A DNA stretch of 64,000 nt from Leptolyngbya sp. BL0902 (GTDB taxonomy: Bacteria; Cyanobacteriota; Cyanobacteriia; Phormidesmidales; Phormidesmidaceae). The stretch's first letter is position 1. Each line of letters opens with the position of its first letter. Location of the stretch: assembly GCF_016403105.1 (NCBI RefSeq), contig NZ_CP046155.1, positions 1,240,001 through 1,304,000 of the forward strand, read 5' to 3'. Position numbers and translations under genes: made by a program. The notes under the pieces are model-generated. The model saw nothing but the letters and a program-made list of their open reading frames with translations, had not been told where the DNA came from and made no database searches. This document shows, one piece after another, positions 1 through 64,000 of this stretch.

Positions 1-273
1 AAGATGAACTTCCCCCAAGACATGATCTTCGAGCAAGATCCCGTCCAGATCCTGGATGCGCTGCTGCCCTTGTACCTCAACAACCAGATTCTGCGGGCTC
101 TCCAGGAATCTGCGGCTAGTGAACTTGCGGCCCGTATGACGGCTATGAATAACGCTAGCGACAACGCCAAGGAATTGGCCAAGTCCCTCAACCTGACCTA
201 CAACAAAGCTCGTCAGGCAGCAATTACCCAAGAAATTCTTGAGGTAGTCTCTGGGGCCAATGCCTTGGGTTAA
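1..273 (+). CDS. atpC: ATP synthase F1 gamma subunit, C-terminal end (partial)
   Basis: This is the last 90 codons of a gene entering from the left edge, open from base 1 to the TAA at 271-273. The protein carries the C-terminal helix signature of F1 gamma, including [18 protein letters not shown] and a closing [11 protein letters not shown] segment. That helix forms half of the coiled coil rotating inside the alpha3beta3 head of the thylakoid ATP synthase. The rest of the atp operon would lie upstream, outside the window. A strong terminator follows about 60 bases later, so atpC appears to be the last gene of its transcript. Confidence 0.95.
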
Positions 274-334
274 CCAATTGAAAGTTAGGTGCTTATCAAA
301 CGCCTAGCTTTTCATCAGAAACTTCAATTTAACA

Positions 335-372
335 GGGGAACTAGATCTTTTCTGGTTCCCTTTTATTTTTTC
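335..372 (+). terminator. Rho-independent terminator after atpC
   Basis: An inverted repeat GGGAAC (336-341) / GTTCCC (355-360) is followed directly by a T-rich run (361-372). It sits 62 bases after the atpC stop, in the right orientation to end that transcript. The rest of the gap up to the IS element at 518 holds only a short palindrome (AATTCAA-T-TTGAATT, 443-457) and no gene I can support. Confidence 0.85.
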
Positions 373-590
373 TCCACAGCTATTGCTGTATAAGTCATAC
401 CAATACAAAATGAAGCTGATTATAATTTAGGCTGTCTTCTGGAATTCAATTTGAATTGGCGTTGTTTTGAACAGGATGCAGGCGGAGGCAGTGGGCGAAA
501 ATCTCTGGCAAAAGCGGTATAGTTGATTGACTTTAGACTGGGACGTTTTTAAGCTATTTATAAGCGGAGTGATGGTTGAACGAAGAAACG

Positions 591-899
591 ATGCCTTACA
601 GTCTGGATTTAAGGAAGCGCGTGATCGACTTTGTAGAAGGAGGTGGCAGCATCTCGAAGGCGGCGAAAACCTATCAAGTCGGTCGTGCGACAATCTATCG
701 CTGGTTAAATCGAGTCGACTTGGCCCCGACCAAGGTAACCCGACGCCAACGTAAACTCGATTGGGACGCTCTTCGCAAAGATGTGGAGCAGAATCCAGAA
801 GCCACGTTGAAGGAACGGGCTCAGAAATTTGGGGTGAGCATTAGTGCGCTCTCTAAGGTCTTCAAGAAAATGAAAATCACCCGAAAAAAAAAGAACTAA
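591..899 (+). CDS. IS630 transposase, N-terminal frame (OrfA)
   Basis: A product of about 102 residues begins MPYSLDLRKRV, the usual start of this transposase type; an in-frame ATG 15 bases upstream (576) is less likely. It holds a helix-turn-helix DNA-binding domain (SISKAAKTYQVGRATIYRWL) and a second HTH-like segment (ERAQKFGVSISALSKVFKKM). The frame ends just after a run of nine A (884-892). The downstream frame lies in -1 and continues the family sequence without loss if read from about 893 (KELRYRERNAEER). This fits programmed -1 slippage on the A run, common in IS630 elements, rather than a damaged gene. Confidence 0.85.
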   Translation: MPYSLDLRKRVIDFVEGGGSISKAAKTYQVGRATIYRWLNRVDLAPTKVTRRQRKLDWDALRKDVEQNPEATLKERAQKFGVSISALSKVFKKMKITRKKKN

Positions 900-928
900 G
901 GTATCGAGAGCGAAATGCAGAAGAACGC

Positions 929-1438
929 ATGAAATACTATCGAACCCTGAGAGCATTGATTCAGGTGTATGGCGTCAAAAGCCTGGTCTATATTGATGAG
1001 TGTGGGTTTGAGGAAGGCGTGGCTTGTCTGTACGCTTGGTCGAAACGGGGAAAGAAAATCTATGGAGAGCGCCAGGGCAAGCGAGGGAAGAAGGAGAATC
1101 TGATTGCGGCCCGGAGGAAAGGCAGAAAAGACTTGATTGCCCCAATGTTGTTTACCGGAAGCTTAGATGCTGAAGGATTTGAGGGATGGTTTAGTCTGTT
1201 TTTGTTGACGAACGTCACGACCCCCTCAGTTTTTATTCTAGATAATGCTCCCATCCATCGAAAGACGAAGATTAAAGAACTAGCAGAAGAGGCGGGGCAT
1301 CAGATTTTATTTTTACCGAAGTACTCTCCCGACCTAAATGATATCGAGCATGACTTTAGTGCCTTAAAGAGAGCCAGAATGTATGCGAAACCCGGCACTT
1401 CTCTGGATGACATTATTCGAGACTATTGTGCTTCCTGA
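929..1438 (+). CDS. IS630 transposase, catalytic frame (OrfB)
   Basis: This is the DDE catalytic half of the transposase. The first acidic residue is in VYIDECGFE, the second in FILDNAPIH and the third in SPDLNDIEHDF, so the catalytic triad appears complete. The family normally has NPIE where this copy has NDIE. The ATG at 929 is an internal methionine. Homology continues upstream in the same frame to about 893, so the natural product is probably the OrfA-OrfB fusion made by -1 frameshifting on the A9 run. The stop lies within 30 bases of the right inverted repeat. Confidence 0.85.
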   Translation: MKYYRTLRALIQVYGVKSLVYIDECGFEEGVACLYAWSKRGKKIYGERQGKRGKKENLIAARRKGRKDLIAPMLFTGSLDAEGFEGWFSLFLLTNVTTPSVFILDNAPIHRKTKIKELAEEAGHQILFLPKYSPDLNDIEHDFSALKRARMYAKPGTSLDDIIRDYCAS

Positions 1439-1495
1439 TGTCTCATTACTAATTCCATCAACTATATCTTGCTTGCGGACAACCTAGGGACGTAG

Positions 1496-1948
1496 TTAGC
1501 GCCTATGTTTGGTTAAAAAGCGATCTAGCTGATTGGCAAAGGCTCCAGTCACTCGCTGGTTGAAGGGAGCAGGCCCACCTGTATCAACCCCAGCGCTGCG
1601 TAGTTCATTCAGAAAGTTTCGCATCGATAGCCGTTCTCGAATATTGCCCTTGTCATAAAACTCACCCCTAGGATTGAGGGCGTAGGCTCCTTTGTCAATC
1701 GCTTCTGCGGCGAGGGGAATATCAGCGGTAATTACTAAATCTCCGGCTTCTAGGTGTTTCACAATGTAGTTATCGGCGATGTCTAGACCGGAGCGTACCT
1801 GCACAAATTCAATGTAGGGAGAACCTGGAATTTGTAGCTCCTGATTGGCCACTAGCGTCGTCTTGATTTCAACCCGTTTCGCGGCTCGAAATAGGATTTC
1901 CTTAATTACGTTAGGACAAGCATCCGCATCTACCCAAATTTGCATCAT
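1496..1948 (-). CDS. UPF0178 (YaiI/YqxD, DUF188) family protein
   Basis: The 150-residue product opens with [18 protein letters not shown], the diagnostic start of the YaiI/YqxD family. A later acidic cluster ([19 protein letters not shown]) is also typical, as is the length. The family has a PIN-like fold and is suspected to be a nuclease, but its substrate is not established. The encoded N-terminus has two consecutive methionines, and the second may be the true start. The gene stands alone beside the IS element with no visible partner. Confidence 0.9.
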
Positions 1949-2566
1949 CTATTTACCGATGGGTGCCCGTTGAACGAGCTGAACTAAACTCTGGACATTG
2001 CTCTGCTTCAGCGCATCGAGCAGGAAAGGGGCATCATTCAGGAAGCGCTAGGGGTGTCCCACCATGGCATACTCTGGCGGCGCAGCTAACCAGGCTCAAC
2101 GGGCCACAATACAGGCCGAAACGATGGGGGCTTGCAATAGCACAACCCCAAAGCCAGTCATCATACCCCCTAGCCAGCGATCTCGGCCCTTGCTCCATGG
2201 CGTCTTCCCTGGGGCTCTCTCAGTCTAGCGGTCGCGGGGTAGCGAGGGAAAACATGTTGTTTGTACAGGCTGAATGGGGCCTGGGCGTGGTGGCGAAAAT
2301 CCTGACTATGCTTACTAGGTCTCAGCCTCGTCATCCTGATGGATCGCGCCCTAACCCTAGGCCATGGGGTTAGAAACGTTAGCAGAGTCTTGAGAAATTC
2401 ACGTTTTTTGAACATTGATTGTCTGCATCGCGGGGGCTCTGGCACCATAGGAAGCAGCTTTGGTGTGAGTTGTGTACGGTTTCCGTTGGCGGGCTTCTCC
2501 GTCCAACCTCGTCACAGGTCTTGTTTTCAGTTCCTTTTTTTCGAGTCAACTGTGGTAGATAAATCT
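1949..2566. other. 618-bp stretch without a convincing gene
   Basis: Open frames here give low-complexity, compositionally implausible proteins on both strands. One short piece, about 1988-2089 on the plus strand, reads like real protein (LDIALLQRIEQERGIIQEAL) but begins directly after a stop and has no start codon, so it may be the remnant of a decayed gene. The remainder probably holds the promoter of the META lipoprotein gene, though I cannot assign boxes with confidence. Confidence 0.4.
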
Positions 2567-3694
2567 ATGAATGCCTTTCGTACCGCCGCTTTTTTAACCG
2601 CTTCCGTCGCCTGGATGGGGACAGCCTGTATGGTGCCCGTCAGCCTGGATGATCAAGACAACCTCGTCGGCACGGTCTGGGAGCTTCAGCAAATCCAGAT
2701 GAACGACGACACCCGGTTTACGCCCAGCTCGCCCCAAAACTACACCGTGGAATTCACTGAGCGCGGGGACGTATTTGTTCAGGCCGACTGCAACCGCGCC
2801 GCCGGAGCCTTCAACTTAGTGGATGGCCGCATTACCATTACCCTTGGCCCCACCACCCTAGCCGCCTGCCCCGAAGGCTCCATCGACACCCGCTTCCTGC
2901 AAAGCCTGCGCGATGCCAATATGCTCTTCTTCCAGGGCGACGACATGTTCATTGACCTCGCCTACGGCAGTGGCACCATGCAGTTTTCCCCCGCTTCAAC
3001 GGTATCCCTCACGGGCCGCGTCTGGGAACTCCAGGACATTCAGTTCAACGACGGCAGGCTGTTGGTGGCCGAACCCACGGAAAACTACACCGTCGAGTTC
3101 ATGGACGATGGCTCCATGGCCGTGCGGGCCGACTGCAACCGAGGCCGGGGCAGCTTTAACGTGCCTGAACCCGGTCGCCTGAGTGTGGCCCCCATTGCCA
3201 CCACCATGGCCGCCTGTCCCGAAGGCTCCATCGGCGGCGACTTCACCCAAGCCCTCAGCAACGCCAACCTGTTCTTCTTCCAGGATGGTCAGCTCTTTAT
3301 TGACCTCATGTTTGACAGCGGCACCATGCGATTCCAGGAAGCAACGGCCCCCAGCTTGGTGGGTAGTGTCTGGAAGCTCCAGCAAATCCAGATGAACGAC
3401 GGTTCCCAGACCGTTCCCAGCAACCCCGAAAACTACACCATCGAATTCATGGGCGATGGCAGCGTGGTGGTGCAGGCCGACTGCAACCGGGGCCGGGGCA
3501 GCTTTGCCACCGCCGCCGACAACCGCCTCAACATCACCGGGGTAGCCACCACCCGCATGGCCTGCCCAGCGGGTTCTGCCGATGCAGATTTCCTGCGCGG
3601 GTTGGATAATGCCAACAGCTACTTCTTCCGTGATGGTCAACTGATCGTCGAACTGATGTATGACAGCGGCAGCATGATCTTCTCGGCGGATTAA
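2567..3694 (+). CDS. Lipoprotein with three tandem META (HslJ-like) domains
   Basis: I place the start at the ATG at 2567, because the protein then begins with a lipoprotein signal (AFLTASVAWMGTAC); the frame is open further upstream, but that part looks non-coding. The 375-residue product has three consecutive META domains of about 110 residues. Each starts near VWELQQIQMNDG and contains an NYTVEF...ADCNRGRGSF core and a closing ACPEGS...F-LDLMYDSGTM block. The repeats are also alike at DNA level, so they arose by internal duplication. META domains occur in outer-membrane or periplasmic proteins such as HslJ (novobiocin resistance and heat response); the function here is unknown. Confidence 0.87.
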   Translation: MNAFRTAAFLTASVAWMGTACMVPVSLDDQDNLVGTVWELQQIQMNDDTRFTPSSPQNYTVEFTERGDVFVQADCNRAAGAFNLVDGRITITLGPTTLAACPEGSIDTRFLQSLRDANMLFFQGDDMFIDLAYGSGTMQFSPASTVSLTGRVWELQDIQFNDGRLLVAEPTENYTVEFMDDGSMAVRADCNRGRGSFNVPEPGRLSVAPIATTMAACPEGSIGGDFTQALSNANLFFFQDGQLFIDLMFDSGTMRFQEATAPSLVGSVWKLQQIQMNDGSQTVPSNPENYTIEFMGDGSVVVQADCNRGRGSFATAADNRLNITGVATTRMACPAGSADADFLRGLDNANSYFFRDGQLIVELMYDSGSMIFSAD

Positions 3695-3734
3695 TTCCGA
3701 AGTTGACGGCTGACCCCTGAGCCCTCACCCTAAA

Positions 3735-3757
3735 GCCCTCTCCCCACGGGAGAGGGC
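3735..3757. repeat. Perfect 10-bp inverted repeat between convergent genes
   Basis: GCCCTCTCCC (3735-3744) and GGGAGAGGGC (3748-3757) are separated by three bases. The hairpin lies between the ends of the META gene (plus strand) and glyQ (minus strand), so it could stop both transcripts, although neither side has a clean T run. A closely similar hairpin occurs at 10051-10075, which marks this as a dispersed repeat. Confidence 0.7.
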
Positions 3758-3796
3758 CTTTGAGAGGAACTGGACTAGACGCGCTCCTAGGGTTGA

Positions 3797-4681
3797 CTAA
3801 GCCGCCTCTGGGCTGGCGTTGAGCAGCGGGAACCCTAGGGCTTCTCGTTGTTCGAGGTAGAGCTGGGCTACCCGGCGGGCCAGGGCACGGACTTGGCGAA
3901 TGTAGCGGGTGCGTTCCGTTACGGAGATCACCCCCCGCGCATCCAGCAGGTTGAAGGTGTGGGAACACTTCAGGACATAGTCGTAGCTGGGCAGCACTAG
4001 GCCGCGATCCATCAGTTGCTCGGCTTCTTTTTGGTAGAGTTCAAACCGTTGGAACAGCAGGTCGGGGTCGGAGGCTTCAAAGTTGTAGGTGGAGTTTTCG
4101 ATCTCCGCCTGCATGTAGATGTCGCCGTAGGTGAGCTGGTCATTCCACTGAATTTTGGCGATGGCGTCCACCTCTTGCAGGTACATGGTGAGCCGCTCTA
4201 GGCCGTAGGTGAGCTCAATGGACACAGGCCGACAGTCAATACCACCGCACTGCTGAAAGTAGGTGAACTGGGTGATTTCCATGCCGTCGAGCCACACTTC
4301 CCAGCCCACGCCCCACGCGCCCACGGCGGCGTCTTCCCAGTTGTCCTCCACAAAGCGAATATCGTGGTCTTCGGGCTTGATGCCCAGCGCCCGCAGGGAT
4401 TCGAGGTAGGTGTCTTGAATATTGTCCGGCGAGGGCTTGATCAACACCTGGTACTGAAAATAATGCTGATAGCGGTTGGGGTTTTCGCCGTAGCGGCCAT
4501 CTGCCGGACGCCGACAGGGTTCGGCATAGGCCACGGCCCAGGGCTCTGGCCCCAGCGCCCGCAAAAAGGTGTGGGGGCTTTTGGTGCCTGCGCCCTTTTC
4601 AGTGTCATAGGGTTGCACAATTACGCAGCCCTGTTTGGCCCAAAAGTCATTCAGCGTGGCAATTACAGACTGAAAATTCAC
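3797..4681 (-). CDS. glyQ: Glycyl-tRNA synthetase alpha subunit
   Basis: GlyQ is the catalytic subunit of the bacterial alpha2beta2 glycyl-tRNA synthetase, which charges tRNA-Gly with glycine using ATP. The sequence shows the family hallmarks: [14 protein letters not shown] near the start, [20 protein letters not shown] (motif 2 area) and a [10 protein letters not shown] segment (motif 3 area). I choose the GTG at 4681 as start because the family begins at NFQSVIATL and an AGGGGAAA ribosome-binding site lies just before it. This gives 295 residues, the normal length. An ATG at 4765 is in frame but adds 28 unconserved residues. The beta subunit gene glyS is not in the window. Confidence 0.96.
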
Positions 4682-4816
4682 GGTATTTCCCCTATCCAAG
4701 CGGGCCAAGCCCATCACATCACAGCACCCGGTTAAGGCACTTGTCAGCTCTTTATTGTCCCCCAAAAGACGATTCCTTGAGGCGACAAGACGTTACTCAT
4801 CCCGAATTCCGGCGAC

Positions 4817-5017
4817 CTAGAAACCCAGCCAAGCAAAAAAGGTCTGGTGAGTGACCAGTTCCAGCAGCAGCAACGCCACAAAGCCCACCATGGCAAAGCG
4901 ACCGTTTAGGCGTTCGGCGTAGGTGTTCCAGCCAAAGGTGGGGCTATCGGGGGCGGTGGGGCTGTCGGCAGCGGGCTGGGAGGGAATCTCGGTGGTGGAG
5001 GTCTCGGCGGGGGGCAT
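4817..5017 (-). CDS. High-light-inducible protein (HLIP/SCP family)
   Basis: This 66-residue protein has one transmembrane helix carrying the chlorophyll-binding signature AERLNGRFAMVGF and ending in FFAWLGF. The N-terminal third is proline- and threonine-rich and would face the cytoplasm. HLIPs bind chlorophyll and carotenoid in the thylakoid membrane, protect photosystems and chlorophyll synthesis complexes under excess light, and work as dimers. The gene is monocistronic, between glyQ and an SLH-domain gene on the same strand. Confidence 0.93.
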   Translation of the reverse strand: MPPAETSTTEIPSQPAADSPTAPDSPTFGWNTYAERLNGRFAMVGFVALLLLELVTHQTFFAWLGF

Positions 5018-5065
5018 AGTCGTTGGGTATGAAGGCCAGATGCTATTGTAAACCCTCGCCTCGTT

Positions 5066-5974
5066 CTAGTAGGCGGGCTGATCGGGCAGGGAAGACTGGC
5101 CAGGGGGGAGAGGGCTTAGTTGCCCTGTGTATACCAAGGTCTGGCGCAGCATGGCTATCACTTCGGCGCGGCTGGCTTCGCGGTTGGGCTCTAGGCGCTG
5201 GGGATCGGGATGGTTCACCACCAGGTTGGCTTCTAGGGTGGTTATCAGGGCGGTTTTGGCCCAAGGGGGCACTTGGTCGGCATCGAGGTAGGCCCTCAGC
5301 ACGCGGTCGGGGCTGCTGCTAGACTTGAGATTGAGCCCGCTAGCTAGGGCCAACAACACCTGGAGTCGGGTAATTTTGTCCTCCGGGCGAAAGGTTTGGT
5401 CAGGGTAGCCCGACAAAAACCCCATTTCCACCGCATTCTGAATGGGCTGAGTGGCCCAGTGCTCTGGATCAACATCGCGGTATGAGGACGGCGGTACTGA
5501 CGGCGGAGCTAGGACAAACAGGCGACTAATCTGGGAGGCAAATTCCGCCCGCGTCATCGGATCGTTGGGCCGAAAGGTGCCATCTGGAAAGCCCTTGATC
5601 AACCGTCGCTGGGCCAAATCTTCCAAAATGGGAGCCACCCAATCGGCTTCGCCACTGTCGCTGAAGTAGGGGCGGGGCTGCTGACTAGGAGCTTCTGGCC
5701 AAACCTCCTGGGGGGGCAAGGGCTGGGGCTGCACCAGGGGCGGAATGTCGAGAGGTGGGGCAGGTTGGGTGGTCAGGGCAGACAGCACGCTGAGGGGGTT
5801 AGGCCAGCCCGGCACGGTGATTTCGCCAACGGGCGGACTCTGTTCCGCCGAAGACTGCACCGGGCCTTGACCCCGCCAAAGTCCTCCCATAATTCCAATG
5901 ACGAGGCCACCTGTGGCCATGGCCGTTATGAACTTGAGGCGAATACTTGGCTTCAAGAACGGCTGAGGTGGCAT
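5066..5974 (-). CDS. S-layer homology (SLH) domain protein
   Basis: The chosen start is the ATG at 5974, preceded at good spacing by GGGGAG; an in-frame ATG at 6058 has no such support. The 302-residue product has a short basic N-terminus, one membrane anchor (ITAMATGGLVIGIMGGLW) and a proline-rich linker. Three SLH repeats follow in the C-terminal half, for example LIKGFPDGTFRPNDPMTRAEF, GFLSGYPDQTFRPEDKITR and a weaker third copy. SLH domains bind pyruvylated cell-wall polymers or peptidoglycan, so the protein probably ties the inner membrane to the wall. It lacks the beta-barrel of the cyanobacterial SLH porins, so it is not one of those. Confidence 0.85.
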   Translation of the reverse strand: MPPQPFLKPSIRLKFITAMATGGLVIGIMGGLWRGQGPVQSSAEQSPPVGEITVPGWPNPLSVLSALTTQPAPPLDIPPLVQPQPLPPQEVWPEAPSQQPRPYFSDSGEADWVAPILEDLAQRRLIKGFPDGTFRPNDPMTRAEFASQISRLFVLAPPSVPPSSYRDVDPEHWATQPIQNAVEMGFLSGYPDQTFRPEDKITRLQVLLALASGLNLKSSSSPDRVLRAYLDADQVPPWAKTALITTLEANLVVNHPDPQRLEPNREASRAEVIAMLRQTLVYTGQLSPLPPGQSSLPDQPAY

Positions 5975-6240
5975 AGACACTCCCCACAAAGAACGCAAGC
6001 TAAGGCTAACGTAGATCGCAAGGCTTAGCGCCATCGTTTTGGCGGGGGCTTCCCCCACAAGCCCTGCTCTAGCCTAGGGCTAGCAGATCGTCATGGGCTC
6101 AACAACCGGGGCGCTTATCAACCGCCCTAGGAATCCTCATGGATATCGCGGCTCACCCGTGGCCCGTCCCCCAACGAGATCGCGTATAGTTGATAGGAGC
6201 GAAGACCCAACGTTTCAATCGTCCTAATCGTCAGAAAAGT

Positions 6241-6969
6241 ATGAATCAACGTATCGGGCAACTCGTTATGATCACCCTCGCCGCTGTGGCAGGGCTAGGA
6301 GTCATAGCCTTACCCCAGAGTATTGCCCCCCAGGCAATGGCTAGGCACCCCAATGGCTCAGCGAACGCCTCAACCCCATCTCCGGTCTATCGGCTCCAGG
6401 CTCCAACGGTGCTTCAAGGGGTCGTCGCTCCCCTCAACTCCCTGCGCCTGATGAAGCGAGCCCTGGCCAATGCCGCCGACTCCGACAGTCGCATGAGCCT
6501 GCCGCTACTAGCCATTCTCAATGAACCCCTGAAAACCACCGGACTTGGCCCCATCCAAATTGGCATGACCCTAGCCGATCTGGAGGAAGCAGGGCTGACC
6601 CCCATCGCCATTGAGGGCAGCGGTCAGGGAGTCTGTCAGTACTATCGCATTAAGGGCAATAGCGAGCCGATTGGGATCATGGCCATCGATGATCGGATTC
6701 TACGGATTGATGTGTGGCCCGGTAGCCTCATTGAGACCCGCAGCGGCGCAAAAATTGGCTCAACGGAGGCCGATTTAGTTCGCATGTATAGAGGCCAACT
6801 AGAGGCTACAGCCAACCCCGTCACCCTTGGTAAGACCATCGTGTTTACTCCCCGAACCCCCGGCGAAGACCTGTTCCGCCTCGTCTTTGAAACCGATGAT
6901 CGGGGCCGGGTCGTGCAGTATCGAGCGGGCCAGTTTCCATCCGTTAGTTGGCCAGGAGGATGCCTCTAG
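6241..6969 (+). CDS. Secreted or periplasmic protein of unknown function
   Basis: The frame is open from a TTG at 6190, but the ATG at 6241 gives a proper signal peptide (LVMITLAAVAGLGVIALP followed by an AMA cleavage site). The mature part of about 200 residues contains GLGPIQIGMTLADLEEAG, two widely spaced cysteines and a closing SWPGGC. The GxGxIxIGMTL pattern resembles small secreted bacterial proteins of undefined role. It is monocistronic between a divergent SLH gene and a convergent PsiE-like gene. I cannot assign a function. Confidence 0.75.
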   Translation: MNQRIGQLVMITLAAVAGLGVIALPQSIAPQAMARHPNGSANASTPSPVYRLQAPTVLQGVVAPLNSLRLMKRALANAADSDSRMSLPLLAILNEPLKTTGLGPIQIGMTLADLEEAGLTPIAIEGSGQGVCQYYRIKGNSEPIGIMAIDDRILRIDVWPGSLIETRSGAKIGSTEADLVRMYRGQLEATANPVTLGKTIVFTPRTPGEDLFRLVFETDDRGRVVQYRAGQFPSVSWPGGCL

Positions 6970-7031
6970 ACGACGGTGGCTCCCCTCTCAGTCTGTGGGT
7001 CAGCCCGATGGTATTTCAACCCATAATATCC

Positions 7032-7490
7032 TTAGCTCGAATTGCGGTTGGTGTGGCGCACAATCCAATAGCTGATGGCCAGGGAAAAAATGGCAATAGC
7101 CAGCCCAATCAACGTGGCACCTGACACTTTATTGAGGTCAAGAATAATAATTTTGCGCCCAACGGCGGTAAGGGCTGTGGCGATCACCAATTCCACCTGC
7201 ACCACATGGCTGCGAATGTAGCCTGTGATGTTTTCTAAGATTTCTAGGGCAATTAAAATACTGAGAAAGAAGCCAAAAATATCAATCACAGGCTGTCCTA
7301 GAAAGGCTCCAGGGCCAGTGGTAAGAATAGAACGGCCAATAACAATTCCCAAATCAATCACCATGGCAATGATCACAACGATCATGCCCAAGGACAATAT
7401 TTTGGAAATGGTGCCCTCAAACTGATGCAAACGCTTGAGAAAAATATCGTTTTTCAACTGTGCGAGAAGCTGTCTAGCCGAACGTGCCAT
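7032..7490 (-). CDS. PsiE-like membrane protein (phosphate-starvation-inducible E family)
   Basis: The 152-residue protein has four predicted membrane helices: around residues 30-50, a segment with GFFLSILIALEILENI, one with VELVIATALTAVGRKIIIL, and a C-terminal helix (LIGLAIAIFSLAISYWIV). This arrangement and the ALEILENI...HVVQVELVI core match the PsiE family. In E. coli that gene responds to phosphate starvation and cAMP-CRP, and its function is unknown. The gene lies directly downstream of narB on the same strand with a 26-base gap, so it may be co-transcribed with nitrate reductase. No Pho box was noticed. Confidence 0.8.
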   Translation of the reverse strand: MARSARQLLAQLKNDIFLKRLHQFEGTISKILSLGMIVVIIAMVIDLGIVIGRSILTTGPGAFLGQPVIDIFGFFLSILIALEILENITGYIRSHVVQVELVIATALTAVGRKIIILDLNKVSGATLIGLAIAIFSLAISYWIVRHTNRNSS

Positions 7491-7516
7491 CAGTGCAAGG
7501 GAGGGAGGAACACAGA

Positions 7517-9793
7517 CTAGGAGGATGAAAGTACCCCGGACGAATGGGTCTCAGGTTCAGATGATTTTACCGGATTGTGTGGAACCATCGCGACGGGCAG
7601 CGCCGTTCTTTCTTCCACCTGCGCCAATGATTGGGATTGATCCGGGGGCGACAGCGGCACGACCTGCACCGCACAGGCTTTGAGCTCTGGCTGAAGGGAA
7701 ATGGGGCAGGCTTCGGGATGAGTGAGGGCGTTGCATTCGGCGTCCTCGGCCCAGAGGGATCCCCAGTGCATGGGCACAAACAGGGTACCGGGGCGAATGT
7801 TTTTGGTCACTAGCACAGGTAATCGGGCGGTGCCACGGGCGGATCGCACCTCTACCCAGTCTTGATCCGCAAGCTGGAGCCGTTCGGCATCGCGGGGGTG
7901 CATTTCTAGAAAGGGCTGGGGGTGCATTTTTTGAATTTTGGCGATGCGTCCGGTGCGGGTTTGGGTGTGCCAGTGGCCATAGAGTCGCCCAGTGGTGAGA
8001 ACGAAGGGGTAGCGGTCATCGGCAGGTTCGGCCAGCCCTTTTTCGTGGTAGGGCATGAACCGGGCGCGGCCATCGGGGTAGGCAAAATGATGGTCGGTGT
8101 AGAGGCGTTTGTTGTGCTTGTCGGGAGCCGTATCAGCGGCGGTGTCGGCGGTTTCCTGGGTTGGACAGGGCCACTGGATCGGGCTAGTGGCTAGTTGTTC
8201 GTGGCTGATCCCGGTCATATCGCACAGTCGGCCTTGGGTGATTTGGACAAATTCCCGGTGGACGTCGGCACTGGTGGCAAACTGGAACTGATCGGCAAAG
8301 CCCAGGCGGCGACCCACTTCAGCAAAAACCTCCCAGTCGGCGCGGGCCTCCCCCACCGGGGGCCGAAAGGCTTGGCAGAGGGTGACGGTGCGCTCGGAAT
8401 TGGTCATGGTGCCCGTTTTTTCGCCCCACTGGGCCGCAGGCAGCAGCAGGTGGGCATAGGCGGCGGTTTCGGTGGGGTAGTAGGCGTCTTGGTAGACGGT
8501 GAAGGGGGATCGTTGCAGGGCGGCTTTGGTGCGGTTCAAGTCCGGCAGGCTGACGGCGGGGTTGGTGGCGGCAATCCACAGCAGGCCCACTTGGTCGTGC
8601 TCTAGGGCGGGGATCATTTCGCCGATAGTGAGGCCACGGGTGGGGGAAATCTGGCCTTCCGGCAAGCCCCAAAACTGCTCGACTTCCTGGCGGTGCTGGG
8701 GATTTTTCACCAGACGATATCCCGGCAAAATGTGGGCTAAGCCGCCTGCCTCGCGCCCTCCCATCGCATTGGGTTGCCCGGTGAGGGAAAACGGCCCTGC
8801 CCCCGGTTTGCCAATCTGCCCCGTCAGCAGGTGCAGGCTAATCAGGGAACACACCTTGGCGGTGCCCTCGGAAGACTGGTTCAGCCCCATTGACCACAGG
8901 GATAGGACGGATTGGGACTTGGCCCAGGTGCGGGCGGCGGTTTCTAGATCGGCTTCCGCAATGCCGCAGCGTTCGGCGACGATACTGGGTTCGTAGTGGC
9001 GCAGAACGTCGGTGTAGTCTGCAAATCCTTGGGTGGACTGGTGGATGAAGCCCTGATCCAACGCGCCCCACCTCAGCAGCAGGTGGCCGATGCCGTTGAG
9101 CAGGGTGATGTCGGTGCCGGGACGGATGGCGAGATGTAGGTCGGCGACTTGGGCGGTTTCGGTGCGGCGCGGATCCACCACAATCAGCTTGACGTGGGGG
9201 TTGCGCTTGTGGTGCTTCCGCAGGCGGTTGAAGACGATGGGGTGGCACTCGGCGGTGTTGGTGCCGATGAGGAAGGCGCAGTCGGTGAGATCCAAATCTT
9301 CGTAGCAGCAGGGGGGGCCGTCAGAACCCAAGCTCTGCAAATAGCCCGACACCGCCGAAGACATGCACAGCCGCGAGTTGGCATCAAAATTGTTCGTCCC
9401 CAAGCAGCCCTTAATCAGCTTTTGGGCCACATAGTAATCCTCGGTCTGGAACTGGCCAGAGCCGTACATATAGACTCCATCAGGCCCTAAGTCCTCCAGG
9501 ACATCACGAATCCGGTGGGTAATCTGGTCTAGGGCCACCTCCCAGGACACCCGCTCAAAGGGCGCATCCAAGGATTCCCGCAGCATCGGGTATAGCAGCC
9601 GATCCTGGTCGATGGATTCCGCCACCGTGGCCCCCTTCACACAGACCATGCCTTGGCTGGAGGGATGGGCGCGATCTCCCCTGGTTTGCCAGCGTTGGGG
9701 AAGCGTAGGATCGTCGCTGGGGCGCTGGGGCACAACCTCCAAGCCACACCCAACACCGCAGTAAGGACAGAGGGTTTTGTGAGGAGCGGCCAT
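7517..9793 (-). CDS. narB: Assimilatory (ferredoxin-dependent) nitrate reductase
   Basis: NarB reduces nitrate to nitrite in the cytoplasm with electrons from ferredoxin, using a [4Fe-4S] cluster and a molybdenum bis-MGD cofactor. The cluster cysteines are visible at residues 9, 12, 16 and 51 (CPYCGVGC and MVCVKG). The probable molybdenum-ligand cysteine is in [11 protein letters not shown], and a C-terminal molydopterin dinucleotide-binding domain begins near [21 protein letters not shown]. At 758 residues it is close to the family length. It follows nirA on the same strand after 297 bases, without the nrtABCD genes that often lie between them. Confidence 0.96.
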
Positions 9794-10050
9794 AGTTGCG
9801 TATTAACAGTAGGAAGGAATGGGAACGGGACGTAGATTACGGAAATGCTAAAGAAGCTATGAAACGGAGAAATCCTATGGTAGTCTGCAAACATTAATGC
9901 AAACTGTGTGTCCCTGACGTGAACGATAGCGGCAGGGCATTTTTTTGGCCTTAAGCCCTCATCCGTCCTTAATCGGCTTTATTGGGAATCCTTCTGAAGG
10001 CGCAGCTTTGGGTGGTGCATTGCTTCGCGAATGTACCCTACGGTCTGGCT

Positions 10051-10075
10051 CCCCTCTCCCCCGGTGGGAGAGGGG
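10051..10075. repeat. Inverted repeat between nirA and narB
   Basis: CCCCTCTCCC (10051-10060) and GGGAGAGGGG (10066-10075) form a perfect 10-bp stem with a five-base loop, just downstream of the nirA stop. It resembles the hairpin at 3735-3757. It could attenuate readthrough from nirA into narB or simply be a dispersed repeat; no T run follows on the minus strand. Confidence 0.6.
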
Positions 10076-10090
10076 TTGGGGGTGAGCGGG

Positions 10091-11674
10091 TTATTCCATC
10101 GTGACCGAGACTGAACTACCGGGAGCCTCTCCGCCAGAGCGGGGTTGGGCTTGGAAATGCTCTATCAGCAGGGTTTTCAGCACATCGGGCAGATCGTCGC
10201 AGGGGATGCCCTGCATGACTTTTTCGCCGAGATGGGCATCTTTGCCGACCTTGCCACCCATAAAAATATCCACACCTTCCACGGTTTTGCCGTCCTTGCG
10301 GACTTTGGTGCCCATCAGGCCGATGTCCGCCACCTGGGGTTGGCCGCAGGAGTTGGGGCAACCTGTCCAGTGAATCCGCACGGGCTGGGGCAGGGTAAGT
10401 TCGGCATCTAGCGCTTTGGCGAGAACCTGGGCGCGTTGCTTGGTTTCTACCAGGGCGAAGTTGCAGAACTGCGCTCCGGTGCAGGAGACCAGCGCCCGCA
10501 TCAGGGGCGAGGGATCGGTGGAGAACTTTTGGAGCAGCGGCTCCTCTAGTAGCACGGGCAGGCGATCATCGGGCACATTGGGGATAATCACGTTCTGCTC
10601 CACGGTCAACCGCAATTCGCCGTTGCCGTAGACTTCAGCAAGGCGGGCCAATTCGTAGAAGTCCTCGGCCCAGAGGCGACCCACGGGCACATGCAGGCCC
10701 ACGTAGTTCAGCCCCGCCTGTTTTTGGGCATACACGCCGATGTGATCGCGCTTGTCCCAGTCCATTTCGTCCTTTTCTGCGGCGGGGGTGAGGGGCTGGC
10801 CATAGGCGGATTCCACCTCAGCCCGGAAGCGATCTAGCCCCCATTCGTCGATTAGCCACATTAGGCGGGCCTTTTGGCGGTTCACCCTGGGGCCGTTGTC
10901 CCGGTAGACCTCTAGGATGGCGCGGCTGAGGGCAACGACGCTGTCATCGGCGGGAACCCAGGCGTTGAGGGGAATGGCCGCTTCGCAGCGACGGGCGGAG
11001 AAGAAGCCCCCCACCAGTACGTTGAAGCCCAAAACGCCATCTTTAAAGGCGGGAACAAAGGCAATATCGTTAATTTCGGCGTGGATGGAATTGTCCCGTC
11101 CGCCTTCAATCGCAATGTTGAATTTGCGGGGCAGATTGCTAAATTCAGGATTTCCCTGGCCGTTGCCCGTGATCATATCCTGAACTTTTTGCACGAGTTC
11201 TCGCGTGTCGATGAGTTCATCGGCATCGAGGCCAGATACCGGAGATCCGGTGATGTTCCGCACATTGTCCATGCCAGACTGCACAGAGGTCAGCCCCGCT
11301 GCCTCTAGCTGGTGGAAAATATCAGGAATGTCTTCTAGTAAAATGCCGCGAAGCTGAAGATTTTGCCGAGTGGTAATGTCGGCACTGCCGTCTTCGCCAT
11401 AGCGCTGAATAATGTTAGCCAGGGTGCGAGATTGGTAGCTCGTCATTACCCCGTGGGGCAACCGCAACCGCAGCATGAATTTACCAGGGGTAACAGGCCG
11501 AAAGAAGATCCCTAGCCACTTGAGACGATGGGTTAAATCGGCTTCATCCACTGCTTCCCAGCCAATTTTGGCAAAATGGGCTAGGTCGTGCCTAACCAGC
11601 AAGCCGTCTTTTTCAGCCTTTAGCTTTTCAAACTTATTCAATTTCGTGCTAGCGGCTTCGCTAGTCCTATCCAT
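10091..11674 (-). CDS. nirA: Ferredoxin-nitrite reductase
   Basis: NirA reduces nitrite to ammonium with six electrons from ferredoxin, using siroheme and a [4Fe-4S] cluster. Cluster cysteines are present in SCTGAQFCNF and GCPNSCGQPQ, and the two ferredoxin-like half-domains and sulfite/nitrite reductase domains are in the expected order. The product is about 527 residues, with no C-terminal ferredoxin extension. The start could be the ATG at 11674 or an upstream GTG (11686) that has a better ribosome-binding site (AAGGCGG); a TTG at 11704 is also open. The gene has an NtcA-type promoter about 240 bases upstream. Confidence 0.96.
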   Translation of the reverse strand: MDRTSEAASTKLNKFEKLKAEKDGLLVRHDLAHFAKIGWEAVDEADLTHRLKWLGIFFRPVTPGKFMLRLRLPHGVMTSYQSRTLANIIQRYGEDGSADITTRQNLQLRGILLEDIPDIFHQLEAAGLTSVQSGMDNVRNITGSPVSGLDADELIDTRELVQKVQDMITGNGQGNPEFSNLPRKFNIAIEGGRDNSIHAEINDIAFVPAFKDGVLGFNVLVGGFFSARRCEAAIPLNAWVPADDSVVALSRAILEVYRDNGPRVNRQKARLMWLIDEWGLDRFRAEVESAYGQPLTPAAEKDEMDWDKRDHIGVYAQKQAGLNYVGLHVPVGRLWAEDFYELARLAEVYGNGELRLTVEQNVIIPNVPDDRLPVLLEEPLLQKFSTDPSPLMRALVSCTGAQFCNFALVETKQRAQVLAKALDAELTLPQPVRIHWTGCPNSCGQPQVADIGLMGTKVRKDGKTVEGVDIFMGGKVGKDAHLGEKVMQGIPCDDLPDVLKTLLIEHFQAQPRSGGEAPGSSVSVTME

Positions 11675-11914
11675 AGAAATAGTCACAGGCACACCGCCTT
11701 GCAAAAAAGATCAACAACACAACGAACACCTATTGACAGAAAACTTTCAGGCCAGGGTCATTGTTGACCTACCAACACTCTCTATGCACTTCCCATACAA
11801 TTTCATGAAATTTGAATCGCGGTGTGGATAGACAGCAAAGGTAATGATGCCAGGAGTCAGGTTTCCTGCACCTCTTGAGAATGCTCTAGATTCATTGTTT
11901 TGCTTAGCGTAATC

Positions 11915-11957
11915 ACCATAAGCGGCGCTTTTCCAATGATTTTGTATCTCTCAATAC
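11915..11957 (-). promoter_or_regulatory. NtcA-activated class II promoter of nirA
   Basis: A perfect NtcA box GTA-N8-TAC occupies 11944-11957. On the minus strand, 23 bases after it, lies a -10 box TATGGT (11915-11920, TAN3T). This is the established layout of NtcA-dependent promoters in cyanobacteria, where the box replaces the -35 element. Transcription would start near 11908 and give a leader of roughly 230 bases before nirA. The palindromic box could also influence the divergent HEAT-repeat gene starting at 12245. Confidence 0.85.
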
Positions 11958-12244
11958 GCTTTTTGGTGATCCATGCAAGTCATGCAAACTCCCATTGCGC
12001 GACCTGCATAGTGCAGGGCCAGAATCGGCTATCACTATAGACAGGCATACTTTAACCATTGGCTCCTATCCGTTTTCTGATGGATGAAGGACACCTAAGC
12101 ATCGCCAAACCTGTGAATCAAACCTGTGCATAAAACCTGTGAATCAGGGGCTGAAGCCCTTTACCCGTACTGTATCCAACGGCAGCCAGCGTGTTTTCCG
12201 CTCAGTCATGATGGCCTATCCCATACCCCATAGGGAGCAAGATT

Positions 12245-13387
12245 TTGTTTGATTTCGTTGACCCCTTGGCTTCACCCCAGGCTAGTTCCTCCCCCCCAAC
12301 AGACTTGGTCTCTTCATCCACTACCGCGAGCCAACTTCGGGAGGGAGGTAATTTTCGGCAGGGCAGTTTCGCCGATCGTTGGGAGGCCGCTCGGCAGCTT
12401 CCCCGATTGGGAGGGGTGGCCATCGGCGACCTGATCACCATGCTTAGGGATGAAAGGCTGGACTGGGAGGATCGCTGGTTTGCTGCCTACAGTCTGAGAC
12501 ATTTTGACCACCCAGCGTCGATTGCTGCCCTCATTGACGCCTTGGGTACCGCTGACGAAGACTTGCAGAAAACGATTATTGATACCCTGGGCCACCTTGG
12601 CCCCAACGCCATCCAGGCACTCAGCACCCTTGTTACAGCATCAGCTACTCAGGCCATGGCCATTGAGGTGCTCTGTCGCATTCCTCACCCCGCGACCCAG
12701 CCCCTCCTGGTTGCCGCCATTGACCACACAACCGGATCAACCAAGGCCAGTATCATTCAGGCGTTGGGGCAATTTGCCGACCTAGACGTACTCTCTCTGG
12801 TGGTGGATGCGCTCCAAGACTGTACCGCCGCAGTGCGACTGGCCGCCATTCAAAGCCTGATTAGCTTTAGACGGCAGATTGGCGATCTCCAGTGGGTGGC
12901 CTTGATGCAACCCCTAGCCAAGGATATTCACCCAGCCGTAGCACAGCAGGCCATCTATGCCCTAGGGCGCACTTCCCACTCCGCCGCCACCCAAACTCTT
13001 CACGAGTTGTTGACGGTCAGTCATACCCCCGTTTCCCTCAAGCTAGCCACCGTGCAGGCTCTCGTTTGGCAAGACACGCCTGCGGCCTTTGAAGCCATTG
13101 TCCAGTCCTGGGATATGCTGTCCGACGCCATTCGCGTGACGGCCTTGCAAGCCCTCTCACGCACCACTAACCCTAGCCTACAACTCCGCTTGGTTATCCA
13201 GGTGCCGCAGTGGCTGGATGCGCTGCCTACTACCGCCGACCGTAGCCTGCTGCGTCGTCACTTGGTCATGCTGTTGGGGCAATGGGGAGATCGGCGGGCC
13301 ATCCCCATCCTGCAAGCCCTCACCCAGGATGAAGACGCGGGGGTTCGTCTCCATGCCGCCGCTGCCTTGCGACACCATCACCCGTAG
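12245..13387 (+). CDS. HEAT-repeat protein divergent from nirA
   Basis: The 380-residue product is built of about nine helical HEAT/PBS-lyase-like repeats, such as DRWFAAYSLRHFDHPASIAALIDAL and AVRLAAIQSLISF. It begins with a serine- and proline-rich leader and has no signal peptide or membrane helix. The start is probably the TTG at 12245, because AGGGAG lies at suitable spacing and the first in-frame ATG is about 70 codons in, inside the repeats. HEAT proteins are protein-binding scaffolds; cyanobacterial ones include phycobilisome lyase subunits and NblB. Position next to nirA suggests a role linked to nitrogen assimilation, which is inference. Confidence 0.8.
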   Translation: MFDFVDPLASPQASSSPPTDLVSSSTTASQLREGGNFRQGSFADRWEAARQLPRLGGVAIGDLITMLRDERLDWEDRWFAAYSLRHFDHPASIAALIDALGTADEDLQKTIIDTLGHLGPNAIQALSTLVTASATQAMAIEVLCRIPHPATQPLLVAAIDHTTGSTKASIIQALGQFADLDVLSLVVDALQDCTAAVRLAAIQSLISFRRQIGDLQWVALMQPLAKDIHPAVAQQAIYALGRTSHSAATQTLHELLTVSHTPVSLKLATVQALVWQDTPAAFEAIVQSWDMLSDAIRVTALQALSRTTNPSLQLRLVIQVPQWLDALPTTADRSLLRRHLVMLLGQWGDRRAIPILQALTQDEDAGVRLHAAAALRHHHP

Positions 13388-13536
13388 AGGCCCAGACTCA
13401 CCCTGCTCCCCTAGATCCCTAGGCGATGCAGGTCTTCTGACTTTTTTTAGCCGTGGGTGCATCCAAACATTGCGGCAGATCGTACTCCTTAAGAATCTGC
13501 CGCGCAGGTTCAGTTGTTGGCGTATGAGATAGACCG

Positions 13537-14172
13537 ATGTTTTACAACAAGATGTGGCAACGAATGGGCCTTGCCCTTTGTGCAGGCCTGTTGGCCGTGG
13601 GATTATCCACCCCTGCTTGGGCCAGGGTGACGGGATCCTACTCTGACGCTGTTTCAGTATCCGCGACGGCGATGACCCAATCCCTGGGGCAGCAGGTAGA
13701 CTCTAACCTAGCGGCGGCGCGGTCAACCCTGTTGGCTCAGGGGATGATGCCCCAGCCGATGATGACCTATGTAGCTATTCTGAGTCCGCAGGCTGTGGTG
13801 CCCAATGCGCCGCGCAGCGATGCCCGTGGAGCGGTGGGAGCAGTGCTGGTAGGCAACCGTCTGGTGGTGCGGGCCAGCTTCCGCGATTTGACTAGCGGCC
13901 CTCGTAACTACGAGACCGATCCGGTGGATCCGCCAAACCCGAACATCACCTCTGCCTTCCACATCCATCGGGGCAGCCCCATGGAAAATGGGCCTTTCCA
14001 GTATGCCCTGGAGGTCATGCTGAATGATACGGGCATGGGGGGCGATGCGCGGGGTGAATTTACCCTAACCCCAGAGCAGGTTCAGGCCCTCAACGACGGA
14101 ATGCTGTACGTTGATCTGCACACCACCCGCCACCGAGGGGGTGAGCTGCGCGGCGTGCTCATGGCGGGATAA
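13537..14172 (+). CDS. Secreted CHRD-domain protein
   Basis: The 211-residue protein has a signal peptide (LALCAGLLAVGLSTPAWA) and one CHRD domain. The domain starts at VAILSPQAVVPNAP and includes AFHIHRGSPMENGP and the closing YVDLHTTRHRGGELRG. CHRD domains bind metal or partner proteins in secreted bacterial proteins and in animal chordin, but no enzymatic role is known. The gene lies 127 bases ahead of an ECF sigma/anti-sigma pair on the same strand and may be controlled by it, a recurring bacterial arrangement for secreted proteins. Confidence 0.85.
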   Translation: MFYNKMWQRMGLALCAGLLAVGLSTPAWARVTGSYSDAVSVSATAMTQSLGQQVDSNLAAARSTLLAQGMMPQPMMTYVAILSPQAVVPNAPRSDARGAVGAVLVGNRLVVRASFRDLTSGPRNYETDPVDPPNPNITSAFHIHRGSPMENGPFQYALEVMLNDTGMGGDARGEFTLTPEQVQALNDGMLYVDLHTTRHRGGELRGVLMAG

Positions 14173-14299
14173 ACCCGCGCCGAGGGGGGATGACCTGCGG
14201 TGGCCCTAGGGTAGCGCCATCCCCCACCGCCAGCCCTTTAGCCAGATATGAACTTGGGCAAGATAGCGTTCCTGCCGCAGGTGAGGCAGACTAAGGTTA

Positions 14300-14899
14300 G
14301 TGTCTAGGTTTCCAGTGACGATGGATGTTGCACAGCCCAGCCAAGGGAATGTCGGTGAGCCGACCGACACAGACCTCTGGTTGGATCTCTGCGCCGGACA
14401 GCAAGAGGCGCTGGGGCAGCTGTATGATCGCCATGCGGGGCTGGTATACGGCATTGCCCTCAAACTGCTGGCCAATTCCCACGAGGCCGAAGATCTCACC
14501 CAAGATATTTTCCTTAAGCTGCCCCAAACAAACGCCTACGACCCTCAGCGGGGCTCCCTCAGAACCTTTTTAGCCATCATGACCCGGTCACGGGCCTTAG
14601 ACCGCCTGCGTTCGCGCAGCGCCGCTCAGAACTCTGCCAGCCGTCTGCAAACCCTACAGCCAACTGCTAGTACCCCTCCCGAAGATCACCTGCACCAGGC
14701 CGAGCAGTGGGAACAGGTGCAAGCCGCCCTCGCCCAACTCTCCGATCCCCAGCGCCAGGTTCTACGCATGGCCTATTATGAAGGCATGACCCAGGCTACC
14801 ATTGCCGAGCAACTGAATACCCCCCTGGGTACCGTGAAGGCCCACGCCCGCCGAGGCTTGCTGAAGCTGCGGCATTTGCTTCACGATTATCGAGACTAA
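14300..14899 (+). CDS. ECF-type RNA polymerase sigma factor
   Basis: The protein contains sigma-70 region 2 (YDRHAGLVYGIALKLLANSHEAEDLTQDIFLKL) and region 4 (LSDPQRQVLRMAYYEGMTQATIAEQL followed by GTVKAHARRGLLKLR), with a short variable linker between. This is the two-domain layout of extracytoplasmic-function sigma factors. The GTG at 14300 is the most upstream start; an ATG at 14321 is equally plausible. The anti-sigma gene begins six bases after the stop, so the two are co-translated as a regulatory pair. Confidence 0.93.
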   Translation: MSRFPVTMDVAQPSQGNVGEPTDTDLWLDLCAGQQEALGQLYDRHAGLVYGIALKLLANSHEAEDLTQDIFLKLPQTNAYDPQRGSLRTFLAIMTRSRALDRLRSRSAAQNSASRLQTLQPTASTPPEDHLHQAEQWEQVQAALAQLSDPQRQVLRMAYYEGMTQATIAEQLNTPLGTVKAHARRGLLKLRHLLHDYRD

Positions 14900-14905
14900 C
14901 CGCCC

Positions 14906-15685
14906 ATGATCGGTTCGCTATCCCCAGAACAGCGGCAACAGTTGATGGCTGGCTACGTCCTCTACGATCTGAGTGCAGAGGAAGCCGCCATCCTCAAGGC
15001 TTTGCTGGCCGAGCACCCAGACCTACAACACGAATTGGCCCAACTGCAAGCCACCTGGGAAGCCGCCTGCGAAATTACCCCCCAAGCGCCGCCCGATCAC
15101 CTGCGTCGCGCCATCTTGCCCATCGCTGGCATCCAAACATCTGCTGCGGTCAATATACCAACTCGCCAGAAACCCTCCCCCATTACGCCGCCGCCCATTG
15201 TCGTTGGCCCCTGGTGGCAGCGGGGGTTGGGGGCCGCTGCGGCACTGGTCATTGCGGGCCTGAGCATCAGCAACCTGGTGTTGTGGCGGGCGCTTCAGAT
15301 GGCCCAGACATCCAGCGGCGAAACCCTAACCGTTGCCCTTGCCGATCCGACGGGTATGGCCACCGCCACGGCGGAGGTTCAGATCAACCCTCAAACCCTG
15401 GAGGGGTCGCTGACGGTGGCTAACTTGCCCCCCCTAGAGCCAGGAATGGTCTATGTCCTGTGGACGGTGGTTGACCCCAATGCCCCCGTTACCGTAGACG
15501 ACAAAAACGCCATCCTCACCACCGTATTCACCGTGGATGAGCAGGGCCGCCAGTCTCAGCCGATTGACCTACCCAGCATCTTTCGGCGGGATGGTGATCG
15601 GGTACGGGCTATCGCCATCACCCAAGAATCCGCTGCGGATCCCCAGTCGCACCGTTCCGCTCCAATTTTGATTCAGCCGCTTTAG
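14906..15685 (+). CDS. Anti-sigma factor, RskA family
   Basis: The 259-residue protein has an N-terminal cytoplasmic sigma-binding domain (LMAGYVLYDLSAEEAAIL is the usual zinc-less anti-sigma start) and one membrane helix (GAAAALVIAGLSISNLVLW). A periplasmic RskA domain follows (GSLTVANLPPLEPGMVYVLW). It would hold the adjacent ECF sigma factor at the membrane until a signal, often regulated proteolysis, releases it. The six-base spacing from the sigma gene supports a functional pair. The signal and regulon are unknown; the CHRD gene upstream is a candidate target. Confidence 0.92.
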   Translation: MIGSLSPEQRQQLMAGYVLYDLSAEEAAILKALLAEHPDLQHELAQLQATWEAACEITPQAPPDHLRRAILPIAGIQTSAAVNIPTRQKPSPITPPPIVVGPWWQRGLGAAAALVIAGLSISNLVLWRALQMAQTSSGETLTVALADPTGMATATAEVQINPQTLEGSLTVANLPPLEPGMVYVLWTVVDPNAPVTVDDKNAILTTVFTVDEQGRQSQPIDLPSIFRRDGDRVRAIAITQESAADPQSHRSAPILIQPL

Positions 15686-15929
15686 GGCGACCTCCCGTAA
15701 TATCCGCAGGGTAACGCCCCAGTTAGGCTGACATCATCCTGCGGACAGGCGCGGTCAACGCCACCCTAGGAACTTCGCGCCCCGTTCGTTCGGTCTACTG
15801 GGTATCTCACGAAATCATCTCACGGAATCTCTGTGCCGCCTGACGGAATGCACAATAAGATGTAGGGCAAGTTGCGCTTCCCCCTAGGGAAAGCCTGCGG
15901 TACATTCCATCGGTAGCCCTACCTCGTCT

Positions 15930-16691
15930 ATGGAGTTCCCCAATTTAGACACCCTACAGTCCTTTCTATCCCGCTGGCTAGAACAGCATGGGCACGATGT
16001 TTATTGCCAAGTTCCGGTACCCAGTGGCCGAAAGGTCGATATCCTCACCCAAGACTACGTTATTCGCTGCGCCCACACCCTCTATCAAGACACCCTACAG
16101 GCTGCGGCAGACGATCTCCAGATACAGCGAGGTCACTTCCCTGATCAGAAGCCTGTCATTGCTGGCCTTACCCCCGACCAGCAGTGGGATACGGCCTACG
16201 CCATGGCCGAACAGCTCAAGGGCAGCGGGATAGAAGTGTGGTTCATCGACCAAATGCCGCCCTTTGTTGGATACTACAGCCGACTGGCCAAACAGGGTGG
16301 CCCTGAGGTTGCCGCTCCCAGGCGCAAGGCTCCCTGGGGTGGATGTCTTTTGTCTACAGGCGTAGCCGCTATCCTGGGGCTCAGCTTTTGGCTGGCCTTC
16401 AATATTTTGGAACGCTACGAACTTCAGGTTGCCACCAATACCCAAGACGAACGAGCCTGGGAGCGACTGCACAGCGCTGTGGAGCAATGGGATATTAACA
16501 ATGCCCAGCTAGCCTTGGAGCAACTGTCCAGCAGTCGCAATGCCTGCGTGTCTAGATTTGCAGATCAGTTCTCTGAAGCGCTCAACCAAAATGGAGCAGA
16601 AGGGTTTCGAGATATCAATCCAATCAAGCGCACGCTCAACCAGCAGGATAGATGCCGCCTTGAGATACAACCGTACGACTTCTCTCCCTAG
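15930..16691 (+). CDS. Membrane protein of unknown function with a nuclease-like N-terminal domain
   Basis: The 253-residue product has three parts: an N-terminal soluble domain of about 125 residues, one membrane helix (STGVAAILGLSFWLAFNI), and a C-terminal domain of about 85 residues with two cysteines. The N-terminal motif GRKVDILTQDYVIRCAHT resembles the DxxxxxxxxxxE/xxK strand pattern of restriction-endonuclease-like folds, but the match is loose and I would not claim activity. No partner genes are evident. Confidence 0.7.
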   Translation: MEFPNLDTLQSFLSRWLEQHGHDVYCQVPVPSGRKVDILTQDYVIRCAHTLYQDTLQAAADDLQIQRGHFPDQKPVIAGLTPDQQWDTAYAMAEQLKGSGIEVWFIDQMPPFVGYYSRLAKQGGPEVAAPRRKAPWGGCLLSTGVAAILGLSFWLAFNILERYELQVATNTQDERAWERLHSAVEQWDINNAQLALEQLSSSRNACVSRFADQFSEALNQNGAEGFRDINPIKRTLNQQDRCRLEIQPYDFSP

Positions 16692-16838
16692 CTCTCCATG
16701 GCCATAGCAGATTGCAGGGAACAGCGGTTCTCAAGCAGGAGGCTAGGCCCTTTGACCATAGGCGAATGGGGGATAGCTCCGTCCGCAGAACATCAGAAAC
16801 CTAAAGCCCTGGATGACCAATGGGCAAGATAACCAATG

Positions 16839-16872
16839 AAAAAGCGCCCCCCTTTCGAGGAGCGCTTTCTCT
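16839..16872 (-). terminator. Rho-independent terminator of psbA
   Basis: The stem pairs AAAGCGC (16841-16847) with GCGCTTT (16862-16868), and on the minus strand it runs out into a T stretch. It lies about 50 bases after the psbA stop. The plus-strand gene ending at 16691 is convergent, so the hairpin also separates the two transcripts. Confidence 0.85.
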
Positions 16873-16919
16873 TCCCTAGTCAACTATCGCTAGCTGACCC
16901 ATGGACTGGTCACAATGGA

Positions 16920-17981
16920 CTAGCCGATGATTTCAGGAGCCTCAGCCGTAGCCAGGTCGAGGGGGAAGTTGTGAGCATTGCGCTCGTGCATCACTTCCAT
17001 ACCCAGGTTGGCACGGTTGATTACGTCAGCCCAGGTGCCAATCACGCGACCCTGAGAGTCGAGGATGGACTGGTTGAAGTTGAACCCGTTCAGGTTGAAC
17101 GCCATGGTGCTGATGCCCAGTGCGGTGAACCAGATGCCGATCACAGGCCATGCACCCAGGAAGAAGTGCAGGCTGCGGCTGTTGTTGAAGGAAGCGTATT
17201 GGAAGATCAGACGACCGAAGTAGCCGTGAGCCGCCACAATGTTGTAGGTCTCTTCTTCTTGGCCGAACTTGTAGCCGTAGTTTTGGGACTCGGTCTCGGT
17301 GGTCTCACGCACCAGAGAAGACGTCACCAGAGAGCCGTGCATGGCGGAGAACAGAGACCCACCGAACACAGCGGCCACACCCATCATGTGGAAGGGGTGC
17401 ATCAGAATGTTGTGCTCAGCTTGGAACACCAACATGAAGTTGAAGGTACCGGAAATCCCCAGGGGCATCCCGTCAGAGAAGGAGCCTTGACCGATGGGGT
17501 AGATCAGGAACACAGCGGTGGCAGCGGCCACAGGGGCAGAGTAAGCCACGCAGATCCAGGGGCGCATACCGAGGCGGTAGCTCAGTTCCCACTCACGACC
17601 CATGTAGCAGAAGACGCCGATGAGGAAGTGGAAAATCACCAACTGGTAGGGGCCACCGTTGTACAGCCACTCATCCAGGGAAGCGGCTTCCCAGATGGGG
17701 TAGAAGTGCAGACCGATAGCGTTGGAGGAAGGAACAACAGCACCAGAGATGATGTTGTTACCGTACATCAGGGAGCCAGCAACAGGCTCACGGATGCCGT
17801 CGATGTCCACGGGGGGAGCAGCGACAAAGGCGATTACGAAACAGGCGGTGGCAGCCAGGAGAGTGGGGATCATCAGCACGCCGAACCAGCCAATGTACAG
17901 GCGGTTTTCGGTGCTCGTTACCCACTGACAGAACTGCTCCCAGAGGGAGGCAGATTGTTGCCGTTGAAGGGTCGTGGTCAT
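16920..17981 (-). CDS. psbA: Photosystem II reaction centre protein D1, high-light form
   Basis: D1 binds P680, pheophytin and the QB quinone and supplies most ligands of the oxygen-evolving cluster. From the ATG at 17981 the protein is 353 residues and starts [17 protein letters not shown]. Expected residues are all in place: Y161 (TyrZ), D170, E189, H190, H198, H332, E333, D342 and the cleavage site after A344. Residue 130 is Glu, which marks the high-light D1:2 type rather than the Gln-130 D1:1 type. The frame is open to 18047, but that extension is the leader region. No other psbA copy is in the window. Confidence 0.98.
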
Positions 17982-18048
17982 GATTAGAAATGAGTGCAGG
18001 TTTACAAGGTTTGCTTCCCACAAGGGGTAGCGAGGTATGTATGTCACT

Positions 18049-18077
18049 ACCTTAACCGAACTGTAACGGTTTGTAAA
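18049..18077 (-). promoter_or_regulatory. Predicted psbA promoter
   Basis: On the minus strand a -35 box TTTACA (18072-18077) is followed after 17 bases by a -10 box TAAGGT (18049-18054), a sigma-70 arrangement like that of other cyanobacterial psbA genes. The leader would be about 60 bases. Confidence 0.6.
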
Positions 18078-18180
18078 GCAGTCAGCTCATAACATTTACC
18101 GTCCCTATCGTCGTTCTGCCCCTTGTGGCTGAAAGCGAAGTCCCTAGGCCCCCAATCCCCCAGTCTTCCAAGCCTTTTAC

Positions 18181-18786
18181 CTACGGACTAACCGCCTCCT
18201 GAAGCGCCTGCTGCACATCGGGGATAAACACCGCATACATGCCGCGTAGGTCGCCTTCTTTGAAGTCGTAGGCGAGGTCTTGGGGGTAGTTGGCTTTCAC
18301 AAAGTCGGGTCGAGAACTTTTCATCCCGTGGCAGGCTAGACAACTGGCTTCCACGTTAATGCGCCGATAGTAGCGGGTGCCGGGTTGGCCGTTTAGCGTC
18401 TCTTTTTCCCAAAGGCCCATCAGTTCAGGGTTTTGCTCAAACTTAGCCAGGGCCATGGTGGCGTGGGGCGTGTCGAGGGCGTGGTCGGGGTTGCGGTATT
18501 TCTTGGCGAGCTGCTTCACCTGCCAGCCGTTTTCTTTGCTCAGTTCCATCGCCTTCATGCCCACGGGTTTGCAGACCTGCTTCATGGTGTCGGCGGTGGG
18601 GGGCTCCGGTGCATCTTTTAGGTAGGAGGCCAACCCACTGCGGAGGGCATCCAAATTTTCCACCGCTTCGACGGCCTTAGCCAATTCCGCTGGGTTCACC
18701 TCCGCCTGGGCCAGGGCAGGTTGCCAGCCCCACACCAGCGTCATCAAACACAGTCCTAGGCCAAAACGCAAAAACCATTTCATCAC
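18181..18786 (-). CDS. Tll0287-like c-type heme protein (DUF3365)
   Basis: The 201-residue protein has a signal peptide ending in ALAQA and one covalent heme site CLACH (C149, C152, H153). The domain order matches DUF3365/Tll0287, a PAS-like heme fold proposed to sense redox or small ligands in the thylakoid lumen or periplasm. It lies directly upstream of psbA on the same strand, but psbA has its own promoter in the gap, so shared transcription is uncertain. Substrate and partner are not known. Confidence 0.88.
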   Translation of the reverse strand: MMKWFLRFGLGLCLMTLVWGWQPALAQAEVNPAELAKAVEAVENLDALRSGLASYLKDAPEPPTADTMKQVCKPVGMKAMELSKENGWQVKQLAKKYRNPDHALDTPHATMALAKFEQNPELMGLWEKETLNGQPGTRYYRRINVEASCLACHGMKSSRPDFVKANYPQDLAYDFKEGDLRGMYAVFIPDVQQALQEAVSP

Positions 18787-18933
18787 AGCACATCCTTTTG
18801 GCTAAACGCTACGTCAATTGTTCCAATCATTTCCTAGGGCAAGGGCGAGATCGGTGCAGACCGCAACATCTCTCAACCTCTGCCCTGCTGCCTTCCGCAG
18901 ACACAGATCCCCTATTGCTGTGGGCCACCTCCA

Positions 18934-19014
18934 GGGAGATCCCCCTGAATTCCCCTTAGTAAGGGGACTTGGAAGCCGATTCCCCCCTTACTAAGGGGGG
19001 CTAGGGGGGATCCC
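18934..19014. repeat. Dispersed palindromic repeat (CCCCTTA/TAAGGGG type)
   Basis: Two adjacent palindromes, CCCCTTA-G-TAAGGGG (18952-18966) and a longer 9-1-9 version (18982-19000), are framed by GGGAGATCCCCC on the left and GGGGGGATCCC on the right. Compound repeats of this kind are scattered through many filamentous cyanobacterial genomes. This copy lies in the gap downstream of sqr and could act as its terminator. Confidence 0.75.
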
Positions 19015-19017
19015 AGC

Positions 19018-20340
19018 CTAAGCAGGTTGGGAAGGCACATGGCTGTCCACCATCTGGGGTGCCGAGGGCCGATAGTCGCTCAGCAGTTTGAGGCCAAACA
19101 GCGTCCGCAGCCCCAGCCGTTCGTACCAGGGCATCCCCACCCCAAAGCGCATTTTGGCCATGAAGTATTCCTCAAAGGCCGCTTTTACCCACACCACCCA
19201 GGGGCCACGGGCGGCGTAGGACTGCTTGCGTTTGCCCGTGGCCGGGTCGGGAATGACTGGCGCGGCGATGTAGGCGATGCCCGTTTCGCCAAATTCGGCA
19301 AAGCAGAGGGCATCGAGGGTGGGCACTTGCAGCGGGCCGTTGATGGCACCTAGATCCACGGCGATGTTGTGGGCGGCGGCGGTGGCCATGGCTTCGGCCA
19401 TTTGTCCGCTCTTGGGTAGGCCGATGGGTACTTTGGTTTGGTCGGGCTGGGTCAGTTTGATGCTCACCCCGGCGGCGTAGATTTCAGGAAATTCGGGGTG
19501 GCGCTGGGTGGGCAGCACGGGGATGAACCCTTTTTCGTCGGCCAAACCGGGGACTTCACGGATGAACGGAGCGCCCCGGAAAGACGGCAGAATCATCGAA
19601 TAGCGGAAGGGAACTTGGCGACCATCGCTGAGGATGACGGCATCGGGGCTGACCTGGGTAATGGCGGCATTGTCGATGAACTCTACCCCTCGTTTTTCCA
19701 TCAAATCAGCGGTGAGTTCGCGGGCATTTTTTACCCCAGAAACGCCCAAATGCCCCACGTAGGGTTCTGGCGTGATGTAGGTAATGGGTACCTGGTCGCG
19801 AATGCCCAGGCGGCGCAGTTCCCGTTCGGCCATCAAAATAAATTCGTAGGCGGGGCCAAAGCAGCCCGCACCGGGGGCCGCCCCCACCACCATTGGCCCA
19901 GGATTTTTCACAAACTCGCGCCATGTTTCCCGTGCTTCTAGGGCGTGGTCGGGGGTGCAAACGGATTGCGTATAGCCGCCGTGGGGGCCAAGGCCGGGGA
20001 TCAGGTCGAAGGCGAGGGAGGCTCCGGTGGCAATGGTCAGATAGTCGTAGTCCAGAGTATCGCCGCTGGCTAGGGTGATCTTCCGCTGCACAGGATCCAG
20101 CCCCGTTACCCGATCCTGCACCAAGTTGAGCCTGTGGCGTTGGGCCAGGGGAGCCAGATCCAACTGAACGTGCTTCATGGACTTGAGATCCAGCGCCACT
20201 TGGATGAGTCCTGGAATAAAGGTGAACTTGTCATGCTCAGAAATCAGCGTGACCTGGTGCTCGGCGGGGAGAAAGTGCCGTAGTTCGTAGGCGGCGGGCA
20301 ACCCACCCAAACCAGCCCCAATCACAACAACGTTAGCCAT
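19018..20340 (-). CDS. sqr: Sulfide:quinone oxidoreductase
   Basis: Sqr is a monotopic membrane flavoprotein that oxidises sulfide to polysulfide or sulfur and reduces quinone, which can feed electrons into photosynthetic or respiratory chains or remove toxic sulfide. The ATG at 20340 gives a 440-residue protein with an N-terminal FAD motif (VVVIGAGLGGLPAAYEL). Three cysteines, C128 (SVCTPDHA), C160 (GAGCFGPAYEF) and C346 (LDALCFAEFGE), match the redox cysteines of characterised Sqrs. The frame continues upstream to 20412, but AAAGGA before 20340 supports the shorter start. It is divergent from the DUF302-Rieske-transporter genes. Confidence 0.9.
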   Translation of the reverse strand: MANVVVIGAGLGGLPAAYELRHFLPAEHQVTLISEHDKFTFIPGLIQVALDLKSMKHVQLDLAPLAQRHRLNLVQDRVTGLDPVQRKITLASGDTLDYDYLTIATGASLAFDLIPGLGPHGGYTQSVCTPDHALEARETWREFVKNPGPMVVGAAPGAGCFGPAYEFILMAERELRRLGIRDQVPITYITPEPYVGHLGVSGVKNARELTADLMEKRGVEFIDNAAITQVSPDAVILSDGRQVPFRYSMILPSFRGAPFIREVPGLADEKGFIPVLPTQRHPEFPEIYAAGVSIKLTQPDQTKVPIGLPKSGQMAEAMATAAAHNIAVDLGAINGPLQVPTLDALCFAEFGETGIAYIAAPVIPDPATGKRKQSYAARGPWVVWVKAAFEEYFMAKMRFGVGMPWYERLGLRTLFGLKLLSDYRPSAPQMVDSHVPSQPA

Positions 20341-20518
20341 AGAAAATCCTTTATCACTAAAGAGTGATGATTTAGACAGAGGAGATAATTTCAGAGGAGG
20401 AATGGGGCACATACCGCATTCTCAAGACCCTGAGGCTATCGGAGGCCACAGACCAGGACGACCCCTGAAAACATCTATCTTGATTATTTGACTATTTTAC
20501 CATTAAGTTATATATTTA

Positions 20519-20531
20519 GAGAATGATTCTC
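20519..20531. promoter_or_regulatory. Palindromic operator candidate between sqr and the DUF302 gene
   Basis: GAGAAT-G-ATTCTC is a perfect 6-1-6 palindrome in the AT-rich divergent promoter region, 47 bases before the DUF302 start. It resembles half of a Fur-type box, but a sulfide- or persulfide-responsive repressor is equally possible. A second stem, TCACT/AGTGA (20354-20367), lies just ahead of the sqr ribosome-binding site. Confidence 0.5.
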
Positions 20532-20577
20532 ATCGTATTCCTTTCGCTTCATTAACTTAGGTAAGGATTTTTAACCC

Positions 20578-20985
20578 ATGTATCACTTCAGTAAAGTCGT
20601 GGCCGCCTCCTTTGATGACGCCATTGCCCTAGTCACCGAAGCGCTACGCCAGCAAGGGCTCGGCATCCTCACCGAGATCGACGTGCAAGCCGCCTTCAAG
20701 AAAAAGCTGGATGTAGACTTCCGCCGCTACAAAATTCTCGGAGCCTGCCATCCCCAGGTGGCCTACGCCATGCTGCAAACCGACGACAAAGCGGGCGTCC
20801 TCTATCCCTGCAACGTCGTCGTGCAAGAGCACACCGATGGCCGAGTAGAGGTCTCCGCCGTGGATCCCCTGGCCATGTTTTTGATGATCCACAGCCCCCA
20901 GGCCAAGGAAATCGCCCTCGATGCCAGCCAAAAAATGCAGGCCGTCATGGCCCAACTGCCCGAAGCCGTTTTAGTCGCCGCCTAG
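20578..20985 (+). CDS. DUF302 domain protein
   Basis: The 135-residue cytoplasmic protein is a single DUF302 domain. It shows the FDDAIALVTEALRQQGLGILTEIDV start, a central RRYKILGACHPQVAYAML and the closing VSAVDPLAMF. DUF302 proteins are small, often found beside sulfur-oxidation or thiol-handling genes, and their biochemical role is undefined; the conserved CHP could bind a metal or a persulfide. It is the first gene of a plus-strand set divergent from sqr. Confidence 0.9.
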   Translation: MYHFSKVVAASFDDAIALVTEALRQQGLGILTEIDVQAAFKKKLDVDFRRYKILGACHPQVAYAMLQTDDKAGVLYPCNVVVQEHTDGRVEVSAVDPLAMFLMIHSPQAKEIALDASQKMQAVMAQLPEAVLVAA

Positions 20986-20996
20986 AGCGTTGGTTT

Positions 20997-21216
20997 AGAA
21001 GCCCGGTTTCTGCATCAGGTGGCATACCAGATTGGGTCTCACACCAAATCCGAGTTTCACAACCCCAAGTCCCAAAGCGTAGGACTGTAGGGTGCATTAG
21101 CGGCGACAACCCTACCTGGCAACACCCGAATCGCTTTGGTTCGCCGCAATGCACCACAGGAGAATCAGGTGTAATCAAGTGGGATTGAGGATTATCCAGC
21201 CAGAAACCGGGCTTCT
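20997..21216. repeat. Nested inverted-repeat element (MITE-like), about 220 bp
   Basis: The outer ends are a perfect 16-bp inverted repeat, AGAAGCCCGGTTTCTG (20997-21012) and its complement at 21201-21216. Inside lies a second pair, GGTGCATTAGCGGCG (21091-21105) and CGCCGCAATGCACC (21142-21155), which differ by one deleted base. No open frame fits inside. Both arm types look like dispersed cyanobacterial repeats. The element separates the DUF302 gene from the Rieske gene and may affect their joint transcription. Confidence 0.75.
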
Positions 21217-21284
21217 CCTCCCACGACACCGCACCCCCTCTCACCTCAAACACCCCTCACCCGAATCAATACCGATCAACAACG

Positions 21285-21821
21285 ATGGACAACACCTTTC
21301 CCCTCACCGATCCCCCTTCTTTATCTCGGCGGCAACTGCTGAACTTCCTAACCGGAGCCACCGTTGCTGCCACCGTAGGTTCGGCCCTGTACCCCGCCGC
21401 CAAGTTTATGGTGCCCCCCGCCGCCGCCGCTGCTGGGGGTGGATTGCTGGCCAAAGATAAACTGGGCAACCCCATCCCCGCCAGCCAAGTTTTGGCCGAA
21501 CCTCCCGGCACCCGTGCCCTAGTGGCTGGATTGGCCGGAGAACCCACCTACCTCACCGTTACCGAAGACGGCTCCATCGACGCCATGGGCCTGGTGGACA
21601 ACTGTACCCACTTGGGCTGCACCTTTCCCTGGAACCCGCTGGATCAGCAGTTTCAGTGCCCTTGTCATGGTTCCCGCTATAGCCCCGACGGTGCCGTCGT
21701 GCGTGGCCCTGCGGATCGCCCCCTCAAACTCACCCGCGTTGAGGTGCGCGACAACGCCATCTGGCTCTCCCCCTGGACAGAAACCGACCCCCGCACGGGA
21801 GAAAAACCCTGGTGGGTGTAG
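21285..21821 (+). CDS. petC: Rieske iron-sulfur protein, PetC type
   Basis: The 178-residue protein has the PetC plan: an N-terminal SRRQLLNF followed by a single membrane helix (FLTGATVAATVGSALYPAAK), a glycine-rich hinge, and a soluble domain with the 2Fe-2S ligands. The ligands are C107 and H109 (CTHLGC) and C125 and H128 (CPCHGS), with C112 and C127 able to form the usual disulfide. PetC carries electrons from plastoquinol to cytochrome f in the b6f complex. There is no petA beside it, and it sits in the Sqr cluster, so it may be an extra or alternative Rieske protein rather than the main one. Confidence 0.93.
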   Translation: MDNTFPLTDPPSLSRRQLLNFLTGATVAATVGSALYPAAKFMVPPAAAAAGGGLLAKDKLGNPIPASQVLAEPPGTRALVAGLAGEPTYLTVTEDGSIDAMGLVDNCTHLGCTFPWNPLDQQFQCPCHGSRYSPDGAVVRGPADRPLKLTRVEVRDNAIWLSPWTETDPRTGEKPWWV

Positions 21822-21854
21822 GGTTTCGTCATTGATTTTCAGCAACACATTAAC

Positions 21855-21872
21855 AAGGGGCTTAAGCCCCTT
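21855..21872. repeat. 18-bp perfect palindrome after the Rieske gene
   Basis: AAGGGGCTTAAGCCCCTT is fully self-complementary and lies about 35 bases after the Rieske stop. It may be a terminator-like hairpin or a dispersed repeat. There is no strong T run. Confidence 0.6.
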
Positions 21873-21917
21873 ACCAGAAATTCATATCCACTGATTACCC
21901 AAAGGTAGGCGCTTACT

Positions 21918-22904
21918 GTGTGGAAATTTCTAGGATTTATTCAAAAAAACCTGGTTTGGTCAGTCCCGATTTGTATGATCGCGGGGATTTTGGTCGGGGC
22001 CGTCATTAACCCAGCCCCGCTCAAGGCGTTGATTATTCCCCTCACCTTTTTAATGGTTTACCCGATGATGGTGAACCTGCAAATTCAAGAGGTTCTCTCC
22101 GGCGGCGACACCAAAGTTCAAGTAGTCACGCAGTTAATTAACTTTGCCATCGTGCCCTTTTTCGCTTTTGGGATGGGGCAATTATTCTTTGCCGATCAGC
22201 CCCTTGTGGCACTGGGGTTGCTACTCGCCTCCCTCCTACCCACCAGCGGCATGACGATTTCCTGGACGGGCTTTGCCAAAGGCAACGTCAGCGCGGCCAT
22301 TAAGATGACCGTGGTGGGGCTGATCCTCGGTTCCGTTGCCACCCCCTTCTATGCCAAGGGTTTGATGGGAGCGGTGGTCGAAATTCCTCTCACAGACATT
22401 TTTCGGCAGATTATTATTATTGTGTTTCTGCCCATGCTGCTGGGTTTAGCCACCCGCACGGTGCTGATTCGTACCCTGGGGGCCGACAAGTATCACAAAA
22501 ATCTAAAGCACAAATTTCCAGCTTTTTCGACGTTGGGTGTCCTCGGTGTGGTCTTCGTGGCCATGGCCCTCAAGGCGAAGGATATTATCAGCAATCCGAT
22601 GATTTTGCTGTCCTTTTTGGTACCCCTGGCAATTCTGTATGCCGGGAACTTTCTCCTCAGCACCATTATCGGCAAGCTGTTCTTTAACCGAGGCGACGCC
22701 ATCGCCCTAGTCTACGGCACAGTAATGCGAAATCTCTCCATTGCCCTTGCCATTGCGATGACCAGCTTTGGTCGAGAACAGGGTTCAGAAATTGCCCTAA
22801 TTATCGCCATGGCCTATATTATTCAAGTGCAAGCAGCGGCCTGGTATGTGCGCTTCACCGACCGCATTTTTGGGCCTATTCCTCAACCACTAACCCAGCC
22901 TTGA
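21918..22904 (+). CDS. ACR3/SBF (bile acid:sodium symporter) superfamily transporter
   Basis: The 328-residue inner-membrane protein has about ten predicted helices in the arsenical-resistance/SBF fold. At the position where ACR3 arsenite exporters carry an essential cysteine in their fourth helix, this protein reads LLPTSGMTISWTGFAKGN. Its only cysteine is near residue 19. It is therefore unlikely to be an arsenite exporter even though automated names may say arsenic resistance. It closes the cluster that begins with the DUF302 and Rieske genes, and a sulfur-compound substrate is a reasonable guess. The start is the GTG at 21918. Confidence 0.8.
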   Translation: MWKFLGFIQKNLVWSVPICMIAGILVGAVINPAPLKALIIPLTFLMVYPMMVNLQIQEVLSGGDTKVQVVTQLINFAIVPFFAFGMGQLFFADQPLVALGLLLASLLPTSGMTISWTGFAKGNVSAAIKMTVVGLILGSVATPFYAKGLMGAVVEIPLTDIFRQIIIIVFLPMLLGLATRTVLIRTLGADKYHKNLKHKFPAFSTLGVLGVVFVAMALKAKDIISNPMILLSFLVPLAILYAGNFLLSTIIGKLFFNRGDAIALVYGTVMRNLSIALAIAMTSFGREQGSEIALIIAMAYIIQVQAAAWYVRFTDRIFGPIPQPLTQP

Positions 22905-23091
22905 ACCTAAAAAATTGCTGAAATAGTGAACTGACGGGTATAGCCACCTTAATGGCGGGGGCGAAGGCGGTAACTCCCCTCGGCTGACCTCGCTGGGTAG
23001 GCTGGTGCCCCAGTTTGAGTCATGGTTTCAATAATGGCAACCTCCGTGCCACAATTGGCGCAACCCTTTAGGGTAGAGGAGAGGGGGAACG

Positions 23092-23706
23092 GTGGAGCGA
23101 GCGTCTCAGCCAGGGTCAAATGTTGAGCCCCAGGGTGGCCAAAATACCGGACATTCACTAGGGCAACCGTTGGCCCATTCTGCGCCGACGCCCCAGCAAC
23201 TCCAGAGCATTAAGGCCCAACTTGATCTGGTGTTGTTGGCCCTAGAATCGTTGACGGGCGTGGGTTCTGAGGCGATGTTGGCGGCAGCAGCGAGCTTGGG
23301 CTTATCGGAACTGCTGAGTGATCGGGTCAACCTCTGGCGGTTGCGGCAATCTAGCCCCCTACGCAAGGGTCAAGGCCGTAAAAAGCTTGATATTGACGAA
23401 GCCCGTGCCCTGGTGTTGGTGATTACTGATCTCGCCCAGGCCCACCAGGCCACCATTCGTCAGGCCGTCGCCCAGCTCGAAGATGCCCTCGACCAAGGCC
23501 GTCCCCCCCACCGGGTAGCCATTCTGGGCAACTACCTAGATGCCTTCGCCAATGCCTACCAAGAGCGGATGGAAGCCGACCCAACGCCGACCCCCGACGA
23601 CCTCAATGCCCTGGCCCTAAAACTGTTGATTGATCTGCTGTTCTATGGCGGCTCAGGTGGATCTCGAAAACTCTGGCTCACGCTCCTAGATCGTTCTCAA
23701 ACCTAG
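23092..23706 (+). CDS. DUF3038 domain protein
   Basis: The 204-residue protein matches the cyanobacteria-specific DUF3038 family. Conserved stretches include LDLVLLALESLTGVGSEAML, the central DEARALVLVITDLA and the closing LALKLLIDLLFYGGSGG. It has no signal peptide or membrane segment, and no function is known. As in other cyanobacteria, the next gene (37 bases on) encodes a DUF4335 protein, so the two probably form an operon and act together. Confidence 0.88.
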   Translation: MERASQPGSNVEPQGGQNTGHSLGQPLAHSAPTPQQLQSIKAQLDLVLLALESLTGVGSEAMLAAAASLGLSELLSDRVNLWRLRQSSPLRKGQGRKKLDIDEARALVLVITDLAQAHQATIRQAVAQLEDALDQGRPPHRVAILGNYLDAFANAYQERMEADPTPTPDDLNALALKLLIDLLFYGGSGGSRKLWLTLLDRSQT

Positions 23707-23742
23707 CCCTAATGCCCGGTTCTTAACTCCCAATCCCCTTCC

Positions 23743-25194
23743 ATGACCACCGCTGTCTCCCTTTCCTCCTATGACTATGCCGCTGGGGCCTGGACCCTGC
23801 GGCTGACGGGGCAGGTGTCACCGTTGACAGCGCTGACGGAACGGGTGGTGCTGCGGCGATTGCGGTTTCACTTGCGATTGCAGGAGGAAACCCTTGAGGC
23901 CCAGACTACAGCCCCAATTCCCCCCAAGGCAACCCGTTTTGAGTGGTCGGGGCCAGGGGCAGACTTAGCGGATCTTACCCAGCTTGTTCAGGGGTATGTG
24001 CAGCGATATTTGGCCAGTCCAGACCTAATCCCAGCAGCGACCCTGCGCCAAGGACAGATGGAACTGGCTCCGATAGGGCCAACGCGCCATCGTTTGACCA
24101 TGGCCGATGCGGCGACGGCAGTGAACCTATCGATCCTGCATCTAGCCGATCTGGCGGCGGTCCTCGCCCAGGCCGATCAGGCGGTGGATGTACTGCCTGA
24201 GGCCCTAGCTCCGGCGCGGCCACATCGAGAACGGCGTCTGCGCCCCCGGCGACTGCCCCTGTGGACGGGATCGGTGGCGGCGGTGCTGGTGGCAGCGGTG
24301 TTGGGCAGTCAGTGGTTAGGCCAAATGACTCTGACGACGCAGCCAGTACCTAGCCCCACAACAGCAACCCTGCCCCCTCCCTCGGATCCTGTTCCTCTGG
24401 CCAGCGACGAAGCCAGTGATGAGGCCAGTGATGAAGCTAGTGATGAGGCTAGCAATGAGTTGGCAACCGAGGCCGATCCCGCAGTCACTCCGGCCCTGGA
24501 GGGAGCTAGGCTCCGAGGAGCAGAACCGTCTACCGGGGGGGATAGCGAGGAGCCCAGTCTAGGAGGAGCAGGCACCGCTGAGAGCGTTCCTGAATCAAGA
24601 CCACCGACCTCCCTACCCCGGCCCCCTAGATCCCTAGACCGTCCGGCAGCTTCAGAAGCGCCCCCTCCGGCCAGTCCTTCTGCGCCTCCCCCGGCGGATC
24701 CCCGGCCTCCCCAGCGTCCGGCCCGCCTACCCCCCGACCGCCCTGCGCCTCCGGCTGGGGAAGCGCCTTCGGTGGCTCGTACGGCCCCGATGCCAGAGGC
24801 GTCTGTTCAGCCCGATCCCCTCGCCGCTGCGCCCCTAGCGGCGGAGCCTCCCGCTGGCATTACGGCGGCTGAAGCAGAATCCGATCCCCTCGCCCCTGAC
24901 GACCTCGCTACGGGGATCACCGCTGTGCAGACGGCCCTAGAGCAACGGTGGCAGCCCATTCCAGGGATGGCATCGCCCCTGCGCTACCACCTCACCTTGG
25001 GGCCAACGGGGGAAGTGTTGGCCTGGGAACCCCTCACCGCCGCCGCTCGCCAATACCTGGCCCAGGGACATCTCCCCCAGGTAGGAGAAGTGCTGCCGAA
25101 GGTGAGCCTGCCTGACACCATCCTCCTGAGAGTTGACCTAGGGCCCTCAGGAGCGGTAGAGGTGGCTCCGGAGGCAGCAGCCCCAGGGCGTTGA
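23743..25194 (+). CDS. DUF4335 domain protein with a long proline-rich linker
   Basis: The 483-residue protein starts with the DUF4335 domain (residues 1 to about 150, LSSYDYAAGAWTLRLTGQVSPL). It then has a membrane helix (LWTGSVAAVLVAAVLGSQWL), a low-complexity linker, and a C-terminal domain of about 100 residues (ITAVQTALEQRW onward). The linker has a four-fold ASDE tetrapeptide repeat and then a long Pro/Ala/Arg stretch, which suggests it spans a wall or crowded periplasmic space. Paired with the DUF3038 gene upstream. It ends immediately beside the convergent cyclase gene. Confidence 0.85.
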   Translation: MTTAVSLSSYDYAAGAWTLRLTGQVSPLTALTERVVLRRLRFHLRLQEETLEAQTTAPIPPKATRFEWSGPGADLADLTQLVQGYVQRYLASPDLIPAATLRQGQMELAPIGPTRHRLTMADAATAVNLSILHLADLAAVLAQADQAVDVLPEALAPARPHRERRLRPRRLPLWTGSVAAVLVAAVLGSQWLGQMTLTTQPVPSPTTATLPPPSDPVPLASDEASDEASDEASDEASNELATEADPAVTPALEGARLRGAEPSTGGDSEEPSLGGAGTAESVPESRPPTSLPRPPRSLDRPAASEAPPPASPSAPPPADPRPPQRPARLPPDRPAPPAGEAPSVARTAPMPEASVQPDPLAAAPLAAEPPAGITAAEAESDPLAPDDLATGITAVQTALEQRWQPIPGMASPLRYHLTLGPTGEVLAWEPLTAAARQYLAQGHLPQVGEVLPKVSLPDTILLRVDLGPSGAVEVAPEAAAPGR

Positions 25195-26394
25195 TCAGCG
25201 TCGTCCGACGTAGTGATAGATTTTGAGATAGCCTCGGCCCTTGACCAGCACCCGTCCGGCAGCCTCGAAGTGGTAGAGGTGCTTAACCCGCCGATAGGTT
25301 TCCTCCGTGACCTGAATTTTGCCCGGTTGGCCTTGAGACTCCATGCGGCTGGCGATGTTGACCGCGTCGCCCCAGAGGTCGTAGCTGAATTTTTTGATGC
25401 CAATCACCCCAGCCACCACGGCCCCCGTGTTGATGCCAATCCGAAGCTGGAAGGCTTGGCCATCACTGCGGGCCATGCCAGCGGCGGCGATTTGCATGGC
25501 TAGGGCCATCTCCATAACGGCTTCGGCATGGTCTTGGCTGGGCAGGGGCAGCCCCCCCACCACCATGTAGGCATCGCCAATGGTCTTGATTTTTTCGAGC
25601 TGGTAGCGATCCGCCAGTCGGTCAAATTCAGAAAAGACCTGGTTGAGCCAGTTGACCAAGCTGAGGGGGCTGGTTTGGGCGGCGAGGGGCGTAAAGTTGA
25701 CGATGTCGGCAAAAAGGATGGTCACATCATCAAAGCGATCCGCCAGGGAACCCTGGAGCTGCTTGAGTTTTTCCACAATGGCCTTCGGCAAAATGTTGAG
25801 CAGGAGTTGTTCAGATTTTTGCTGCTCTAGGCGCAGGGCTTCCTGGGCCTGTTCCCGCTCCTTCATTTCCTGGTGCAGTTTGTCATTCTGGGCCTGAAGC
25901 AATTCTGCCTGCCGCCGCAAGGCCCGCTGAAGATCGGAGAGGAGCTGGGTTGGCCCACCGGAAGCAATAGCCCGCTGGGTCTGTCTCTGTAGGCGGCGGA
26001 GCAGCGCGTAGGTATTCACCTGCACCCGCAGTCGCGCCACAATCTCCTCAACCCCCAGCGTGAAGAGGATGTAGTCGGCCACGCCACTGTCAAAGGCCAT
26101 GAGTCTGGGGGCAGGCGATAGATCGGCCCCTAGAACAACGATGGGAATAAAAGCCGTCTCGGCCCGCTGCTTCCAGGCTTGGCAAAGCTGCTGTTCGGTA
26201 GCCGTAAAGCTCGGAACCGACAGAACAATGACATCGGGCAGGGGGAGTGTAGCCGATAGATCGACCACAGCAGGGCCACAGGACACCCCAAACCCCTCAG
26301 CCGACAGCATTTGGATCAAATCTGGCGAGGCCGCAAGGCCGCAGTCGGCGATCAGGATCGTACCTGAAAGACTCTTGGGGAAAGGCTCGTTCAT
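25195..26394 (-). CDS. Class III adenylate cyclase with a degenerate receiver domain
   Basis: The protein (about 399 residues from the ATG at 26394; open to 26451) has an N-terminal receiver-like domain, a coiled coil (AQNDKLHQEMKEREQAQEALRLEQQ), and a class III cyclase domain starting near LLNILPKAIVEKL. The metal aspartates lie in ILFADIVNFT and IGDAYMVVGG. The purine-selecting pair is Lys (EKIKTIGDAY) and Asp (YDLWGDAVNI), which indicates ATP rather than GTP. At the receiver phosphorylation site the sequence reads VIVLSVPSF, so the usual aspartate is absent and classical phosphorylation is unlikely. It would make cAMP for Crp-type regulators. Confidence 0.9.
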   Translation of the reverse strand: MNEPFPKSLSGTILIADCGLAASPDLIQMLSAEGFGVSCGPAVVDLSATLPLPDVIVLSVPSFTATEQQLCQAWKQRAETAFIPIVVLGADLSPAPRLMAFDSGVADYILFTLGVEEIVARLRVQVNTYALLRRLQRQTQRAIASGGPTQLLSDLQRALRRQAELLQAQNDKLHQEMKEREQAQEALRLEQQKSEQLLLNILPKAIVEKLKQLQGSLADRFDDVTILFADIVNFTPLAAQTSPLSLVNWLNQVFSEFDRLADRYQLEKIKTIGDAYMVVGGLPLPSQDHAEAVMEMALAMQIAAAGMARSDGQAFQLRIGINTGAVVAGVIGIKKFSYDLWGDAVNIASRMESQGQPGKIQVTEETYRRVKHLYHFEAAGRVLVKGRGYLKIYHYVGRR

Positions 26395-26776
26395 GCAGAG
26401 TTTGGACTCACCATGGCAATGGGGGGACGGAAGGCTTTCCCCGTGGGCCAATGCCCTAGGGGCAAGGACAGCGGCTCACCCCTCCAGGGTGATCACTGGC
26501 GCAGGAGATTCCGGCTGAACCATGGTGCGACGGCTCCCGTCCTTGTTGTTATCCTGCCTTAGCTTACCGAGGATAGCTACTGAATCCGGGCAGAGTTCAA
26601 GATTTTCTGTTAGAAACAGCTAGCGTTCCCCCAGGCTAGGCTGTCTGACCCCATTGAGGGAGACGACATGGAGGAAAGCGACACCGTAGTGCCCTGACTC
26701 TAGGTGATCCCGGTGGCAGGGAGAGCTAACATCCCTCAGATCTGGCCCCTACGCCGATGCATTAGGGTGTCCTGCC
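26395..26776. other. Gap of about 380 bp, nothing recognised
   Basis: I see no open frame with plausible protein composition, no tRNA-like structure and no clear hairpin with a T run. It presumably contains the promoter of the cyclase gene. Confidence 0.5.
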
Positions 26777-27352
26777 CTAGCGTCGTCGCGACCAGTTCTG
26801 CCACACGTAGGAGGTGCGAATCACCAGCCACAGCAGCAGCAGGGCAATCAACCCACCCTTGCGCGGGGCATCAAAGGTGAGAAAGGCCAGCATGACACAC
26901 AGCCCATCAATGACAAAAAACAGCCAGGCTGGAGGCCGCTTGGGCCGATAGAACCAACCCACCTGCAAGAGCTGAATCACTAGGGCTAAAAGTGCTCCCA
27001 CCACCGCCGTAATCACGGTGATCCAGGGAGCTAAATCCAACGTGCGCGCCACGGCAATAGCCGCTAAAACCGCCACCCCAGGGCTCAGGATCAGCTCCGC
27101 AATTTGAAAAATGCGCTGTTTATAGCTGTCCTTCGACAGCATTAACTCCGCCGCCGACCAACTGACCAACACCCCAATGCAGAGGGTGGGGGGCAACTGC
27201 GACAGCAGGGGGACGTTACCCCACAGTTTTTCCCCAGACATCAGGCCAATGATCAGCAGCGGCAGGGCCACTCGGAGCCCCGTCGCTGCTGCAATGGAAA
27301 GAATCGCCAGAATTTCAGTAATTAACACGGATGTGTGTCCTATCCGTAGCAC
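26777..27352 (-). CDS. DUF4126 family membrane protein
   Basis: The 191-residue protein has about five hydrophobic helices and the DUF4126 core (ILAILSIAAATGLRVALPLLIIGL, then LCIGVLVSWSAAELMLSK, and AELILSPGVAVLAA). A C-terminal segment with FDAPRKGG and a basic tail follows. The family is widespread in bacteria and of unknown function. The gene is in a minus-strand series but with gaps of 200-400 bases on both sides, so it is probably transcribed alone. Confidence 0.82.
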   Translation of the reverse strand: MLRIGHTSVLITEILAILSIAAATGLRVALPLLIIGLMSGEKLWGNVPLLSQLPPTLCIGVLVSWSAAELMLSKDSYKQRIFQIAELILSPGVAVLAAIAVARTLDLAPWITVITAVVGALLALVIQLLQVGWFYRPKRPPAWLFFVIDGLCVMLAFLTFDAPRKGGLIALLLLWLVIRTSYVWQNWSRRR

Positions 27353-27553
27353 CCACGTTTACTATGCCCTGGAGGTTTGAGGAATGCACGGGGTCAAGGG
27401 GCAGAAATGGAAGAAATCGTGAATGAAAATGTCAGAAATAGCAGATAGCCTGGAAAATCAACGCCTTTTGGGCTGAATAGTCGATGCTCTCAAGGGAAAA
27501 AGCTGGGATTAAACGATGATGGGACAGTCCAAGGCTAGGGTCTAGGCTGGAGC

Positions 27554-28633
27554 CTATTGACCCAGGGCATTGGAGAGGTAGTCGGCGGTAGCCTGCACCA
27601 CGGCAACGGCGTTTTCGTAGACCATGCGAGTTGGCCCCAAAACGCCCACCGTGCCTAGGGATAAATCCTGCTTGGTGTAGTTTGAGACCACCAAGGCGCA
27701 GCCCTGCATCGGTTCAATGGGGTTTTCTGAACCAATCCACACCCGCACATTGGAGGACGAACTGGCGGGGGCGGGCGGTGCGAAGAACAGCGGCCACAGT
27801 TGCGATTGCTCCTCCTCCAGCAGCCGCACGATGGACTGAATCCGCTGGGCTTCGGCAAATTCCGGCTGGCGCAGCACCTCAGCGAGGCCACTCATTAAAA
27901 GCTGGGTGGTGCTGGGGGCTTGGGAGCGCTGGGCTAAATCGAGGATGGCCTGTTCCAGCATCGCTCCATAGCGCTGAAAGTCGAGGTCAAGGTGGCTCCA
28001 GTCTAGGCCCGCCACATCGGCTAGGGGGCGTCCGCGCAGGTGTTGGGTCAAAAAGTTGGAGAGAATATCGAGTTCTCGCCGTTCCGCATCGTCGCCTAGG
28101 GTAGAGGTGATCTCCGTGGGCAGCTTGAGCACTACGGATTGGGTGGTGAGGGAATCGAGCAGCACCAGGAGGAGTACCTGGCCTGCCTCCACCTGCACCA
28201 ACTGGATATGGCGAATCAGGGCCGCGCTGGCCTGGGGCACCGTAATCAGGGCGAGATAGCCGCTCACCTGAGCCAAAATTTGGGTGGCTTCCTTCAGGAG
28301 GGCCTCCAGACTCCATCCGGCCCAGCCCAGTTCCTCCGAGAGCAGGGCGTCCACCTTTTGCCCCAAGGATCCGGCGGGCTGCATCAGGCGATCCACGTAG
28401 AGCCGATAGCCAAAATCCGAAGGCACCCGCCCCGCTGAGGTGTGGGGCTGGTAGAGGAGGCCGTATTTCTCCAGGCGACCCATGGTGTTCCTCACGGTGG
28501 CGGGGCTCACCTTGAGGTTATATTCCTGGACGATGGCCCGTGACCCCACGGGCTCGGCGGTGGCAATGTAGTGGCGCACCGTAGCCTGGAGCACCTGCTC
28601 GTGGCGGCTGGTTAGCGGAGGGGCGGCGTCCAT
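27554..28633 (-). CDS. hrcA: Heat-inducible transcription repressor HrcA
   Basis: HrcA binds the CIRCE element and represses groESL and other chaperone genes until heat titrates GroEL. The 359-residue protein has the N-terminal winged-helix domain (VGSRAIVQEYNLKVSPATVRNTMGRLEKYGLL), followed by the HrcA effector domain with GYRLYVDRLM and a C-terminal block TRMVYENAVAVVQATADYL. Length is normal. No CIRCE sequence (TTAGCACTC-N9-GAGTGCTAA) was seen nearby, so its targets lie elsewhere. Confidence 0.95.
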   Translation of the reverse strand: MDAAPPLTSRHEQVLQATVRHYIATAEPVGSRAIVQEYNLKVSPATVRNTMGRLEKYGLLYQPHTSAGRVPSDFGYRLYVDRLMQPAGSLGQKVDALLSEELGWAGWSLEALLKEATQILAQVSGYLALITVPQASAALIRHIQLVQVEAGQVLLLVLLDSLTTQSVVLKLPTEITSTLGDDAERRELDILSNFLTQHLRGRPLADVAGLDWSHLDLDFQRYGAMLEQAILDLAQRSQAPSTTQLLMSGLAEVLRQPEFAEAQRIQSIVRLLEEEQSQLWPLFFAPPAPASSSSNVRVWIGSENPIEPMQGCALVVSNYTKQDLSLGTVGVLGPTRMVYENAVAVVQATADYLSNALGQ

Positions 28634-28755
28634 AGGGGGGAGGGCGTTTAGCTCAACAGGGACTTTGCCTTACCATAGCAGATGCGTCCATCGACCTGGT
28701 ATCAGGGGCGACTCCGTGGGGGGCGGGCTCCTCATGGGTATCTAGGCCGCAAAAC

Positions 28756-29241
28756 CTAGGAGTCTGAGCTTTGGGTGAAGAACTCACCCACTTTGAAGCT
28801 GGCCGTATCCTCCAGTTGCTTGAGGACAGATCGGGTAATCAGCTTGCCCGTCTCCACCAGCACTTCCCCGGTAATGGGGTGCAGGAGGTCTTGCTCGGCC
28901 CGCCGCCCAATCAGCGCCTCAATGTCTTGGAGGGAGTTGACGTACATACCGGGCGGCAACTCCACCACCACACCGTTGCCAATCACGCGGGACTGACAGG
29001 CCAACCGAGAATTGGGCTTGCAGGAGGTAATTACCTCCAGGGTGCGCTGTTCGCGACGGTTGATGGGGGTGAGGGCTTCCATGCCCGACTGCACATAGAT
29101 GTGGCAGGTGGCGCACATGCCTCGGCCACCGCATTCCTTTAAGACATCCAGCTCCTTATTTAGCAGCACCGAGAGCAGGTTGCTATTGGTTTCGATGGAG
29201 GTTTCTTGGGCAATGGGCTCTAGGCGAACGGTTTTAACCAT
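28756..29241 (-). CDS. [2Fe-2S] ferredoxin of adrenodoxin/Isc spacing, with a C-terminal extension
   Basis: The 161-residue protein has cluster cysteines at C37, C43, C46 and C82 (CGGRGMCATC and RLACQS), the C-x5-C-x2-C spacing of adrenodoxin-like ferredoxins. This is not the C-x4-C-x2-C pattern of photosynthetic PetF. About 55 residues follow the domain, with a VLVETGKLITRSVLKQLED segment. The cyanobacterial role of this type is not settled, and it is unlikely to be the main photosynthetic ferredoxin. It is monocistronic downstream of hypothetical genes. Confidence 0.9.
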   Translation of the reverse strand: MVKTVRLEPIAQETSIETNSNLLSVLLNKELDVLKECGGRGMCATCHIYVQSGMEALTPINRREQRTLEVITSCKPNSRLACQSRVIGNGVVVELPPGMYVNSLQDIEALIGRRAEQDLLHPITGEVLVETGKLITRSVLKQLEDTASFKVGEFFTQSSDS

Positions 29242-29509
29242 GGGGACTGTTCTACTCCGGAATCAGGGGAATCTGGAAACCAGTGAAAGGGGCTATCTTA
29301 CGATACTGCAAGGTTTCGGAATGGTTATCGGGAAATTGGGCGGCGGGCGGCGGGAATCAGTCGGCGGGAATCGGGACAATCCTAGGATGTATGACGCCAA
29401 GGCAAGGCGTTGCCAATGTGCAGCCACGCACCACGGCCCATCATCAGCGAGTGAGCGGACGGACGCAGGGCACATTCACCTAGCTATGCACCACCGTCGA
29501 GGGGCAGAC

Positions 29510-30325
29510 CTAGGGTGATGACTCCTGATTGCCCACCAGTAGCGCCACCTCCTGGGGCGATAGGGTGCCCCCCTCTCCCACCATGCTCTTGAAGTTGCGG
29601 ATGGTGCGGCTACCCCGATCTAAAAAGGCATTCACCCAGTCGCGTACCCACTGCTGCTGCTCTGGAGTGATGGTTTCAGCGGCGTTGGGCAGGGCAAAAT
29701 GACCATCTTTTTGAATTTCAAACTGAGCCAGCCAGGGTTGATCGGGGCGAGACTGTTTCCAGGTGTTGGCCACAATGATTTTGCCGAGGTACTGGGTAGC
29801 CCCGTCGCTGAGGTGGTTCATCGCCGCCAGCAGATCCGCCACGCTAACCGCCGTGATCCCTGGGGAAGGCGAGGCTGCTTCCGTGGGGATCGCTACCGGG
29901 GCACCGGGGAAAGGAGTGGATCCATCGGGGTTCATCGAGCGGCTGTTGAGGGTGACACAGCCCGCCAGCAGCCGGAAGGTGGAAACGGCATTGTGGGGTT
30001 CTTCCATCAGGGTCTCGGTGAGCTGCCGGATGGCGGAACGGTAGGTGTTAAAGGCCATTTGGTCGGCCATGAGCACCAGCAGAATCAAGCCCTCGTCGAG
30101 CTTATAAATATGGACAAGCTGGTGAGTAAACCGAAAAGAAAAGGTGTCAAACCCGGCGGGGATCGTCTCAATCACCTGCTGAATCCCTTGGGCGAGGGCA
30201 TCCTGCTGGCCCGTATTGAGCTGAATATCGGGGCCAAAGAAAAAGGGCCGATTCCGACCGTCGATCAGGCCAATGCCCGATAGACCGGGTAAATTCAGGA
30301 AGTTCTGAATAACCTGACGTTTCAT
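29510..30325 (-). CDS. Cyanobacterial protein of unknown function, roadblock-like N-terminus
   Basis: I start it at the ATG at 30325, because AAGGA lies just upstream and the product then begins MKRQVIQNFLNLPGLSGIGLIDG; an in-frame ATG at 30424 adds a poorly conserved leader. The first 130 residues resemble a roadblock/LC7 fold (LSGIGLIDGRNRPFF ... VHIYKLDEGLILLVLMAD). The C-terminal 70 residues carry AETITPEQQQWVRDWVNAFL. No enzymatic motif is visible. It is divergent from rbcR. Confidence 0.72.
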   Translation of the reverse strand: MKRQVIQNFLNLPGLSGIGLIDGRNRPFFFGPDIQLNTGQQDALAQGIQQVIETIPAGFDTFSFRFTHQLVHIYKLDEGLILLVLMADQMAFNTYRSAIRQLTETLMEEPHNAVSTFRLLAGCVTLNSRSMNPDGSTPFPGAPVAIPTEAASPSPGITAVSVADLLAAMNHLSDGATQYLGKIIVANTWKQSRPDQPWLAQFEIQKDGHFALPNAAETITPEQQQWVRDWVNAFLDRGSRTIRNFKSMVGEGGTLSPQEVALLVGNQESSP

Positions 30326-30517
30326 AAATCCTTGGGGTATCCTGCCATTTTCTTTCTGGGAGTGTCCCGAAACAAGTAATCTAGGGATGGCGGCCTGATC
30401 GCCTAAGTCATCCCCCGTGGCCATCGTTGATCAGGGGTGAAGCATGGCTTAGCCGCTGCCCCATCGGTTCTGTTGCTTGTTGGCGTTTCAGCACTCCTGA
30501 CGTTAGGGTTAATGCCC

Positions 30518-31546
30518 ATGTCTGACCTTCCTTTCACCCTCGACCAACTGCGTATCCTCAAAGCCATTGCGGCGGAGGGCAGTTTTAAGCGAGCGGCAGA
30601 TAGCCTCTACGTGTCCCAGCCAGCGGTAAGTCTTCAGGTGCAGAACCTAGAGCGCCAGTTGGATGTGCCCCTGTTTGACCGAGGTGGTCGGCGGGCTCAG
30701 CTCACCGAGGCCGGACATTTGCTGCTCAGCTATGGTGATCGTATTCTTAGCCTATGCCAAGAAACTTGTCGGGCGATTGAAGATTTACAAAACCTACAAG
30801 GAGGCACCCTAATCATCGGGGCCAGCCAAACTACAGGCACCTACCTGCTGCCCCGGATGATCGGCATGTTTCGCCAAAAATATGCCGATGTGGCGGTACA
30901 GCTCCATGTCCATTCCACCCGCCGCACCTCTTGGAGTGTGGCCAATGGGCAAATTGATCTGGCGATTATTGGCGGCGAAGTTCCCCCTGAGCTCCAGGAC
31001 TCCCTAGAACGGGTGCCCTACGCCGAGGATGAACTGGCCCTGATTCTGCCCATGCACCATCCCCTGGCCAGCCAAGAGGTGATCCAGCGGGAGGATCTCT
31101 ATAAGCTGCACTTTATTGCGCTAGATTCTCAGTCCACCATCCGCAAGGTGATTGACCAGGTGCTCACCCGCTGCGGCATCGAGACCCGTCGTCTCAAAAT
31201 TGAGATGGAGCTGAATTCTATTGAGGCGATTAAAACGGCGGTGCAGTCGGGTCTAGGAGTGGCCTTTGTGTCCAACTCCGCCATCGAAAAAGAGTTGCAG
31301 ATGGGGGTTCTGCATCGGGCCAAAATTGACTCAGTGGTGGTAAACCGTACCCTGTCGGTGATTTTTAACCCCAACCGCTACCGTTCCAAAGCCGCCGCCG
31401 CCTTTACCGAGGAAATTCTGCCCCAGTTCACCAATCTGCCCCTCAACTTCAAGGCCATTAACGCCGATAAAAATGGCAGCAAATCCCCAGCTCTGGGCGA
31501 ACTCTACGCTAACGGCAGCGCAGCTAGCCCTCCGCCCTCCGCCTAA
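30518..31546 (+). CDS. rbcR: LysR-family regulator RbcR
   Basis: The 342-residue protein starts at ATG 30518 with [20 protein letters not shown], the typical RbcR opening. It has an N-terminal winged helix-turn-helix ([25 protein letters not shown]) and a C-terminal periplasmic-binding-like effector domain ([20 protein letters not shown] onward). RbcR-type proteins control rbcLXS in cyanobacteria and plastids. The Rubisco operon is about 11 kb downstream in this window. An upstream in-frame start at 30437 would add a hydrophobic leader that makes no sense for a DNA-binding protein. Confidence 0.9.
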
Positions 31547-31612
31547 CCCGCTCCATGCCTTCCTTCAGCGAGAGAGGGCTACCCATGGGGATAGGGCTTT
31601 CTCGTTGCAGCT

Positions 31613-32341
31613 CTAGGCTTCTTGGCGGAAGCTCATTTGGCTGGCTGGGATGGCAATCAGGCCGTCTTTGTAAATGTGAATCAGGTTGTGCTGGCGCAGC
31701 TTGCCCATGAGCCGGGTAACGGTGACGCGGGTGGAGCCGATGGCGCTGCCGATTTGGGCATGGGTGAGCGTCCAGGGTAGGTAGTAGCCCGATTCGCAGG
31801 GTTCGCCAAATTCTTCAATCAGCAGGGTAATAAAGCCCAGCAGCCGATCAATGGTGCGCCGCTGTCCCAGGGTGCTGAGCCACAGCAGTTTGCGCTGGTG
31901 TTGATACCGGAAGGCATCGAGCACTTCGCGGCGGAAGTGGGGCCAGTTGTCGAGGTCGCTCCAGTAGAGCCAGATGACGGTGGTGTTATCGGCATGGGCA
32001 AAGCTCTGGAGGCTAAAGGGCGACTGGGCCACAATTTCAAAGGGCTGTCCGGCCCCCACAAACCCCAGAAACGCTTCTTCGTTTCCAGCGAGGCTCAGGC
32101 CCCCGCCGCCCCTTTCATCGTCACCATCGGCCTCAAGGTCAGCCCCGGCATCGCTCAACAACTGGCTAGTACCCACCAAGCGCACCGCCCCTCGCTCTAC
32201 TAGGTACAGGAGCCCTGCACGGGTTGGGATGCGCTCATCTTTGTTGAAGGATCGGGATCGATAGTGATCCTGGGCCCAGTCAGTAATGCGCTGCCAGGTT
32301 AGAAAAGGGCGCGGGTTGTCGGAATGGGTGGATAGCAGCAT
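31613..32341 (-). CDS. Crp/Fnr-family transcription regulator
   Basis: From the ATG at 32341 the protein is 242 residues, with a cyclic-nucleotide-binding-like beta barrel and a C-terminal HTH (LTHAQIGSAIGSTRVTVTRLMGKLR) that closely resembles the DNA helix of NtcA. The N-terminal effector half is different from NtcA. It has an acidic and glycine-rich insertion (about 25 residues, around DLEADGDDERGGGG) in the middle of the barrel. It could respond to cAMP or to another signal; the cyclase at 25195 is not adjacent. It is convergent with rbcR. Confidence 0.88.
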   Translation of the reverse strand: MLLSTHSDNPRPFLTWQRITDWAQDHYRSRSFNKDERIPTRAGLLYLVERGAVRLVGTSQLLSDAGADLEADGDDERGGGGLSLAGNEEAFLGFVGAGQPFEIVAQSPFSLQSFAHADNTTVIWLYWSDLDNWPHFRREVLDAFRYQHQRKLLWLSTLGQRRTIDRLLGFITLLIEEFGEPCESGYYLPWTLTHAQIGSAIGSTRVTVTRLMGKLRQHNLIHIYKDGLIAIPASQMSFRQEA

Positions 32342-32695
32342 AGGATGACAGACGGGTGGAAGTGCAAAAAATTGACAGGGAGCACAGCCGGAAACCCAGT
32401 CATAGAACGGCAGGGAAACCGTGACCACCAACAGTAACCTGGATTTAGCCCCACCTCCCTAGCAATGTTGCGCCATGGAAACCGTCCCCTGGAGGCCCCG
32501 CTGCGTCCATAACGCTGTAGCGACCTCCCGGTGAGACGAACCTTCTGGGCTGGCAAACGCCGCCGTTGACTGAGGCAAATTCCAAGAAACAAGCTTGGGT
32601 GTCTACTATTGTAAACTATCTCCAGGCTTCCCTAGGTCTCTGTTTACCGTATTTTTACGGAAGACTGAAACTGTTAAGGATGATACTGCTTGCGC
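32342..32695. other. Gap of about 350 bp, no gene
   Basis: The only structure I see is a small hairpin, CCGTA-TTTT-TACGG (32647-32660), about 40 bases past the end of the GH57 gene. No T run follows on the minus strand. The upstream half should hold the promoter of the Crp/Fnr gene. Confidence 0.45.
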
Positions 32696-34213
32696 CTATC
32701 GTTCTATGGAGGCTGGGAAGTCGTGGGTGAGGATAGCCTGTCCACGCTGGTAGATTTCCTGGGCGTAGTCCGTCCAGGCTCCTTGGCCCCAGTAGCGAAA
32801 GCAGCTCGTTTGCAGCAGTAGATGGTGCAGCAGAGCGTTGCGGTAGCGATACTGACGCTCTAGGGGTTCGCTGCCGTCGGGGATAGACGACTGGCGGGCC
32901 ATGGTGCGGTGAAACTCGGTGCTGAGGCGTTCCATCGGCCCCATGATGTTTGCGTAGCCCTGCACCCAACTGCGGTCGTTCGTCCAAGATCCGCCCTCCA
33001 TGGAAAAGCGGTTATCTTCGGTACGGAGTTCCTGAATCGCTGCGGCCATGGCTTCAGGGCCAACTTGGTCGCCCATTTTCTGCCAGAGCCGATGTTGCCC
33101 CACGGCCTGACAGACGGGGAACTGGCTGGAATCTACCCCTGCCGCCGCCAGCAGTTCTAGGTATTCTGTCCCGTTAAAAGCCACAACACCGCACCGCCCG
33201 CCGCCCTGTTCCCGCATTTCGTGCCAAGACCGCATAAAGGCGCTAGGAAATTCGTTCATCATCACGCCGCCGTTTTCGCCGTCGCTAATTTGCGTCACCA
33301 AGGGCGGCACAGTGGCCGCACCCAGGGTCTGAGGCTGGAGCGTTTTGGCTTCCCAATAGGGCTGCATTTGGGCTACCAGCTTGGTGTCGGAGCCCTGGGT
33401 TTTGATTAAGACCGTAATGTCCGCCGTTTCCCCCTGGGCATTGCGGGAGACCAGGCGATGGGGCAGGTGGGGCTGGCTGATGCCTTGGCCTTCGGGGGTT
33501 TCCACGGTGTGTTCCTGCACCAGCAGCCAGCGATAGCCGCAGTCCTTCAGGGTTTTCACAAAGGCGTAGAGCACATCGGGATGGTTGGGCAAGTGCATCT
33601 CCGGCGGCGAAAAGCCCCGCACTCGGCTGAGCGCTTCTAGGCCAAAAATCGCCGCAAAATGGTGTTGCCAAGCCCGAATATGCAGCTTTAGATCGGGGAT
33701 CGGCGTGGAGGGCACCACTGCATGGCCCCAGCAGGTGCCTAACCATTCCACGTAGGGTTGATAGGTTGGGTTGCAGGCCAGACGGCGCAGTTTTTCCAAA
33801 ATATCTTGCCGCCCCATGTGCTGAAAGCCCCACAGCAGCGTGCCGGAATAGTCCAGCATCACCCTGGGGTTACAGCCTTGGTTCACCAGTTCAGGAATGA
33901 AATCTCCTAGACGGGCATAGCAGTAGGCAAAGGGGCCTGCGTTGTGGTTATCCCCCTCGTAGGGGTGCTCGAACATGTATTGCAGATGGTTGATTAGTTC
34001 TCCCTTGGCCCCCGCCGGAATCGTGGGCTGGTGCATGTGCAGGGCAATGGCAAACCCGGCAGACACGTCATCCAGCGCAAGGTTGGTGTGGGGTAGAAAA
34101 ACGGGCGCATCCGAGGCCAAGGCGGCATCTATGGCGGCGTCCCAGCCAGAAAGGATGGGCAGTCCATCCTGAAGGGGCGGGATGGGCGTTGAGGGTAGCG
34201 TGGCGCTGGTCAT
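32696..34213 (-). CDS. Glycoside hydrolase family 57 protein
   Basis: The 505-residue protein from ATG 34213 belongs to GH57, an amylase/branching-type family with a (beta/alpha)7 barrel. Visible family features are LHMHQPTIP near the N-terminus, the probable nucleophile region GFSPPEMHLP, and the ISDGENGGVMMNEF block that usually carries the acid/base aspartate. Substrate is probably glycogen or a related alpha-glucan, acting in the cytoplasm as there is no signal peptide. An in-frame extension to 34381 is unconserved. glgB lies a few kilobases upstream on the same strand, with unrelated genes in between. Confidence 0.85.
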   Translation of the reverse strand: MTSATLPSTPIPPLQDGLPILSGWDAAIDAALASDAPVFLPHTNLALDDVSAGFAIALHMHQPTIPAGAKGELINHLQYMFEHPYEGDNHNAGPFAYCYARLGDFIPELVNQGCNPRVMLDYSGTLLWGFQHMGRQDILEKLRRLACNPTYQPYVEWLGTCWGHAVVPSTPIPDLKLHIRAWQHHFAAIFGLEALSRVRGFSPPEMHLPNHPDVLYAFVKTLKDCGYRWLLVQEHTVETPEGQGISQPHLPHRLVSRNAQGETADITVLIKTQGSDTKLVAQMQPYWEAKTLQPQTLGAATVPPLVTQISDGENGGVMMNEFPSAFMRSWHEMREQGGGRCGVVAFNGTEYLELLAAAGVDSSQFPVCQAVGQHRLWQKMGDQVGPEAMAAAIQELRTEDNRFSMEGGSWTNDRSWVQGYANIMGPMERLSTEFHRTMARQSSIPDGSEPLERQYRYRNALLHHLLLQTSCFRYWGQGAWTDYAQEIYQRGQAILTHDFPASIER

Positions 34214-34452
34214 AGGCAAATTGTGAAGACAGTGATGGGTATGCGCCTGCCTGAAGGCTACTTTTAGTGTGGCACTCGTTGGGCCTTCTTTACCAGAACC
34301 CAACGACCCCCACGAATTTTGACCAGCCCCGCGCCAAAGCAATGGGGAGTCTTGGTGCAGCGACCGAGTGGCACCGATCACAACTACCCCACCCCCATCA
34401 GAGGCTCAATCTTCTCTAACGGTAAGGGTGGCAACTCAATGGGGGCAAGGCA

Positions 34453-35037
34453 CTAGGGGCTGCTTAGGGGAACGTGGCTGTACTCCCATGGCTGGGGTGT
34501 CACCATCGCCCAAAAGCCAGGACAGGAGGGGGCCAGGTGAGGAAACACCAAACCTGCCCCTTGCCGATAGACCTGACCGCAACTGGGGTAGATGGTATCC
34601 GTGGTGGGGCTGGGTTCTCTGAGATTAACCACTCGGTGCTCGTAGGTGCCGGGGCTCCCTGCCGATGGAGATCGCGTCACCATGTAGGTGTCTTCTCCCT
34701 CTTGCAGCAAAGCCACGCATTGATCGCAAATAAATTCGCCGGGGCTTTCCCGAAACACAAAGTTGCCTGGGAGTTGGTAGGCTCCCCCTTGGTCATCGGT
34801 GAGGAATACCGCTGAGCTTTTTTCGAGGGTGCCGTCGGCGTGCATCACCTCTTTCAGTTGGAATACATAGCGATAGGCGGTGCCGGGGAGGGTTTCTCCG
34901 GGTCTGATGCTGCGAAAGGCTAGGGATCGGTCGCCCACGCGATACCCCCCAACGACCAGCGCCACCACCGTCAGGATCGCTGCACCCAATGCTTTTCCGT
35001 TCACAACCCAGGGCCTCGCTATCGTTACTCTTAGCAT
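34453..35037 (-). CDS. Protein of unknown function with an N-terminal membrane anchor
   Basis: The 194-residue protein has a short basic N-terminus, one membrane helix (ALGAAILTVVALVVGGYRV) and a probable periplasmic domain with four cysteines (FICDQCVAL; SCGQVY; SCPGFW). I do not recognise the family. Its start lies only 18 bases from the end of the next minus-strand gene, so the two are likely co-transcribed. Confidence 0.65.
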   Translation of the reverse strand: MLRVTIARPWVVNGKALGAAILTVVALVVGGYRVGDRSLAFRSIRPGETLPGTAYRYVFQLKEVMHADGTLEKSSAVFLTDDQGGAYQLPGNFVFRESPGEFICDQCVALLQEGEDTYMVTRSPSAGSPGTYEHRVVNLREPSPTTDTIYPSCGQVYRQGAGLVFPHLAPSCPGFWAMVTPQPWEYSHVPLSSP

Positions 35038-35055
35038 TCCCAGGTTAAAGAATTT

Positions 35056-36033
35056 CTAGTCCTCGCGGCTAGGATCGTCGCCCGCATCGCAGGACGTATC
35101 GCCATCGAAGGCGCTATCATCCCCACCCTCGCAGGAGTCAGACGGACTGGGTTCCACGTCGCGGGGATCGCGATAGCCATCCCGCAGGCTGCCCAGACCC
35201 CAATCGTCGTCTGAGAAGGCATACAGCCCTTGGCTACGGCTCTTTTTGTTGGCGCTCAAGACTTCTGTTCCGGTGGCCGTATAGCCACAGTAGCGGCAGG
35301 TGCGATGGATAATGGCCTCCCCCGGACGGCTAGGGGTCGGTTTAGTGAGGGTCTTTTGGTGGGTAATGGCCATGGTCTTGTAGTGGCAGCGGGGGCACTG
35401 GGTGACTAGGCGACTGGGAGCGGCAAAGCGAAACACCTTGCGGCGCGTACATTGGGGGCAAATCGCCACGCTGTAAAAGACTGAGTCTAAATCCGCTTCG
35501 ATCTGCTGGGCCGGATTCAGATAAGGTTTAGCCGCCTTGCGGTTGTACAACGTGGTGAGCACGCCACAGATATCGCACGTGGGACGATGCTTATACGACC
35601 AGTGTTGTAACAACCAGAAGATGATTCCCCCAAGCAGCCCAAAGAGAATAATCGGCAGCAAGGCGAGGATGATCGGCAGTAGAAGACTCAGCAAAAGCAA
35701 AAGAAGCGTCAGCCATGCCATCGGATCATCCCACGGTATCGGCTCGCCAAATTCAGGTTCGCCGAACTCCGGATCGGTGTCTGGGGTAGCGGGAGCCTGC
35801 ACTAAGCCAGGGAAAACCTGAATCTGCCGATCCTGAGTGGCCACGATAGGGATCACGAAGTCTTCAGCCCGCACCAGCCCAGTTTGCCCGTCGGTAGCTC
35901 GTAGGACTAGAGTTGTTCTGTCCTGATCCGCCCACCCTCCGCCTTGGGGAACAATTCCCCAAGCCAGCGTGAGACTGAGGCCAGCTAAGATCAGAAAGCC
36001 TTTCGGTCGGGAGACTAGGGAGCGTCGGGGCAT
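35056..36033 (-). CDS. Membrane protein with zinc-ribbon cysteine pairs, unknown function
   Basis: The 325-residue protein has a signal-like helix at the N-terminus (GFLILAGLSLTLAWGIV) and a long central hydrophobic segment (LTLLLLLLSLLLPIILALL and more). A cytoplasmic-looking C-terminal half follows with four CxxC knuckles: CDIC, CPQC, CPRC and CRYC. This is a zinc-ribbon arrangement, as in TPM/DUF-type membrane proteins of cyanobacteria. It ends in a highly acidic Ser/Asp-rich tail. It is probably co-transcribed with the small gene at 34453. Confidence 0.7.
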   Translation of the reverse strand: MPRRSLVSRPKGFLILAGLSLTLAWGIVPQGGGWADQDRTTLVLRATDGQTGLVRAEDFVIPIVATQDRQIQVFPGLVQAPATPDTDPEFGEPEFGEPIPWDDPMAWLTLLLLLLSLLLPIILALLPIILFGLLGGIIFWLLQHWSYKHRPTCDICGVLTTLYNRKAAKPYLNPAQQIEADLDSVFYSVAICPQCTRRKVFRFAAPSRLVTQCPRCHYKTMAITHQKTLTKPTPSRPGEAIIHRTCRYCGYTATGTEVLSANKKSRSQGLYAFSDDDWGLGSLRDGYRDPRDVEPSPSDSCEGGDDSAFDGDTSCDAGDDPSRED

Positions 36034-36238
36034 CGATCCTCCTAGGGCCGCTGGGGGCTGGGTTGTAATTCATCCGACCGCAAGGGGCAATAGGGCCGGA
36101 TTTTTGCAAGATAACCTACACCCGCTGATACTGTCCATGCTGGCAGGATTGCATAGTCAACCAGGGTTAACGATAGGCAACGACTCGTTTTCAAAAGCTT
36201 TGGGGCTAACCCCTGATAGATAGGCCGCTGACCGTTCG

Positions 36239-36877
36239 CTAGGGCTGCCCCACCAACCCCTGCTTGAGGTCACGAATGGCGGCACTGGAGTTGCGGTCGT
36301 AGGCGATCTGAACACAGCGGGTGATGATCGCAGACAAGTCCACCCCTGGAAAGAACTGGCTTTGGGTAATGAGGTGATAGCCCGCGTCCTGAAACTGATA
36401 CATCATAAGTTGCTGATGCCTGTAGAGCCAGACTTCCGGCACCCGAAAGGGCACATAATCCTGCACGTCCGAAAAGCTGGTCACGTCCACTTCAATGACT
36501 AAATCCGGGGGTGGATCCTGCTGCCAATCAATTCTGGTTTTGCCCGATATGGCCTGCCAATTCTCGATGTAAAAGCAGTAGTCCGGCTCTAGACCGCTGA
36601 TTTCTGGCAGTGTCATCGTCACCGGAGTAAAGGCATCGTAGTCTTGGTTCCGATGGTCGAGCAGGGCTTTTACGATATCGGCGATCAGGTTGGCATCGCG
36701 CCCGTGCACAGGCAAGGGAGACATCAGCAGCACTTCTCCAGGACGGTATTTGAGGCGTGGCAGGGTGCCATCGCCCCGCTGATCGCACAGGCGTTGATAC
36801 TCCGGCCAAGTGGCTGGCAACCGCACCACCGCCCCCGCTGGCAACTTAATGCTTTCGGGCGAAACCAAAGCGAACAT
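36239..36877 (-). CDS. Uma2-family (DUF820) putative endonuclease
   Basis: The protein (about 212 residues from ATG 36877; a further ATG is at 36913) shows the Uma2 pattern. It has LPATWPEYQRLCD near the start, an LLMSPLPVHGRDANLI motif, a GLEPDYCFYIEN segment and the core PDLVIEVDVTSFSD. The PD and ExD residues match the PD-(D/E)XK nuclease fold. The family is expanded in cyanobacteria and often moves between genomes; biological roles are unproven. It stands alone beside glgB. Confidence 0.88.
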   Translation of the reverse strand: MFALVSPESIKLPAGAVVRLPATWPEYQRLCDQRGDGTLPRLKYRPGEVLLMSPLPVHGRDANLIADIVKALLDHRNQDYDAFTPVTMTLPEISGLEPDYCFYIENWQAISGKTRIDWQQDPPPDLVIEVDVTSFSDVQDYVPFRVPEVWLYRHQQLMMYQFQDAGYHLITQSQFFPGVDLSAIITRCVQIAYDRNSSAAIRDLKQGLVGQP

Positions 36878-36979
36878 AGTGGGCGCATCCCCAACGCAAT
36901 CTACCGCCATCATAACGACAAAAAATCCCTGGGATTTGAGACAACCCCAGGGACGTATCCGCTACACCGTGGCCTTAGG

Positions 36980-39280
36980 CTACTCTTGGGTTCCGGCCAG
37001 GGCTTTTTGGGTTTCTTCTTTGTCTAGCTTCAGCACAATCACGCCCAGCGGGGGCAGGGTGAGATCGAGGGAGAAGGGGCGGTTGTGGAAGGCCCAGTCG
37101 TCCGACCATTTGCCGCCGAGGTTGCCCATGTTGCTGCCGCCAAAGTCGCGGGCGTCGCTGTTGAAGAGTTCTTTGTAGTAGCCCTTTTCGGGAACGCCGA
37201 TGCGGTAGTGGCTGTGGGGTTGGGGGGTGAAGTTGCACACCACCACCACAAAGTCGCCCGTGCCCTTGTCGCGCCGCAGGAAGGACACCACGCTGTGGCG
37301 GTTGTCGCTGCAATCAATCCACTCAAACCCAGCCTGGTCGAAGTCTTGGGTAAACAGGGCGGGTTCGCTGCGGTAGAACTCGTTCAGCTTGGCCATGAAC
37401 TGCTTCAGGTTTTGGTGCGGCTCGTATTGCAGCAGGTGCCACTCCAGATCGCCCCACACGTTCCACTCGCTCCACTGGCCAAATTCCATGCTCATAAAGA
37501 GCGTCTTTTTGCCGGGATGGGTGAACATGTAGGTGTAGAGGCAGCGCAGGTTGGCGAACTTCTGCCATTCGTCACCGGGCATTTTGCCGAGCATATTGCT
37601 CTTGCCGTGGACGACCTCATCGTGGGACAGGGCCAGCATAAAGTTTTCGGTGAAGGCGTACCAAATGCTGAAGGTGACGTTGTTTTGGTGGAACTGCCGG
37701 AACCACGGATCCATGTTGAAGTAGTCCAACATGTCGTGCATCCAGCCCATGTTCCACTTCAGGTTGAAGCCCAGACCACCGACGTAGGTGGGCCAAGACA
37801 CCATCGGCCAAGCGGTGGATTCTTCAGCAATGGACAACACGCCGGGGAAGTAGGTAAACAGCAGATGGTTCACCTGACGCAAAAAGTCCGCCGCTTCGAT
37901 GTGCTCATGGCCGCCGTACTCGTTGGCCACCCACTCGCCATCCTTACGGAAGTAGTTGAGGTAGAGCATGGAGGCCACCGCATCCACCCGAATTCCGTCG
38001 ATGTGGTACTTCTCGAACCAAAAGATGGCGTTGGCCACCAGGAAGTTGCGTACCTCGTTGCGGCCATAGTTGAACACTAGGGTGCCCCATTCCTTGTGTT
38101 CGCCCTTGCGGGGGTCGGCGTGTTCGTAGAGGTGGGTGCCGTCGAAGAAGGCCAGCCCGTGGCCGTCCTTGGGGAAATGGCCAGGAACCCAGTCCACAAT
38201 CACCCCAATGCCGTTAGCGTGGCACTGATCCACAAAATACATGAAGTCTTCTGGAGTGCCGTAGCGAGACGTCACCGCGTAGTAGCCCGTCACCTGGTAG
38301 CCCCAGGAGCCATCGAAGGGGTGCTCGGCGACGGGCAGTAGCTCGATGTGGGTAAAGCCCAGCTCCTTCACGTAGGGAATCAGCCGCGCCGCCAGTTCTC
38401 GGTAGGTCAAAAACCGTGCACCGGGCTTCAGTTCTGCCACGGTGACAACGGGTTCGGGGGTGCCATCGGGCAACAGGGCCGGAGTCGCGGAGGACTCGTG
38501 CAGCCAAGAACCGAGGTGAACTTCGTAAATGGAAACAGGCTGAGTTAGCGGATCGGTCTGACGCCGCTTCTCCATCCACGCGTCATCCTGCCAAGCATAG
38601 CTGTCGAGGTCGGTGACGATGGAGGCGGTTTTGGGCCGAGTTTCCTGCTGGAAGCCGTAGGGGTCAGACTTCTCGTAGATGTGGCCATCGTAGTTTTTGA
38701 TTTCGTATTTATAGTGGGTGCCCACATCCAAACCTGGGATGAACAAATCCCAGATGCCGTTCGACAGGCGGCGCATCTGGTGTTTGCGGCCATCCCAATA
38801 GTTGAAATCCCCTAAGACCGAGACATTGCGGGCGTTGGGTGCCCACACGGCAAAGTACACCCCGGTAACGCCCTCGACCTCAGTATAGTGGGCACCGAGT
38901 TTTTCGTAGATGCGGTGGTGGTTGCCCTCACCGAACAGGTGAATGTCAAAGTCGGTGATGGAGCGGGTTTTGAAGGCGTAGGGGTCATAGATGACGTGGA
39001 CATGGCCATCAATGATGTATTTGAGCTGGTAGTTGGCCAAATCCTGCACTTCCAAAACGCACTCAAAGAAGTGGGGATTGTGGAAGCTCTCCATGGGCAC
39101 TTCCTTGTGCTCCTCCGGCAGCACCACCCAAGCCTTCTCGGCCTGGGGCAGGTAGGCTCGCACAGCCCAGACGGTTTGGCCGTCCTGCTGCACCATGTGG
39201 GGGCCTAGTACCTCGAAGGGGTCGTGGTGCTGGTTCCAGACGATGCGGTCAATTTGCCCAGGATCAACGGTTACAGCCAT
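36980..39280 (-). CDS. glgB: 1,4-alpha-glucan (glycogen) branching enzyme
   Basis: GlgB adds alpha-1,6 branches to glycogen, the carbon store of cyanobacteria. The 766-residue protein has an N-terminal CBM48 region ([20 protein letters not shown] style), then a GH13 barrel and a C-terminal beta domain. The catalytic nucleophile is in [13 protein letters not shown], the acid/base glutamate is in [11 protein letters not shown] and the transition-state aspartate in [12 protein letters not shown]. Length is typical. It is separate from the other glg genes, which are not in the window. Confidence 0.97.
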
Positions 39281-39557
39281 GTTTTAAAGTCCACAGGTGA
39301 TGATGACGCAGCCTGAGGTGCCCGATGCCCTAACCTTGTGCCCGTGCTGTCAGTACCGTGCGCTGTTAGGAGTTTACCCCGCAACCCGACGTTCTGGGAT
39401 CAGCCTTGAACCCCGACGACCGTCTTCAGGGGGCGTTTCAGCCCTCAGATTGGCGTAAGTTTACTATCTGCGGAATAGATTAACAAAACTTAGCGATTTC
39501 CTGCGGGATTTTTTTGATACCGACTCCGGGGGCGGCATCCTCGTGATTTTCCTGCCC

Positions 39558-39851
39558 CTAGCGAATAAACGGCAGGATCGGCTTCACCACCCGCCGAAAC
39601 TGCAACAGCCCAATCAGTTGAGCAACTTCCTCATTAACCTGGGCATTGCGATTGGGATCCTGCAACTGCTCCATTAAGATCGCATAGGCCGCCGCCGATA
39701 GGGGTTCCCCGGTGAGGGGAGACCGAGCTTCGGTGATAATTTCCGTGCGAAGAATTTCCTCTGGGGTGTCCTCCGGCGGGGGCAGCGCTAGGGCCGGAGT
39801 TGCCACCATGAGACTGAAAACCAGGGCTAGGCTAGGGGGTGCAGCATTCAT
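39558..39851 (-). CDS. Small secreted protein of unknown function
   Basis: The 97-residue product has a signal peptide (LALVFSLMVATPALA) and a mature part of about 75 residues. It contains a LTGEPLSAAAYAILMEQLQ helix region and ends LLQFRRVVKPILPFIR. This looks like a conserved cyanobacterial periplasmic helper, but I cannot name the family. It is flanked by long untranslated gaps (about 280 and 150 bases). Confidence 0.65.
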   Translation of the reverse strand: MNAAPPSLALVFSLMVATPALALPPPEDTPEEILRTEIITEARSPLTGEPLSAAAYAILMEQLQDPNRNAQVNEEVAQLIGLLQFRRVVKPILPFIR

Positions 39852-40001
39852 GAACTAAGGGCGGCGGCGGATAATCGACTAGCGGACAGTGCGTTATTTT
39901 TAACATACCCACAGACACCTTACACTTTGTCCCAATGGGGCGATGGCCCCTAATGGCCTGTGCTAAGGTTCAGGGGCAAGATTTACCCCCCTGGAGGCAC
40001 C

Positions 40002-40715
40002 ATGGCTTCGCTGCGACCCCTTGGCTCATTTATCACCCTCATGGCCTTAACCGCAGGTCTGGGTATAGGAGTGGCCTCGTTGCCAGCCCAGGCCCAGCCA
40101 GCCATCATCGAAACTGGGGGCACCATTGTTCCGGCAGAATCGGTACATACCTTTGAAGGCCAAGCAGGGCAGGTTGTCACTATCACCCTAGAAAGCGAAG
40201 ACTTTGATCCGGTGCTCACGCTGCAAAATGCGGCTGGCGAAGAAATTGCCTTCAACGATGACTTTGGTGGTAGCCTCAACTCCCGCATTGTGGCCGAGCT
40301 TCCCGCCAGCGGCACCTATCGGGTTGTGGCTCGTTCCTATTCGGGCAACGGCGGCGATTTTAGCCTCACGGTACGGCTCGCCACCGAGTTTGAGATGGCC
40401 CTAGCCAAGGCCGACTCCCTCACCAATGAAGGACGCTACAGCGACGCCATTGCCGCCTATACCGCCGCCATTGCCCTCGACCCGAACCAGGCCATCAGCT
40501 ATCTAGGCCGCGCCCAAGCCACCCTAAGCCAGGTTTACATGGATCAAGGCGAGACCATGGAAGGCCCAGAGGACATTCCCGCCGCCGCCCGCCAATCTAT
40601 GATCACAGACTTCGAGACAGCCGCCGATTTGCTGGAAGCGGACGGCGATATCAACTGGGCGATGTCCCTTCGGGAACAGGCAGCATTCCTCCAGGGTGGG
40701 GGGGAGGGGAATTAA
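40002..40715 (+). CDS. Secreted protein with a PPC domain and TPR-like repeats
   Basis: The start at ATG 40002 is preceded by GGAGG at ideal spacing; the in-frame upstream ATG at 39960 is not. The 237-residue product has a signal peptide (LMALTAGLGIGVASLPAQA), a bacterial pre-peptidase C-terminal (PPC) beta domain (VVTITLESEDFDPVLTLQNAAG ... SGTYRVVARS), and a helical TPR-like segment (GRYSDAIAAYTAAIALDPNQ). PPC domains bind polymer surfaces or act as folding appendages. There is no protease domain, so this is a stand-alone version. Confidence 0.83.
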   Translation: MASLRPLGSFITLMALTAGLGIGVASLPAQAQPAIIETGGTIVPAESVHTFEGQAGQVVTITLESEDFDPVLTLQNAAGEEIAFNDDFGGSLNSRIVAELPASGTYRVVARSYSGNGGDFSLTVRLATEFEMALAKADSLTNEGRYSDAIAAYTAAIALDPNQAISYLGRAQATLSQVYMDQGETMEGPEDIPAAARQSMITDFETAADLLEADGDINWAMSLREQAAFLQGGGEGN

Positions 40716-40920
40716 CCCTATCCCACGAAAGCCTTGGGCTAGGTATCTTACTGGCCGTCCGAAGCCCAACGTAGACCTCTTCTCTGACCTAGGCAACCTT
40801 TTGAATTGTCGGTCGTCTAGGTCATCAGGTGAATGGTAGATACACCAAAGCCCAATCCCTCGGAATTTCCGGGGGATTTTTTTAGCCTCCCACTCCCGAC
40901 TCCCGACTCCCCATGCCCAA

Positions 40921-40957
40921 ACAAAAAGAGAGCCGCCCGTAGACGACTCTCTTTGTA
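40921..40957 (-). terminator. Terminator of cpcG
   Basis: On the minus strand AAAGAGAG pairs with CTCTCTTT around a GC-rich loop and is followed by a T run, ending about 20 bases after the cpcG stop. It also separates cpcG from the convergent PPC-domain gene. Confidence 0.85.
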
Positions 40958-40977
40958 GAACCGATGGCCGTTAGTGT

Positions 40978-41739
40978 CTAGTCAGACAGCTTGCGGTAGG
41001 GTACAGCGGTGGCGATGTTGATGTCGCCCACGGAAACACGAGCCGGAGCCGCGCCCGTTGCGCCGATGTTGCGGGCCATGGACAGGAAGAGGCTGGGGTT
41101 GCCAGCGGTGGCCTGCTTGTCTTGGGGTACAAACCGCTTGACCTGGGACTGCCAAATGATTTGGGGGAAGCCCAGTTGGTTGCGGTGGTAGGCGTCGTAG
41201 CGGGGGTTGCTGATGTGGATGGGCAGATCGCCTTCACCCTTACCAGGAAGCACCCGACGGCGCTGGTAAGGCACGGTGTTGTAGCCGAAGTTGGTCAGAT
41301 ACTCTTCGCTATCGAGCAACGCATCCACGAGGCCCTGAATACCCTTGTTGGCGACCACAATAGACCAAGCAATCTTTTCGCGCTCGTTGTACACTTCGCG
41401 GCCCAGGATTTTTTGGACGCAGTGCTCAACAAACTTGTAGTTGCTGTTTTTGGCAAAGAAGCTGTTGTAGAAGGTGGGAGACAGCGCCAACCCCCGGATG
41501 AAGTCGCGCACGGTGATTTGTCCGTTCCGCAGTTGAGACTCCAGGAAGATCTGACGATCACACTTGAAGGCGTGGAAGAACATCTGCCGATAGGCCGCCT
41601 CAATCAGGGCATCCATTCCGGTGCCGCTGTAGACATCGTCGGTGGAGAAAATCCGGGGCTGACGGTCGCCGCCCACGTCGATGTTGGCAACCCGCTGGTT
41701 TTGGCTGGACGGAGAATAGTTTAGTAACGGAAGAGACAC
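40978..41739 (-). CDS. cpcG: Phycobilisome rod-core linker polypeptide
   Basis: CpcG attaches phycocyanin rods to the allophycocyanin core. The 253-residue protein has the Pfam linker domain (residues about 15-190), starting [16 protein letters not shown] and including [26 protein letters not shown] and [15 protein letters not shown]. The C-terminal extension of about 60 residues has the [20 protein letters not shown] segment typical of CpcG1. It is not the membrane-anchored CpcL type, because there is no hydrophobic C-terminal helix. The gene is monocistronic with its own terminator. Confidence 0.95.
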
Positions 41740-42397
41740 GTTTGAATCTCCAGAATCTTAGGAAAATTTACAAACTTTGGGAACGATCATACGGGAATGC
41801 CTGACGCCCTCTGGGGTAATCTGAGGAAATCAACACAGTCCTTAACATTCGCCAAAGTGGTTATCCTCCCAGGGGTTGAGGAACCCGTTGGCGATCCTCC
41901 GGTTTTCCTTAGCTGGCTGAGAGAGGGGCCGCGTGTCCCCAACGCCGTCGTCCCCTGCCCCGGATCGCCACTCTTCTGCCCTGCCCTCTGCCCTGCCCAA
42001 ACTGGGGCCAAACCAGGTTGAAGCGAGACTCTAGGCCCATTGCTCTATCACAAAAGGGGAGTATGGCCCACCCTCGCCCCGGCCATGACGTTATATATAG
42101 TTAGATATATTTAAACCGATAACTTAAAGTTATGAATATATACAGATCTTCCAAAATAAACCTTATCCAATCGCTGGTACTATGCTAATGCATGAGGTAA
42201 TTAAAAATACCTGAAGCGTGTGGTGGGCAACCGTTTTATTGGGTTGTCTGCTCTTTGCTGCCATCTCATTGTTGTGGACATCTGGCGGGCACTTAGACTG
42301 GGCAATAGTTTCCTGGCTTGCTAAGGAAACGGGTTTGTCTGTGGCTGAGCCGCAGAGGTTCGCGTGAGAGATTTCTTAGATTCACAGGAAGGGAGAT
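41740..42397. promoter_or_regulatory. Divergent intergenic region of cpcG and rbcL, with a palindrome at 42119-42133
   Basis: This gap carries the promoters of cpcG (minus) and rbcL (plus). The most striking signal is ATAACTT-A-AAGTTAT (42119-42133), a 7-1-7 palindrome of the T-N11-A type bound by LysR regulators, about 265 bases before rbcL; RbcR is the obvious candidate. It lies in a short AT-rich island (42090-42160). A small hairpin CAACC/GGTTG lies near 42230. The half nearer cpcG holds no gene I can support. Confidence 0.55.
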
Positions 42398-43828
42398 ATG
42401 TCTTACTCTCAGACAACGACTCAGTCAAAAGCGGGCTATAGCGCTGGTGTAAAGGACTATAAGCTGACCTATTACACCCCCGACTACACCCCCAAAGATA
42501 CCGATATCCTGGCGGCATTCCGGATGACCCCCCAGCCCGGTGTGCCCCCCGAAGAGTGCGCCGCTGCTGTGGCCGCTGAATCCTCTACGGGTACCTGGAC
42601 CACCGTGTGGACCGACCTGCTGACCGACATGGATCGGTACAAAGGTCGTTGCTACGACATCGAGCCGGTGCCCGGTGAAGACAACCAATACATTTGCTAC
42701 GTGGCCTACCCCCTCGACCTGTTCGAGGAAGGTTCTGTCACCAACCTGCTGACCTCCCTAGTGGGGAACGTGTTCGGCTTCAAAGCCCTACGCGCCCTGC
42801 GTCTGGAAGACCTGCGGATTCCCGTGGCCTACCTGAAGACCTTCCAAGGCCCTCCCCACGGTATCCAAGTGGAGCGCGACCGTCTGAACAAGTATGGTCG
42901 TCCTCTGCTGGGTTGTACCATCAAGCCCAAGCTGGGTCTGTCCGCCAAGAACTATGGCCGTGCGGTCTACGAAGCTCTGCGCGGTGGTCTAGACTTCACC
43001 AAAGACGACGAAAACATCAACTCCCAGCCCTTCCAGCGCTGGCGTGATCGCTTCCTGTTTGTGGCCGACGCGATCCACAAGTCCCAGGCTGAAACCGGGG
43101 AAATCAAGGGTCACTACCTGAACGTGACCGCCGCTACCTGCGAAGAAATGCTGAAGCGGGCCGAGTACGCCAAGGAACTCGACATGCCCATCGTCATGCA
43201 TGACTTCCTCACCGCTGGCTTCACCGCCAACACCACCCTGTCCCACTGGTGCCGTGACAACGGCGTTCTGCTGCACATTCACCGCGCCATGCACGCTGTG
43301 ATCGACCGTCAGAAGAACCACGGGATCCACTTCCGCGTGCTGGCCAAGTGTCTGCGGATGTCCGGTGGTGACCACATCCACACTGGTACCGTGGTCGGTA
43401 AGCTGGAAGGCGACCGCGCTGGCACCCTCGGCTTCGTAGACCTGCTGCGCGAAAACTACGTCGAGCGCGACCCCTCTCGCGGGGTGTACTTCACCCAAGA
43501 CTGGGCTTCCATGGCTGGCGTCATGGCCGTGGCTTCCGGTGGTATCCACGTGTGGCACATGCCCGCACTGGTGGAAATCTTCGGCGACGACTCCGTGCTT
43601 CAGTTCGGTGGTGGTACTCTCGGCCACCCCTGGGGTAACGCTCCTGGTGCAACCGCCAACCGCGTGGCTCTGGAAGCTTGCGTTCAGGCCCGTAACGAAG
43701 GCCGCGACCTCACCCGCGAAGGCGGCGACATCATCCGCGAAGCTTGCAAGTGGTCTCCCGAACTGGCGGCTGCCTGCGAACTGTGGAAGGAAATCAAGTT
43801 CGAGTTCGACACCGTTGACACCCTCTAA
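42398..43828 (+). CDS. rbcL: Rubisco large subunit, Form IB
   Basis: RbcL catalyses carboxylation or oxygenation of ribulose-1,5-bisphosphate. The 476-residue protein begins [20 protein letters not shown]. It has the active-site lysine motif [10 protein letters not shown], the carbamylated lysine in [12 protein letters not shown], and the closing [10 protein letters not shown] motif. Cyanobacterial Form IB ancestry is supported by the rbcX gene between it and rbcS. A strong ribosome-binding site (GGAAGGGAG) precedes the ATG. Confidence 0.99.
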
Positions 43829-44021
43829 TTGTGCTTTGGCGGCGGGGATAGACTCCGGTTTATCCCTATCCAAGGCAGGGGGTAGGACATTCTCGAAGGT
43901 GAGCGTCTTGAGAAAACTTAAGATTGCGGCCTAAGTTACCGAATCCATCTGGATTTCGAGCTTAAATCAGGGCTACCCACCCACCGGGCGGGGTCTAGGT
44001 CAACTCTTCGAGGAGACACCG

Positions 44022-44450
44022 ATGGACCTTAAGCAAGCGGCCAAGGACACCGCTAAGGTGCTGACCAGCTATCTGACCTTCCAGGCCGTGAAAACGGTGT
44101 TGAGTCAGCTTAAGGAAACCAACCCTGCCCAAGCCTATTGGCTGAATACCTTTTCTTCCAAAGACGCGCTCCAGGATGGAGAAACCTATCTGACAGCGCT
44201 GATGGCGGAAAAGCCAGACATGGCCATGCGCATCATGACGGTTCGGCAGCACATTGCAGAGGAAATCTGCGAATTTTTGCCGGAAATGGTGATCGCCAAC
44301 CTTCAGCAAGCCAATATGGAACACCGCCGCCAGCATTTAGAGCGCCTGACTCAATTGGGCGATGCCGACCATCTGGATCAATCGGAGACCCTTAGCACCC
44401 TGGAGGTGCCCCAGGAATCCACCACCGATGGAGAGCACGTCCCGGAGTAG
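44022..44450 (+). CDS. rbcX: Rubisco assembly chaperone RbcX
   Basis: RbcX is a dimeric clamp that binds the C-terminal tail of RbcL during assembly. The 142-residue protein opens with DLKQAAKDTAKVLTSYLTFQAVKTVL and contains the conserved ETNPAQAYWLNTFSSKD and RIMTVRQHIAEEICEFLPEM helices. A GAGGAG ribosome-binding site lies just upstream. The last 25 residues are acidic and polar, as in other cyanobacterial copies. It sits about 190 bases after rbcL and 100 before rbcS. Confidence 0.97.
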   Translation: MDLKQAAKDTAKVLTSYLTFQAVKTVLSQLKETNPAQAYWLNTFSSKDALQDGETYLTALMAEKPDMAMRIMTVRQHIAEEICEFLPEMVIANLQQANMEHRRQHLERLTQLGDADHLDQSETLSTLEVPQESTTDGEHVPE

Positions 44451-44552
44451 GCTCCAGGATTCACTACGGATGCGTCGAACTATCGTCGTTAACCCTTTGT
44501 TCACTCGCGGTCAGCCCCGGCTACCGCAGATTAGTAACCCCAGCGAGGAACT

Positions 44553-44894
44553 ATGAAAACTCTGCCTAAAGAGCGTCGTTACGAAACGATGTCCTACCTG
44601 CCCCCTCTGACCGATGCGCAGATTGAGCGGCAAATCGCCTACATCCTGAAAATGGGCTACTTCCCGGCTGTGGAGTTTAACGAAGACTCCAACCCCGAAG
44701 CCTACTACTGGACGATGTGGAAGCTGCCCATGTTCAACGCTACCTCCACCCAGGAAGTGCTGAGCGAAGTGCAAGCTTGCCGCTCCGAGTACTCCAACTG
44801 CTTCATCCGCGTGGTCGGCTTCGACAACGTGAAACAGTGTCAGATTGCTAGCTTCATCGTGCACAAACCCGGTGCTAGCACCTATCGCTACTAA
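44553..44894 (+). CDS. rbcS: Rubisco small subunit
   Basis: RbcS caps the L8 core of Rubisco. The 113-residue protein begins [20 protein letters not shown], the standard Form IB start, with GAGGA before the ATG, and contains [11 protein letters not shown]-type and [14 protein letters not shown] segments in the usual places. Length is normal for cyanobacteria. It is the last gene of rbcLXS, and a strong terminator follows. Confidence 0.98.
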
Positions 44895-44931
44895 GATCAT
44901 CTGTATCCCCTAGGGGATAAGCCAAGCCGAT

Positions 44932-44967
44932 AAAAGGGGTGAGAAGTGTTGGCTTCTCACCCCTTTT
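44932..44967 (+). terminator. Terminator of the rbc operon
   Basis: A perfect 15-bp stem, AAAAGGGGTGAGAAG (44932-44946) and its complement (44953-44967), ends in TTTT and lies 38 bases after rbcS. A separate 14-bp palindrome ATCCCCTAGGGGAT (44905-44918) precedes it. The convergent gene beyond can share this hairpin. Confidence 0.88.
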
Positions 44968-45121
44968 GGGTTCATTCATGCAGAGCAATGGCTCATACTC
45001 AATCCAAATAGAAAACCCCCTATAAATTGAAGCTTTCCTAGTCGAGGAGGCTGCACTAACCACAAGTTCAACCTGAGCAGGGTTGGCTCTTAGATCGGGG
45101 GTAAGCCATCGGGCTTTAGTC

Positions 45122-45592
45122 TTAGATCGGAGCGTTAATCAAGCCAGGATGGTCTTGGGGACGCGGGCCAGGGGCAGACCAAAAGAAGCGGCGGTCTTCG
45201 GTGGCGATGGGTCGGTCGTTAATGCTGGCTTCGCGACGACGCATCAACCCATTCTCGGCAAACTCCCAGTTTTCGTTGCCATAGGCGCGATACCACTGTC
45301 CGGCATCATCATGCCACTCGTATTGAAAGCGGACAGCAATCCGGTTTTCGCCAAAGGCCCACAGTTCTTTGACCAGGCGATAGTCCAGTTCTTTATCCCA
45401 CTTACGATGCAAAAAGGCACGGATGGCGTCGCGGCCCTGGAAAATTTCGGCCCGATTGCGCCAGTGGCTGTCCTCCGTGTAGGCCAAGGCCACGCGGTTG
45501 GGGTCTCGGCTGTTCCAGGCGTCTTCGGCCATGCGGACTTTGGCAACGGCAATCTCACGGGTGAAGGGGGGAACAAGGGGAGTAGAGGTCAT
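45122..45592 (-). CDS. DUF1348 (SnoaL/NTF2-like fold) protein
   Basis: The 156-residue protein matches DUF1348, a small family in the NTF2-like superfamily. Features are [20 protein letters not shown] at the start, the core [20 protein letters not shown] and the tail [16 protein letters not shown]. The fold is a cone-shaped pocket, but no reaction is known for this branch. It is the last gene of the minus-strand cyn cluster, 151 bases after cynS, so a link to cyanate or related small-nitrogen metabolism is possible by position only. Confidence 0.88.
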
Positions 45593-45743
45593 AGCATTTA
45601 GAGGGTTGGATCAGATTTCAAGGGCGTAGAAGCTGACATGGATGTAAAAAAGCTGTCAGCCTTGGCCAACAGCCTAGAGTTTGTGAGTTAGGTATTCAAA
45701 TGCGAGATAGCCTCAGCCTCATTAGGCCATCTCAACGAAGTCA

Positions 45744-46187
45744 TCACCACTTTTTGTAGGGCAGAAACTTGCCGTTCATGATGACCTTGACTCGATCTCC
45801 CTTGGGGTCTTCAACTTTTTCAACATCTAAGGTGAAGTCAATAGCGCTCATAATGCCGTCGCCAAATTTTTCGTGAATCACAGCTTTCATCGGCATCCCA
45901 TAGACCTGCATGATTTCATAGAAGCGATAGATGAGGGGGTCGGTGGGGATGACAGGATCTAGACCACCTTTTACCGGAAAATCCGTGAGGGCCTCAATCA
46001 AAGCCGCATCACCGCCAATGGCTTCAATCAACTGCGTAGCTTCCTCCAGCGAAGCACTGGCTTGACGGTAAAACACTGAGGCGATCCATACTTCGTCATA
46101 GCCCGTTTTGGCTTCGAGGTCGGCAAAGCTAAGACCAGAAGCTTTCTTAGCAGCTAGTAGCGTTTCTGTAGCGGTGGAAAGAGTCAT
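45744..46187 (-). CDS. cynS: Cyanate hydratase (cyanase)
   Basis: Cyanase converts cyanate and bicarbonate to CO2 and carbamate, which breaks down to ammonia and a second CO2. The 147-residue protein has an N-terminal HTH-like domain and the C-terminal catalytic domain, with active-site R88 and E91 ([11 protein letters not shown]) and S114 (GIMSAIDF). Cyanases act as decamers. AGGAGG lies seven bases before the ATG. It follows the three cyanate transporter genes, matching the known cyanobacterial cynABDS order. Confidence 0.97.
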
Positions 46188-46339
46188 GATAAGTCCTCCT
46201 AACGGACATCCAATAAATTACGTTGAGCGTCTGAGCTATCGCCGTAGATAGCACGAGTTTCGTCCTGACCAGAACTCCCTTAAACAGAAGGGAGAGCCTT
46301 CCAAACACCCCTGATCAGGACAGTGCGGAAGATCCCCGC

Positions 46340-47224
46340 TTATTTCCGAATTCGAGCCTCCTCCACAGCCCGGGTTTCACGGTAGAGATGGCTTTCCATC
46401 TCAGCCTTGAGATCATGGTAGGCAGGGTGTTGATCAATGGTTTCCCGGTTGCGAGGACGCGGAAAAGGTACTTCCAGAATTTCATCAATGCGAGCCTCAG
46501 GGCCACGGGTCATCATAACGATGCGATCACTCAACAACAAGGCTTCTTCAATGCTGTGGGTAATCATAATGACGGTTTTCCGCTTTTGCTCCCAAATGCG
46601 CTCTACTTCGTCCTGCAAAAAGCCACGAGTCAGAGCATCCAAGGCACCAAAGGGCTCGTCCATGAGCAAAATCTGAGGGTCAATGGCAAGGGCACGGGCA
46701 ATGCCTACCCGCTGTCGCATCCCACCCGAAAGCTCGTGGGGATGCTTCTGTTCTGCTCCCACTAAGCCAACTAGTTGAATGTGCTCTTTAATGACCCGAT
46801 TTCGCTGTTTAGAAGACAGGTGAGGATGAACCGTTTCGATAGCAAAGCGCAGGTTTTCTTCCACCGTCATCCAGGGCATGAGGGCATAGTTTTGAAATAC
46901 CATGCCCCGATCTGGCCCTGGGCCGATAATTGGCTGACCATTGAGCAGGATTTCGCCACCGCTGATAGAACTGAGACCTGCAATCATATTCAGCAGGGTC
47001 GATTTACCACAGCCGGAAGGGCCAATAATCGACACAAAGGTATTGGGCTCAATCTCCAGGTTGATGTCTTGAATAGCCACGAAATCGCGACTGGTTTTGC
47101 CAGAGAGCTTGTTGATAAAGCCGCGTTTTCCGGGAAAGACTTTAGAGACGTTACGGATAGAAAGCTGAGCGGTATCTGAGGGCACATCCGCCGAAAGATA
47201 GCTATTCACAGGAGCTGTTCTCAT
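46340..47224 (-). CDS. cynD: Cyanate ABC transporter, ATP-binding subunit
   Basis: The 294-residue ATPase has Walker A (GPSGCGKSTLL), the LSGGMRQRVGIARAL signature and Walker B (ILLMDEPFGALDALTR). It belongs to the nitrate/taurine/cyanate (NrtD) subgroup. It is a single ATPase domain with no NrtC-like regulatory binding-protein fusion. Its first bases overlap the end of the permease gene by four (ATGA), so translation is coupled. Assignment to cyanate rather than nitrate rests on adjacency to cynS. Confidence 0.9.
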   Translation of the reverse strand: MRTAPVNSYLSADVPSDTAQLSIRNVSKVFPGKRGFINKLSGKTSRDFVAIQDINLEIEPNTFVSIIGPSGCGKSTLLNMIAGLSSISGGEILLNGQPIIGPGPDRGMVFQNYALMPWMTVEENLRFAIETVHPHLSSKQRNRVIKEHIQLVGLVGAEQKHPHELSGGMRQRVGIARALAIDPQILLMDEPFGALDALTRGFLQDEVERIWEQKRKTVIMITHSIEEALLLSDRIVMMTRGPEARIDEILEVPFPRPRNRETIDQHPAYHDLKAEMESHLYRETRAVEEARIRK

Positions 47225-48063
47225 GAGTTTCGACCAAAGGCAACAAATTTTTCCAGAGCTGCAAATAGGCTATCTAGAGTCAATCCAACTAGCCCAATGA
47301 TAAAGATTGCCACTAAGATATTGGCAATCGACAGATTATTCCATTCGTTCCAGATAAAGTAGCCTAGACCTGTGCCAAGCAGCATTTCTGCCGCTACGAT
47401 CACTAGCCAAGCAATTCCCATGCTGATGCGTAAGCCCGACACGATATTAGGTAGGGCCGCAGGAATAATCACCTTCCAGATGGTACGCAGGCGCGAAGCT
47501 CCCAGGGTATTTGCAACATCTAGGTAGTCTTGGTTGACATTGGCAACGCCGAACGTTGTGTTGATTAGCGTGGGCCAAATGCTGGAAATAAAGATGATAA
47601 AGATCCCAGTTTTTTCAGAGTCTCGCAGTAGGTATAGCCCTAGGGGCAACCAGGCTAGGGGCGACACGGGTTTGAGGAGCTGAATGTAGGGATTAAAGGC
47701 TTTGTAGGCGACGGGAGACATGCCCACTAAAATCCCGACCGGAACTGCCACTAGAGACGCTAAAATGTAGCCAATGGCCACCCGGCGTAAGCTAATCAGC
47801 AAACTCCATCCAATCCCAAGATCGTTGGGGCCGTTGTTGAAAAAAGGGTTGCTAACCCACCACCAAAAAGCTTGAATGGTTTCGCTGGCCGTGGGCACGC
47901 CTCTAACAAACCAACCGGCCTTGGCCCCAATTTCCCAGAAGATTAAAAACAGACTGAGGGAAAGGATAAATAGGCCAGCCGCTTTGATGCTTTCATTGTG
48001 CCACCAGGGGTCTTTACTGATGGTGGGCGAAAGACCCACAGGTGTTGGTTGACTCACGGCCAT
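47221..48063 (-). CDS. cynB: Cyanate ABC transporter, permease subunit
   Basis: The 280-residue permease has about six membrane helices and the binding-protein-dependent transport signature (the EAA loop in DVANTLGASRLRTIWKVIIPAALPNIVSGLR). It is of the NrtB/SsuC type. A GGGAGA ribosome-binding site precedes the ATG. It is followed at a four-base overlap by cynD and preceded at 200 bases by the binding protein gene. Confidence 0.9.
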   Translation of the reverse strand: MAVSQPTPVGLSPTISKDPWWHNESIKAAGLFILSLSLFLIFWEIGAKAGWFVRGVPTASETIQAFWWWVSNPFFNNGPNDLGIGWSLLISLRRVAIGYILASLVAVPVGILVGMSPVAYKAFNPYIQLLKPVSPLAWLPLGLYLLRDSEKTGIFIIFISSIWPTLINTTFGVANVNQDYLDVANTLGASRLRTIWKVIIPAALPNIVSGLRISMGIAWLVIVAAEMLLGTGLGYFIWNEWNNLSIANILVAIFIIGLVGLTLDSLFAALEKFVAFGRNS

Positions 48064-48263
48064 AATGAAGGTCTCCCATGGTTATTGAAGTTGACGATAA
48101 TGAATCAGAATCCAAGCCTGACCCATCTCTGCTGCCTCAAGGAATGTTGGCCTGAAACAGCGAGAGATGACGACCTTTTCAAATAGGAGTTCGAGGGGAA
48201 ATACCGCCTGAGTGAGGGCAATACCTTGGGGTAGGCACGGGCCTCTATTTCCTGGCGCTGGCC

Positions 48264-49901
48264 CTAGATTCCAAATTGATCGAGTTGGGATTGAACATAG
48301 GCCCCAGGATCAGCGGGGTCAAAGGTATCGAAGGCTAGCTGTTCCTCCCGTGAGGTTTCAGTGGGTGGATTTTGCCCTAACTCCTGGGCAAGCTCGCGGG
48401 CTAGATCGGTGAGGAAGATGTCTTCGCCAATGCTGGTAAAGGTGTCATCGTTGATGATGTCAGCCACACGGCCCTCTCCCTGAATATCCCAGCGCAGCAG
48501 TTGGGATGAAATCCATTTGGCAAAGCTCTGCCAGGGATAGGGATCAAAGTCAATCCGGTCGGGCACTGATTGGGTATTGCCCTGACCGTCTTCAAAATTG
48601 CCCGTCAGCACTGCTTCTACAACCTCTGGGGGCTGGTTGAGGTAGGCTCGACCGGAGATGGCCGCTGCAATTTCAGCGCGATTAGCCGGGTTGCGGGCAT
48701 AGCCCGCCGCCTCAATGATGGCCTTGTTGAGGGCACGGAAGGCGTTGGGATGCGCTTCCATCCAGGTGTCGCTGGCGGTGAAGGCGCAGCAGGGATGGCC
48801 ATCCCACAGATCCTTGGTGAGCATATGGATAAAGCCTGCCTCTTCAAACACGGCCCGCTGATTAAAGGGATCCGGCATCAGCATGGCATCAATGTCTCCC
48901 GCAATAAGCTGGGCGATGCTGTCTGGAGGGGGCACGGGGCGAATCTGCACATCGGTGTCAGGGTTCAGCCCACCGGAGGCTAGGTAGTAGCGGATCAGCA
49001 GGTTGTGCATGGAGTAGGGAAAGGGTACTCCAATGACGAATCCTCGGAAATCTTCGGGGCCGTTGACGTTGCCTCGGTGCCGCTCGGCGATGGTAATGGC
49101 CTGTCCGTTGATATTTTGGATGCTGGCCAGACGCACCCCAAAGGATGGAGACCCCATCCCTAGAGTCATGGCGATGGGCATGGGAGCCAGCATGTGGTAG
49201 GCATCCAGTTCTCCGGCAATGGCCGAATCGCGCACCGCTCCCCAACTTGGCATCCTCACCGTAGTGGCATTGAACCCATAGCGCTCGTAAAAGCCCAAGG
49301 GCTCCGACATAATAATCGGCGTCGCGCAGGTAATGGGAATAAAGCCCACCCGAATATCGGTTTTTTCCAGGTTGCTGGTGTCTATGGGGGCTTCAGCGGC
49401 CTCCTCCCCAGGGCCACTTCCCCCCGCACAACTGGCTAGGGTCACAAGAGCTGCCCCTACCGCCATGTTGCGCAGAAACTCCCGCCGGGTGGCACCACTA
49501 TTGCGGATAGAATCGGCAAAAAACAAACCTGCCTGCGGCCCAAAGGCAGCGGCAAAGGCATTCTCTAGCCCCCCGGCCTGTTTGCACAGGGCCAAAATCA
49601 GCCTTTCGCGCTGCGGATCGTTGCGGCCCACTCGCTTCAAGAAAAGTGCCTTCCGCAGTTCGTAGGCATTCACGGCATCGGCGGCCCGCAGCTGATTTTC
49701 CTTGTAAAGGCCCATTTTCACCAGGTCATCCACCATGTCCACCGGGTCTTGGGGCATGGTTTGTAAAAACGAGGCATGATCGGTGGTGAAATGGACCGTG
49801 CCACAGGTGCGGCAGGGCTGATCTAGCCCCATCAGGGAAGGGGACGTACAGCTTAGGCTTCCCCAATCACTGAGCGACTTTGCAACGGCTGAAATAACCA
49901 T
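48264..49901 (-). CDS. cynA: Cyanate ABC transporter, substrate-binding lipoprotein with a long N-terminal extension
   Basis: The C-terminal two thirds are a NrtA/CynA-type binding protein (IRVGFIPITCATPIIMSEPLG onward). Its lipoprotein signal is internal: twin arginines at residues 139-140 (TRREFLRNM) and a lipobox ending LASC at C158. Ahead of it are about 137 residues with a cysteine pair (CRTC, C30 and C33) and helical segments (VDDLVKMGLYKENQLRAADAVN). If the ATG at 49832 is used instead, the extension is still about 115 residues. A cytoplasmic domain before an export signal is unusual. No frameshift is apparent. Confidence 0.85.
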   Translation of the reverse strand: MVISAVAKSLSDWGSLSCTSPSLMGLDQPCRTCGTVHFTTDHASFLQTMPQDPVDMVDDLVKMGLYKENQLRAADAVNAYELRKALFLKRVGRNDPQRERLILALCKQAGGLENAFAAAFGPQAGLFFADSIRNSGATRREFLRNMAVGAALVTLASCAGGSGPGEEAAEAPIDTSNLEKTDIRVGFIPITCATPIIMSEPLGFYERYGFNATTVRMPSWGAVRDSAIAGELDAYHMLAPMPIAMTLGMGSPSFGVRLASIQNINGQAITIAERHRGNVNGPEDFRGFVIGVPFPYSMHNLLIRYYLASGGLNPDTDVQIRPVPPPDSIAQLIAGDIDAMLMPDPFNQRAVFEEAGFIHMLTKDLWDGHPCCAFTASDTWMEAHPNAFRALNKAIIEAAGYARNPANRAEIAAAISGRAYLNQPPEVVEAVLTGNFEDGQGNTQSVPDRIDFDPYPWQSFAKWISSQLLRWDIQGEGRVADIINDDTFTSIGEDIFLTDLARELAQELGQNPPTETSREEQLAFDTFDPADPGAYVQSQLDQFGI

Positions 49902-50005
49902 AATAATGGATACACTGAATGCAACAACAACCTTTCCCTATCCGCCCAAAGGTACCTCTTTGCTTTGATTTTCAAAGCTAGCCACCGTCGGGTTAAATGT
50001 AACAG

Positions 50006-50028
50006 GTGAACGATGGATTTTCGTTCAC
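50006..50028. promoter_or_regulatory. 8-bp inverted repeat upstream of cynA
   Basis: GTGAACGA (50006-50013) and TCGTTCAC (50021-50028) are perfectly complementary with seven bases between. The pair lies about 105 bases before the cynA start in a 385-base gap that has no gene and no perfect NtcA box that I found. No T run follows, so an operator is more likely than a terminator. Confidence 0.55.
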
Positions 50029-50286
50029 TCTACTCAAACCAACCTTTCCCATCCTGAACTACAAACTCCATGATGGGGAGCCTGTAATCTCAATTCAAAT
50101 CTCGCTGATTTAAAGCCTATCAAGGTAGGCTACAAAAGCCCATAGGATGTTTTTTAGATCTTCGTTGGATTTTCTTTAGAACTTTTCCAGCTCCATGGAA
50201 TTTTCCTGATTTTTGTTAAATCTGTTACAGATACTCCAGGAAAATGATCAAACGTGATCGATAACTTCCTGTTGACAAAATGTTGT

Positions 50287-51147
50287 TTACGCTACAGAAT
50301 TTTGCCTCCAGAACTGGGGGGAAACCCCGTGGAATTGCCGAAACTGTCGGGTAAAGTACCCGGCATCCCCATAGCCAGCCGCTTCTGCAATGGCGCGAAC
50401 GGATTGATTGGTGTTCGTCAGCAAATAGCGAGCTTGGGCCATGCGCCGCTCAATGATCCACTGCTTCACCGTGCGTCCGGTGTGGGTTTGCACAAGACTC
50501 GTTAAATAGGCGGGGGAATAGCCCGCAGCCTGGGCCACATCCTTGAGGCTGATGGGCTGGCAAAAATGAGCTTCAATGAACTGGAACACGTAGGTCAGTT
50601 TAGGATCATTGGGAAAAAAATCAGGCTGGTTAGCGGAGGAATCTCCTGCCTTAGAAGGTTCCCTATCCCCTTGTCCAAGTGACAAGTCGAGGGGGCTCAA
50701 AGCCCCTGGTGCTGGGAGGTATGGCGTCTCTAGGGAGGCTATTCCGCCTCTGTCGTAGAGGCTAGAAAGCTGATCCTGGCGCTGCAACCGGGTATTGATG
50801 GCGGCTAGAAATTGATCTACGGTGCAGGGCTTAGTCAGGTAATCGTCAGCTCCTAGTTCCATCCCCCGACGCAGATCAGCCATCGTGACTTTAGCCGTGA
50901 GAAAAATTAGCGGAATTCCAGTGGTTTGGCGAGATTTACGTAGGGCAGACAGGACTGCATAGCCGTCCATATCGGGCATCATAATGTCGCAAACCACTAG
51001 ATGGGGCCGATGCTGCTGGGCTAGGCTGACGCCACTGGTGCCATCGCTTGCGCCCACAGCATGGAAGCCTTCAAACTCTAAACACTTGAGAAAAATATTG
51101 CGAGTTTGGGCCTCGTCTTCAATGACCAAAATTGTTTTTTCAGACAT
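50287..51147 (-). CDS. Response regulator with AraC-type DNA-binding domain
   Basis: The 286-residue protein has a canonical receiver (phosphorylation site D54, conserved K106, acidic pocket IEDE) and a linker of about 60 residues. A C-terminal AraC/XylS double HTH follows (LKDVAQAAGYSPAYLTSLVQTHTG and VRAIAEAAGYGDAGYFTRQFRQF). It is divergent from a PAS histidine kinase 500 bases away and lies upstream of cynA on the same strand. It is the best local candidate to control the cyn genes, though that is inference. Confidence 0.92.
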   Translation of the reverse strand: MSEKTILVIEDEAQTRNIFLKCLEFEGFHAVGASDGTSGVSLAQQHRPHLVVCDIMMPDMDGYAVLSALRKSRQTTGIPLIFLTAKVTMADLRRGMELGADDYLTKPCTVDQFLAAINTRLQRQDQLSSLYDRGGIASLETPYLPAPGALSPLDLSLGQGDREPSKAGDSSANQPDFFPNDPKLTYVFQFIEAHFCQPISLKDVAQAAGYSPAYLTSLVQTHTGRTVKQWIIERRMAQARYLLTNTNQSVRAIAEAAGYGDAGYFTRQFRQFHGVSPQFWRQNSVA

Positions 51148-51645
51148 GGGTGCGACAGTTACAAATGTCTCTAGCGTCGTTCAGCGTAGCGATCTGCATG
51201 ACAAGACAACGTAGGCTAGGGCAACGACAGTGGGGATCAAAGTATGGGTTAAAGCATGGGCCATAGATAGTTTTTCCGTGGAAGCTCGGCTTTTCACGGG
51301 GCGTTCCACGGTGCGCTAACGTCTTCAATACTGTGAACTGAACCAGACACCCAAACCCTGAGTCCCCATCTGTCATGGGGTAAAAATGACCTACCCGGAT
51401 GGGGTGCCGTTGCCTAAGTTGAAAGGAAATCGTAGTCTATGTTACTTTTATTTTATATTTGCAAGTTTTGATTCCTCCTTGGGCGGAGGAATTGAGATGT
51501 AAGCAAATAGCGCTGATGATCCTATGATTCTTTGATAAACCTGAAGCTGACTTCTTGTTGTGTTCGGTGATACAGTTGCTTCCGGCCTCTCCCATCCTGG
51601 CTCAGTCTGCTCGCGCTGCTCTTGCCGCCTTCACCGAAGATTCTA
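51148..51645. other. Divergent intergenic region of the response regulator and histidine kinase
   Basis: No gene fits here. Two clear hairpins are present: CCGTGGAA/TTCCACGG (51276-51283 and 51304-51311) and ATTCCTCC/GGAGGAAT (51471-51478 and 51485-51492). Either may be an operator or an RNA stem in the leader of one of the two genes. An AT-rich segment at about 51430-51470 is a likely promoter area for the kinase gene. Confidence 0.55.
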
Positions 51646-52899
51646 ATGACCCAAACCTTTTGGTTGCCCTCCCGTGTAGCCCCAGAACCTGCCCCCCTTG
51701 GCCAAGAGCTGGAGCATTTGCGCCGTCAGCATCGCCTGATTCTCAATGCTGTAGGCGAAGGGATCTATGGCCTGGATTTGGAGGGTAATGTCACCTTTGT
51801 GAACCCAGCGGCAGCGGCAATGATCGGCTGGTCGGCGGAGGAACTGATTGGCCAACCTATGCATGCCGTGACGCACCATTCCCGCGAGAATGGTCAGCCC
51901 TATCGACGGGAGGACTGCCCGATTTATGCGGCGTTTCAGGATGGTGGCGTGCGGCGCATTACCCATGAGGTGTTTTGGCGAAAGGACGGCACCAGCTTTC
52001 CGGTGGAATATATCAGTACGCCCATGCGCGATGAGGAGGGCCATCTGATCGGTACCGTTGTTACCTTTCAGGACATTACCCAGCGGCGGTGGGCCGAGCA
52101 GATTTTGCAGCGGGCCAACGAGGAACTGGAGCAAAAGGTGCAGGAGCGCACCGCCGAGTTGCAGGCCGCCAACCAACAGCTTCAGCAGCTTAGCGACATG
52201 CGCTCTCGGTTTGTGTCCATGGTCTGCCACGAGTTCCGTAACCCGCTGAACACCATTGCCCTGTCGGTGTCCTCCCTCCACCGCTACGATACCCAACTGC
52301 GCCCGGAGGAAAAAACCGACTATCTGCGGGCCATCAATACCAATGTGGAGCGCATGACCCAGATGATTGACGACATTCTGGTGATTGGCAAAATTGAGGC
52401 CAAGGTGCTGGAGGTGAATCCGCAGCCGCTGGACGTTGCGGCTTTTTGCCAAGGGCTGCTGGCAGAGCCAGACTATGACCGCCCCCAGGCTCCGATTCAG
52501 CTGATCTGCCGCCATCGCCACCTGTGGGCTGAGGTGGACGAACGGCTGTTGCGGTCGATTTTGGGCAACCTTCTATCCAACGCCATCCGCTATAGCCCTG
52601 ATCTTGGAGCCATTGCCCTAACGCTGACCGGACGGCAGGGTCGCCTCACCTTCCGAGTGCGGGATATGGGGATGGGCATTCCCCTCAGCGACCGCCGCGA
52701 CCTGTTCAAGCCGTTCCATCGAGGCCGCAACGTCAGCAATATCCCTGGCACGGGGCTGGGGCTGAGTATCGTTAAACAGTTTGTGGACTTACAAAATGGC
52801 ACCATTGACGTGACCAGCCGCCAGGGCCAGGGCACAACGTTTACCGTGCGTCTGCCCTGGCATCTGACCGCCAAAACCGTCTCAAACCACCGATTCTAG
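51646..52899 (+). CDS. PAS-domain sensor histidine kinase
   Basis: From the ATG at 51646 the protein is 417 residues, without membrane helices. It has a PAS domain (LILNAVGEGIYGLDLEGNVTF to about residue 145), a coiled coil (LEQKVQERTAELQAANQQLQQL), the HisKA domain with H195 (SMVCHEFRNPLN), and a HATPase domain (NLLSNAIRYSP, DMGMGIP, GTGLGLSIVKQF). An upstream TTG at 51622 is in frame but less likely. It is divergent from the AraC-type regulator and overlaps the convergent alpha-E gene by 18 bases. Confidence 0.93.
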   Translation: MTQTFWLPSRVAPEPAPLGQELEHLRRQHRLILNAVGEGIYGLDLEGNVTFVNPAAAAMIGWSAEELIGQPMHAVTHHSRENGQPYRREDCPIYAAFQDGGVRRITHEVFWRKDGTSFPVEYISTPMRDEEGHLIGTVVTFQDITQRRWAEQILQRANEELEQKVQERTAELQAANQQLQQLSDMRSRFVSMVCHEFRNPLNTIALSVSSLHRYDTQLRPEEKTDYLRAINTNVERMTQMIDDILVIGKIEAKVLEVNPQPLDVAAFCQGLLAEPDYDRPQAPIQLICRHRHLWAEVDERLLRSILGNLLSNAIRYSPDLGAIALTLTGRQGRLTFRVRDMGMGIPLSDRRDLFKPFHRGRNVSNIPGTGLGLSIVKQFVDLQNGTIDVTSRQGQGTTFTVRLPWHLTAKTVSNHRF

Positions 52900-53832
52900 G
52901 GTAAAGAAATCCGCAAAAATTTTATCGCCTACCTTATTGAGGTGAACTTGTAGACCATCCAAAAATTCGTGGAGACCTTGCTGGGTAATTTCGTCGATGG
53001 TGAGGTAATCCAGTTCTGAACGCAGTCGGCCCAGGGCTCGGTCGCTATCCGTGCGCCAGGTGCCGGGAGCTGCGCCGGAGATTTCGTGCAGAGACCGCTC
53101 TGCCTGGAGTAGACAAAAGAGAATAGAGCGAGGAAATTCGCGGTTCAAAATCAGAAATTCTGTCACGCCCCGGGGAGTAATACGGTACTGGCGCTTGCGA
53201 TACATTTCGTAGGCGCTGGCAGACTTCAGCAGCGCAATCCATTGCAGGTCATCCAGGGGCGACCCAACGTCTGTCACCGCAGGCAGCAGAATATAGTACT
53301 TCACATCTAGGATGCGGGCGGTTTTATCGGCTCGTTCCAGCAGCCGACCCAACTGCCCAAAGTGCCAGCCTTCATTGTGGGTCATGGTGGCATCCATCAC
53401 CCCGGCAAACAGGTGACTCGCCATTTTGACCTGGGGAAAGAAGTGATGTAATTCTGACAGTTGCCCCCCGTCAGCGGCCTCGTTGACCATCAGATAAAAG
53501 TCATTCACCTGCTCCCACATTTCTGAGGAAATGACCTCCCGCACCGAGCGTGCATTTTCTCGCGCCGACCGCAAGCACGAAATAATGGAATTGGGATATT
53601 CCCGATCAAAGGTGAGAAATTTAAGGATGTTTTCCGCCGTGGCTTCCCCATAGCGCTGGCGGAAGGTTTCCTGATCGCCCGTGGTGATAACAATGGGGTC
53701 CCACTGCTGTTCCATTCCCAGGGGAGCATCTAGCAGCAAATTCAGGTTGACATCCACAAAACGGGCCACATTCTCTGCCCGCTCCACATAGCGGTTCATC
53801 CAGTAAATTGAATCGGCAACTCGGCTTAGCAT
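52882..53832 (-). CDS. Alpha-E domain protein (DUF403)
   Basis: The 316-residue helical protein starts MLSRVADSIYWMNRYVERAENVARFVDVN, the diagnostic alpha-E opening; an in-frame TTG four codons upstream is unlikely. Alpha-E proteins usually sit with a circularly permuted ATP-grasp enzyme and a transglutaminase-like protein in a suspected peptide-ligation system. Neither partner is adjacent here. The 3' end overlaps the histidine kinase end on the other strand. Confidence 0.93.
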   Translation of the reverse strand: MLSRVADSIYWMNRYVERAENVARFVDVNLNLLLDAPLGMEQQWDPIVITTGDQETFRQRYGEATAENILKFLTFDREYPNSIISCLRSARENARSVREVISSEMWEQVNDFYLMVNEAADGGQLSELHHFFPQVKMASHLFAGVMDATMTHNEGWHFGQLGRLLERADKTARILDVKYYILLPAVTDVGSPLDDLQWIALLKSASAYEMYRKRQYRITPRGVTEFLILNREFPRSILFCLLQAERSLHEISGAAPGTWRTDSDRALGRLRSELDYLTIDEITQQGLHEFLDGLQVHLNKVGDKIFADFFTLESVV

Positions 53833-53999
53833 CGGCAGCAGCAACCAAAACGCAGCGGCATGATTAGGACGGGAATAGCCTCCCGGTTAGCCTTCAGTAT
53901 AGGGGCAGAGCCGGAGGGCGCAATCTGATTGATGGACAAAACTTCTCGGATCGCCCCCCGAAAGCCCTCTCCCTAGCCCCCAACTGGCGGACAAAAAAT

Positions 54000-54032
54000 G
54001 CGGTAGGGGCACGGTGTTGGCGTCCCTACCGC
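54000..54032. repeat. Palindromic repeat in the gap after the alpha-E gene
   Basis: GCGGTAGGG (54000-54008) and CCCTACCGC (54024-54032) are perfectly complementary. The surrounding 53833-54174 gap holds no gene. A second short stretch, GGGGTCAGG...CCTGCCCC (about 54047-54066), looks like another common cyanobacterial repeat. Confidence 0.65.
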
Positions 54033-54174
54033 CTTGGGTTCACGTAGGGGTCAGGTCTCCTGCCCCTGCTACAGCTATGGGTTCTAGCTAGGGAGGAATT
54101 TTCCCTGGGCGGCGCGTTCTATTTTGGTCATCCACCTCCATAATGGCTATGGCTAAGCAAGACTTAGGGCAACC

Positions 54175-54471
54175 ATGATGAGCGGTGTGCGCACAATAAC
54201 CACGGTAATCGCGAAGGCAGGGCAGGAGGATGTCCTCAAAGGGTTGATGACGGAAGTTGCTGACTTGGCCCGTCAGGAGGCGGGCTGTTTACGCTACGAC
54301 CTCTGGCAGGGGCACGCCAACCGAGCTGAGTTTGTAGCCCTTGGGGAATGGCAGGATGACCCAGCGTTCCAGACCTATGCCCGCTCGTCCTACCTGGAGG
54401 AACTGATGCGGGAAATCCCTGAGTTGGTGGCCCATCCGCCCGACGTGCAGTGGTATACCTGGGTGCTCTAG
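54175..54471 (+). CDS. Antibiotic biosynthesis monooxygenase (ABM) family protein
   Basis: The 98-residue protein is a single ABM ferredoxin-like domain of the YgiN/quinol monooxygenase type. It shows RTITTVIAKAGQEDVLKGLMTEVADLARQEAGCLRYDLWQG and a ...EFVALGEWQDD strand. ABM enzymes are dimeric, cofactor-free oxygenases of quinols or related substrates; the exact substrate here is unknown. A second methionine immediately follows the first. Confidence 0.9.
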   Translation: MMSGVRTITTVIAKAGQEDVLKGLMTEVADLARQEAGCLRYDLWQGHANRAEFVALGEWQDDPAFQTYARSSYLEELMREIPELVAHPPDVQWYTWVL

Positions 54472-54483
54472 GCAACGCTCACA

Positions 54484-55386
54484 CTAATCGTCGATCAAGG
54501 ACTGGTCAACTAACGACTCATCAACCAGTGGCCGGGGCTGAAAAAAGGACACCCCCGCCGCCGCTACCATAATCAGCCCAATGGCGACCACCATTTGAGT
54601 GGTCAAGGTTTCGCCCAGGGCCACAAAACTAATGGTGGAGGCGATGGCGGGTTCTAGGCTGAGCAGCACCCCAAACACCTGTACGGGCAGTCGCCGCAGA
54701 GCTGCCATTTCCAGGGAGTAGGGCAAGGCTGACGCCAACAGGGCCACGCCCAAGCCCACCAGCAAAATCCTGGGAGACAGCATGGCCCAGCCCTCTGCTG
54801 CCAGCCCCAGGGGCACCAGCACGATGCCTCCTACGGCCATGGAGAGGGCCAGCCCTTCCCCTCCCCGAAACGCCCGCCCCATCCGGGCAGACAAAATAAT
54901 GTAGACGCCCCAAGCCACCCCCGCTAGTAGGGCAAAGGCCACACCCCAGGGGTCTAGGTTGTTGGTACGCAGGGGCGACAACAGCACCACCCCCACCGCC
55001 GCCAGGGCCACCCACAGCCCGTCTAACCAACGGCGAGAATGCAGCAGCGCCACCAGCAGCGGCCCCGAAAATTCGATGGCCACCGCCACCCCCGTGGGAA
55101 TACGCGCAATGGCCAAATAGAACAGGCTGTTCATCACCGCCAGGGCTAACCCAAAGCTGATCAGTAGGCGATAGTCTGCTGGGGTATGCCCCCGCAGTTT
55201 GGGCCGCTGCCAAGCCATCAACACGATGGCCGCTAGCCCTAGGCGCAACGTGACCATCCCCAACGGCCCCACCTGTCCAAAGATACTCTTGGCCAGCGTG
55301 GCCCCCATCTGGATCGAGATCATGGAGCCAATGACTAGGAATGGGGCGGGCAGGAGGGCAGACCAGGCAGACAGCAAACGCAGCAT
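54484..55386 (-). CDS. EamA-family (DMT) transporter
   Basis: The 300-residue inner-membrane protein has about ten predicted helices in two homologous EamA halves, including GMVTLRLGLAAIVLMAW and PYSLEMAALRRLPVQVFGVLLSLEP. The second half resembles RhtA-type exporters of amino acids or metabolites, but the substrate cannot be read from the sequence. It ends 13 bases from the convergent ABM gene and begins 45 bases after the XRE-domain gene on the same strand. Confidence 0.92.
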   Translation of the reverse strand: MLRLLSAWSALLPAPFLVIGSMISIQMGATLAKSIFGQVGPLGMVTLRLGLAAIVLMAWQRPKLRGHTPADYRLLISFGLALAVMNSLFYLAIARIPTGVAVAIEFSGPLLVALLHSRRWLDGLWVALAAVGVVLLSPLRTNNLDPWGVAFALLAGVAWGVYIILSARMGRAFRGGEGLALSMAVGGIVLVPLGLAAEGWAMLSPRILLVGLGVALLASALPYSLEMAALRRLPVQVFGVLLSLEPAIASTISFVALGETLTTQMVVAIGLIMVAAAGVSFFQPRPLVDESLVDQSLIDD

Positions 55387-55430
55387 AGGAAGCAGACAGG
55401 CGAAGGAGTAGGATCAGGATGTCGTCTAGC

Positions 55431-56180
55431 CTAGTCTGTTGGCGGTGCAACGGGAATCACCTGGGCTCGATGGAGGAGATCTTCACCGTGCCAATAGCCT
55501 AAATGACGCACCTGTACGGCCTGTCCTGGCTGCACCAAGGCCCCCGTGGCTTGGTAAATCTGATGGATTTTGGGATCGTAGGCGACCACGTCCCCCAAGG
55601 TTCCGATGGGGCAAACGGCCCAGGTTTGCAGGAGTTCCTGCCAAGGACGGGCCAGGGGAATCAGCTTACTCGCGGGCAAGCTGGCTTTTTGCTGCGCCGC
55701 CTGGGCCGCATTGGGCCACATCAGCAGCCAGGGTTCGATCACCCTCAATGCCTGCTGCTGCACCTGCCGCCGCAGGTCTTGTTCTTGGGTGGCCAATCGT
55801 TGCTGAAGGCGTGCGTACTCTTGATGTAGCGTTTCCACGGTGACTGCATGGCCCTGGGGCGCGGCTCCATCCGCCGTCCCACCGAGGGCTTCAGATTCGA
55901 CTGACCGACTCCCGGTCCCCGCCGATGGGCCGACGGCGGGCGGGTTAGCGCTGGCCGTAGCGGCATTCCACCGGGCCACCAAGTCCCCCAGTTCTATCCC
56001 CAGGGCTTGGCTTAGCCGTTGCAGGGTTTCCAGGCGCATGGTTGCCAGTTGCCCCCGCCGCAGTTGGTTAATGCTAGACCGCGACACGGCCGCCCGCTGG
56101 CTCAAGGCCCGATAGCTAGGAATGTGGGCCTGGGCCATCAGCCGTTGTAGCAAGTCATCCTGGGGAAACGGGGTGGGCAT
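55431..56180 (-). CDS. XRE-type HTH protein with a GrpE-like C-terminal domain
   Basis: The 249-residue protein has an N-terminal XRE helix-turn-helix (LSQRAAVSRSSINQLRRGQ), then a low-complexity spacer and a coiled coil (YARLQQRLATQEQDLRRQVQQQ). The C-terminal domain ends VVAYDPKIHQIYQAT...VQVRHLGYWHGEDLLHRAQVIPV, matching the beta domain of the DnaK exchange factor GrpE (the usual pattern is YDPxxH...GY..G..LL..A.V). This combines a DNA-binding domain with a chaperone co-factor fold. Partner and target genes are unknown. It sits immediately upstream of the EamA gene and downstream of gcvH. Confidence 0.82.
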   Translation of the reverse strand: MPTPFPQDDLLQRLMAQAHIPSYRALSQRAAVSRSSINQLRRGQLATMRLETLQRLSQALGIELGDLVARWNAATASANPPAVGPSAGTGSRSVESEALGGTADGAAPQGHAVTVETLHQEYARLQQRLATQEQDLRRQVQQQALRVIEPWLLMWPNAAQAAQQKASLPASKLIPLARPWQELLQTWAVCPIGTLGDVVAYDPKIHQIYQATGALVQPGQAVQVRHLGYWHGEDLLHRAQVIPVAPPTD

Positions 56181-56260
56181 GGTTTTGGGGAGAGAGTGCG
56201 CCTTTGCGTGCCCCAGGGCATCCCATGGGTTCCTAGATGAATGCCCTGACCTGCAACGAT

Positions 56261-56653
56261 CTAGCCTTCAACTTGATCTTTATATTCTGCGGCAGACATG
56301 GCATCGTCTAGGTCGTCGAACTTGTCAACCTTAACCTTAATCAGCCAGCCATCACCGTAGGGATCATCGCCAATTTGCTCTGGAGCATCGATCAGGGCGT
56401 CATTGCGCTCTAGCACCTCGCCATCCACCGGAGACTTCAGTTCCTCCACGGCCTTCACCGATTCCACATTGCCAAAGCGCTCTCCCCTTTCCACCGTATC
56501 GCCCACATCAGGGAGTTCTAGGAACACAATGTCCCCCAGTTGGTCGATGGCGAAGGCGGTAATGCCCACCGTGACAATGCTTTCCTCCTCGTCTACCCGC
56601 GCATACTCATGGGTATCTAGATACTTCAAATCTTCGGGATATTCAAACGCCAT
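56261..56653 (-). CDS. gcvH: Glycine cleavage system H protein
   Basis: GcvH shuttles the methylamine group between the P, T and L proteins by a lipoyl arm, needed to recycle photorespiratory glycine. The 130-residue protein has the lipoyl lysine K67 in [12 protein letters not shown], and the characteristic start [17 protein letters not shown] and tail GDGWLIKVK. Length is normal. The partner genes gcvP and gcvT are not in the window. Confidence 0.96.
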
Positions 56654-56877
56654 GGCCTTACCTTTGTCTCCCCTGGAGCAGCGTTAATGGCCTGTATCAA
56701 CAGGTTCCTGTGTGCAAGTTTGCCACGAGTTTGCCCCCTTGGAGCATCAAATTTCCCCCACCCCCTACCTCCCACCCCCTCCCAGCCCAGATCACAAACT
56801 GGCCCTTCTGGCCCAGCGATTTTGGCGCTTATGACTACAATGGGGCATGTCCTTTTGTGTCAGGCATTGCCCCTGCC

Positions 56878-59181
56878 ATGACGAATCCAGATTCTTCTCC
56901 CCCCCCCTCTCCCGCGCCTGCGCCTTCTTCCGCGCCTGCGCCGCCGCGTACTCTCCTAAAGACTGTCACCCAGGCATTTCAGGCTGTTCAGGCGAAGGTA
57001 GACTTTGGCCAACTGTCGGTGAAGCCCGGTTCCCGTGCGGCCTCCTTGGAGGTGGTGGTGGATGGTCAGCCGACGACCTACCCCCTGCTGGGAGAACACT
57101 ACGTAATGGGGCGCAGTTCGTCCCAGTGCGACATTGTGGCGGCCAGTCCCATCGTCAGCCAGGTGCACGCCACCCTGACGCGGGATGAGAACCGTCCGGG
57201 ACAGCCCTTCGTGCTGAAGGATCGCAACTCCACCAACGGCATCTATCGCGGCAAAAAGCGCCTCAGCCGAGTGGTGATGAACCACGGCGATGTCTATACT
57301 CTGGGGCCAGCAGAACTAGCGGATGCCGTCACCCTGCGCTACATCGACCCGCCGCCCTGGTATGTGAAAGCAGCTCGGTACACCCTCTACGGCTTTACCG
57401 GGGTGTCTCTGGCGGTGGGGGTGTGGATTGTGGGAATTGAGTGGCCCAAAATTCCGGTGCGCCCCCTGCCAGATTCGGTGCAAGGCCCGGTGATGGTCTA
57501 CGCCGAGGAAAATGGAGCCCAGGTGCCCCTGCGGGAACAGCGCAACCAGGCCCACCTAGAACTGCAAAGCATGGACGACTTTTCCCCCTACCTGCCCAAG
57601 GCGCTGATTGCCTCCGAAGATACCCGCTTCTACTGGCACCTGGGAGTTGATCCGCTGGGGATTGCGCGGGCTACGGTGATAAACGTGCAGGGGGGCAGCA
57701 TTCGCCAGGGGGGTAGCACCATCACCCAGCAGCTTGCCCGCAGTATCTATCGGGAATACGTGGGCACCGGAGACTCCGCTGGTCGCAAGATTCGCGAGGC
57801 CATTGCCGCCCTCAAACTGGAGACCTTCTACAGCAAAAACAAACTGCTGCTCACCTACATGAACCGGGTCTACCTAGGGGAGAACCTCTACGGCTTTGAG
57901 GATGCGGCCCAGTTCTACTTCGCCAAGCCTGCCAGAGAGTTAACCCTCTCTGAAGCGGCCACCCTGGTGGGCATTCTGCCGGGGCCAAACGCCTTTAACC
58001 CGGTGACAAACTACGACGCGGCGGTGTTTTATCGCGACCGTGTGCTAGAGCGGATGGTGGCCCTGGGCATGGTCAGCCAGGAGGAGGGCCGTCGTGCCCG
58101 TCGTTCTCGCATTGAAATTAGCCCCGAAGCCACCCGCCAACTGCAAAGCACCCGCGCCCCCTACTTCTATAGCTATATTTTTCAGGAGCTAGAGACCGTG
58201 CTGGGGGAGTCTCTGGCGCGGGAGGGGAACTTTATTGTGCAGACAGGGCTTGACCTCAACCTGCAACGGCTGGCCGAAAATGCCCTCACTAGCGACATTG
58301 CCGCCCGTGGCTCGGCCCTGGGCTATTCCCAGGGGGCGGTGGTCACGGTGGATACGGCCTCCGGGGCCATTCGGGCCATGGTGGGTGGGGTCGATTTTGG
58401 GCAAAGTCAGTTTAATCGGGCTTCCCAGGCCCTGCGCCAACCTGGTTCCACCTTCAAGCTATTCGCCTTTGGGTCGGCCCTAGAGCAGGGGATGTCTCCC
58501 CGCCGCACCTTTGCCTGTGATGCCATGACCTGGAACGGCCAGCGGTTTGCGGGCTGTCGGGTGGGGTCGGCCCCCATGGATATGTATCGAGGGATGGCCC
58601 TGTCGGAAAACGTGGTGGCCCTACGCATCGCCAGGGAAGCGGGATTGGGCAACGTCATCGACAACGCCCAGCGTCTAGGGATTACTTCCCGACTGCGGCC
58701 CACGCCGGGGTTAACCCTAGGAGAAAGCGAAGTCACGCCCTTGGAAATTACCGGATCCTTTGCGGCGGTCGCCAACAACGGCATCTGGAACCGCCCCCAC
58801 GGCATTGTGCGGGTGCTAGACAGCAGCGATTGCGCCAACCAAGACGATATCTCCACCTGCCGCGTCATCTACGAATTTGGCCAAGCCGGAGATGCCAACC
58901 GTCCCGCCGTTGACCCTGGGGTGGCTAATACCCTCGTCACCCTGCTGCAAGGGGTGGTGCAGGGGGGAGGCACAGGGCGCAATGCCTTCTTGGGCTTGGG
59001 CGAACACGGCAAAACCGGAACTACCGACGACAGCCGCGACCTCTGGTATGTGGGCACCCTGCCCAGCTACGGACTCACCACCGGGGTGTGGCTAGGCAAT
59101 GACGACAACTCCCCCACCCGAGGCAGCAGTGGCCAAGCCGCCGCCGTCTGGGGGGCCTATATGCGTCAGGTGGTGCGATAG
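56878..59181 (+). CDS. Class A penicillin-binding protein with an N-terminal FHA domain
   Basis: From the ATG at 56878 the protein is 767 residues. It has a proline-rich N-terminus, an FHA domain (about residues 60-160, with GRSSSQCDIV and SQVHATL), one membrane helix (about 168-188), a GT51 glycosyltransferase domain (catalytic E247 in SEDTRFYWH, GGSTITQQLA) and a transpeptidase domain (STFK at 524-527, SEN, and a KTGT motif near residue 720). Both peptidoglycan activities look intact. The FHA part would face the cytoplasm and read phosphothreonine, tying wall synthesis to kinase signalling. Confidence 0.93.
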   Translation: MTNPDSSPPPSPAPAPSSAPAPPRTLLKTVTQAFQAVQAKVDFGQLSVKPGSRAASLEVVVDGQPTTYPLLGEHYVMGRSSSQCDIVAASPIVSQVHATLTRDENRPGQPFVLKDRNSTNGIYRGKKRLSRVVMNHGDVYTLGPAELADAVTLRYIDPPPWYVKAARYTLYGFTGVSLAVGVWIVGIEWPKIPVRPLPDSVQGPVMVYAEENGAQVPLREQRNQAHLELQSMDDFSPYLPKALIASEDTRFYWHLGVDPLGIARATVINVQGGSIRQGGSTITQQLARSIYREYVGTGDSAGRKIREAIAALKLETFYSKNKLLLTYMNRVYLGENLYGFEDAAQFYFAKPARELTLSEAATLVGILPGPNAFNPVTNYDAAVFYRDRVLERMVALGMVSQEEGRRARRSRIEISPEATRQLQSTRAPYFYSYIFQELETVLGESLAREGNFIVQTGLDLNLQRLAENALTSDIAARGSALGYSQGAVVTVDTASGAIRAMVGGVDFGQSQFNRASQALRQPGSTFKLFAFGSALEQGMSPRRTFACDAMTWNGQRFAGCRVGSAPMDMYRGMALSENVVALRIAREAGLGNVIDNAQRLGITSRLRPTPGLTLGESEVTPLEITGSFAAVANNGIWNRPHGIVRVLDSSDCANQDDISTCRVIYEFGQAGDANRPAVDPGVANTLVTLLQGVVQGGGTGRNAFLGLGEHGKTGTTDDSRDLWYVGTLPSYGLTTGVWLGNDDNSPTRGSSGQAAAVWGAYMRQVVR

Positions 59182-59182
59182 G

Positions 59183-59383
59183 TTAGTCGTCGGGAAACTG
59201 CCAGCAGGCAATGTGCTCTACCCGTTGGCTGCCGCAGGCACAGGCTACCTCATCGGAGGAGTCCATCCAGGTGGCATCGCAGTCGCGGCAGTGGCACAGC
59301 ACGTTATTCAAATTAGCCTGGGCAAGGCCAAAGCGCCAACGCTTCAGTTCCTCGGGGCTGAAATGGGAGGGAGGCTGGGTCAT
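59183..59383 (-). CDS. Small cysteine-rich protein of unknown function
   Basis: The 66-residue product has four cysteines in a zinc-knuckle-like order (LCHCRDCDATW and ACACGSQRVEH), which suggests one bound zinc. It looks like a conserved small cyanobacterial protein. It ends one base from the convergent PBP gene and stands alone. Confidence is moderate because of its size. Confidence 0.7.
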   Translation of the reverse strand: MTQPPSHFSPEELKRWRFGLAQANLNNVLCHCRDCDATWMDSSDEVACACGSQRVEHIACWQFPDD

Positions 59384-59642
59384 GGCTATTTAGGGTTCTT
59401 GGCGGTTTGGGGAACGAGGCTGACGCCGCAGATTTCCCACAGGCTAAGGGCCAGCGCAGGTTTCCGCCTTGGGGAAGGGGTCGGCTGGATGAGTAGAGCA
59501 TAACCCATTCTCAGGGGATCACAAGCGGCCTCCTTTGCCGCGATCCAGCCCCCCTTCGAGGTGGCGGGCGAGGTGGCGGGGAGAATCACCCAGGGCATCC
59601 CCATATCTCGTTATGATGAAAGACCGTCTCCTTCTTCTTGCC

Positions 59643-60800
59643 ATGGCTGCTTCTTCCCGGTCAACCGCTCCTTCCCCAGCCCCAGCCCTCAGCGAAGACC
59701 ATTCTCCGGCTATTGCCCAGCCGGAATCAGCGGCGACAGGGCATCCCTTCCATTCTGAACCACCCCCAACCCCAGAGACACAGGGCGGATCTCCCCTCCT
59801 TGGCCAGTCCCTCGAAGCGCTGACGGCCTGGATGGTGGCCCAAGGACAGCCCGCCTACCGGGGTAAGCAGTTGCACCAGTGGCTCTATCAGCAGGGGGCG
59901 CGGTCGCTGCAAGACATCACCGTTTTCCCCAAAGCGTGGCGGCAGCAGGTGGCGGCGGTTTCGGTGGGGCGTTCAGACATTTACCACCGCACCGAGGCCA
60001 GCGATGGCACCGTCAAGTATCTGCTGAAGCTGGCAGATGGGCAAATTATCGAAGCAGTGGGGATGCCTTCCGCCAAGCGGCTGACGGTGTGTGTATCGTC
60101 CCAGGTGGGGTGCCCCATGGCCTGCGATTTTTGCGCCACGGGCAAGGGCGGCTTTTTGCGCAACCTGCACACCCACGAAATTGTCGATCAGGTGCTGACG
60201 GTGCAGGAAGACTTTGGCCAGCGGGTTAGCAATATCGTCTTTATGGGCATGGGCGAACCGCTGCTGAATACGGATAACGTGGTCGCCTCCATCCGCTGCC
60301 TCAATCAAGATGTGGGCATCAGCCAGCGATCCATGACCCTTTCCACGGTGGGCATTCCGGGCCGCATTCGCAAACTAGCCGATGAACAGCTTCAGGTCAC
60401 GTTGGCGGTCAGCCTCCATGCCTCCAACCAAACCCAGCGCCAAGGGCTGATTCCCAGCGCCGGGGCATACCCGCTGACGGAACTACTGGCGGAATGTCGC
60501 GATTATGTGAAGATCACCGGGCGGCGCGTCACCTTTGAATACATCCTGCTGGCGGGGTTGAATGACCAACCCCAACACGCCGCCGAACTGGCCCAACACC
60601 TGCGCGGCTTCCAAAGCCATGTCAACCTCATCCCCTACAACCCCATCAGCGAGGTAGACTACCAGCGCCCCAGCGAAGCCAGCATTCGCGAATTTGTGTC
60701 TCAACTAGAGTCTCGCCACATTGCCGTCAGCGTCCGCTACTCTAGGGGGCTGGAAGAAAACGCCGCCTGTGGCCAACTGCGGGCCTCGAAGGTGGCTTAA
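59643..60800 (+). CDS. rlmN: 23S rRNA (adenine-C2) methyltransferase RlmN
   Basis: RlmN is a radical SAM enzyme that methylates A2503 of 23S rRNA and also tRNA. The radical SAM cysteines are C157, C161 and C164 (CPMACDFC). Family features include MGMGEPLLN, the [15 protein letters not shown] segment and a closing [12 protein letters not shown] with the catalytic cysteine. The first 50 residues are a variable Ser/Pro-rich leader, so the start is uncertain among ATG 59643, 59613 and an upstream GTG or ATG; none has a strong ribosome-binding site. The enzyme core begins near residue 52. Confidence 0.95.
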
Positions 60801-60844
60801 CAGCGCAGGGGTTCACAGCAAAGCAACGAGAATAGACCCAAAAG

Positions 60845-62437
60845 CTAGCTGAGCTTGACGACGGCCTGATTGCTCAGGAGGGTATCGCCCGTAAGGATAT
60901 CTTCCACGGTAATCCGCAGGAGGCGATCCGCATCCACAGAGAACAGCACCCGCACCCGGTCGCTGCCGGGAAATCCGGGCGGGTTGAGTTGGGCAATGGT
61001 GCGGGCACCGTCTTTGTCGTTGAGGGGCTGGATGGTGCGGTTGGCCTCGGTGAGTTGGCGGGTGACGAGGCGACCGTTTTCAAAATAGACCTCGGTTTGG
61101 GTGGTGGCTTCCCCCAGTTCGCCAATGATTAGCTCGATGCTGGGCTGTTTTTCCACCGACGCGCCCAGAGTCAATTCCACGGGCAGGGCCATGGGGTAGG
61201 GCTGGCCCTGGGGAATGATGGGATGCCAGCCGTGGGCATTGTTGCGCCGATCCCAGTAGCGGATGCCATAGCTGTGGTAGAGAAAGTCAGACACCTCTAG
61301 CCCCAGGCCCACTTGCAGCGCCCCCTGGGCTACGGCCTCGAAGGGTCGGCTGGCTTTAATCTTGTCGGCAGGAAAGCGCTGCTGCACCCAGGTTTGCACA
61401 GCAGGGATTTGGGCCGTTCCTCCCACTAGCAGGACGGCTTCGATATCCTCTGGGGCCACCCCCTGACGACGGGCCTGCTGAAGCACCTGGTTGAGGCTGG
61501 CCTCTAGACGGTCAAAAAACTGGTGCTGTTGCAGAATTTGGCCGAACTGGTCGCGGCTGAGGCTGAGGTCGTAGGTATCAAAATTCTCGGCGTCAAAGTA
61601 GGCTTCTTGGGCGGTAGCGGCTTCAGACAGCCGAATTTTCAGCCGCTCCGCCAACCGCTGGGTGAGGGCTGTCATCGGTAGGTTCTGGGTTTTGTGGAAG
61701 TAATCCACCAGCCAGTTGTCGATGTCGGCCCCGCCCAGATTCTCCCCCGCCTTGGCTAGCACCCGGGCGGTTTGGGGCTTTTGGGCACTGGGTTGATCGG
61801 CCCCTTTGCGGCCCCACTTCAGCAGAAACCCCATGGGTGCTTTCTCCACCGGGGCAACCAACTGCACCAGCGACCAATCCAACGTGCCGCCGCCAAAGTC
61901 CATCACTAGCAGGGTTTTCTCCTGGGTTAGGCCATAGCCCAGGGCCGCTGCGGTGGGTTCGTCAATCATCTGCACTTGGCCAAAGTCTAGCCGCTCCGCG
62001 AGTTCCCCCAGCCACAGGCGGTAGGCTTCAAAGCTGTCTACGGGCACGGTGAATACTAGACTGTCGCGCTCTCCCGTTTGGGCCTTGGCCTCGGTAAGGA
62101 CAGCCTCTAGAAACCACTGCCCCACTTGGTCAAAGGTGATGGTTTGACCCTCGATTTCTGGCAAAAAGCCGCGCCAGGGAACGCCAATGCCCCGTTTCAC
62201 ATTGCGAAAGAAACGCGGATCGGTGACGACATCTAGGCCGCGATCCCGCACCGCCTGCCCCACCACTAGGCCATCCACCCCAAGCTGTTCTACATAGGCC
62301 AAGCTGGGGATGAGGGGAGGGTCGTTTCCTAACAGGGCACTTAACCCAGGCAGAGCGATGGTTTCCGGCTGCTGGAGGGCTGTATTCCATCGGGTAACAA
62401 CGGTGTTGCTGGTGCCAAAATCGATAGCGAGGGTCAT
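60845..62437 (-). CDS. Hsp70-family protein (DnaK-like, divergent)
   Basis: The 530-residue protein has an Hsp70 nucleotide-binding domain, with LAIDFGTSNTVVTRWN at the start, VQMIDEPTAAALGYGL, LLVMDFGGGTLDWSL and VLLVGGTAQIPAVQ. A short C-terminal beta segment (RVRVLFSVDADRLLRITVED) follows, without the full helical lid of DnaK. It is a shorter Hsp70 paralogue, probably with a restricted set of clients. It has no dnaJ or grpE beside it, and starts 20 bases after the antiporter stop on the same strand. Confidence 0.92.
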   Translation of the reverse strand: MTLAIDFGTSNTVVTRWNTALQQPETIALPGLSALLGNDPPLIPSLAYVEQLGVDGLVVGQAVRDRGLDVVTDPRFFRNVKRGIGVPWRGFLPEIEGQTITFDQVGQWFLEAVLTEAKAQTGERDSLVFTVPVDSFEAYRLWLGELAERLDFGQVQMIDEPTAAALGYGLTQEKTLLVMDFGGGTLDWSLVQLVAPVEKAPMGFLLKWGRKGADQPSAQKPQTARVLAKAGENLGGADIDNWLVDYFHKTQNLPMTALTQRLAERLKIRLSEAATAQEAYFDAENFDTYDLSLSRDQFGQILQQHQFFDRLEASLNQVLQQARRQGVAPEDIEAVLLVGGTAQIPAVQTWVQQRFPADKIKASRPFEAVAQGALQVGLGLEVSDFLYHSYGIRYWDRRNNAHGWHPIIPQGQPYPMALPVELTLGASVEKQPSIELIIGELGEATTQTEVYFENGRLVTRQLTEANRTIQPLNDKDGARTIAQLNPPGFPGSDRVRVLFSVDADRLLRITVEDILTGDTLLSNQAVVKLS

Positions 62438-62457
62438 GGGACGGACGGGTGATGGGC

Positions 62458-63552
62458 CTAGGATCGGTCAGAGGATGGCTTGTGAGGCCAGGTGCGAACC
62501 AGGACGGTGGCTAGGGTAATCACGGTGATGGGAATGACAAACAGCAGCATGATTTGGCTAAACAGGCCCAGGTGGCTATGGTCTGCCGCCCGCAGAATGA
62601 GGTAGGTGGCATAGGCGACATAGTAGCCGCTAAACAGCACCCCTTCCCAACGCGAAATAACGTTGCCCGTGGCAAAAATGGGAATACAGGCCACCGCCAC
62701 CGCCACCATCACGGGTAGGTCAAAGTTGATCACCGCATTGGGAATTGCTATCCCGGTGCCGGAAACCAGGGAGGTCACGCCTAGCACGGTCAAAATATTA
62801 AAAATGTTGCTGCCTACTACGTTGCCCACCGCAATGTCACGTTCGCCGCGCAGGGTAGCGACGACGGAGGTCGCCAGTTCTGGCAGAGACGTACCCGCCG
62901 CCACAATCGTCAGCCCAATCACCAGTTCACTAACCCCAATGGCTGTGGCAATGGCAACGGCTCCATTGATGAACAGCCGTGACCCCAGCACTAGCGTCCC
63001 CAAACCCAGGCCCATCCAGCCCAGGTTGATCAGCCAGTTGTCCTGGGAGGCTTCTTTGAGGCCGTACTCCTGGTCGTATTCGGCCTGCACCTCAGCATTA
63101 TTTTCGCGACGACTAAGGTAGATCAAAAACACGGTGTAGACCGCACCGCCCACCAGCAGAATCACCCCATCGGAGGGCTGGAGGCGCTGATCTAGGGAGA
63201 AGATCAACAGCAGGGCTGAAACTCCGATCATGATGGGTACATCCAGACGAATAAGCTGCTGGGCCACCACCAACGGAGCCACCAAGGCGGACAGCCCCAG
63301 GATGACCAGAACGTTAAAAATGTTGCTGCCGATGACGTTGCCAAGGGCGATATCCCCCTGGCCAGCCAAACTAGACTGAATACTCACCGCCATCTCCGGG
63401 GCACTGGTGCCGTAGGCCACCACCGTGAGGCCGACAATCAGCGGGGAAATACCCAGCAGCCCCGCCAGCCGGGACGCACCCTTTACCAAGGATTCGGCTC
63501 CTACGAGCAACAGTCCGCCCCCAGCAATTAGCAAAAGGATGGCAACGATCAT
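62458..63552 (-). CDS. Calcium/sodium antiporter (CaCA family, YrbG-like)
   Basis: The 364-residue membrane protein has about ten helices with two inverted alpha repeats: GLTVVAYGTSAPEMAVSIQSS and GLTIVAAGTSLPELATSVVAT. Both carry the glutamates needed for cation exchange. The central hydrophilic loop is long (about 60 residues). It belongs to the CaCA superfamily and probably exchanges calcium for sodium or protons at the plasma membrane. It precedes the Hsp70 gene on the same strand. Confidence 0.94.
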   Translation of the reverse strand: MIVAILLLIAGGGLLLVGAESLVKGASRLAGLLGISPLIVGLTVVAYGTSAPEMAVSIQSSLAGQGDIALGNVIGSNIFNVLVILGLSALVAPLVVAQQLIRLDVPIMIGVSALLLIFSLDQRLQPSDGVILLVGGAVYTVFLIYLSRRENNAEVQAEYDQEYGLKEASQDNWLINLGWMGLGLGTLVLGSRLFINGAVAIATAIGVSELVIGLTIVAAGTSLPELATSVVATLRGERDIAVGNVVGSNIFNILTVLGVTSLVSGTGIAIPNAVINFDLPVMVAVAVACIPIFATGNVISRWEGVLFSGYYVAYATYLILRAADHSHLGLFSQIMLLFVIPITVITLATVLVRTWPHKPSSDRS

Positions 63553-63776
63553 ACGTGCAGTCTCACTTGGTCAGTAGGTGGGCTATGGGTCAGGGTCGCA
63601 GAGGATGGATCGTGCCATGGCTGGAGATCCTGGGCCAAACACCGTCGATCTCCACTGGTCGAAGGACACTGCCCTAGGCTTCGATCACAGCTTAGAGGAC
63701 ACACCACCCCCCGTAGGATATTCCTAGGCTAGGATGTTCCTCTGGCAATCTTGCTGCCTTCAACCCAATCTCTAGT

Positions 63777-64000
63777 ATGTCTGATTTTGGAACGGCTGTT
63801 GTGAGCCCCGATCCCCTCGCCCCCTGGCGCAGCCCCTTAGCTAGGGCATTGCACCGCAACCGCAGTAAGCCCCACAGCCGCTATGCCCAGTTAGCGACCC
63901 TGTCGGCCAACGGACGCCCCACCAACCGCACCGTAGTCTTTCGCGGCTTTTACGACGGCAACAATGCCCTGATGTTTGTGACCGATATCCGCAGCGCCAA
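63777..64000 (+). CDS. PPOX-type FMN flavoprotein, N-terminal part (partial)
   Basis: The gene starts at ATG 63777 and runs off the right edge after about 74 codons. The product begins MSDFGTAVVSPDPLAPWRSP and continues through SRYAQLATLSANGRPTNRTV to FRGFYDG...ALMFVTDIRSA. This is the start of a pyridoxamine-phosphate-oxidase-like split barrel of the cyanobacterial FMN-binding type (Npun_F5749-like). The gene is divergent from the antiporter gene. Confidence 0.88.
   Translation, partial: MSDFGTAVVSPDPLAPWRSPLARALHRNRSKPHSRYAQLATLSANGRPTNRTVVFRGFYDGNNALMFVTDIRSA

Follow-up and report, generated by a model that had tools for sequence, protein, structure and literature searches.

Does a gene for sulfide:quinone oxidoreductase (SQR) that is read away from a Rieske protein gene form with it one sulfide-fed unit, and which regulator would switch such a unit on? 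This question is raised by a locus in the 4.7-Mb genome of the cyanobacterium Leptolyngbya sp. BL0902, within the 64-kb stretch of DNA analysed here (the window). An earlier note had described four open reading frames (SQR, DUF302, PetC and SBF) on the two sides of a compact divergent promoter, and both points hold, as the frames have the positions and strands given in Table 1 and the sqr–DUF302 gap is 237 bp. Its numbering of the SQR cysteines as C128, C160 and C346 is correct when counted from the likely ATG at 20340, while a translation starting one codon later places them at 127, 159 and 345. Two genes co-directional with sqr, for a Tll0287-like c-haem protein and for D1 (psbA), were overlooked in that note.

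Table 1. Features of the locus, in positions of the window
Feature	Position	Strand	Remarks
psbA, ordinary water-oxidising D1	16920..17981	-	D170 E189 H332 E333 H337 D342 A344 present; E130 type
Tll0287-like c-type haem protein (CLACH)	18181..18786	-	downstream of sqr, same strand; recurrent island member
sqr, sulfide:quinone oxidoreductase, type I-like	19018..20340	-	440 aa; Cys 128/160/346
Divergent intergenic region	20341..20577		237 bp
Sigma-70-like promoter TTGACT-N17-TATATT (10/12)	20488..20516	+	overlaps operator-like site
Operator-like conserved site ATTTTACCATTAAGTTATATAT	20494..20515	+	22 bp; matrix score 16.8 bits
DUF302 protein	20578..20985	+	Cys 57 and Cys 78 invariant across 17 island copies
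MITE-like insertion	20988..21225		16-bp perfect inverted ends; missing from closest relative
Second PetC isoform, PetC2-like Rieske subunit of cytochrome b6f	21285..21821	+	transmembrane anchor and CTHLGC/CPCHGS ligands retained
SBF-fold transporter, ACR3-related, under ACR3 cut-off	21918..22904	+	single Cys, position 19

Genes of the island and their conserved linkage

SQR has the Pyr_redox_2 fold, and its best solved relative is the SQR of Acidithiobacillus ferrooxidans (E 2.9e-99, phmmer), in which Cys-containing segments align with the segments that hold all three cysteines. With three redox cysteines and an FAD fold it is a type I-like enzyme. PDB E-values are about 1e-99 for A. ferrooxidans SQR and 1e-88 for the other best relative, the SQR of 3hyv, whereas the mitochondrial enzyme (type II) gives only about 1e-8. 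The DUF302 family match has an E-value of 5.5e-25, and the transporter matches PF01758 at 8.6e-27. PetC scores 287.7 bits against model NF045928 (cut-off 250), its anchor PF25471 lies above the cut-off, and Cys 107, 112, 125 and 127 fall within CTHLGC and CPCHGS. At this locus, Phormidium sp. FACHB-1136 and Nodosilinea sp. BSH.14 come closest among named relatives, with a transporter 95% identical.

The MITE-like element of about 220 bp has terminal inverted repeats, a perfect match over 16 bp, at 20997-21012 and 21201-21216. It occupies a DUF302–PetC gap that measures about 10 bp in the closest relative, and it may split the operon between these two genes in the window.

PetC had been called a lone Rieske protein. 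This is true locally; however, the genome also has a canonical petC directly before petA, at C1:120449, which rules out the island PetC as the sole Rieske subunit. The two proteins share 50% identity. A tree of 57 rows splits PetC proteins of the island type from those of the petCA type, each in its own clade, at 100/100 support. At thirteen positions of the alignment, 90% of rows or more follow the distinction between the groups; two of these positions come after the first loop that binds the cluster, where TF stands against VV. Both types, one each, co-occur in many genomes. The island protein is a second isoform, PetC2-like, the label resting on its clade apart from the petCA-encoded PetC. 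An electron path from SQR through plastoquinone to the Rieske protein is plausible, given that this PetC isoform is particular to the island setting.

The proposal of the earlier note depended on these families being neighbours in other genomes, and they are. Among 291 Cyanobacteriia genomes, an SBF orthologue (about 66% identity or more) occurs in 29, SQR at E 1e-60 or better in 84, and PetC of the island type in 54. Linkage, defined from coordinates as a distance within 15 kb, was found for SBF and SQR in 22 of the 26 genomes that have both, for PetC2 and SQR in 29/43, and for SBF and PetC2 in 13/16. These values are far above chance: for the canonical petCA Rieske gene, which served as the control, such linkage to SQR was found in 0 of 25 genomes. 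Contig breaks could only lower the SBF and PetC2 counts with SQR, never raise them, and kinship among the genomes inflates any simple p-value. The linked pairs recur over many family labels with varying internal order and orientation, and many genomes have a partial island only. Related islands repeatedly add DUF2892/YgaP-TM, rhodanese, Tll0287-like, DUF3122 and ArsR genes, with an ArsA ATPase and YeeE-like membrane proteins as occasional members.

Several relatives also carry a divergent psbA inside the island. The encoded D1 keeps Tyr161 and His190 and has lost the Mn-cluster ligands at 170 (D170E/T/A), 333 (E333A/S/G) and 342 (D342 replaced), and mostly also E189. By this loss of Mn4CaO5 ligands, it fits what is termed rogue D1. 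Rogue D1 and SQR are within 15 kb in 14 of the 22 genomes with both, the ligands having been read directly for most of these, not all. One relative's island holds a D1 with every Mn ligand retained and with A80/L158 changes, which we take to be the pattern of a microaerobic D1. Rogue D1 is absent from the window genome, where the window psbA and all five genomic copies are ordinary and keep all ligands. The window psbA was also considered as a sulfide-specific D1, a reading that is not supported, given its complete set of Mn ligands and the closest relative, in which psbA is not beside the cluster.

A common operator-like site and a candidate ArsR regulator

The list of the earlier note omitted a 22-bp operator-like site at 20494-20515, which lies within the sigma-70-like promoter of DUF302–PetC–SBF. 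Of 28 non-redundant divergent sqr regions, 20 contain its 8-mer AGTTATAT, whereas no more than 8 did so in any of 100 shuffles, and the 22-bp matrix has the consensus AWACTACTAAWTAGTTATATAG. In leave-one-out scoring, the sqr divergent region is the top match of the matrix in 22 of 25 loci. With the window locus kept out of training, the window site scores 16.8 bits, the shuffle null having a maximum of 19.7, reached once; this site is the only match of at least 11 bits in the window. A further 20 loci, unused in training, were picked solely for SQR–PetC2 or SQR–rogue D1 linkage, and in 20/20 the top match lies upstream of an island gene, an alternative psbA or an ArsR gene. Two of these score weakly, at 11.6 and 13.9 (null 95th percentile 11.4). 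Across loci, the site precedes sqr, petC2 and alternative psbA as well as ArsR genes. Its right half looks like a -10 box, so its conservation may be due in part to the promoter. Two other forms were discarded: the palindrome GAGAATGATTCTC (about 20517-20529), which the window shares with the closest relative only, and ATAACT-N4-AGTTAT, a simpler form that few loci match perfectly and whose place was taken by the 22-bp matrix.

The matrix scan of this genome covered the 64-kb window, and the whole genome was searched with a degenerate core pattern. The core has one exact match in 4.7 Mb, in the DUF302 promoter, and the best-scoring copy with one mismatch (13.2 bits) lies upstream of an ArsR-family gene at C1:2244395, minus strand, unlinked to the cluster. 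The encoded protein, a candidate repressor, has several cysteines and weak similarity to the structures of SqrR and BigR. Four relatives (G257, G275, G281 and G196) likewise have the site upstream of their ArsR gene. Autoregulated repressors of the ArsR type typically show this arrangement, and the protein is a putative binder of the site.

The common site supports a predicted co-regulation of both divergent arms. The idea of one sulfide-fed unit is supported in part, by conserved linkage and a site that fits co-regulation, with sulfide as a candidate signal.

A proposed unit for sulfide use and the alternatives to it

The reading put forward here, to which a probability of roughly two in three is assigned, is that the island would be a sulfide-use and low-oxygen photosynthesis unit under an ArsR-family (SqrR-like) repressor, acting via SQR and a PetC2-type cytochrome b6f. 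For the regulator, the signal, the electron route and the substrates we infer the following. The repressor encoded at C1:2244395 most likely binds 20494-20515 and blocks the DUF302–PetC2–SBF promoter, and it probably blocks sqr too. Sulfide or polysulfide, or anoxia through the same regulator, would relieve the repression. SQR would then oxidise sulfide and reduce plastoquinone, and cytochrome b6f carrying PetC2 would oxidise plastoquinol and pass electrons on to PSI. DUF302, with its two invariant cysteines, and the SBF transporter may handle sulfane sulfur or a sulfur-anion product. Relatives have further genes, for a rhodanese, a membrane protein of the YgaP type and a D1 presumably unable to hold the Mn cluster; as long as sulfide supplies the electrons, such a D1 would halt the release of oxygen. 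In Synechococcus PCC 7002, the accessible part of one study reports that psbA and petC transcripts (petC isoform unspecified) rise and sqr transcripts fall with polysulfide (PMC12466478); because sqr fell there, these data support the sulfide reading in part only.

The signal may not be sulfide, because the psbA1–petC clusters of Acaryochloris and Synechocystis answer to low oxygen (PMC5295598). A low-oxygen regulon, in which anoxia would be the signal, sqr would be one of several low-oxygen genes, and SQR and PetC2 need not share one electron path, is unlikely, and still appears a serious rival, since related clusters are induced under microoxic conditions, namely the psbA1–rhodanese–petC–DUF2892 cluster of A. 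marina and slr1181–slr1185 of Synechocystis (PMC5295598). NrdG-like radical SAM and other anaerobic-type genes that recur adjoining the islands point in the same direction. However, linkage to SQR is very strong, and the associated regulator is of the ArsR type with Cys residues, as are SqrR and BigR; both argue against this rival.

Detoxification only, with SQR removing sulfide, the SBF transporter exporting arsenite or a sulfur anion, and PetC2 as a passenger, is improbable. An ArsA-type ATPase in some islands and the ArsR regulators fit it, as does Synechocystis suoRSCT, which also answers to arsenite according to the accessible part of a source citing Nagy 2014 (PMC5061849). The transporter itself has an ACR3-like match (TIGR00832), but its 92.2 bits are far under the cut-off of 282.8. 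ACR3 arsenite efflux proteins have a catalytic Cys within a conserved motif of the fourth transmembrane helix, and the window protein has PTSGM at that motif and its sole Cys at 19. With this score and a motif without Cys, arsenite efflux is not favoured. Moreover, arsC and arsH were not noticed beside SBF, and the linkage of PetC2 is too strong for a passenger. Beyond cyanobacteria, SBF homologues occur in anaerobes, many of them of sulfate-reducer groups, and in Chloroflexales; there, 11 loci have a CoA-disulfide-reductase/rhodanese fusion beside the transporter gene, and about 7 of 55 have DUF302 beside it, in some cases without SQR. Such DUF302–SBF pairs without SQR suggest that both act in sulfur or redox processes in their own right, and the neighbours hint at sulfane-sulfur chemistry that does not require SQR.

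Chance or lineage-inherited gene order without a functional tie, which some linkages inside one family of non-independent genomes would allow, is hardly credible, being already contradicted by the linkage counts and the 20 unused loci, by pairs that recur in many families with differing order and orientation, and by their one common DNA site.

Relation to known systems and biological meaning

Parts of the island are already published: the sqr–petC2 adjacency (PMC11304991), the psbA1–rhodanese–petC–DUF2892 cluster (PMC5295598) and sqr–arsR operons (PMC5061849). According to the accessible part of the first source, petC2 flanks type I sqr in Thermostichales MAGs, and a role in hypoxic electron transport was proposed (PMC11304991). 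The window resembles these MAGs in having sqr adjoining the gene of a second Rieske isoform. It differs from them, as far as that part of the source extends, by DUF302, SBF and the common operator-like site, and its relatives by a rogue D1 inside the island, a protein which the paper handles separately from sqr–petC2. Acaryochloris AM1_0448-0451 and Synechocystis slr1181-slr1185 are low-oxygen clusters (PMC5295598). In islands of the relatives, as in these clusters, psbA1 and rhodanese genes stand with that of a PetC isoform, and DUF2892 is shared with Acaryochloris; sqr, DUF302 and SBF are not described there, whereas the window has no rhodanese, DUF2892 or alternative D1.

Synechocystis suoRSCT and the Geitlerinema sqr–arsR operons also tie a type I sqr to an ArsR-type regulator and a transporter (PMC5061849, citing Nagy 2014). 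In the accessible part of that source, the transporter is a chromate-type importer or ArsB and a Rieske isoform is not described; in the window genome, by contrast, the likely ArsR gene is unlinked. The candidate regulator resembles the sulfide-sensing repressors SqrR and BigR in its ArsR fold with cysteines and its presumed control of sqr, and differs in the operator-like site, here the candidate AWACTACTAAWTAGTTATATAG derived from sequence. No prior report of the combined island, the operator-like site or the rogue-D1 link was found among open-licence full texts.

A broader proposal is tentative and held at less than even odds: in many cyanobacteria one sulfide-sensing ArsR regulon would turn on SQR and bring a dedicated Rieske protein into b6f and a non-water-splitting D1 into PSII, the window genome having a reduced version with an ordinary D1. 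For rogue D1 and the extra Rieske isoforms of cyanobacteria, genes near sqr under one site yield a testable idea on function, that sulfide, via one ArsR repressor, reshapes PSII and b6f for anoxygenic photosynthesis. If this is true, rogue D1 gains a purpose, the silencing of oxygen release during sulfide-fed photosynthesis. The island looks like a switchable kit for sulfide life, and it bears on how cyanobacteria may have alternated between oxygen production and sulfide use in Proterozoic seas.

Repeats and palindrome in the window

A perfect palindrome adjoins the 22-bp operator-like site at the DUF302 promoter. The palindrome is common to the window and its closest relative only, and its sequence is reminiscent of Fur-family boxes. 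Where the window carries a MITE-like element, Phormidium sp. FACHB-1136 has a DUF302-PetC gap of about 10 bp. The repeats between the Tll0287-like gene and sqr look like an intergenic repeat family.

Non-coding features of the window
Feature	Position	Location	Sequence
MITE-like element	20988-21225	between DUF302 and PetC	16-bp perfect terminal inverted repeats AGAAGCCCGGTTTCTG
Perfect palindrome	20517-20529	adjoining operator-like site	GAGAATGATTCTC
Repeats	18940-19017	between Tll0287-like gene and sqr	CCCCTTAGTAAGGGG-kind

D1 variants at locus L051

In L051, a psbA gene (6371-7468) adjoins the SBF transporter gene and encodes a D1 with A80 and L158 that keeps every Mn ligand, a microaerobic-type pattern; the same genome also has a rogue D1 at a separate place (L206).

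Further genes at related loci

In L034, L036, L039, L098, L108 and L120, PetC2 is followed at short distance by an ArsA-type ATPase gene. In cyanobacterial L045, L046, L048, L049 and L039, a gene beside or close to SBF encodes a large protein that combines a cyclic-nucleotide-binding domain with an AAA domain of the sigma-54-activator type. The islands L112, L113, L165 and L104 encode, close to SBF, membrane proteins that resemble YeeE/YedE at half the size and are likely to transport sulfur.
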